A DNA stretch of 36,517 nt from Betaproteobacteria bacterium (GTDB taxonomy: Bacteria > Pseudomonadota > Gammaproteobacteria > Burkholderiales > Rhodocyclaceae). Below the pieces are notes generated by a model. That model searched no databases, was not told the origin of the DNA, and worked only from the letters and a program-made list of their open reading frames with translations. This document shows positions 1-36,517 of this stretch, piece after piece (positions within the stretch are counted from its first letter, which is position 1; each line of letters starts with the position of its first letter). The position numbers were made by a program, and so were the translations under genes. The stretch spans positions 1-36,517 of the forward strand of contig WRKX01000012.1 in NCBI GenBank assembly GCA_009777925.1, written 5' to 3'.

Positions 1-783
1 ACCTTTGGACGGCTGTTTGGGTTAATTGATCCAACGCAATTTGAGGTCGCCTTTCGGCGCTGGGTCGGATCGATCCTCCCGGCGCTGGGGGCCGATGCCG
101 TGGTGGCAATCGACGGTAAGAGCAGTCGGCGCACAGGCAAGGTGGATGCCACGCCGCAGCATCTGGTGAGCGCGTTTGCCGCAGGTGCCGGTTTGGTGCT
201 TGGGCAGCGGGCGACGGCGGCGAAGTCCAATGAAAAGACGACCATTCCTGAACTCCTGGCTACCCTGGCGCTGGAAGGCTGCATTGTCACGCTCGATGCC
301 ATGGGTACCCAGACCAACATCGCCCAGGCCATCCGCAACCGTGGTGCCAATTACATCCTGGCGCTCAAGGACAACCAACCGAACCTGGCCAATTCGCTGC
401 GCGATTTCTTTGCCCAGTTCAAGGCTGCACCGGACAGGACACCCCACGCGATGTCCGAAACCGTGGAGAAGGATCATGGACGAATCGAGACACGGCGTTG
501 TTATGCCTTCGATCAACTGGCGTGTCTGCATATAGTGCTTCTCGTAATTATTTTTACCCTTTCTCGCTTGCAGGATAGGATGTCTGAAGGTTGATAAAGT
601 AAGATTATTTAGGAAAAGAACTATAAACCCGAGCAGTGGCCCGATCTGAAATCCTTCGCGGTGATCGAGTCGCAGCGCGAAATCAAGGACAGGACGACGC
701 TTGAGCAGCGCTACTATCTTTCGAGCCTCGCCCCAGATGCAGATCGCCTCTTGCGGACAATCCGCGCTCACTGGAGTATTGAA
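1..783 (+). pseudogene. ISAs1-family (IS4-like DDE) transposase, truncated at the window edge and at its 3' end, and interrupted by a 95-bp MITE at 531-625
   Basis: The frame through position 1 reads TFGRLFGLIDPTQFEVAFRRWVGSILPALGADAVVAIDGKSSRRTGK...TLDAMGTQTNIAQAIRNRGANYILALKDNQPNL. After the MITE it resumes as KPEQWPDLKSFAVIESQREIKDRTTLEQRYYLSSL...LLRTIRAHWSIE, typical of ISAs1-type transposases. The C-terminal part is missing. Confidence 0.85.
531..625 (+). mobile_element. MITE-A copy 1 (95 bp including TA on both sides)
   Basis: TATAGTGCTTCTCGTAATTATTTTTACC...AGTAAGATTATTTAGGAAAAGAACTATA. Imperfect terminal inverted repeats of about 28 bp; TA at both ends; near-identical to copies at 812, 12431 and 36346. 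Confidence 0.93.
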
Positions 784-811
784 CACGGGTCTCGCGCTTG
801 TCTCCGCCATT

Positions 812-906
812 TATAGTGCTTCTCGTAATTATTTTTACCCTTTCTTGCTTGCAGGATAGGATGTCTGAAGGTTGATAAAGTAAGATTATTTAGGAAAAGC
901 ACTATA
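812..906 (+). mobile_element. MITE-A copy 2 (95 bp)
   Basis: Same 95-bp sequence as copy 1 with two substitutions by eye; same orientation; 160 bp upstream of fliC. Confidence 0.93.
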
Positions 907-1066
907 AACCAAAACCGCGCTACAACATCCGCGCCCGGAATTTTTTTACAAAATGCGCTAAAGGATTTTTTTGCTGCGCCGTAAAAGGGAACAAGCAGGT
1001 GAAAATAGCATTGATCTAAAAGCCTGGCGATTTTAGTTTTAATATTTTTCATGAAGGAGAGAAAAA

Positions 1067-1894
1067 ATGCCGCAAGTTATCAATACCAATGTCCAGTCCC
1101 TGAACTCGCAACGTTCTCTGGATTCTTCCCAAAACGCGCTGTTTACCGCGCTGCAACGTTTGTCTTCCGGTCTGCGGGTCAATAGTTCCAAGGACGACGC
1201 CGCCGGTCTTGCGGTGGCGGAGAAGATGAACTCTCAGGCGCGCGGCATGTCGGTAGCTATTCGTAACGCCAACGACGGCATTTCATTGGCGCAGACCGCC
1301 GAAGCGGGGATGAACGTCATCACCGGTCACTTGCAGCGGATGCGCGATCTGGCGGTACAGGCTGCTTCCGGGCAATACGATTCGGGCAACCGCGCCGCGC
1401 TGGATACCGAATTTCAGCAACTGGCCAGTGAAATCAGCCGGGTCGTCAGCGCCACCAATTTTAATGGACAACAGCTTCTGAATGGCGATTTCTCTGACGG
1501 CGTCAACTTTCAGGTTGGCGCGACGACCACGAGCGAATCGCAGATTGCAATCGCGATTAGCGCTGTAGCTGTGAGCGCAGGGGCTATTACAGGCTCTGGC
1601 TCAGTCGGCGAAAATAATGCGCTTTCCGCAATTTCTGCGGTGGACGCTGCGATTGGGCAAATCAACAACAATCGCGCTTCCCTGGGCGCGATTCAGAACC
1701 GTTTTGAAGGCGTGCTGACCCAGCTTTCCGCCGCGCGGGAAAACGCGGTAGCGGCCAGAAGCCGGATCATGGATGCCGACTACGCGGAAGAAACAGCCAA
1801 TCTCTCCAGAGCGCAAATCCTGCAACAGGCCGGGGTCGCGATGGTGGCGCAGGCCAACGCCCTGCCACAGAACGTGCTCTCGCTATTACGGTAA
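1067..1894 (+). CDS. fliC: Flagellin
   Basis: MPQVINTNVQSLNSQRSLDSSQNALFTALQRLSSGLRVNSSKDDAAGLAVAEKM... and C-terminal SRIMDADYAEETANLSRAQILQQAGVAMVAQANALPQNVLSLLR: canonical D0/D1 domains. Preceded by GAAGGAGAG. Confidence 0.97.
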   Translation: MPQVINTNVQSLNSQRSLDSSQNALFTALQRLSSGLRVNSSKDDAAGLAVAEKMNSQARGMSVAIRNANDGISLAQTAEAGMNVITGHLQRMRDLAVQAASGQYDSGNRAALDTEFQQLASEISRVVSATNFNGQQLLNGDFSDGVNFQVGATTTSESQIAIAISAVAVSAGAITGSGSVGENNALSAISAVDAAIGQINNNRASLGAIQNRFEGVLTQLSAARENAVAARSRIMDADYAEETANLSRAQILQQAGVAMVAQANALPQNVLSLLR

Positions 1895-1931
1895 GTACAT
1901 GGGAGTAGTGATATAGGAGAGTATCCAGAAA

Positions 1932-1961
1932 AGGCGCGGCGGGTGAAAACCCGACCGCGCC
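1932..1961 (+). terminator. Strong hairpin downstream of fliC, possible terminator or mRNA stabiliser
   Basis: GGCGCGGCGGGT-gaaa-ACCCGACCGCGCC inverted repeat. No clear U-tract follows. Confidence 0.5.
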
Positions 1962-2103
1962 TCTGGAGCATCCGGGCATTGCCCTGAACGAAAACAGCTT
2001 TTTTGTTCAGGACAATTTCTGGAATCGGCAGGATTGGCAGAAATAGCGCAATTGAACGCAATCAGGGGTTTTTTTCAGCCCCGCGAACTGAAGGAGCAGC
2101 ATC

Positions 2104-2676
2104 ATGGACATTACCAGCATTGGCGGCGCGACCCCCGTCACGCCCCTTCCGCAAAATCCGCAGCAGGGTCGCGCGCCTAACGCGCCGGTCAGCCGGGAAA
2201 CCATGGCGGATAACGCGGGCGGCAGCAAAGGCGCGGATAGCGCCCGGCAGGCGCCGCCAGCCAATATGCCTGTAGTAGGCAAGGAAGAAACGAGTCTGCC
2301 CAATTGGCCCCGCCAACCGGGGGCGGAAGCGCAAAGTTTCCTCGCCAACCAGACCCGACGCGGGCAGGCAGCCTCGCAGCCGAGCGCGGAGCCGGAATCC
2401 GTCTTCAATCGCCCCATGAGTCCTGAACAGAAGGCGGAGATGGCAAAACAGGAGTTGGAGGAGCTGCAGAGGAGTGTGGACGAGATCAGGCAGTTTGTCC
2501 TGCCCTACAACAGTTCGCTGAACTTCTCGGTGGATAAAGATAGCGGTCGCCTCATCGTCAAGGTCGTTGACAACGAAACGCAGGAAGTCATCAAACAGAT
2601 ACCTTCCGAGGACGCCATGAAACTCGCGCGTTCTCTGGAACAACTGCAAGGCTTGCTCGTGCGGCAAAAGGCATGA
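2104..2676 (+). CDS. flaG: FlaG-family flagellar protein
   Basis: C-terminal SLNFSVDKDSGRLIVKVVDNETQEVIKQIPSEDAMKLARSLEQLQGLLVRQKA is the FlaG domain; located between fliC and fliD. Confidence 0.9.
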   Translation: MDITSIGGATPVTPLPQNPQQGRAPNAPVSRETMADNAGGSKGADSARQAPPANMPVVGKEETSLPNWPRQPGAEAQSFLANQTRRGQAASQPSAEPESVFNRPMSPEQKAEMAKQELEELQRSVDEIRQFVLPYNSSLNFSVDKDSGRLIVKVVDNETQEVIKQIPSEDAMKLARSLEQLQGLLVRQKA

Positions 2677-2726
2677 TTCCTGCTAATACATAACCATATT
2701 AAACCCCAACGGGCAAGGAGAAAATA

Positions 2727-4070
2727 ATGGCAAGCATATCGGCACTCGGAGTAGGCTCAGGCATTGATCTGGCAGGATTGCTGGACGGCCTGATGGCGAT
2801 GGAGAGAAAGCCTCTGGATAGCCTGCAAAGCAAGGTATCTTCCTACAACTCGACGATTTCCGCGCTTGGCGCGTTGAGCAGCAAACTCTCTGCCCTGCGG
2901 ACGGCGGCGCAGGATTTGCGCCCTTCCGCCCTGCAAACTCCGCTGGAAAAATTTGCCACTTACACAGGTAGCCTGGGTGATGAAAAGGCAGGCACGGTGA
3001 CGGTGGGCGAAGGCGCGGTGGCGGGAAATTACAATCTGGAAATCGTCAGTCTCGCCAAAGGGCAGAAGACCATCGCTTCCGGCCTGAATGCCGCAGGCGG
3101 CACGCTGGATTTCAGCTTTGCGGATTCCAGCCGCGATTTCTCGGTCAATGTGGCGGCAGGCGCTACTATGGAAGATGTAGCCAAAGCCATCAACGCGAAA
3201 AACGGAGATGTCAGCGCGACTGTGGTCAACGGCAACATGATTCTTTCCGGCAAGGAAGGCGCGGACAGCGCGTTTACCATCAACAGCGGGATTTTCAGCA
3301 GCGCGACCAATAATCAGTTGGCCTCAAACGCGGAAATAAGAATTGACGGCATTACTGTTACCAGCCAGAGCAACAAGATCAGCGACGCATTGACCGGCGT
3401 GACCATTGACCTTTCCCAGACCGCAAGCCCGGGGACAACCACCCTCTCCATAACCAGGGATAGCGGGGAAAAGCTCCAGTCATCCCTGGAGGCTTTCGTC
3501 AAGGCGTTCAATGAAGCCGTTACCAGCATGAAAACGCTTGGCTCTTACGATAAAGAGACTACGCTGGCAGGCCCATTGCAAGGCAAAAGCATTCTGCGCG
3601 AATCAGAGTCAATGCTCTCCAGGCTGGTTTTTGATACCAAGCTCAGCACGACAGACGCGCAAGGAAACCCGGTCGAGCTTTCCCTTTCCGCCATCGGCAT
3701 TGCTTTCAGCAAGAGTTCGGATGGCACGCTCTCGCTGGATGTCGACAAACTGAAGGCGGCGGTGGCAGCCAACCCCGAAGGGATTGCCAAATTTGCCGCC
3801 GAGATTGGCAGGACGTTTGACGAATCACTGGACAAGGTGGTCGGCACGGGCGGGCGCATTGACCTGAATAAGGACAGCATTACCTCAAGCATCAGGATGC
3901 TGGAAAAACAGGCCGAAGCAATGGAAAGACGCCTGGAGATGGTTGAAGCGCGCTACCGCACCCAATTCTCCGCGCTGGATACCCTGGTCGCCAGGATGAG
4001 TTCCACCAGCAATTGGCTGGCGCAAACTCTGGCGGGTCTGGCTATAGATTATAGCGGCGCCAAAAAATAA
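2727..4070 (+). CDS. fliD: Flagellar filament capping protein FliD
   Basis: MASISALGVGSGIDLAGLLDGLMAMERKPLDSLQSKVSSYNSTISALGALSSKLSALR... and the C-terminal coiled-coil RYRTQFSALDTLVARMSSTSNWLAQTLA are FliD hallmarks. Confidence 0.96.
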   Translation: MASISALGVGSGIDLAGLLDGLMAMERKPLDSLQSKVSSYNSTISALGALSSKLSALRTAAQDLRPSALQTPLEKFATYTGSLGDEKAGTVTVGEGAVAGNYNLEIVSLAKGQKTIASGLNAAGGTLDFSFADSSRDFSVNVAAGATMEDVAKAINAKNGDVSATVVNGNMILSGKEGADSAFTINSGIFSSATNNQLASNAEIRIDGITVTSQSNKISDALTGVTIDLSQTASPGTTTLSITRDSGEKLQSSLEAFVKAFNEAVTSMKTLGSYDKETTLAGPLQGKSILRESESMLSRLVFDTKLSTTDAQGNPVELSLSAIGIAFSKSSDGTLSLDVDKLKAAVAANPEGIAKFAAEIGRTFDESLDKVVGTGGRIDLNKDSITSSIRMLEKQAEAMERRLEMVEARYRTQFSALDTLVARMSSTSNWLAQTLAGLAIDYSGAKK

Positions 4071-4128
4071 CTATTGGAAGGACGGCGCTTTGGAAAATAT
4101 CCGCAGGGACTGAACCGACGAGTACGCA

Positions 4129-4149
4129 GGGGCGCGATTTATCGCGCCC
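4129..4149. repeat. REP-like palindrome (GGGGCGCGATTTATCGCGCCC)
   Basis: Same core GGCGCGATTTATCGCGCC recurs at 22925, 28090, 28239 and 28609. Confidence 0.8.
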
Positions 4150-4166
4150 AACCTTGCAAACCCTTT

Positions 4167-4195
4167 AAAAAAGCGGGCATTTCGCCCGCTTTTTT
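4167..4195. terminator. Intrinsic terminator, probably bidirectional between fliD and vapC
   Basis: AAAAAAGCGGGCatttcGCCCGCTTTTTT: GC stem flanked by A and T tracts. Confidence 0.88.
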
Positions 4196-4210
4196 GTGAC
4201 CATCGAAAAA

Positions 4211-4597
4211 TCAGACATGCCTGATTGAGCCGCCGTATTGGGCGACCAGGGGGTCAACTGTCAAAAGCGTGATTCCTTCACTCAAGGATTGCGCGATCAG
4301 GATGCGATCGAACGGGTCTTTATGCAGCGGCGGCAAACCAGTCACGGCGACCGCATGGATGCCTGTCACCGGCAATTCAATATAGCTGTTGTCAATCAAA
4401 CAGCGCCGGATGATACGCGCGTCCGCCCGAAAATCCTCGCGCCCCAGACCTTGCTTGATGGCGATTTCCCAAAGGCTGGCGGCGCTGAACAACAACTCGT
4501 TTCGGGTATCCTCAATTAACGTCCGCGTGGAGAGAGGCAAATGCTCCGGCTCACCCAAAGCCCATAACAGCAGGTGGGTATCAAGAAGCAGTTTCAT
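4211..4597 (-). CDS. vapC: PIN-domain toxin, VapC family
   Basis: MKLLLDTHLLLWALGEPEHL...SAASLWEIAIKQGLG...LPPLHKDPFDRILIAQSLSEGITLLTVDPLVAQYG: PIN-domain acidic residues in expected positions. Confidence 0.92.
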   Translation of the reverse strand: MKLLLDTHLLLWALGEPEHLPLSTRTLIEDTRNELLFSAASLWEIAIKQGLGREDFRADARIIRRCLIDNSYIELPVTGIHAVAVTGLPPLHKDPFDRILIAQSLSEGITLLTVDPLVAQYGGSIRHV

Positions 4598-4839
4598 GCG
4601 CCAATGCCAAAAAGCTGTTCAATTTCCGAGCTGCCCATCCGATCAAAATCGTCCGGCACGGCAATCTCCCCGATGAGGTAGCCCAGGCGCCGCGCCTGGT
4701 TTTCAGGAGGGGTATTCAGGGGGACGACTTTCACAAGAGGTTTTGAAGCCCTGGCGATGATGAAGGGATTGCCTTCAACAACCTGCTGGACAAGACGGGA
4801 GAGATGCGTCTTCGCTTCGTGGATGTTGACCGTTCGCAT
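4594..4839 (-). CDS. vapB: Phd/YefM-type antitoxin partner of VapC
   Basis: MRTVNIHEAKTHLSRLVQQVVEGNPFIIARASKPLVKVVPL. The end overlaps the vapC start by 4 bp. Confidence 0.9.
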   Translation of the reverse strand: MRTVNIHEAKTHLSRLVQQVVEGNPFIIARASKPLVKVVPLNTPPENQARRLGYLIGEIAVPDDFDRMGSSEIEQLFGIGA

Positions 4840-5007
4840 GATTTGCTCTTATGGACTAAGTTCTGTTAGTTTAGTCTGAGTAGATGGCTCTGTCAAGCTA
4901 ACCCCAATACTGTTCACTCAACACATCGTCATTGCGAGGAGCGTAGGCGACGAAGCAATCCAGAAGCCCGCTGTGCGTGACTGCCCTGCTGGATTGCTTC
5001 GCTGCGC

Positions 5008-6911
5008 GTGCGCCGGGAGACCGGCAAGGAGTAGATGGTGCAAGTCCATTACGATGAAGGAATAGCTAACCACATCGGCCTCAAGCCGTGCGTATTCGTT
5101 CGCAAGGACGATTGCGAAGCGTCGGTAGAGGTGCGCATAGGCCAGCCATTGAGCCGCGAAAGAAGCGATCCCCGGGCAGCCGACGTTTTGCGTAGTACGG
5201 AAGGCAACAGCGACAGGCGCGTTATAGCGAGTGTGTGTCGCTCCCGGCGTGGTCATAGACCCTGGCATGTACGTAAGCTCCTTGTTTGGGAACCGGGAGG
5301 TCCCAGTTTTGGCCGCTGTGAAAGGGCGGTCCGCATCGGGAAGGTGAGGAGCCGCAGCCGATGATGCACGAAACTGGGAAGTCAGACCCCGCCATAGTAG
5401 CTGTGAAGTCGGCGAACGAAGCGGGTCAAACCGCTAAGGAGCTGATGGAGCCAAGGGCGGGGGCCAAGGGGAATGTGTTGCAGCAAAGCACGCACCAGAC
5501 CCAGAGCTGGGTAAGCGTGACACAGGCGCTGGAGCGCATACGGCAAATTGCAAGGCAACGTAAGAAGGAGAAGTTTACCGCCCTCATGCATCACATTAGT
5601 CTGGAACTGCTCGAAGCGGAATTCTTTGCCCTTAAAGGAAATGCTGCGGCGGGCGTGGATGGACTGACGGGGAGCGACTACGAGAAAGAGCTGGAAGCCA
5701 ACCTTCGGGCGCTACACAGCCGTGTTCATTTGGGCAGCTACCGACCCTTACCGTCCAGACGGGTTTATATCCCCAAGCCGGATGGTCGGCAACGTCCGAT
5801 AGCCGTTGCAGGTCTGGAGGACAAGATAGTACAACGGGTCACAGCAACGATACTGAACGCGATCTATGAGGAAGAGTTCCTTGGATTCTCGTATGGATTT
5901 CGGCCTGGCCGCAGTGCGCACGATGCGATGGACGCGCTTGTGGTTGGGATGGAAAGCCGAAAGGTGAATTTCGTGGTAGACGCCGACATTCGGTCATTCT
6001 TCGACACGGTAGACCAGAAATGGTTAATTCGCTTCGTGGAACATCGGATAGGCGACAAACGCATCATCGGCCTGATTCAGAAATGGCTTAAGGCGGGAGT
6101 TCTGGAAGAAGGGCAGGTCAGGGTCAGCCAGATCGGTACGGCACAAGGGGCGGTGATTTCACCGCTGCTTGCCAATATCTACCTGCACTATGTGCTTGAT
6201 CTGTGGGCGCAACGCTGGCGACGGCGTGATGCCACGGGCGAGATGATAATCGTGCGCTACGCCGATGACTTCATTGTGGGCTTTGAGAATGAAGACGATG
6301 CCCATCGGTTTCTGGACATGATGCGTGATCGGCTGCAAGAGTTCGGTCTGTCGTTGCACCCTGAGAAGACCCGGCTGATTGAGTTTGGACGTTTTGCGGC
6401 GCAGAACCGCAAACGGCGAGGGCTTGGTAAGCCGGAGACGTTCGACTTCTTAGGCATGACTTTCATCTGCTCAAAGACACGACGGGGCAAGTATCAAGTC
6501 AAACGCAAGTCCCGGCGGGACCGTCTAAGAGCCAAACTGAAAGAGATCAAGCAGACGCTTCGACGGAACATGCACAGGTCAATTCCTGAACAGGGAAGAT
6601 GGCTGGGGCGTGTCGTCACAGGATACTTCAACTATCATGCTGTGCCGACGAACATGAGTTCGCTAAGCACTTTCCTATACCACGTAACAGACCTCTGGAA
6701 AAAGACGCTACGGCGTCGCAGCCAAAAGGATCAGACGATATGGACGAGGATCAGGAAGCTGGCGAGCGAGTTTCTACCCAAGCCGCGAATCCTTCACCCG
6801 TGGCCAAACCAACGATTTGCCGTCACTCACCCAAGGTGGGAGCCGTATGCCTTAATTGGGCACGTACGGTTCTGTGCGGGGGCGCCCAGTAATGGGCGTC
6901 CCTACCGCGAT
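5008..6911 (+). mobile_element. Group II intron (about 1.9 kb) with encoded RT/maturase
   Basis: 5' end GTGCGCCGGGAGACCGGCAAGG (GUGYG-type). Domain V-like GAGCCGTATGCC-TTAATT-GGGCACGTACGGTTC at 6840-6872. Removing 5008-6911 rejoins ...GGATTGCTTCGCTGCGC|TCGCAATGACG, the complement of the left arm of the palindromic repeat. Confidence 0.9.
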
Positions 6912-6920
6912 TCGCAATGA
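5361..6920 (+). CDS. ltrA: Group II intron-encoded reverse transcriptase/maturase
   Basis: AAAGVDGLTGSDY, RRVYIPKPDGRQRPIAV, FGYGFRPGRSAHDA-like, VVDADIRSFFDTVD, GTAQGAVISPLLANIYLHYVLD, MIIVRYADDFIVGF (YADD), and X-domain LGRVVTGYFNYHAVPTN. The true C-terminus is uncertain because the ORF runs through D5/D6. Confidence 0.95.
   Translation: MMHETGKSDPAIVAVKSANEAGQTAKELMEPRAGAKGNVLQQSTHQTQSWVSVTQALERIRQIARQRKKEKFTALMHHISLELLEAEFFALKGNAAAGVDGLTGSDYEKELEANLRALHSRVHLGSYRPLPSRRVYIPKPDGRQRPIAVAGLEDKIVQRVTATILNAIYEEEFLGFSYGFRPGRSAHDAMDALVVGMESRKVNFVVDADIRSFFDTVDQKWLIRFVEHRIGDKRIIGLIQKWLKAGVLEEGQVRVSQIGTAQGAVISPLLANIYLHYVLDLWAQRWRRRDATGEMIIVRYADDFIVGFENEDDAHRFLDMMRDRLQEFGLSLHPEKTRLIEFGRFAAQNRKRRGLGKPETFDFLGMTFICSKTRRGKYQVKRKSRRDRLRAKLKEIKQTLRRNMHRSIPEQGRWLGRVVTGYFNYHAVPTNMSSLSTFLYHVTDLWKKTLRRRSQKDQTIWTRIRKLASEFLPKPRILHPWPNQRFAVTHPRWEPYALIGHVRFCAGAPSNGRPYRDSQ
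6840..6872 (+). ncRNA. Group II intron domain V
   Basis: GAGCCGTATGCC TTAATT GGGCACGTACGGTTC folds into a D5-like hairpin with the AGC triad near the 5' base. Confidence 0.8.
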
Positions 6921-7001
6921 CGACGTATGCGCTTGAGCCAAAATCGCTCTAAGTGAACAGCATTGAAGCTAACCCGCACCTTCTTAAAGACGCCGGTTGG
7001 C

Positions 7002-8273
7002 TCAAGCCGCTGCCAGAGCCTCATCCAGATCGGCGATCAGGTCGTCCTTGTGCTCAATACCGATAGATAGACGGATCATGTCCTCGGTAATGCCCGCCCT
7101 CTCAAGTTGTTCCGGGGAAAGCTGGCTGTGGGTAGTTGAGGCAGGATGACTGACCAGACTCTTGCAATCGCCGATGTTTACCAGGCGGATAAAGAGTTTC
7201 AAGGCATCCTGAAAGGCAATACCGGCAGACTTGCCGCCTTTGACACCAAACGTGAGAATGCCGGAAGCGTGGCCTTTCATATACCTTTGCGCGAGAAGGT
7301 TATCGGGATGGTTTTTCAGTCCGGCGTAATTTACCCAATTGACTTTTGGATGTCCTGTCAGATGACGCGCAATGGCAAGCGTGTTCTCGCAGATACGTTC
7401 CATACGCAGCGTCAGAGTTTCTATGCCTTGCAGGATAAGAAAAGCATTGAAAGGGCTGATTGCCGCGCCCATGGCTCTTAACATAATGACGCGGGCGCGA
7501 GCGATATACGCGGCCGCCCCCATTGCTTCAGTGTAGATCATGCCGTGATAGGCAGGATCGGGTGTGTTCAAACAGCGGAATTTTTCCTTGTGTTCCGCCC
7601 AGGGGAAACGTCCGCTGTCAACGATAACGCCGCCAATCGAATTGCCGTGTCCGCCAATATATTTAGTCAGGGAATGGATAATGATGTCCGCGCCGTGCTC
7701 GAAAGGACGACAAAGAAAAGGCGAAGCTACAGTGTTGTCCACAATCAGAGGGATATTATGGCGACGGGCAATTTCCGAGAGCATTTCAAAATCCGCAATC
7801 TTGCCCAGCGGGTTGCTGATGGCTTCGCAAAAAATTGCCTTGGTACGCGCGTCAATTTGTTGCTCGAAACTGGCGGGGTCGTCCGGGGTAGCGTAGCGGA
7901 CGGATATGCCGTAGTCCGGCAGGACATAGGCAAACAGGGTATTGGTTCCGCCGTAGAGTACGGATGATGTCACAATGTTGTCGCCAGCGTGGGCGATGTT
8001 CTGAATGGCGACGGTAATTGCGGCCATGCCGGAGGCGAGAGCAAGGGCGGCAATCCCGCCTTCCAGTTCGGCAATTCTTTTTTCCAGCACATCCTGTGTG
8101 GGATTCATTATGCGGGTGTAGATGTTGCCCGGAGTCTTGAGGCTGAACAAATCCGCGCCATATTGCGAATTATCGAAGGCGTAGGATGTCGTTTGATATA
8201 CCGGAACCGCAACCGCGCGGGTGTTGGAGTCGGGGCTATAACCGCCGTGTACTGCGATGGTTTCTTGACGCAT
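7002..8273 (-). CDS. metY: O-acetylhomoserine sulfhydrylase / aminocarboxypropyltransferase (Cys/Met metabolism PLP enzyme)
   Basis: MRQETIAVHGGYSPDSNTRAVAVPVYQTTSYAFDN..., PLP lysine motif IIIHSLTKYIGGHGNSIGGVIVD, C-term LVSHPASTTHSQLSPEQLERAGITEDMIRLSIGIE. Confidence 0.93.
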   Translation of the reverse strand: MRQETIAVHGGYSPDSNTRAVAVPVYQTTSYAFDNSQYGADLFSLKTPGNIYTRIMNPTQDVLEKRIAELEGGIAALALASGMAAITVAIQNIAHAGDNIVTSSVLYGGTNTLFAYVLPDYGISVRYATPDDPASFEQQIDARTKAIFCEAISNPLGKIADFEMLSEIARRHNIPLIVDNTVASPFLCRPFEHGADIIIHSLTKYIGGHGNSIGGVIVDSGRFPWAEHKEKFRCLNTPDPAYHGMIYTEAMGAAAYIARARVIMLRAMGAAISPFNAFLILQGIETLTLRMERICENTLAIARHLTGHPKVNWVNYAGLKNHPDNLLAQRYMKGHASGILTFGVKGGKSAGIAFQDALKLFIRLVNIGDCKSLVSHPASTTHSQLSPEQLERAGITEDMIRLSIGIEHKDDLIADLDEALAAA

Positions 8274-8305
8274 GAAAATCTCCAGGGTTGGGTAGATGAT
8301 GGGTT

Positions 8306-9097
8306 TTAGTTTTGGACTCGCTTATCCCGATTAATCAGGGCATAGGCTGAATGATTGTGGATTGACTCGAAATTTTCCGATTCCACCGCATAGGCTTCAA
8401 CACGCGGATCGGCGTTCAGACAGGCGGCAACGTCGCGCACCATATCCTCGACAAACTTTGGGTTGTCGTAAGCGCGCTCGGTGACATACTTTTCATCCGG
8501 GCGTTTCAGGAGGCCGTAAAGTTCGCAGGAAGCCTTCTCTTCAACCAGGTCGACAATTTCTTCAATCCAGATGAAGCGTTTTGCGGATACGGTCACGGTG
8601 ACGTGCGAACGCTGATTGTGCGCGCCGCGCTCGGAAATTTCCCTGGAGCAGGGGCAAAGGCTGGTGACCGGCACGACAACCTTCAGACTGGGACTGATGC
8701 TGTTATTGCGGATGTCGCCTGAGAGCGTGACATCGTAATTCATCAGGCTTTTTACCCCGGAGATGGGCGCGGCCTTATTGATGAAATAGGGAAAATTCAT
8801 TTCGATATGCCCGGTTTCGGCTTCCAGCCGCTCCAGCATTTCCCGCAGCATGGCAGGGAAATTTTCCACGGAAATCTCGCGCTCGTGGCTGTTCAAAATC
8901 TCCACGAAGCGGGACATGTGGGTTCCCTTGAAATTGTGCGGCAGGCCGACATACATATTGAATGTGGCAATGGTGTGTTGTACGCCGCCGTCCCGGTCGC
9001 TCACCCGGACAGGGTGGCATAGCGACTTGACGCCGACCTTGTTGATGGCCAGGTGGCGGGTGTCTGCGGAACTTTGTACGTCGGGGATAGGGGTCAT
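8306..9097 (-). CDS. folE2: GTP cyclohydrolase FolE2 (type IB)
   Basis: [32 protein letters not shown]..., [33 protein letters not shown]. Start moved from ORF 9163 to ATG at 9097. Confidence 0.93.
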
Positions 9098-9192
9098 GGG
9101 GAAATTCCTGTAGCAAGTTATTATGGTGAATGAACTATGATCTATGATAACAGACGGCGGCACGTCCGCCGCGTATGCGATTGTTTCGCGCT

Positions 9193-11061
9193 TCAGCAGC
9201 GCACCTTGCGGATGGCGCTTAAAATGCCTTCCGCGTCAAGACCGGCTTCGGCGAGCAGTTCTTTTTGGTCGCCGTGCTCTATGAAGTGATCGGGCAGACC
9301 AAGGCGCAGCAGCGGCACATCCAGTCCCATTTCCGTCAGGGCTCTGGCTACTTCCGCGCCCGCGCCGCCAACGACGGCGTTTTCTTCCAGACTAACCAGA
9401 AGGGTATGCGATTTTGCCAGACGTGCAAGCAGTTCCCGGTCAATGGGTTTGACAAAACGCATGTTGGCAACGCTGGCGTCAAGCGTATCGCCTATCGCCA
9501 GCGCGGTAAAGAGCAGACTGCCGAAGGAGAGCAGGGCGACATCTTTCCCTTCCCGCCGTAATTCGCCCTTGCCTGGTGGCAATGCTTCCAGATCATTGCC
9601 GGCGGTCACGGCAAAATCGCTGCCGCCGCGCGGATAGCGCACCGCAACGGGAGTATTGAGCTTGTAGGCAGTGGTTAGCATCCGTCGGCATTCGTTTTCA
9701 TCCGCCGGAGTCATGATAGTAATGTTAGGCACGCAGGCAAGATAAGAAAGATCGAAACTGCCATGATGAGTCGCGCCATCCGCGCCGACCAGGCCGCCTC
9801 GATCAATGGCGAACACTACCGGCAGGTTTTGCAGGGCGACATCGTGCACCAGTTGATCGTAGGCGCGTTGCAGAAAGGTAGAGTAAATGGCGACGACCGG
9901 CTTCAAGCCTTCACAGGCGAGACCGGCGGCGAAGGTGACCGCGTGCTGCTCGGCAATGCCGACATCGTAATAACGGTCGGGGAACTCTTCCGCGAAACGG
10001 GTCATGCCGGAACCTTCGCGCATGGCAGGGGTAATGCCGACCAGACGTGAATCGGCAGCCGCCATAGCGCAGAGCCAATCGCCGAAAACCTGGGTATAGG
10101 TGAGTTTGCCGGCCTTGTTTTCGGCAATGCCTGTGTCAACATCAAATTTGCCTACGCCGTGATACAGAATCGGGTTGGTTTCAGCCAGCTTGTAGCCCTG
10201 CCCTTTGCGAGTGATGACATGCAAAAACTGCGGACCTTTCAGTTTTTTGATATTTTCCAGGGTGGGCAGGAGGGCGTTAAAGTCGTGGCCGTCAATGGGA
10301 CCGTAATAGTTGAAACCGAATTCCTCAAACAAGGCTCCCGGTGTAATCATCCCCTTGACGTGCTCTTCCGCGCGTCGCGCCAGTTCCAGAAGAGGTGGCG
10401 CGAAACCGAGCATGTGCCTTCCCGCTTCCTTGGCCGCGTTGTAGGTCTTGCCGGACATCAATCGGGTAAGAATACGGTTGAGAGCGCCTACCGGAGGAGA
10501 AATTGACATTTCGTTGTCATTGAGGATGACGAACATGTCGACATTGGCAATGCCAGCGTTATTTAATGCTTCAAAAGCCATGCCGGCAGACATCGCGCCA
10601 TCGCCGATGATGGCGACGACTTTTTTCTCTTCGCCCAGGCGTCTTGCCGCAAGCGCCATGCCGAGCGCGGCGGAAATGGAAGTGGAAGAGTGCCCCACAC
10701 CGAACGTGTCATATTCGGATTCGGAACGGCGGGGAAATCCGGCAATGCCGTCTTTCATCCTTAAGCGCGCCATCTCGGCGCGGCGTCCGGTCAGAATCTT
10801 GTGGGCGTAGCTTTGATGCCCGACATCCCAGACAAGGCGGTCATAAGGCGTATTGAATACGTAATGGAGTGCGATGGTAAGCTCCACCGTACCCAGATTG
10901 GAAGAAAGATGCCCGCCGGTACGGGACACCGATTCCACCAGAAAGGTACGCAACTCTTCCGCCAGGCGCGGCAGGTCGCGTTTGTCCAGCAGGCGCAGGT
11001 CGACAGGCGAAGCGATGCCGTCCAATAGAGAATCGGAGGAGGGAGAGTCGCGTTCCATCAA
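9193..11061 (-). CDS. dxs: 1-deoxy-D-xylulose-5-phosphate synthase
   Basis: [48 protein letters not shown]..., [38 protein letters not shown]. Confidence 0.98.
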
Positions 11062-11975
11062 AATCGCCGGTCACAGATAAAATCAGTCAGTTCAGTTAGA
11101 CGTTGCCCGCCCTTGTCGAAGCGGGTCAGGGCAAGACGCGCTTCCTGCCGCAATTCGTCCGCGTAACGCCTGGCTTCGTCAAGACCCAGAAGACTAACAT
11201 AGGTCGGCTTGGCAGTGGCATTATCCTTGCCAGCCGTCTTGCCCAGAGTGGCGCTTTTTTCCGTGCAGTCGAGAATGTCGTCGACCACCTGAAACAGAAG
11301 ACCGACGCGATTGGCAAAATGATCCAGCCGGTTGAATGCCCCGGTTTCTTTCAGGTTATCCTCGCCGGACAGGCTCTTGCCGCACAACGCGCCCAGACGG
11401 ATGGCGGCGCGGATTAAAGCGCCTGTTTTCATCGCGTGCATCAATTCCAGTTCCGGGCGGGTAAGGGTTTTGCCCACAGCCGCCAGATCAACAGCCTGTC
11501 CGCCTGCCATGCCAAGGGAGCCGGAAGCGTGCGCCAGCGCCCTGACCGCCTGCAATTGCCGCGCAGAGCGGGAAGAGTCGAATAGCCCGGGTTTCGCCAG
11601 ACATTCAAAGGCAAGGCTTTGCAGGGCGTCGCCTGCCAGCAGCGCAGTCGCTTCATCGAACGCGACATGACAGGAGGGACGCCCGCGCCGTAGCGCGTCA
11701 TCATCCATGCAGGGCAGGTCGTCGTGAATCAGGGAATAGGCGTGGATCAACTCAACCGCAACGGCAGAGGCCAGCAGCGGGGGAGGGGCCGCCTCTGCCA
11801 GTTCGCCGGCGGCAAAAACCAGAAGGGCGCGGACTCTTTTCCCGCCGCCCAGGACGCTGTAGCGCATCGCCTCATGCAGATTGTGCGGAATGGCCTCTCT
11901 ACCGGGCAGGATTGTGTCCAGATGCTTTTCCACATCCTGCTGAACCGAGATCATCCAGGCGGAAAAATCGGTCAT
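11058..11975 (-). CDS. ispA: Polyprenyl (farnesyl) diphosphate synthase
   Basis: [19 protein letters not shown]...[40 protein letters not shown]. Start chosen at ATG 11975, overlapping the xseB end. Confidence 0.96.
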
Positions 11976-12220
11976 AGTGCCTCCCCGTCCGGCGAAAAGG
12001 GTTTCAGCGTGCCAGCTTCCAGTACCTTGATGCGTTCTTCCGCTTCCTTTAATTGATTCTGGCAATGTTGAAGCAAGGCCATGCCGCGCTGGTAGGCGGC
12101 GATGGAATCTTCCAGTTCCAGATTGCCGCCTTCCATGCGAGCTGCCAGCGTTTCCAGCTCGGCAAGCGCCGTTTCAAATTTCAGGTCGGCAGGCAGGGGT
12201 TCGGGGTGAGTGGTCGCCAT
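11972..12220 (-). CDS. xseB: Exodeoxyribonuclease VII small subunit
   Basis: FETALAELETLAARMEGGNLELEDSIAAYQRGMALLQHCQNQLKEAEERIKVL. Confidence 0.95.
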   Translation of the reverse strand: MATTHPEPLPADLKFETALAELETLAARMEGGNLELEDSIAAYQRGMALLQHCQNQLKEAEERIKVLEAGTLKPFSPDGEAL

Positions 12221-12430
12221 GACGGAGAGAATCAGGAGAAACAGGAAAAATACTTAATTTTTACGGGGGGGTCAAATCTACCCTTGGTTGCGATGCAGAA
12301 ATTTTGAGGCGTGGTCATTTTATTTTCCGCTGCGATTGCGTTCCTGCTGTTCCCGCTGTGCCAGCGTTTCTATTCTAAATGAGTGCGAAGGCGGGAATAC
12401 AGCATGCCATTGGCAATATAGACAGATTTT

Positions 12431-12525
12431 TATAGTGCTTTTCATAAATAATCTTACTCTACCAACCTTCAGACATCCTATCCTGCAAGCGAGAAGAGGT
12501 AAAAATAATTACGAGAAGCACTATA
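12431..12525 (-). mobile_element. MITE-A copy 3 (95 bp, opposite orientation)
   Basis: TATAGTGCTTTTCATAAATAATCTTACTC...GTAAAAATAATTACGAGAAGCACTATA; reverse complement of copy 1 with a few substitutions and identical length. Confidence 0.93.
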
Positions 12526-12661
12526 GTACAGGGCAGGGGCGGCATTTTGCGCGGAAACTCCGGAGAAACAGAAAGGCTGTGCTGGATTCCCGCTCCCAGC
12601 CCATGCGGGAGTGACGAATGGTTTGAAGCCTGTGCGATGATAGCGGAGTTTCCGGTAATTC

Positions 12662-12691
12662 GTAGGGGGCGAGATTTATCGCGCTCCCTAC
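12662..12691. repeat. REP-like palindrome (variant)
   Basis: GTAGGGGGCGAGATTTATCGCGCTCCCTAC. Confidence 0.65.
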
Positions 12692-12782
12692 AGCAATGAA
12701 TTACGCTCCAACCTATGACGTATGTCTGGATCGCGTAGCAGACGCTCGCAATGACGGTGTATCCGCTTGAACCTAAACTGCT

Positions 12783-13340
12783 CTAATCACTGTTCCCTGT
12801 TCCCTGCCTGCCGTCTTCCAGGTCGAACAGAGTTTCATCAATCTCGGTGCGGAGTTTTTCCAGAAACATCAGACGTTGCGTAAGATCGGCAGCGGTGGGG
12901 TAATCCAGTTCGTCATCCAGAAGATTGCCGAGAGTCTCAAAATGATGCGCCAGATCACGCACAAGACGTTCCAGAAGATGCTCAAGGCTCCGCGCGTCGT
13001 TGCTTGCGCGAGCCTCAAGGATGGCTTCCCGCCATTCCATCTGCTCCATAAGAAATTCAGCGGGCAACGCCTGACCAGACCCTACAGCAAACCCCAGATG
13101 TTGCAGCAGATAAAGGGCGCGGGGCAGCGGCTCTTTCAGGGTTTGATACCCCTCATTGATCCGCGCGGCCAATTGCGCGGAGACGCGGCGGGTTTTTTCA
13201 TCCGCGCCTGAAAAGCGGTCAGGGTGCGCCTCGCGCTGGAGGGCAAGATAACGTTCCTCCAACTCCGCCTGCGCAATACGAAAAACCGGCTGCAAGGCAA
13301 AGAGAGTAAAAAAATCCGCAGTCAGTCCCCGGACGCTCAT
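12783..13340 (-). CDS. hscB: Co-chaperone HscB (Fe-S assembly J-protein)
   Basis: [46 protein letters not shown] (HPD motif)...[24 protein letters not shown]. Start at MSVRG is estimated; the ORF extends to 13367. Confidence 0.9.
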
Positions 13341-13660
13341 ACATTGAAACTTTCCCCGCAGCCGCATTGATTGCTGACATTCGGGTTGTTGAACTGAAAG
13401 CCTTCGTTCAACCCTTCGCGGGTATAGTCGAGTTCGGTTCCTTCAAGATAAGGCAGGCTCTTGGCGTCAACAAAAACCTTGACGCCATGACTGTCAAAAA
13501 CTTCATCGCCAGACTCCGCTTCGTCAACAAACTCCAGGCGGTAAGCCATGCCGGAACAGCCGCTGGTGCGAACTCCAAGGCGAAGCCCCAGACCCTTGCC
13601 GCGCTTCTCAAGATATTTGACGACGTGTCGCGCCGCCTGTTCAGTAAGGGTAATTGCCAT
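13337..13660 (-). CDS. iscA: Iron-sulfur cluster assembly protein IscA
   Basis: [44 protein letters not shown]...CGCGESFNV; three conserved Cys. Confidence 0.96.
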
Positions 13661-13684
13661 ATTTTCTCCAATCCTTAAAAGTGG

Positions 13685-14074
13685 TTAAACGGGCTCGCCG
13701 TGTTTTTTCCGGTAATCTGCTACCGCCGCCTTGATTGCGTCTTCCGCCAGAACGGAACAGTGAATCTTGACGGGCGGCAGCGCCAGTTCCTCGGCAATCT
13801 GTGTATTCTTGATCGTCATGGCTTCCTCCACCGTCTTGCCTTTCACCCATTCGGTGAGGAGACTGGAAGAAGCAATGGCGGAACCGCAGCCGTAGGTCTT
13901 GAAACGCGCGTCTTCGATGACGCCATCCTTGCCGACCTGGATTTGCAGTTTCATCACGTCGCCGCAGGCAGGCGCGCCGACCATGCCGGTGCCGACATTT
14001 TCATCGTTCTGGTCGAAACTGCCCACATTGCGCGGGTTTTCGTAATGGTCAATAACTTTTGCGCTGTAACTCAT
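13685..14074 (-). CDS. iscU: Fe-S cluster scaffold IscU
   Basis: MSYSAKVIDHYENPRNVGSFDQNDENVGTGMVGAPACGDVMKLQI...TYGCGSAIASSSLLTEWVKGK...LPPVKIHCSVLAEDAIKAAVADY. Confidence 0.98.
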   Translation of the reverse strand: MSYSAKVIDHYENPRNVGSFDQNDENVGTGMVGAPACGDVMKLQIQVGKDGVIEDARFKTYGCGSAIASSSLLTEWVKGKTVEEAMTIKNTQIAEELALPPVKIHCSVLAEDAIKAAVADYRKKHGEPV

Positions 14075-14146
14075 ATGAGACTCCGTTTGGTGTTTAATTC
14101 AGAAAAATTTTAGTTTCGCTCTTGCGGCGAGATGAGGCCAACAGCA

Positions 14147-15358
14147 TCAATGCGCCGCCCATTGCACCTTATCAAGATCAATGCCTGCCTGCGCCATTTC
14201 CCAAAGCGGGGACATGTCTCTTAACTTTGCGACTTTTTGCCGCAGAAGAGAAAGAGCATAGTCTATGTCTTCTTCGCTGGTAAAACGCCCCAGCGAAAAA
14301 CGGATGGAGCTGTGCGCCAGCTCGTCGCTACGCCCCAGGGCGCGCAACACATAGGATGGCTCCAGACTGGCCGAAGTGCAGGCAGAGCCGGAAGAAACCG
14401 CTAAATCCTTGATGGCCATTATCAGCGATTCGCCCTCCACATAAGCAAAGCTGACGTTAAGATTATGCGCTACGCGGGCCTCAAGATCGCCATTGACATA
14501 GGTAGCCTCTATGCCGGAAAGCCCGGCATATAGGCGATCACGCAGACGGGCGATTCGCTCGTTCTCCGTCGCCATTTCCGCGCCGGCAAGGGCGAAGGCT
14601 TCGCCCATGCCGACAATCTGGTGGGGAGCCAGAGTGCCGGAACGAAAGCCGCGCTCATGCCCGCCGCCGTGCATCTGCGCTTCCAGGCGGACGCGGGGCT
14701 TACGCCGCACATAAAGCGCGCCGATTCCCTTGGGGCCGTAAGTTTTATGGGCAGAAAAACTCATCAAATCAACTGGCAGCGTTTTCAGGTCAATGGCAAC
14801 CTTGCCGGTAGCCTGCGCCGCGTCGACGTGAAAAATCACGCCTTTTTCGCGGCAGAGCGCGCCGATTTCGGCAATGGGCTGAATGACGCCGATTTCATTG
14901 TTGACCAGCATGATGGAAACAAGAGCGGTGTCCGGGGTTAGCGCCTCCCTGAACGCTTCAAGGTCAATGAGGCCGTTTTCCCGCACATCGAGCCAGGTGA
15001 CCTGATACCCCTGCCGTTCCAATTCCCGCATGGGATCAAGAACAGCCTTGTGTTCAGTCTTGACGGTAATCAGGTGTTTGCCTTTATCCCTGCCGTAAAA
15101 ATGCGCCGCGCCCTTGATGGCAAGATTGTTGGATTCCGTCGCGCCGGAAGTCCAGACGATCTCTTTCGGATCAGCGCCGATCAGATCGGCCACCTGCGCG
15201 CGCGCTTTTTCCACGGCGGCCTCCGCTTCCCAGCCAAAACCGTGCGAACGGGAAGCGGGATTGCCAAAATGTGCGCTCAGGTAGGGAATCATCTTTTCCG
15301 CTACCCGTGGATCAACCGGGGTGGTCGCGGAATAATCAAGGTAAATAGGTAATTGCAT
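14147..15358 (-). CDS. iscS: Cysteine desulfurase IscS
   Basis: [28 protein letters not shown]..., [47 protein letters not shown]. Confidence 0.97.
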
Positions 15359-15395
15359 TCATGTTCTCCAGAAGTCTTTTGCGATTAGAAATTTT

Positions 15396-16586
15396 CTACA
15401 GACGGGTGTAAGCAGCCAGACGGCTGAGTTTGGTGGTGGTTTCCTGCAGGGCGAGAAGAAAACCCTCGATTTCCGCCGCCCTGGTTTTTTCGCCCAGACT
15501 GACCCGGACGGCGCACTGCGCGAGGTCGGCAGGGACGCCCATCGCCAGCAAAACGTGCGAAGGGGAAGAATCGGCGCTGGAGCAGGCGGAACCGCTGGCG
15601 ATAGCAAATCCGGCGCGATCCAGCTTGCCGACCAGAGTTTCGCCATCCACGGAAGGGAAAGCGAAAAAACTGGTATTGGGCAAGCGCGGCGCGCCTGCGG
15701 CAAAAATGGAAGCTCCCATTTCCCGCAATCGCGCTTCCAGCCGTTCCCGTAAGGCTTCCTGGGCCCTGGCGCGTTCCGCCAGACGGGAAACAGCCAGTTC
15801 ACAGGCCGCGCCGAAGCCGACGATGGCAGCGATGTTTTCCGTGCCGGAACGCAGCCCTCGCTCCTGCCCACCGCCCGCGATCTGCGTCGCAAGATCGAGG
15901 CGTTTATCCATGACCAGGGCGGCAGCGCCTTTGGGGCCGCAGATTTTATGCGAGGAAATCGTAAGCGCATGGACGCCCGCGTTATTTAACACGCGAAAAT
16001 CAATCGGCATTCTGCCGAGCGCCTGTACCGCGTCCGTATGAAACCAGCCGCCATCCGGCGCGATTTCCCGGACACAGGCGGCAATTGCCGCGACATCATG
16101 AATCACGCCGGTCTCATTATTCGCCAGCATGACCGACCAGCGCCGGGGTTTCTCCTCTGCGGCGGCCTCTACATCAGCCAAATGGATTTGTCCTTCCGCG
16201 TCAACCGGCAGTTGCGTGAGCTGCCAGCCCTGGGCGCGAAGCTGACGCGCCGCGTTCAGCACGGAAAGATGCTCCGTCGCGCCGACCGCCACCGTTTCCG
16301 CCCTGCCGCTTGTCACGGCTCCGCGAAAGGTCGCGCCCGCCCCCTTGAGAAAAAGGTTATTGGCTTCGCTGCCCCCGCTCGTGAAAATAATTTCTGTCGG
16401 GTGCGCCCCTGTCGCGGCGGCAACCTGCTCGCGCGCTTTTTCCAATGCGGCAAGCGCGGCGCGGCCATACTCGTGTCGGCTGGAAGCATTGCCATAACGA
16501 GCGGAAAAATAAGGCAGCATCGCCTCCACAACCCGTTCATCAACGGGTGTGGTCGCGTTATGGTCAAAGTAAATCGGGGCAAACAT
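15396..16586 (-). CDS. Second cysteine desulfurase (NifS/IscS-like paralog)
   Basis: MFAPIYFDHNATTPVDERVVEAMLPYFSARYGNASSRHEYG..., TISSHKICGPKGAAALVM, AIASGSACSSADSSPSHVLLAMG. Confidence 0.94.
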   Translation of the reverse strand: MFAPIYFDHNATTPVDERVVEAMLPYFSARYGNASSRHEYGRAALAALEKAREQVAAATGAHPTEIIFTSGGSEANNLFLKGAGATFRGAVTSGRAETVAVGATEHLSVLNAARQLRAQGWQLTQLPVDAEGQIHLADVEAAAEEKPRRWSVMLANNETGVIHDVAAIAACVREIAPDGGWFHTDAVQALGRMPIDFRVLNNAGVHALTISSHKICGPKGAAALVMDKRLDLATQIAGGGQERGLRSGTENIAAIVGFGAACELAVSRLAERARAQEALRERLEARLREMGASIFAAGAPRLPNTSFFAFPSVDGETLVGKLDRAGFAIASGSACSSADSSPSHVLLAMGVPADLAQCAVRVSLGEKTRAAEIEGFLLALQETTTKLSRLAAYTRL

Positions 16587-16625
16587 GATATAAGGGCGCA
16601 GGCTTCAGGTGGAAATTCGGGAAAA

Positions 16626-17126
16626 TCAGGCCGGAACCAAAGAGGGCGAAGAAGTTTTGACGCGCGCGCGGGCGCGGCGCGGTGGCGTCTGCGCGGCAGG
16701 AACCCAGCCTTCCCTGCTTGTGTGCCGGGCGACCAGATCGCCCAGAGAAACAGAGGCAAGGTAATCCAGCATTTTCTTGTTCAAATCGCTCCACAGATCG
16801 TGCGTCATGCAGCGGCTATTGTTCTGGCAATCGCCGTTGCCGTTGCACAGAGTGGCGTCCAGATGTTCATCAACCGCCTGGATGATGTCAATGACGGTAA
16901 TCCGGGACATGTGCCGCCCCAGGTGGTAGCCGCCGCCCGGACCGCGTATGCTCGTCACCAGACCATTGCGGCGCAAACGGGAAAACAACTGTTCCATATA
17001 GGATAGTGAAATATCCTGCCGCTCGCAGATGCTGGCAAGCGAAACCGGCTGCTCTTCGCGCTGGTCGTGTAATGCCAGATCCATCATGGCGGTTACGGCG
17101 AACCGTCCTTTAGTAGTCAAACGCAT
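16626..17126 (-). CDS. iscR: Rrf2-family Fe-S regulator IscR
   Basis: [84 protein letters not shown] (C-x5-C-x5-C). Start set at ATG 17126. Confidence 0.95.
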
Positions 17127-17316
17127 AGTGTCTCCTGAGGATATTTTGTTGCAGACGCCGGAACGGATTATTTGCGCCACCCCGCTCTCAAGGACGGGGA
17201 TTCCATGCAACAAGCCAGGGAGCCTGCGGCTCCATAAACGCTTGTCTCGCTCGCCTCGTCATAAAATGGCGAGGGTTGCGCTCGCTGCCTATTTATCCTA
17301 TCGGCAGCATCGGCAT

Positions 17317-18087
17317 TTAGTCAACTATTTTACTCAGGTATTTTGCGTCGAAGTCGTCTTTGGCCTCGGCGATGTCTTCCGCCCGGATGCCTTTTTCCTG
17401 TAGGTGCTTAAGCAGCGTTTCCAGACGCCGGTCGGTTTCCGCCGCGTGATTCAGGAGGGCGTGCAGGGTGACCAGAAGGGGGTCGTTCTGGTCGCCGCCA
17501 ACGGCATAGGCGGAAAAATCCATGGGCCGCGCCGCGCTTGCCGATGTTTCTTCCAGCAGCCGCGCCGGAATGCCAAGGGCGGTGACGCCGGGAGGCACAT
17601 CTTTGGTGACGACCGAATTGGAGCCGATTTTTGCGCCTTTGCCGATGGTAATCGGTCCCAGCACTTTTGCGCCCGCGCCGACCACAACCCGGTCTTCCAG
17701 AGTCGGGTGGCGCTTGCCCTTTTCCCATGAAGTGCCGCCCAGGGTAACGCCGTGATAGAGGGTGACATCGTTGCCGATCACGGTGGTTTCGCCGATAACG
17801 ACGCTCATGCCGTGGTCAATGAAAAAACGCCGTCCGATAACCGCTGCCGGATGAATTTCGATGCCGGTCAGGGCGCGGCCAAAATGCGCAGTCAGCCGCG
17901 CAAGCCAGAATAACCGCCAGCGCCAGAGGCGATGCGCCAGACGATGAATGACAAGCGCGTGAATGCCCGGATAGCAGGTCAATACTTCCAGGAAAGAACG
18001 CGCCGCCGGATCGCGGGCAAAAACCGAAGCGATGTCTTCGCGCAACCGCTGAAACATGAAATGCCCGTAAAAAAGAAAAGAGCGCAC
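17317..18087 (-). CDS. cysE: Serine O-acetyltransferase CysE
   Basis: [47 protein letters not shown]..., [45 protein letters not shown]. The ORF start may be upstream of the true MFQRL start. Confidence 0.95.
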
Positions 18088-18344
18088 ATTGTAAGGCAGC
18101 AGGGAGCGCGATGGCGCTAAACACGCATTGAGCGCAATCTCCCTGCTGCGTAGGAGGGCGATTTTAAAAGGCTGTGAGCTGCCGTTACAAAACGTTGCAT
18201 ATTGCGGCGCAAGGTTATGGCGTAGCGGGAAAAATCAATTGGGAATATGTTTATAATTCTGGTTCGCGCGAAATTGCCCATCGCGCTGTCACAGGCAGAA
18301 AAGGCAATTTTGCCATTCCCATTCAGTACAACGGAGAATTTCCC

Positions 18345-18797
18345 ATGATGAAAAAAATAACCCTGGCTGCTTGCGCGCTTGTCGTTGCGGGTTCCGCTTT
18401 TGCCATTGAACCTGACAAGGCCATCAAATTCCGTCAGGCAGGTTACAGCTACATGAGCTGGAATATGAGCAAAATCAAGGATAACGTGGAAGGAACCTAT
18501 AAGCAGGCGGAAGTCATTGCCGCCGCCAACACGATTGCCGCCATTGCCAATTCCGGCATGGGCGCGCTATATGTCCCCGGTTCTGAAAAAGATGTGGGCA
18601 ATGTCAAGACCTACGTCAGACCGGAATTTTTCAGCAAACCCCAGGAAGTAGCCAGGATCGCGCAATCCTTCAATAAGGAAGCCAATGAGCTGGCCAGGAT
18701 TGCCGCTACGGGCAGCTCCGCCGAAGTAAAAGAGCAGTTCGGGAAAGTCGGCGGCACCTGCAAGGCTTGCCATGACGATTTCAAGATGAAGAACTGA
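18345..18797 (+). CDS. Cytochrome c' (class II c-type cytochrome)
   Basis: Signal peptide MMKKITLAACALVVAGSAFA, body AIKFRQAGYSYMSWNMSKIKDNVEG, C-terminal heme motif CKACHDDF. Confidence 0.93.
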   Translation: MMKKITLAACALVVAGSAFAIEPDKAIKFRQAGYSYMSWNMSKIKDNVEGTYKQAEVIAAANTIAAIANSGMGALYVPGSEKDVGNVKTYVRPEFFSKPQEVARIAQSFNKEANELARIAATGSSAEVKEQFGKVGGTCKACHDDFKMKN

Positions 18798-18861
18798 AAC
18801 ATGGCGGCGCAGGTTTTCTCGCCTGTTTGAGGAGTCTCTGGTTTTGAGACCTGGGCGACCC

Positions 18862-18892
18862 AAAAGCGGCTTCTACAGGCCGCTTTTTTATT
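18862..18892 (+). terminator. Intrinsic terminator after cytochrome c'
   Basis: AAAAGCGGCttctacagGCCGCTTTTTTA. Confidence 0.85.
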
Positions 18893-18979
18893 GGGTATTG
18901 CCTACTCCGCCATGAATGACAAGGCTGAAGCGCGACGCATGGCCTGATATTTGGCTAAAATAAAATATTTATAGTTTGG

Positions 18980-19381
18980 ATGAATGCCATGATAGGTATC
19001 CTGCTCATCACCCACGGCACTTTAGGTGAATCGCTTGTACAAAATGCCTGCCATATCCTCAAAAAACGCCCACCACTTCTGGCGCAGCTTGGGGTGGCTG
19101 CAGAGGACGACCCGCTGGCTATGCTCCCGTTCGCACGCGGAATACTGGCGCAGGTCGACGGCGGCGAGGGCGTTCTGGTAATGACAGATATATACGGAGC
19201 GACCCCGGCGAACATTGCCGGCGAATTGCTGAAAGCGGGGCGGGTGGAAGGCGTTGCCGGCGTCAGTCTGCCCATGCTCCTGCGCGCCCTGAACTACCGC
19301 GAAGCGGGGATGAATACCCTGGTTGCCAGGGCGCTTTCCGGCGCGCGCGACGGCGCGCTCGACATGCTGAAGGATGTTTGA
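18980..19381 (+). CDS. PTS EIIA, mannose-family type
   Basis: MIGILLITHGTLGESLVQNACHIL...GEGVLVMTDIYGATPANIAGELL. Confidence 0.92.
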   Translation: MNAMIGILLITHGTLGESLVQNACHILKKRPPLLAQLGVAAEDDPLAMLPFARGILAQVDGGEGVLVMTDIYGATPANIAGELLKAGRVEGVAGVSLPMLLRALNYREAGMNTLVARALSGARDGALDMLKDV

Positions 19382-19644
19382 TGCAGCGGGAAGTCGAGAT
19401 TCTCAATAAACTGGGGCTGCATGCCCGTCCCTCAGCCCAGCTTGCGCAACTGGCAGGCACCTTTGCCAGCGAAGTATGGCTGGAACGAAGCGGACGCCGG
19501 ATCAACGCAAAAAGCATCATGGGCGTGATGATGCTGGCGGCGGGGCAGGGCAGGCGCCTGATTCTGGAGACTTCAGGAAGCGATGAAGAGGCGGCAATGA
19601 ACGCAATTGTCGCATTGATCGAAAATCGTTTTGGCGAGGAGTAG
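19378..19644 (+). CDS. ptsH: Phosphocarrier protein HPr
   Basis: MQREVEILNKLGLHARPSAQLAQLAGTF (His-15 motif), INAKSIMGVMMLAAGQGRRLIL. Confidence 0.95.
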   Translation: MMQREVEILNKLGLHARPSAQLAQLAGTFASEVWLERSGRRINAKSIMGVMMLAAGQGRRLILETSGSDEEAAMNAIVALIENRFGEE

Positions 19645-21421
19645 AAGCGTGAGTTTTACCCTGCACGGTTTGGGAGTTTCCGGCGGCATCGCAATCGGGC
19701 GCGCGCTTTTGATGTCGCATGCCACTCTGGAGGTAGCGCACTTGACGCTGACTACCCGCCAGGTTGAGCGGGAAATCGGACGTTTGGAGCGCGCTCTGGA
19801 GACGGTGCGGGAAGAACTGGTAAACCTGCGCGCGCAGAATGAATCTTCCGCCGTCGCGCCCAGTGAATTGATGGCCTTCATTGATTTGCACATGCTGTTT
19901 CTATCCGACCCGGAACTGGTGGAGGCGACGAAACACATCATCCGCGAACGTCTGTGCAACGCGGAATGGGCATTAGTGCAGCGTATGGAACAGTTGGTCG
20001 GGCAATTTGACCAGTTTGACGACCCTTACCTCAGAGAACGCAAATACGATGTCCTGCAAGTCGGGGAACGGGTGATTCAGGAGTTGCTGGGCAAGCCTGC
20101 CCGGACGACGCTTGGCAAAAGAAAAACGCCTGAAACCACGGAAGAAAACCTCATCGTCGTGGCGCACGATCTTTCACCTACCGACACGATTGCCTTCAAG
20201 GGGCGTCATTTCGCCTCGTTCGTTACCGACGTAGGCGGCGCTACCTCGCATACCGCCATTCTGGCGCGCAGCATGACTATTCCCGCCATCGTCGGTCTGG
20301 TCAGCGCAAGGGCGATGATCCGAAACGGCGAATGGCTGATTGTGGATGGTCAGCGCGGGGTCTTGATAATTGACCCCGACGAGCAGATTCTCGACGAATA
20401 CAGAATCAGGAAAGAACTGCTGGAGCTGGAGCGCAGCAAGCTGAAACGGCTGAAGTCCACCATTTCGCAAACGCTGGATGGCGTCCAGATCAGCCTTCTT
20501 GCCAACATTGAGCTTCCTTCCGATACGGACGCCGTTCTGGAATCCGGCGCCGACGGCGTTGGTCTCTTCCGCACGGAATTCCTTTTTCTGGGGCGGGGCG
20601 ACATGCCTTCGGAAGACGAACAGTTTGAAGCCTACCGGAAGGTGGTCAAGGCGATGGACGGGCGTACCGCCGTTATCCGCACTTTTGATCTGGGCGGCGA
20701 TAAATCGCTTGACCGCCAGCGTACCCCGACCAATCCCGCCCTGGGACGCCGCGCCATCCGTTTCTCGCTGGCCGAACCCAAAATGTTTCATACCCAATTA
20801 CGCGCCATTTTGCGCGCCTCGCGCTATGGCAGGGTGAAACTTTTGATTCCCATGTTGTCGCACGCGCGCCAGATAGACGCTTCCCTGAGCGCAATCGCGC
20901 AGGCCAAAGCCAGTTTGCTGGAAGAAAAAATCCCCTTCAATCGTGACATTGAGATTGGCGGCATGATTGAAATTCCGGGCGCGGCGTTAGCCATCCATAT
21001 GTTCCTGAAACGGCTTTCCTTCCTTTCCATCGGAACCAACGACCTGATCCAATACACCCTTGCCATTGACCGTAGCGACGAGCAGGTTGCCAGTCTGTAT
21101 GATTCCCTTCACCCGGCGGTACTCGCGCTGATCGCGCATACCCTGGGCAGCGCCGAAAAGGCGGGCATACCCGTTTCGGTGTGCGGTGAAATGGCAGGCG
21201 ACCCGAAATTTACCCGCCTTCTTTTGGGGCTTGGGTTGCGGGTTTTTTCCATGCAGCCTTCGCAGATCATGGAAATCAAAAGCCGCATTATTCAGGCGGA
21301 TGTAGGCGAGATTACGCCCCTTGCCCGCCGCATCCTTAAACATGATGAAACGAGCAAGATTGAAGAGGCGGTGGAAAAGCTCAATCTTGGCAAATTTGGC
21401 CGCCCGGCCGGGACGCAGTAA
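19631..21421 (+). CDS. ptsI: PTS enzyme I (phosphoenolpyruvate-protein phosphotransferase)
   Basis: TDVGGATSHTAILARSMTIPAIVG, GADGVGLFRTEFLFLGR, IGTNDLIQYTLAIDR, VSVCGEMAGDP. Start TTG 19631 or GTG 19649. Confidence 0.97.
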   Translation: MARSRSVSFTLHGLGVSGGIAIGRALLMSHATLEVAHLTLTTRQVEREIGRLERALETVREELVNLRAQNESSAVAPSELMAFIDLHMLFLSDPELVEATKHIIRERLCNAEWALVQRMEQLVGQFDQFDDPYLRERKYDVLQVGERVIQELLGKPARTTLGKRKTPETTEENLIVVAHDLSPTDTIAFKGRHFASFVTDVGGATSHTAILARSMTIPAIVGLVSARAMIRNGEWLIVDGQRGVLIIDPDEQILDEYRIRKELLELERSKLKRLKSTISQTLDGVQISLLANIELPSDTDAVLESGADGVGLFRTEFLFLGRGDMPSEDEQFEAYRKVVKAMDGRTAVIRTFDLGGDKSLDRQRTPTNPALGRRAIRFSLAEPKMFHTQLRAILRASRYGRVKLLIPMLSHARQIDASLSAIAQAKASLLEEKIPFNRDIEIGGMIEIPGAALAIHMFLKRLSFLSIGTNDLIQYTLAIDRSDEQVASLYDSLHPAVLALIAHTLGSAEKAGIPVSVCGEMAGDPKFTRLLLGLGLRVFSMQPSQIMEIKSRIIQADVGEITPLARRILKHDETSKIEEAVEKLNLGKFGRPAGTQ

Positions 21422-21493
21422 GCGCCAAAGTAAGCGCGAAAAAGCCGCACTCCGCAGAGATGCGGTGTGCGGCTTGGCGGGAATGAAACGCGC

Positions 21494-22489
21494 TTACTTC
21501 AGCAAGTCTGCTACGGCGGCGCGCTCGTCTTCCAGTTCTTTCAGGGTGGCGTCCATTTTGCCCCTGGAATAGGCGTCAATTTCCAGTCCCTTTATGAGCG
21601 AAAACGCGCCGTTTTCGCACAGGCAGGGGAAGCCGAACACCAGTCCTTCGGGAACTCCGTAACCGTTATCGGCAGGAGCGGGAATGCCCATCGTTACCCA
21701 TTCGCTGGAACCCAGCACCCAGTCGCGGATGTGGTCAATCGCGGCATTGGCGGCGGAAGCGGCGGAAGAAAGTCCGCGCGCGTCAATGATAGCGGCGCCG
21801 CGTTTGCCGACGGTGGGCAGGAATACGTCGTTATTCCATGCGTCGTCATTGATGATCGCTTTTACCGAGTCGCCATTGGAAGTGACGAAACGGTAATCGG
21901 CGTACATGCTGGGCGAGTGATTGCCCCAGACTACCAGTTTTTTGAGCGAGGCAACGGGGCGTCCCGATTTTTGCGCCAGTTGGCTTAACGCCCGGTTGTG
22001 GTCCAGGCGCAGCATGCCGTGATAGTTAGCGGGGTTAGTGCGCCCGACCTTGATAGCGGCGGCGCGGGCAATGTAGGCGTTGGTGTTGCAGGGATTGCCG
22101 ACGACCAATACCCTGACGTTTTCTTTCGCATTTTCGGCAATGGCGCGGCCTTGCTCGGTGAAAATCGCGCCATTGGCTTGCAGGAGGTCGGCGCGTTCCA
22201 TGCCGGGGCCGCGCGGACGCGCGCCGACCAGGAGACAAACGTCGGCGTCTTTGAAAGCTACGGCGGGGTTATCGGTAGCGATGACTCCGGCCAGGAGCGG
22301 GAATGCGCAGTCGTCCAGTTCCATGATGACGCCCTGGACGGCTTTCTGTGCCTGTGGCAGGTCGAGGAGTTGCAGGATGACGGGCTGATCCCTGCCCAGC
22401 ATTTCGCCGGAAGCGATACGGAAAAGAAGGGCATAACCGATTTGGCCGGCAGCGCCGGTGACTGCAACGCGTAGGGGTGTTTTGGACAT
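21494..22489 (-). CDS. mdh: Malate dehydrogenase
   Basis: [32 protein letters not shown]..., [31 protein letters not shown]. Start set at ATG 22489. Confidence 0.97.
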
Positions 22490-22924
22490 GAATATTCTCC
22501 TGTCAGGTGGATGTTTAAAAAGAAACCTTGAGCCACGGACGATGCAGCCTGGCCGCGCGTTTCGCGCAAGTCGTGCCATTCGTGGCAGGCGGCAAACTTG
22601 CGTTATGGGCATAACGAGCGCCTCAAATTCGTGCCGAAGAAGCCCGTAGTCTGGGCTGGCTTACTGAACCGGAAACGCGGCGAATGCTTATGTTAGGGGC
22701 GTAAGGAATAGGTGTCAATCCATGATCGGGGCAATCGCATTTGCCTCTCAGGGATCAAGCCGATACATACCTGGGAGCATCGCTGCCGAGAGCGCCAGGC
22801 ACAAGAGTGGTTCCTGCTTAATCCTGTACAGCAGGCAGAGGTTTTTGCCGGATTCCCGCCTGCGTTGGAATGACTATTGGGTTGGAGGCTGTGCCGGGAT
22901 GATGGAGTTTCAGGTCATTTGTAC

Positions 22925-22944
22925 GAGCGCGATTTATCGCGCCC
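22925..22944. repeat. REP-like palindrome
   Basis: GAGCGCGATTTATCGCGCCC. The flank ...ATTGCTGTCTGCAAGATCG matches the flank of the 28239 copy. Confidence 0.75.
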
Positions 22945-23211
22945 AGGCATTGCTGTCTGCAAGATCGCCATTTTGAGTGTGCCGAGGCTTTATATCGGCA
23001 CAACTACCGCCTGTCGCGCGGCAATAACCGTTAGTCGCTTTTTCGGGAAAAACGCGCCTTAAATACTTAGAATTATCTCAACCTATCATGATACACCACA
23101 ACTTATTATGACTGGTTTGGTTGTTCTTGCCATTATCATTGGTACGATACAAATTATCCATATTTAATAGAACCGCCTACGCTTTGCCGTAAGGCGACGA
23201 AGGAGAACCCC

Positions 23212-26200
23212 ATGAAACCACTTACTTTATTTCCTCGGAACACGTTTTTTTTGCGTAATGCGGGTTCACCGCATAACGCAATCATTCCGAAAAAAACGCT
23301 TTTCTGTCTGGCGCTTGCCATGTTCCCCGGCGCAGCATTCGCAGAGTTCGACATCGCTCAGCAGCCGCTGATCGTGGACAAACAGGTCGAGCCCAACGTG
23401 GTCTATATCTTTGACGACTCTGCCTCCATGGACTCTACCTATATGCCGGACAACGCTTCCGGCCCCAGCCAACTCCAGAAAGCGCCTGCCTGGAACCGGC
23501 AATATTACAGCCCGGACATTACCTATCAGCCGCCCTACCGCTGGGAGAGCGGCAGACTGGTCAGTATGGGAAGCGGTCTCGTCAGCATCAATCTCTCCCA
23601 GAGTTCCTTTACGGTCAAAAATAATGTCTATGCCACCAGCCCCAACACCGTTACCTTCAGTACTCTGGCAGGCACGGGAGAAGGCACGGTCAACGGCAAC
23701 GCCGCCGCGCTCTATTACGATTATGTGCCGGGCTTTTACTCCATGCGCGATAACCCGGATTTCAATCCGGCCATCCCGGTAGAAGCAGACCCGCATAACT
23801 ACGAATACTGGGCATTCCGCACCGGGCAGGCGGGCGAGTATTTCCTGAAAAGCGGAAACGCTCGCGGAACGCCGGGCAATCGGGTATATGGCAACAGAAC
23901 AGCCGCCCAGAACGAAACCATGGTGGAATACCGCGCCTGCCCCAACCTGTTCCAGGGCACAACGGAGTCAGCGGAGTATCACGAGAGTCTGGGCAATACG
24001 ATAACGTTCAACAGCTCGAACGCATACTTGTCAAAATTCAACGGTCTGGCGAAGGGCATACCGCATGCCCAATGCGTCATCAGCTACCGAGTCTGGGACG
24101 TAGACATCCCCGGCACCCACCAAAACTATAACAGGCAAACCAGTTGGTATGCCGCGTGGGCAGGCATTCCCGGCTCTCCCTCCAACAATCCCAGACTCAT
24201 GGGTCTACCCGTTGGGCGGCCCTGGTGCAACAAAACAAACGGTTTCGGCACGACGATTCCCGCGACAAATACGGCCACCAGTAACGCCACGCCCTGGACT
24301 GCCATCAGCAACGTGTCGCTGACAGGCACGGCGCATGGCACCGTGTCCAATCGTCACTGCTATGCCGGGCGACACCGGATCGGCGATACCAACGGGGATG
24401 GCAGAATCGGCCCTGATCTGGACGCGCCTGTTTCCCATTTTGAATATCGTGGGGAACATTTCATCGGGACGTGTAAAGCGGACGGAGATAGCAGCAATGA
24501 CGGAATATGCTATGGCTTGAACGGCCCCGAACAATCAAGGCCGCATCTGGTAAACAGATTTGTCACGCCTGAAGGTGATATTCGGATTGAAGATGTGCCG
24601 CGCCGCAGAACCGGGCGGGAAGAAATCGAAAACTTCGCCAACTGGTTCGCCTATTACCGTACCCGCGCCATGGCGGCCAGAGCTGGCACTTCGCTTGCCT
24701 TTGCGCAGATGGTTGATAAAAACAACACTACCCAGCCCGGCAGAACCATGCACGGGAGATACGTCCGTCTGGGTTATGACACAATCAACCGCCTGACAGG
24801 CAATACGGTCGGTCTGGGACGAGGCTCGGGAAGTTCCTACTCCAACGTCAGTTCTTCCGGGGTGCTGCCTTTCCGGGATTTTCCGGCCAATGCCACCATC
24901 CCGGACAGCGACCAGCCGCACCCTTACGCGGGCAAAAATTTTGTTAAGGATTTTTATAACTGGATCTTGCGCCTGCCCATATCGGGCACTACACCCCTGC
25001 GCCGATCACTCAGCTTTACCGGGCAGTACTACCAGACGGCACAGCCGTGGACGGAATATCCGCCGTTGCCCGGCGCCAGCGCCTCTACCCCGGGGAAAAA
25101 CATCTCGAATAACGGCAATCCCTATGCCTGTCGCCGCGCTTTCGCCATCCTGATGACCGACGGCTATGAGAATGGCGGCGCGCCCAGCCCCGGCGTCGGC
25201 GCAGCCAGTTGCAGCCCGCAGCCGAAAGTTGACTATCGGGACGCTCGCGGCAATGTAATCAGAAGCACCTATGACCCGGCAAGCGGCATAACCAGGCCTG
25301 AGTACGATTTTTTCAATGCGGCAAACTATGCTGCCGCTATTCCGCAGGGGCCTTTTTGCGGCGAGAATCTTAGCCGTTTCGGTGGAAGCGGCAACTATTC
25401 GGAATCGCAAAACCTTGCGGATGTCGCCGCGTATTACTGGCAGCGTGACCTGCAACCCGACATTCCCAACCAGGTGCCGGCGACCAAAAAATCCAACGCT
25501 TTCTGGCAGCACATGCAAACTTTCACCATCGGTCTGGGAGTAGTGGGGCGAATGTCGGACAAGGAAGTCAACGAGTTCCTGAAAGACCCGGCGCGGGTGA
25601 AGGACAAAAATATCTTCTGGCAATTCCCGACCGGGCTGGATACCGACTATGAGCGGATTGACGATCTGATGCACGCCGGTCTGAACGGGCGCGGCGGCAC
25701 TGCCGCAGCGCAGGACCCCGGCGAGTTTGTGAGCAAACTCTCGCAACTTCTGGGCGAAATCGCGGGCGAAGTCAGCACTGTAACCGGCTACCAGACTCCG
25801 GCGGGTGAGCTCGCGCAGACAAGCGTCAGAACCTTCTACAACAACGACGGCCCCTGGACGGGAAATGTGGAAGGCTTCAATGTGGAGTTTTGCACCAGGA
25901 AAAAGATAAAGGCAGGTTTGTGCAAAGATGAGGGCGCGCTCCTGACAAAGCAGGAATGGTCTGCTTCGGAAATATTGCGGAGCAGGATCAATACGCAGGG
26001 CTTTCAGAGCCGCAGGATTTTCACCTGGGATGGCGCAAACGGAATCAGGTTTGACAGTAATCTCCCTGGCGACATCAAATCTGCCATTGATATCGGGATT
26101 GACCGGGGCAACTCATCCGGGAAGCTGGACGCCTGCCCCTTCCCGCGCAGCAACATTGACGCGCCTTGTCTGCTGAAAAACACTACTCCTTATCGCGTGG

Positions 26201-28071
26201 AACTGTTGCTTGACTACCTCGCCGGCGACTCCCGGTTTGAAGATAATGCTATTGTCTTTGCCGGGATCGCGTATAACGGTTTTCGTGACCGTACCGGCAC
26301 AAGGGGGAAAAACTACCTGATGGACTTCATCAATTCCACGCCCTATCAATTGGGAGTAGCGGGTAAAGCCGTGGATAAAAATGTCTTTGCCGGACACTTT
26401 GATTTTGGTTTTTCCGGCTGGAAATGCGGCATTGACGGCCCGGCCGACCCGAACGAACTGCAATGCGGCAAGCGCTCTTTCCTGACAGCACAGCAAATAA
26501 GAGAGTACGACGCGCGTCTTATCAGGAAGTTTGAGAAATTCGCCAATGGCGATCTGGGCGTCGTCTATGTGGGTGGCAATAGCGGTATGTTGCACGCCTT
26601 CGGGGTTGGGGGCAGCAATGCGGGGGAAGAGCTTTTCGCCTTCATCCCGGCGGCGGTACACGGCAAGCTGAAGCATCTTGCCGATCCGACCTATGACAGC
26701 AGGCACACCTACACGGTGGATGGTTCTCCGTTTGCCAGCGACATCCTGCTGGGTGGCGAATGGCGCTCTGTTGTAGTCGGCTCGACCGGGCGCGGCGGCA
26801 AAAGTTTCTTCGCCCTTGATGTGGAAGAGCCTGAAAGTTTTGCGGAGAACAATGTGTTGTGGGAATTCACCCACGACGACCTGGGCGTACCCGCCGGCGG
26901 TGAGCCGGTTATCCAGCCCGTTTCCGGCATGCCCGGCAATTGGGCGGTGACGTTCGGCAACGGCTACAACAGCAAAAACCACAGGGCAGTGCTCTTTGTC
27001 GTCCAGCTTGCGAAGTCGGGCACGCCTGTATTCTATGCTCTGAATACCGGCGAAGGGAACGCGGGCAATCCCAACGGTCTGGGCACTCCCCTGCTGATGA
27101 GTCTGAACGTGGACGGTGGCGGCGGCCTTGCGGATATCGCCTATGCGGGTGATGCTCTGGGCAATCTCTGGAAGTTCGACTTGAGGCCCGGCAGGATAGG
27201 TTCAGGAAGCGCGGTGGAAAAAATCCTCTCCGCCACTGCCCCGGACGGCAGCCCGCAACCTATCACCGCGCCGCCCGGATTCTCCCTGAAAGCGGCTGCC
27301 GACAATGTGATGCAGATCATTGTAGGCACGGGCAAACACTTTGAGAAGGCTGACCTTATCAACAAGCAGGTTCAGTCCATCTACGGGGTGCGCGATTTTG
27401 CGCCTGAAGCGATCATGGGCACGGCAACCCGGAGCCGGTTGTTAAACCGCGCCTACATAGGCGACGAAGGAGCAATGGATAATTTCATTGAATTCGACGG
27501 AACGGATAATCCGCTTCCCGGCTGGAAGCTGGCGAACGAGCCTGATGTCGAGTACGACAACACTTCCGGGCAAATGGGCTATGTCATTGACCTGAACGCG
27601 GCGGACATGAACGGGTGGCGGATAGGCGTTCAGGGCACGGAGTTTGCGAACAATAATTATCTGGCGCCCGCCAAAATTCCTCTGGATGACCCCTGTCTCG
27701 ACAGGGATGCGGGCGCTATAGCCGAAATCGAGCCGATTCATGGGAAGTGGATCAGATCCCGGCTCTGGAAGGAAGTCAAAGGCGGTTCCAACATCTGGCG
27801 GGACGACCGCACCCAGGGTCTTGAAATCAACCGGGACGACAAAAAAGGCTTGAGCAACCAGAGAAATACGCTTTATGACGCTGCCGCTGCTCATGGAGAA
27901 AGCGTATTTGCGTACAAGCCGAATTTTTACGATAACCCGCGCTTTGGCATACTGGGAGAAAAACTGCCGAACCCGCCGGAATGCCAGACTGTCTTTAATC
28001 CCGGCACGGAAAAGGGAACCATTATCTGCGTGGGACGTTCAGGACGCCAGTCCTGGCGGCAGCTTAGGTAA
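23212..28071 (+). CDS. pilY1: PilY1-type type IV pilus tip/biogenesis protein (VWA N-region + C-terminal beta-propeller)
   Basis: NVVYIFDDSASMDSTYM (MIDAS-like DxSxS), RRAFAILMTDGYENG, then LGVVYVGGNSGMLHAFG...GEELFAFIPAAVHGKL...YTVDGSPFASDI...SFFALDVEEP...GGLADIAYAGDALGNLWKFDL. Candidate Ca-loop DTNGDGRIGPD. Confidence 0.92.
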   Translation: MKPLTLFPRNTFFLRNAGSPHNAIIPKKTLFCLALAMFPGAAFAEFDIAQQPLIVDKQVEPNVVYIFDDSASMDSTYMPDNASGPSQLQKAPAWNRQYYSPDITYQPPYRWESGRLVSMGSGLVSINLSQSSFTVKNNVYATSPNTVTFSTLAGTGEGTVNGNAAALYYDYVPGFYSMRDNPDFNPAIPVEADPHNYEYWAFRTGQAGEYFLKSGNARGTPGNRVYGNRTAAQNETMVEYRACPNLFQGTTESAEYHESLGNTITFNSSNAYLSKFNGLAKGIPHAQCVISYRVWDVDIPGTHQNYNRQTSWYAAWAGIPGSPSNNPRLMGLPVGRPWCNKTNGFGTTIPATNTATSNATPWTAISNVSLTGTAHGTVSNRHCYAGRHRIGDTNGDGRIGPDLDAPVSHFEYRGEHFIGTCKADGDSSNDGICYGLNGPEQSRPHLVNRFVTPEGDIRIEDVPRRRTGREEIENFANWFAYYRTRAMAARAGTSLAFAQMVDKNNTTQPGRTMHGRYVRLGYDTINRLTGNTVGLGRGSGSSYSNVSSSGVLPFRDFPANATIPDSDQPHPYAGKNFVKDFYNWILRLPISGTTPLRRSLSFTGQYYQTAQPWTEYPPLPGASASTPGKNISNNGNPYACRRAFAILMTDGYENGGAPSPGVGAASCSPQPKVDYRDARGNVIRSTYDPASGITRPEYDFFNAANYAAAIPQGPFCGENLSRFGGSGNYSESQNLADVAAYYWQRDLQPDIPNQVPATKKSNAFWQHMQTFTIGLGVVGRMSDKEVNEFLKDPARVKDKNIFWQFPTGLDTDYERIDDLMHAGLNGRGGTAAAQDPGEFVSKLSQLLGEIAGEVSTVTGYQTPAGELAQTSVRTFYNNDGPWTGNVEGFNVEFCTRKKIKAGLCKDEGALLTKQEWSASEILRSRINTQGFQSRRIFTWDGANGIRFDSNLPGDIKSAIDIGIDRGNSSGKLDACPFPRSNIDAPCLLKNTTPYRVELLLDYLAGDSRFEDNAIVFAGIAYNGFRDRTGTRGKNYLMDFINSTPYQLGVAGKAVDKNVFAGHFDFGFSGWKCGIDGPADPNELQCGKRSFLTAQQIREYDARLIRKFEKFANGDLGVVYVGGNSGMLHAFGVGGSNAGEELFAFIPAAVHGKLKHLADPTYDSRHTYTVDGSPFASDILLGGEWRSVVVGSTGRGGKSFFALDVEEPESFAENNVLWEFTHDDLGVPAGGEPVIQPVSGMPGNWAVTFGNGYNSKNHRAVLFVVQLAKSGTPVFYALNTGEGNAGNPNGLGTPLLMSLNVDGGGGLADIAYAGDALGNLWKFDLRPGRIGSGSAVEKILSATAPDGSPQPITAPPGFSLKAAADNVMQIIVGTGKHFEKADLINKQVQSIYGVRDFAPEAIMGTATRSRLLNRAYIGDEGAMDNFIEFDGTDNPLPGWKLANEPDVEYDNTSGQMGYVIDLNAADMNGWRIGVQGTEFANNNYLAPAKIPLDDPCLDRDAGAIAEIEPIHGKWIRSRLWKEVKGGSNIWRDDRTQGLEINRDDKKGLSNQRNTLYDAAAAHGESVFAYKPNFYDNPRFGILGEKLPNPPECQTVFNPGTEKGTIICVGRSGRQSWRQLR

Positions 28072-28073
28072 CA

Positions 28074-28119
28074 ATTGTAGGGGCGTAATTTGGGGCGCGA
28101 TAAATCGCGCCCCTACAAT
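28074..28119. repeat. REP palindrome with extended inverted repeat, immediately after the pilY1 stop
   Basis: ATTGTAGGGGCGtaatttgGGGCGCGATAAATCGCGCCCCTACAAT. Confidence 0.8.
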
Positions 28120-28238
28120 GACCTCCAACAGGTGGCGCATTTCACGGGTGGCGTGTTCTGTGGTGGATGTGGTGTCCGGTGCATCTTGGCGTGTTCCGTG
28201 GTATTTTGACGTGCTCCGGGGGTTTGACGTGTTCGTAC

Positions 28239-28258
28239 GGGCGCGATTTATCGCGCCC
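28239..28258. repeat. REP palindrome
   Basis: GGGCGCGATTTATCGCGCCC. Confidence 0.8.
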
Positions 28259-28342
28259 AAAAATTGCCGTCTGCAAGACCGATGTTTCACAAACAACCGA
28301 TTTACGATAAATTATTTAAATTTGATCTGAAAAGGCAGGCGC

Positions 28343-28881
28343 ATGAGGCAACACGACCCAGACATCCACCATCGGCGCAGTATTCGCCTTAAAGAGTATA
28401 ACTATGCGCAACCAGGACTATATTTTGTTACGATTTGCGTACACAAGTGGCAGCCGTTGTTCGGCGATGTTGTAAACGGGGAAATGCGATTGAATACGTG
28501 CGGGAAAATCGCAAATGAATGCTGGACGGCAATTGCGACAAAATTTGAAAACACATTCCTGCGTGAATTCATAGTCATGCCAAATCACATACACGGAATT
28601 ATCGAAATCGTAGGGGCGCGATTTATCGCGCCCCTACGAACGGCGGGTTTGCCAGCGCGAAAAATCCAATGTCATATACAAATCCGGCGCGAATCATTCG
28701 TTGGTATAAAGGGCGCACAAGCTTTGAATGCCGTAAAAAACAATCCGCATCCGCATGGCACCGCAATTATTATGAACATGTAATTCGCAACAACGACGAC
28801 TATCTCCGCATTGCGGCATATACCGCCAATAATCCCGCTAAATGGCAGGGAGATCGCTTTTATTTGTATATTCCAGTTTGA
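28343..28881 (+). pseudogene. REP-associated tyrosine transposase (RAYT, Y1/HUH transposase_IS200-like), frame-disrupted at an internal REP
   Basis: Frame 1: RRSIRLKEYNYAQPGLYFVTICVHKWQPLFG...FIVMPNHIHGIIEIVGARF (HUH-type HxH). The C-terminal half is in another frame: GAIYRAPTNGGF...ARIIRWYKGRTSFECRKK...WHRNYYEHVIRNNDDYLRIAAYTANNPAKWQGDRFY. Confidence 0.85.
28609..28638. repeat. REP palindrome inside the RAYT coding region
   Basis: CGTAGGGGCGCGATTTATCGCGCCCCTACG, nearly perfect 30-bp palindrome. Confidence 0.88.
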
Positions 28882-28958
28882 GCCGCGCGAAGCGCGGCGG
28901 ATTCTGGCCGCCAAGTACAAAACAGGCTACGAGATTCAGGACGAAACAATCTACGCGC

Positions 28959-29065
28959 TATAGTGATTCCCCAAAATCCCAATACTTTGTCGACTTCGCT
29001 TTGTCGTACTACTCGTACTGTCTGCGGCTCGTCTTCGCGTCTTGGTATTTTGGAGAATCACTATA
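28959..29065. mobile_element. MITE-B, Correia-like element (107 bp)
   Basis: TATAGTGATTCCCCAAAATCCCAATACTTTGTCG...GTCTTGGTATTTTGGAGAATCACTATA: about 24-bp TIRs with TA at both ends. Core CGTACTACTCGTACTGTCTGCGGCTCGTCTTCGCGTCTTG. Confidence 0.85.
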
Positions 29066-29075
29066 ATCCTGTTGG

Positions 29076-30914
29076 CTATTGATCCGTATTTGAAGGCGGG
29101 GCGACCCGGACAATTTCTTCCAGTGAGGTCAGGCCGGCGGCAACCTTCTTGGCACCTGAAATGCGAAGGGCGCGCATTCCTTCCCGGAAGGCTTCGGCGC
29201 GTAGCGCCACAATGTCGGTCGTATGGGAAATGTGCTTCCTGATGCCGGGAGTCATCAACAGCAACTCATAAATGCCGACGCGCCCCGCAAAGCCGGTCAT
29301 CCGGCATTCCAGGCAGCCTTCGGGGGTATAAAAGTATTCAGGTTCCCGTCCTTTCCAGGGAGTGACGAGGTTAAGCCAGATTTCGCGCAGCGTGTTGTCC
29401 AGCGGAATCTGCTTTTTGCAATGCGGGCACAGGGTACGCACCAGGCGTTGCGCGAGGATGCCAAGCATGGTGGCATTGATGAGATAGCCGGGAGCCCCCA
29501 GGTCCTGCAGACGGGTAATGGCGGAAGGCGCGTCGTTGGTATGCAGGGTGGAAAGGACAAGGTGGCCGGTGAGCGACGCCTGAATGGCCATTTCAGCAGT
29601 TTCCAGGTCTCGGATTTCGCCGACCATGATTATGTCCGGGTCTTGCCGCATCAGGGCGCGCACGCCTTCGGCAAAACTCATGTCAATGCCATGCTGCACC
29701 TGCATCTGGTTGAAGGAAGGCTCTACCATTTCAATCGGGTCTTCCAGGGTACAGACGTTGACCTCCGGGGTCGCCAATTGCTTCAGGGTGGAATAGAGGG
29801 TTGTCGTCTTGCCGGAACCGGTGGGGCCGGTAACCAGAATTATGCCGTTAGGTTGGGCAGTCATTGATTGCCAGCGGTTGATGTCGTCGCGGGTAAAACC
29901 CAACTGGGAAAAATCGCGTACCAGAACTTCCGGGTCGAAAATCCGCATGACCAGTTTTTCGCCAAAGGCGGTGGGCAAAGTAGAAAGGCGCAGTTCCACC
30001 TCGTCGCCATTGGGCATCAGGGTTTTGATCCGCCCATCCTGGGGACGGCGTTTTTCGATCACGTCCATGCGCCCCAAAAGTTTGATCCGGCTGGTCATCG
30101 CCGCCATGACCGTAGCGGGAATCTGGTAGACCTGATGCAGCACGCCGTCAATGCGAAAGCGAACAATGCCCATTTCCCGCCGGGGTTCGATGTGGATGTC
30201 GGAAGCGCGCTGGTCGAAAGCGTATTGCCAGAGCCAATCAACGATGTGCACGATGCTTTGGTCATTCGCGTCCAGTTGTTGATTGCTGCGTCCCAATTCG
30301 ACAATCTGCTCGAAATTGGCAAGGCCAATAGATTGCTGATCGCTTTTCGCCGCCCGTTTAACCGATTCGGCGAGCTTGAAAAATTCCGCCAGATAGCGGG
30401 TAACGTCAAGCGGATTGGCAAACACCCGCTTGATTTTGCGTTGCAGAACATGCGCCAGTTCCTGTTCCCATTCGCGCAAAAAAGGCTCGGAAGTAGCGAT
30501 GGTGACTTCCTGCGCGTTGATCTCGATGGGCAGGATGGAGAACCGCGCCGCGTAAGTGCTGGAAACCACGGAGGCAACGCCGGTAAAGTCTATCTTTAAT
30601 GGGTCTATGTGCCGATAAGGAATGCCGTTTCGCTCCGCCAGCCATTCTGTCAGCATTTCAAGGTGCATGATTTTGTGGGGGGGGTTCGGATGTCGCCATT
30701 TCTGTTCGGCAATCAGGGCGAGCGGATGGGTTTCCCGTGAAGTCCGTCGGGCAAGCCTTAAATCGTCGGCGTCCTTTTGGGTAATCAGGTTGTCCTGAAT
30801 CATAAAGCCCAAAACCTCCTCCAGTCGCAGCCGATGTTCGGGCTGGAATTCAGGTTCCCGATGAGTTTTGGCTTGGGCGCGGCCTGTAGAGTGATGGCTG
30901 GGTGGTGTTTTCAT
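29076..30914 (-). CDS. PilB/GspE-family secretion/pilus assembly ATPase
   Basis: DIHIEPRREMGIVRFRIDGVLHQV, GPTGSGKTTTLYSTLKQL (Walker A), VCTLEDPIEMVEPSFNQMQV, LMRQDPDIIMVGEIRDLETAEMAIQASLTGHLVLSTLHTNDA, CPHCKKQ...CLECRMTGFAGRVGIYELL. Confidence 0.95.
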   Translation of the reverse strand: MKTPPSHHSTGRAQAKTHREPEFQPEHRLRLEEVLGFMIQDNLITQKDADDLRLARRTSRETHPLALIAEQKWRHPNPPHKIMHLEMLTEWLAERNGIPYRHIDPLKIDFTGVASVVSSTYAARFSILPIEINAQEVTIATSEPFLREWEQELAHVLQRKIKRVFANPLDVTRYLAEFFKLAESVKRAAKSDQQSIGLANFEQIVELGRSNQQLDANDQSIVHIVDWLWQYAFDQRASDIHIEPRREMGIVRFRIDGVLHQVYQIPATVMAAMTSRIKLLGRMDVIEKRRPQDGRIKTLMPNGDEVELRLSTLPTAFGEKLVMRIFDPEVLVRDFSQLGFTRDDINRWQSMTAQPNGIILVTGPTGSGKTTTLYSTLKQLATPEVNVCTLEDPIEMVEPSFNQMQVQHGIDMSFAEGVRALMRQDPDIIMVGEIRDLETAEMAIQASLTGHLVLSTLHTNDAPSAITRLQDLGAPGYLINATMLGILAQRLVRTLCPHCKKQIPLDNTLREIWLNLVTPWKGREPEYFYTPEGCLECRMTGFAGRVGIYELLLMTPGIRKHISHTTDIVALRAEAFREGMRALRISGAKKVAAGLTSLEEIVRVAPPSNTDQ

Positions 30915-30971
30915 TTTTGCTGACGGTTTTTTATAGACAGGACAGAGACGATTATGATAACCGCCTTTCGC

Positions 30972-31808
30972 TCAGAGCTGAAGGGAAGCCAGCCAGTCCG
31001 CAATGGTCGTTGTGACCTCCTGCCAGCCGCGTTCATGGGTAATGGCGTGTCCCATTCCGGGGAAGATTTTGGCGTCCTGACTGTAGGTTAAGGCGGTGGC
31101 TTTGACAAGAAAAGGAGGTACGAGCAAATCCTCTTCCGCGCCCAGAACAAGGAGCGGCGGGCGTTTCCAGCGCGGCAGCAGGGGCAGGTTAAAGAGACTC
31201 ATGTCCCAGATGGCGCGTTGCGACTCGATCTGCATGTTGGCTCGAAAACGCTTGAGAAGCGCCGTATCAACCGGCTGGGCGAACAACATGTCTCGTATCG
31301 CGTCAAGACTGGCTTCACCGCCGCTGATGATTTCGTTTAGCTCCTGAATCAAGTCCGGCCTTGCCGACATCAGATGCAGTTGCGAGAGCAAAAGACCCTG
31401 CGGTGGCACGGCGCAAAGCAGTACGGCAGCCGGGGCAAAAGCATGCTCAAGATATTTTTGCGCCACAAAGCCGCCCATCGAATGCCCAATCAGGACGGGT
31501 TCCGGCAAGCCCTGCTCCGTGAGGTCGGCAATACAGGCTTTAACGTCTTCCACATAGTCGGCGACGGAAAGGTAATTCAGTTCCTTGTCGCTAAGACTGC
31601 CGCCATGGCCGCGCAAGGAAAGGGCGCAGCTTATATAACCCTGCCTTGCGAACCAGGGCAGAAAGTTATCCGACCACATCCACGCTCCGGCAAAAGCGCC
31701 GTGCAGAAAAAGGAGAGGAACTTTGCGGCGCGGCGCTCCATCGGGCGGAAGAGCGCGCAGTACTTCCAGATCACCCAGACGTTTAGTTTGAATTGTTATA
31801 TCAGGCAT
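30972..31808 (-). CDS. Alpha/beta hydrolase
   Basis: LLFLHGAFAGAWMWSDNFLPWFARQGYISCALSLRGHG, VLIGHSMGGFVAQ (GHSMG nucleophile elbow), GMGHAITHERGWQEV. Confidence 0.9.
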   Translation of the reverse strand: MPDITIQTKRLGDLEVLRALPPDGAPRRKVPLLFLHGAFAGAWMWSDNFLPWFARQGYISCALSLRGHGGSLSDKELNYLSVADYVEDVKACIADLTEQGLPEPVLIGHSMGGFVAQKYLEHAFAPAAVLLCAVPPQGLLLSQLHLMSARPDLIQELNEIISGGEASLDAIRDMLFAQPVDTALLKRFRANMQIESQRAIWDMSLFNLPLLPRWKRPPLLVLGAEEDLLVPPFLVKATALTYSQDAKIFPGMGHAITHERGWQEVTTTIADWLASLQL

Positions 31809-31814
31809 GTTTTT

Positions 31815-33047
31815 TCAGGTTTCTTGTTGGAAAAGTGTGGCGCGAACGGCAGCAACACGAGCGGCGCGCAACTGTGCCGGAATATTGGTTTTGTCTTTTA
31901 CTCCGGCGGCGATTGCCGCGTCATCAACCGCCTGGCAGGCCGACAGCGCCGTCCGCCAAAGTTCGGCCTGCGGATAAGGGACATTATCATAACCTTGTCT
32001 TCCCCGGCTGTCCGCTTCGCAAACCATAAGCATCTCCTCTAAGCGTTCAGGGCGACGCCTGAAATCACAGGCTTCCAGTGTCTTGACGATAGTCGCGGGG
32101 GTGAGCGGGGTTTCGCCGATTATATTGTGAATCCTGCCATGCAGGCGTATCGTCAGCAAGGCAAGTTCCCGGCAATCGGCGGGGATTTTCAGACGCTGGG
32201 CAAGGGCAAGCAACGGCGCTTCTCCGCGCGCTTCGTGTTCATGATGACTGGGCAGGATTTCCGATGGAGTTGTCGCCTTGCCCAAGTCATGCGTCAGAGC
32301 GGCAAAGCGAGCCGCAAGGGAAAGACGCATTCCGGCAGCGGCGCGAAGAACCAACAACGTATGCCTACCGCTATCGCCTTCCGGGTGAAAATCCAGACGT
32401 TCCGGCACGCCAAACAGAGCGTCGACTTCGGGCAGGAGCCTTGCCAACGCGCCGCATTCGCGTAACACGGCGAACATCCTGTCGGGATGGGTTTCCATGA
32501 GGCCGCGCGCAACTTCCTGCCAGACCCGTTCCGGCACAAGATGGTCTACTTCGCCGGCTTCAACCATGCCTTGCGTCAGGGTGAGGGTTTCCGGCGCGAT
32601 GGAAAAATCACAGAAGCGGGCGGCGAAACGGGCAAGACGTAACAGGCGCACCGGGTCTTCGGCAAAGGCAGGCCCTACATGGCGCAATACCTTGTTTTCC
32701 AGATCGGCAAGGCCGCGGAAAGGGTCAATCAGGCGGCCATCCGGCGCTTTTGCCATCGCGTTGATCGTCAGGTCGCGCCGCGCCAGGTCTTCCTCAAGCG
32801 TTACATCCTCGCCGGTATAAAAAACAAAACCGTGATAGCCGCGCCCGTGCTTGCGCTCGGTACGCGCCAGCGCGTATTCCGCATGGGTTTCAGGATGCAG
32901 GAATACCGGAAAATCCCTGCCGACCGGCTTGTAGCCCAGAGCAAGCAAATCTTCCGGCCTTGCGCCGACAACCACGTAATCATGATCGGCGACAGGTTCG
33001 CCAAGCAGAGCGTCGCGCACCGAGCCGCCGACCGAATAAATCTCCAC
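31815..33047 (-). CDS. cca: Multifunctional CCA tRNA nucleotidyltransferase with HD domain
   Basis: MEIYSVGGSVRDALLGEPVADHDYVVVGARPEDLLALGYKPVGRDFPVFLHP, RRDLTINAMA, AALTHDLGKATTP. Confidence 0.96.
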   Translation of the reverse strand: MEIYSVGGSVRDALLGEPVADHDYVVVGARPEDLLALGYKPVGRDFPVFLHPETHAEYALARTERKHGRGYHGFVFYTGEDVTLEEDLARRDLTINAMAKAPDGRLIDPFRGLADLENKVLRHVGPAFAEDPVRLLRLARFAARFCDFSIAPETLTLTQGMVEAGEVDHLVPERVWQEVARGLMETHPDRMFAVLRECGALARLLPEVDALFGVPERLDFHPEGDSGRHTLLVLRAAAGMRLSLAARFAALTHDLGKATTPSEILPSHHEHEARGEAPLLALAQRLKIPADCRELALLTIRLHGRIHNIIGETPLTPATIVKTLEACDFRRRPERLEEMLMVCEADSRGRQGYDNVPYPQAELWRTALSACQAVDDAAIAAGVKDKTNIPAQLRAARVAAVRATLFQQET

Positions 33048-33057
33048 CGCTATGTCC

Positions 33058-34656
33058 TCACGGCAAATTGTCTATTGTCCGATCCTGCGGCCAGCGTATC
33101 TGGTATTCGACGGAAAATTCACGCTGCTCTCCGGCGCTAAGGGTAGCCTGCCAGACGACGACGCCCGGAATATTCTCCCAGTCGTTCGCGCTGATTTCAG
33201 GCTGAAAGCGGCGTTCAACCGAGATTGCCTGATCGCGGGAGACCGGGCTGGCTTCCAGCACCATAACCTCGACCGGATAGGGATGCCGGTTGGTAATCGT
33301 GAAGGTATCGGCAATCTGGCGCTCGCTTCGCTGGGCGATAAAACCGCCTTTGCCCCGGGTATCGTCGCGCGGCTTTACCGTGACCTGAATCAGCTCGTTC
33401 TGCCCGAAAGGAAGTCTTAGCTCTGCGTGTTGGAGCGGATTCCAGTTTTCCTGTCCCACGAACGCGCCGTTCCGGTAAAGGCGCATCAAGCCGGGAGGCC
33501 AGACGCCTTCCGGCAGGCTGCCCTTGGCGACCAGCCAGGCGGTATTTGAGGCGCGGGGAAAGATACGGGCTTCCAGTTTCACCGGCACGGAAACGCTCCC
33601 CAGGGCAACCGAAACTCGCCTGCCATCCGCAGGCAGATTGACCGTGCCGGGAATAACGTATTCCGTCGCAAATTCCCCTTGGATGATGGCAGCCTCAAAA
33701 AGCGGCCTGGGTTCTTCCTGATCCGGCGCTGCCATCGTAGCCGGTCTGGGCGCTGCCGCCCTCATGGCTGCCTGCGAATACTCCGGCATTGCGCGAGCCC
33801 GCGCAAGCTCTTGCTCCTGCCTTAGCCGCAATTCCCAGCTTCTTGGCTGCGGGCCTTCCGCGCTTTGTCGGGGTTGGCCGGTGCTCAGGGTCAGGCGGAC
33901 GCGATTCCAGTCCTCGCCGCTGCGTTGCGCGATTTGCGCGGCACGTTCCAGACGCACGCTTCCGTCCGCGGAATCCAGAAAGGCGCGATAGGCCGGACGC
34001 CAGCCAGCGTCACGAAAGAGATAACGGATTTTCACCTGTCCCGCGTTGTTCGCGGCAAGGTTCAGGGTCAAGGTTCGCACGGAATCCACATTGGGACGAA
34101 CCAGCGCCAAATCGCGCTTTGCGGCAGCCAGTTCGCGTTCCAGATCGCGTGTTTGCCCGTCAATGGCGAGAATGCGCCGTTCCGCGTTCTGACTCCCCAG
34201 CCGGATTAGCGCCAGCACCTTCGCCGGATCATTGGCGGGGGCGCGTTGCGCCGCGTCCTGTCCACTGCCGCTGGATAGGCTGTCAAGATATTTCAATTCC
34301 CGTTCAGCGGCCTTGCGGTCGACTTGCAGAGTGTTTATCCGCTCGGTAAGCCCCTGCACTCTTGCTTCCATAGCCGCTTCCGTCTGATTCAGTGGCTTGA
34401 AGCGGGCGCTGTCCAGCCATGCGGCTTCGCCCGGCTCAATGCCGGGCGAGGTTTCGATTTCCACGCTGTCCAGATCGAAATTCGCGGGCAGATTGGTTAT
34501 TTCCAGGCGGGTATCCCCGGCCTTGACCGCTGCCGTTCTTTCGATCATGGCGCTACCGGGATAGAGCGTCACCTGGCTGATCGGCGCTTCGGCAGCTAGG
34601 GTGGCAAACGGGAAATACAAAGCTAACAGACAAAAACGGGAAAAGGTGGTTTTCAT
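33058..34656 (-). CDS. DUF4140/DUF4139 (MuiA-like) secreted protein
   Basis: Signal peptide; ISQVTLYPGSAMIERTAAVKAGDTRLEITNLPANFDLDSVEIE; coiled-coil; VKIRYLFRDAGWRPAYRAFLDSADGSVRLERAAQIAQRSGEDWNRVRLTLSTGQPRQ. Confidence 0.85.
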   Translation of the reverse strand: MKTTFSRFCLLALYFPFATLAAEAPISQVTLYPGSAMIERTAAVKAGDTRLEITNLPANFDLDSVEIETSPGIEPGEAAWLDSARFKPLNQTEAAMEARVQGLTERINTLQVDRKAAERELKYLDSLSSGSGQDAAQRAPANDPAKVLALIRLGSQNAERRILAIDGQTRDLERELAAAKRDLALVRPNVDSVRTLTLNLAANNAGQVKIRYLFRDAGWRPAYRAFLDSADGSVRLERAAQIAQRSGEDWNRVRLTLSTGQPRQSAEGPQPRSWELRLRQEQELARARAMPEYSQAAMRAAAPRPATMAAPDQEEPRPLFEAAIIQGEFATEYVIPGTVNLPADGRRVSVALGSVSVPVKLEARIFPRASNTAWLVAKGSLPEGVWPPGLMRLYRNGAFVGQENWNPLQHAELRLPFGQNELIQVTVKPRDDTRGKGGFIAQRSERQIADTFTITNRHPYPVEVMVLEASPVSRDQAISVERRFQPEISANDWENIPGVVVWQATLSAGEQREFSVEYQIRWPQDRTIDNLP

Positions 34657-34826
34657 AGAGGTTCCTTGAAATTGAGGTTAGAGCGATTTATTCAAATAAA
34701 GAGACGATCAGGGAGAATGCTTTGCTCCCCTCTCTCGCTTGCGGGAGAGGGGGCGGGGGAGAGGGATGATACGCTGTGACGCGCATACTTGTATCAAAAC
34801 CGCTCCAAGGCTGGGATGACCCAAAT

Positions 34827-35894
34827 TCAAACGGGCTGCTCCCATAGTTGTCCATCCGTGTTTCCAGGGGTTTGCAAGCCCAGATGCCGATAAATGGCAG
34901 GATTTGCCACCCGCCCGCGCAAGGTGCGTTGCAGATAGCCCTGCTGAATCAGATACGGTTCCAATACATCCTCAATCGTATCGCGGGATTCGCCGATAGC
35001 GGCGGCAAGGTTCTCCACCCCGACCGGTCCGCCGTCGAATTTTTCGATAATGGCAAGGAGCAGTTTTCTGTCCATCAAATCCAGACCCACCGGGTCTACG
35101 TCAAGCAGGGATAACGCGGTATCGGCGACCATGCGGCTGATAGTCCCGTCAAACTTGACTTCAGCATAATCGCGCACCCGGCGCAAAAGACGATTGGCAA
35201 CACGCGGCGTACCCCTTGAACGGCGGGCTATTTCCAACGCGCCCTCTGCATCCAGAGTGACATTCAATAAACGCGCCGAGCGTTGGACAATTTGCCGCAA
35301 TTCGTCCGGGGTGTAAAACTCCAGACGGGCGGTAATGCCGAAACGGTCGCGCAGTGGGTTGGTGAGCATTCCGGCGCGGGTGGTCGCGCCGACAAGAGTA
35401 AACGGCGGCAGGTCAATCTTGACTGAGCGGGCGGCAGGGCCTTCGCCAATCATTATGTCAATCTGGTAATCCTCCATAGCGGGATAGAGAATTTCCTCAA
35501 CGACCGGGGAGAGGCGATGCATTTCGTCAATGAACAGGATGTCACGCGGCTCCAGATTGGTGAGCAACGCCGCCAGATCGCCCGCCCGTTCCAGCACGGG
35601 GCCTGAAGTCTGACGCAGATTGACCCCCATTTCCTGCGCCAGAATGTGCGCCAGCGTGGTTTTGCCTAATCCCGGCGGGCCAAAGAGCAGCACATGGTCA
35701 AGCGCCTCGCCGCGCTTCTTCGCTGCCGTGATGAAAATCTCCAGTTGCGCCCGGATTTTTTCCTGCCCGGTATAGTCAGCCAGCCGTTGCGGACGCAACG
35801 CGCGCTCAAAGGCTTCTTCCTGGACTGATTTTGCCTCTGGCGCTATCAGCCGGTCAGCCTCGGGCAGGACGGAAAGTTTGTCGGTTTCAATCAC
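34827..35894 (-). CDS. ruvB: Holliday junction DNA helicase RuvB
   Basis: [124 protein letters not shown] start at 35894 proposed. Confidence 0.97.
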
Positions 35895-36145
35895 ACAGGA
35901 TTCCAAAGAAAAGAATAAGGATAAAGCAAAAATTAGCGACAGGCATTCATGCCTGTCGTTCAAAATAAACAAGGAATGGATTTGCATCCCCTCCCTTGTT
36001 GCTATGGTCGAAACCCCGGCTCAGGCCGGGGTTCCAACCTTCGCGCCGACCTGAAGGGCGGGGTTTCAAACCGGAGTTAGAGCGTTTTTGATTTAATCCT
36101 AGACATTTTATGATATAATATGTTCATTTTTCTGGAGGATGTCAT

Positions 36146-36517
36146 ATGCCTGCTTATTCACAAGATTTAAGGGATCGAGTCCTTGACGCGCTTGAGCGTG
36201 AAGAACGTCCCAGTAGGATTGCACAACGTTTTGTGGTCAGCCGTAGTTGGGTTTACCAGGTACGTGACCGGCTACTCAGGGACGGCAAGCGTACTGCGTT
36301 GCAGGTAGGCGGGTATCGTCGTAGCCGAATTGAACATTTGCAGCTTATAGTGCCTCTCGTAATTATTTTTACCCTTTCTCGCTTGCAGGATAGGATGTCT
36401 GAAGGTTGATAGAGTAAGATTATTTAGGAAAAGCACTATACCCTCTCCTCCTGGATTCAGGAACAATCCGATTTGACATTGGAGGAAATATGCGCCAGGT
36501 TGTCCGAACTGGGAATT
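36146..36517 (+). pseudogene. IS630-family transposase N-terminal part, interrupted by MITE-A copy 4 and truncated at the window end
   Basis: MPAYSQDLRDRVLDALEREERPSRIAQRFVVSRSWVYQVRDRLLRDGKRTALQVGGYRRSRIEHLQL; after the MITE it resumes as TLSSWIQEQSDLTLEEICARLSELGI. Confidence 0.87.
36346..36440 (+). mobile_element. MITE-A copy 4 (95 bp)
   Basis: TATAGTGCCTCTCGTAATTATTTTTACC...AGTAAGATTATTTAGGAAAAGCACTATA; same length as the other three copies. Confidence 0.93.

What the first reader, a model, noticed from the sequence alone, without database searches (positions are those of the whole stretch)
531..625. A 95-bp TA-flanked MITE family in four copies, all of identical length
Copies at 531-625, 812-906, 12431-12525 (inverted) and 36346-36440 differ from each other by only a few substitutions and no indels. 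Each starts TATAGTGC and ends GCACTATA (copy 1 ends GAACTATA), with about 28-bp imperfect TIRs and TA at both ends, as expected for a non-autonomous element mobilised by an IS630/Tc1-type transposase. Four near-identical copies in 36 kb suggest recent activity. I do not recognise this consensus as a named family.
Basis: partly seen in the sequence, partly recalled or inferred. Interest (0 to 1): 0.75.

Follow-up and report, generated by a model that had tools for sequence, protein, structure and literature searches.

The report
IS630-type 95-bp MITE family
The four repeats are copies of a tiny gene-less transposon that has inserted about sixty times in one betaproteobacterial genome, most likely moved by an IS630-family transposase; it is a new member of a well-known kind of element.

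Summary
Four 95-bp copies lie at the stated coordinates, and the same genome (2.47-Mb draft) holds about 62: 60 full-length plus 2 truncated, averaging 1.8% from consensus, nearly all exactly 95 bp. It is a genuine TA-targeting MITE: at 12 insertion sites an uninterrupted paralog elsewhere in the genome has a single TA where the element sits. Window copies 1 and 4 both interrupt transposase-like sequences that have such paralogs. The genome also carries IS630 elements (HTH_Tnp_IS630 + DDE_3; the most complete is 944 bp) whose ends share the TATAGTGCTTYYC terminal repeat. No intact transposase, and no autonomous element with exactly this subfamily's ends, was found in the draft. Two further MITE subfamilies share the terminal repeats but not the cores, yet are also 95 bp; that is the only mildly surprising point. 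The family was not found in 60 relatives, including 20 congeners. I found no published entry, but ISfinder could not be searched. A role as an in-frame protein insertion was tested and not supported. Verdict: a new member of a known kind, working like pneumococcal RUP with IS630-Spn1.

The parts
531..625 (+). MITE subfamily A, copy 1 (91-bp mobile unit plus TA on each side), inserted in a sequence I recognise as an ISAs1-like transposase (recognition from memory, not tested against a profile)
   Evidence: 10 uninterrupted paralogs with a single TA at CTGCA-TA-AACC
812..906 (+). MITE subfamily A, copy 2
   Evidence: an identical copy lies at G000:C19:108-202
12431..12525 (-). MITE subfamily A, copy 3, between a polyprenyl synthetase gene (11058-12065) and an HscB-like gene (12783-13367)
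36346..36440 (+). MITE subfamily A, copy 4, interrupting a transposase-like gene (HTH_23 match just below cut-off on the left part; I read it as IS630-like)
   Evidence: 99% identical uninterrupted paralog L065 with a single TA

Best explanation
A non-autonomous IS630/Tc1-mariner-type MITE. The mobile unit is 91 bp (95 bp counting the TA at each side), with imperfect terminal inverted repeats of about 28 bp and no gene. An IS630-family transposase supplied in trans binds the repeats, cuts the element out and inserts it at a TA, preferably within TTAA, duplicating the TA. Shown: the ends, the TA duplication, the copy number, the target preference, and IS630 elements with the same class of terminal repeat in the same genome. 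Inferred: that this class of transposase moves it, and that the chemistry is the cut-and-paste measured for ISY100.
For: About 62 copies with unrelated flanks that diverge right at the TA. Empty paralogous sites with exactly one TA at 12 of 59 insertions. TTAA at 25 of 58 sites against 6.6% of neighbouring TA sites. IS630 elements in the same genome with ends TATAGTGCTTYYC and HTH_Tnp_IS630, DDE_3 and NF033545 matches. MITE subfamily C shares its first 28 bp exactly with the 944-bp IS. In ISY100, transposase alone suffices and 30 bp of each end are enough (PMC2170065).
Against: No IS in the draft has exactly A's ends (19-21 of 28 positions shared with the IS ends), and every IS630 copy of this group that was read is frameshifted, truncated or cut at a contig end. 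Transposition itself was not observed.
Confidence: 0.93

Rival explanations
1. A protein-coding insertion module like the Rickettsia palindromic elements: the net insertion is 93 bp (31 codons) and one frame is fully open, so the element would add a peptide to host proteins.
For: 57 of 58 A copies and 11 of 11 B copies keep the same open frame.
Against: In the 15 longest read-through cases inspected, I saw no recognisable gene continuing on both sides (judged by eye, no profile search of these ORFs). Only 1 of 4 C copies is open. One open frame in six is not unlikely by chance.
Confidence: 0.03
2. An internal fragment or end of a longer element, or a structured RNA or REP-type repeat rather than a transposon.
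For: The genome also has other repeat families, such as a 20-bp palindrome at 61 places.
Against: Empty sites join exactly at the TA on both sides; no Rfam match at these places; single-strand folding only weakly above shuffles (z -1.66).
Confidence: 0.01
3. Moved by a transposase other than the IS630 group with TATAGTGC ends, for example a different TA-targeting enzyme acquired and lost.
For: No partner with A's exact ends and no intact transposase was found.
Against: The terminal repeats of A, B, C and the IS630 elements share the first 10 bases and the same downstream pattern.
Confidence: 0.05

Closest known systems
RUP of Streptococcus pneumoniae with IS630-Spn1 (PMC2229807)
   Same: About 107 bp, about 108 copies, no gene, TA target, ends like those of an IS630 element, often inserted in IS elements
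   Different: Other sequence and host; here 95 bp, longer terminal repeats (about 28 bp against 9 contiguous paired bases listed for RUP), exact partner not identified
Correia/NEMIS elements of Neisseria (PMC2229807)
   Same: TA at the ends, about 107 and 155 bp, terminal repeats of about 24 bp, high copy number
   Different: Unrelated core; no IHF site or transcription role was looked for here
ISY100 of Synechocystis (IS630/Tc1-mariner; PMC2170065)
   Same: TA target and short imperfect terminal repeats; the DDE domain of the partner IS is 41% identical to a protein encoded on Synechocystis PCC 6803 plasmids
   Different: ISY100 is autonomous; that the Synechocystis plasmid hit is ISY100 itself was not proved

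Membership tests
IS630/Tc1-mariner-type MITE | Short gene-less element with terminal inverted repeats | tested here: met
   95 bp, 22 of 28 terminal positions match; one open frame of 31 codons, without evidence of coding
IS630/Tc1-mariner-type MITE | TA target duplicated on insertion | tested here: met
   12 of 59 sites have an uninterrupted paralog with a single TA
IS630/Tc1-mariner-type MITE | Dispersed multi-copy family | tested here: met
   about 62 copies
IS630/Tc1-mariner-type MITE | Terminal repeats matching an autonomous IS630 element | tested here: inconclusive
   same repeat class in IS630 elements of this genome, but 19-21 of 28 positions and no intact copy
IS630/Tc1-mariner-type MITE | Mobilised in trans by IS630 transposase | not testable with these tools
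   needs an excision or insertion assay
Rickettsia-palindromic-element-like coding insertion | In-frame inside real genes, translated | tested here: not met
   no gene recognised on both sides in the 15 longest read-through ORFs

The most novel reading that the evidence does not exclude
Three MITE subfamilies (A, B, C) in one genome share terminal repeats but have cores with no detectable relation, and all are 95 bp in nearly every copy. This could mean that the IS630 transposition complex favours one end-to-end spacing. Elements of 141 and 278 bp with related ends exist at low copy, and a common 95-bp ancestor whose core diverged is not excluded.
Probability: 0.25. Interest if true: 0.45.

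Novelty: new member of a known kind. Interest (0 to 1): 0.27.

Why it matters
It documents a high-copy MITE family, with empty sites inside the same genome, in a little-studied betaproteobacterial genus that includes a termite-gut MAG. The shared 95-bp length of three unrelated cores gives a simple test of whether the transposase sets the length of bacterial MITEs.

Tried and rejected
A search of open-access papers for the terminal repeat as letters listed papers on unrelated subjects among the top 20 of 446. Plasmid and phage collections gave no DNA match. Two scans of viral contigs got no answer, so that collection is untested. A quick inverted-repeat scan did not find the ends of the Synechocystis homologue. 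No solved structure matched the DDE part by sequence. The in-frame coding idea was tested and dropped. Ungapped comparison of the A, B and C cores gave no similarity above shuffles.

Full report
What is there. All four copies are real. The window is contig C12 of a 2.47-Mb, 175-contig draft, 95% complete. The genome has 63 matches to the left end of the element. The loci held gave 59 distinct full-length copies and 2 partial ones, and one more was fetched later. 57 of the 59 are exactly 95 bp. Divergence from consensus averages 1.8%, with 30 distinct sequences and 84 identical pairs among the 57. Equal length within this family is therefore what recent copying would give. The genome average is about one copy per 40 kb, so four in 36 kb is somewhat high.

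How it inserts. I joined the two flanks of each copy at a single TA and compared them with the DNA held. Twelve of 59 sites have an uninterrupted paralog with exactly one TA at the junction. Only fetched loci were searched, so 12 is a lower bound. Window copy 1 has 10 such paralogs; I recognise the interrupted sequence as an ISAs1-like transposase, from memory. Copy 4 has a 99% identical one in L065. Another copy lies inside the terminal repeat of an IS630 element, with 24 uninterrupted matches (some of these matches come from overlapping loci). Targets are TTAA in 25 of 58 cases, against 6.6% of TA sites within 150 bp. I used neighbouring sites as background because the flanks are AT-richer (GC 0.51) than the window.

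What probably moves it. The genome has many IS630 fragments, about half of them reaching a contig end, as expected for a repeated element in a draft. The most complete copy (L032:1012-1955, 944 bp) has TATAGTGCTT ends. It encodes an HTH_Tnp_IS630 domain and a DDE_3 / IS630 transposase domain, but the frame is broken. Copies of a second type, about 78% identical, are also broken; runs of 8 or 6 A occur where 7 would keep the frame, which may be decay or slippage. The ends of A match the IS ends at only 19-21 of 28 positions, so the exact partner is unknown. For ISY100, transposase alone suffices and 30 bp from each end are enough (PMC2170065), so a 95-bp element carries all that is needed in cis.

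Relatives. Subfamily B (about 14 copies) and subfamily C share the terminal repeat class and are 95 bp in nearly all copies. Their cores show no ungapped similarity to A or to each other above shuffles. Elements of 141 and 278 bp with related ends also occur, so 95 bp is not obligatory. Subfamily A was found in none of 60 relatives, 20 of them congeners. The terminal pattern was found in one congener, G013. A scan of 85,462 species genomes hit only that MAG, but that pattern covers the IS, B and C type ends and not those of A, and records near the window may be left out.

Alternatives. The net insertion is 93 bp, and A and B each keep one open frame, so I asked whether host genes read through it. 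In the 15 longest cases I saw no recognisable gene on both sides. No RNA family matches at these places.

Known or new. It works like RUP with IS630-Spn1 and resembles Correia elements (PMC2229807). I did not find this sequence reported, but ISfinder could not be searched. It is an ordinary new member of a known kind, with one modest open question about the shared length.

Noticed in passing
window 28959-29065: A 107-bp element with TATAGTGATT ends and about 7 longer copies in the genome (81-89% identical); possibly a second, older MITE family of the same general kind.
   Followed up: partly
window 4130-4149, 22925-22944, 28093-28112, 28239-28258, 28614-28633: A palindrome GGGCGCGATWWATCGCGCCC found at 61 places in the genome with up to 1 mismatch, 0 for the reversed control; often in pairs about 60-170 bp apart.
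   Followed up: partly
window 5041-6911: A group II intron (Rfam RF02005 and RF00029) enclosing a reverse transcriptase gene at 5361-6920.
   Followed up: no
L010 and L013 (G000:C20:600-694 and C96:8913-9007): Two copies share their right flank but not their left, suggesting recombination between copies or an assembly join.
   Followed up: no
L032:1403, L034:471, L133:1815: IS630 transposase genes of this genome carry 8, 8 and 6 A at the same place, where 7 would keep the frame; decay or programmed slippage.
   Followed up: no
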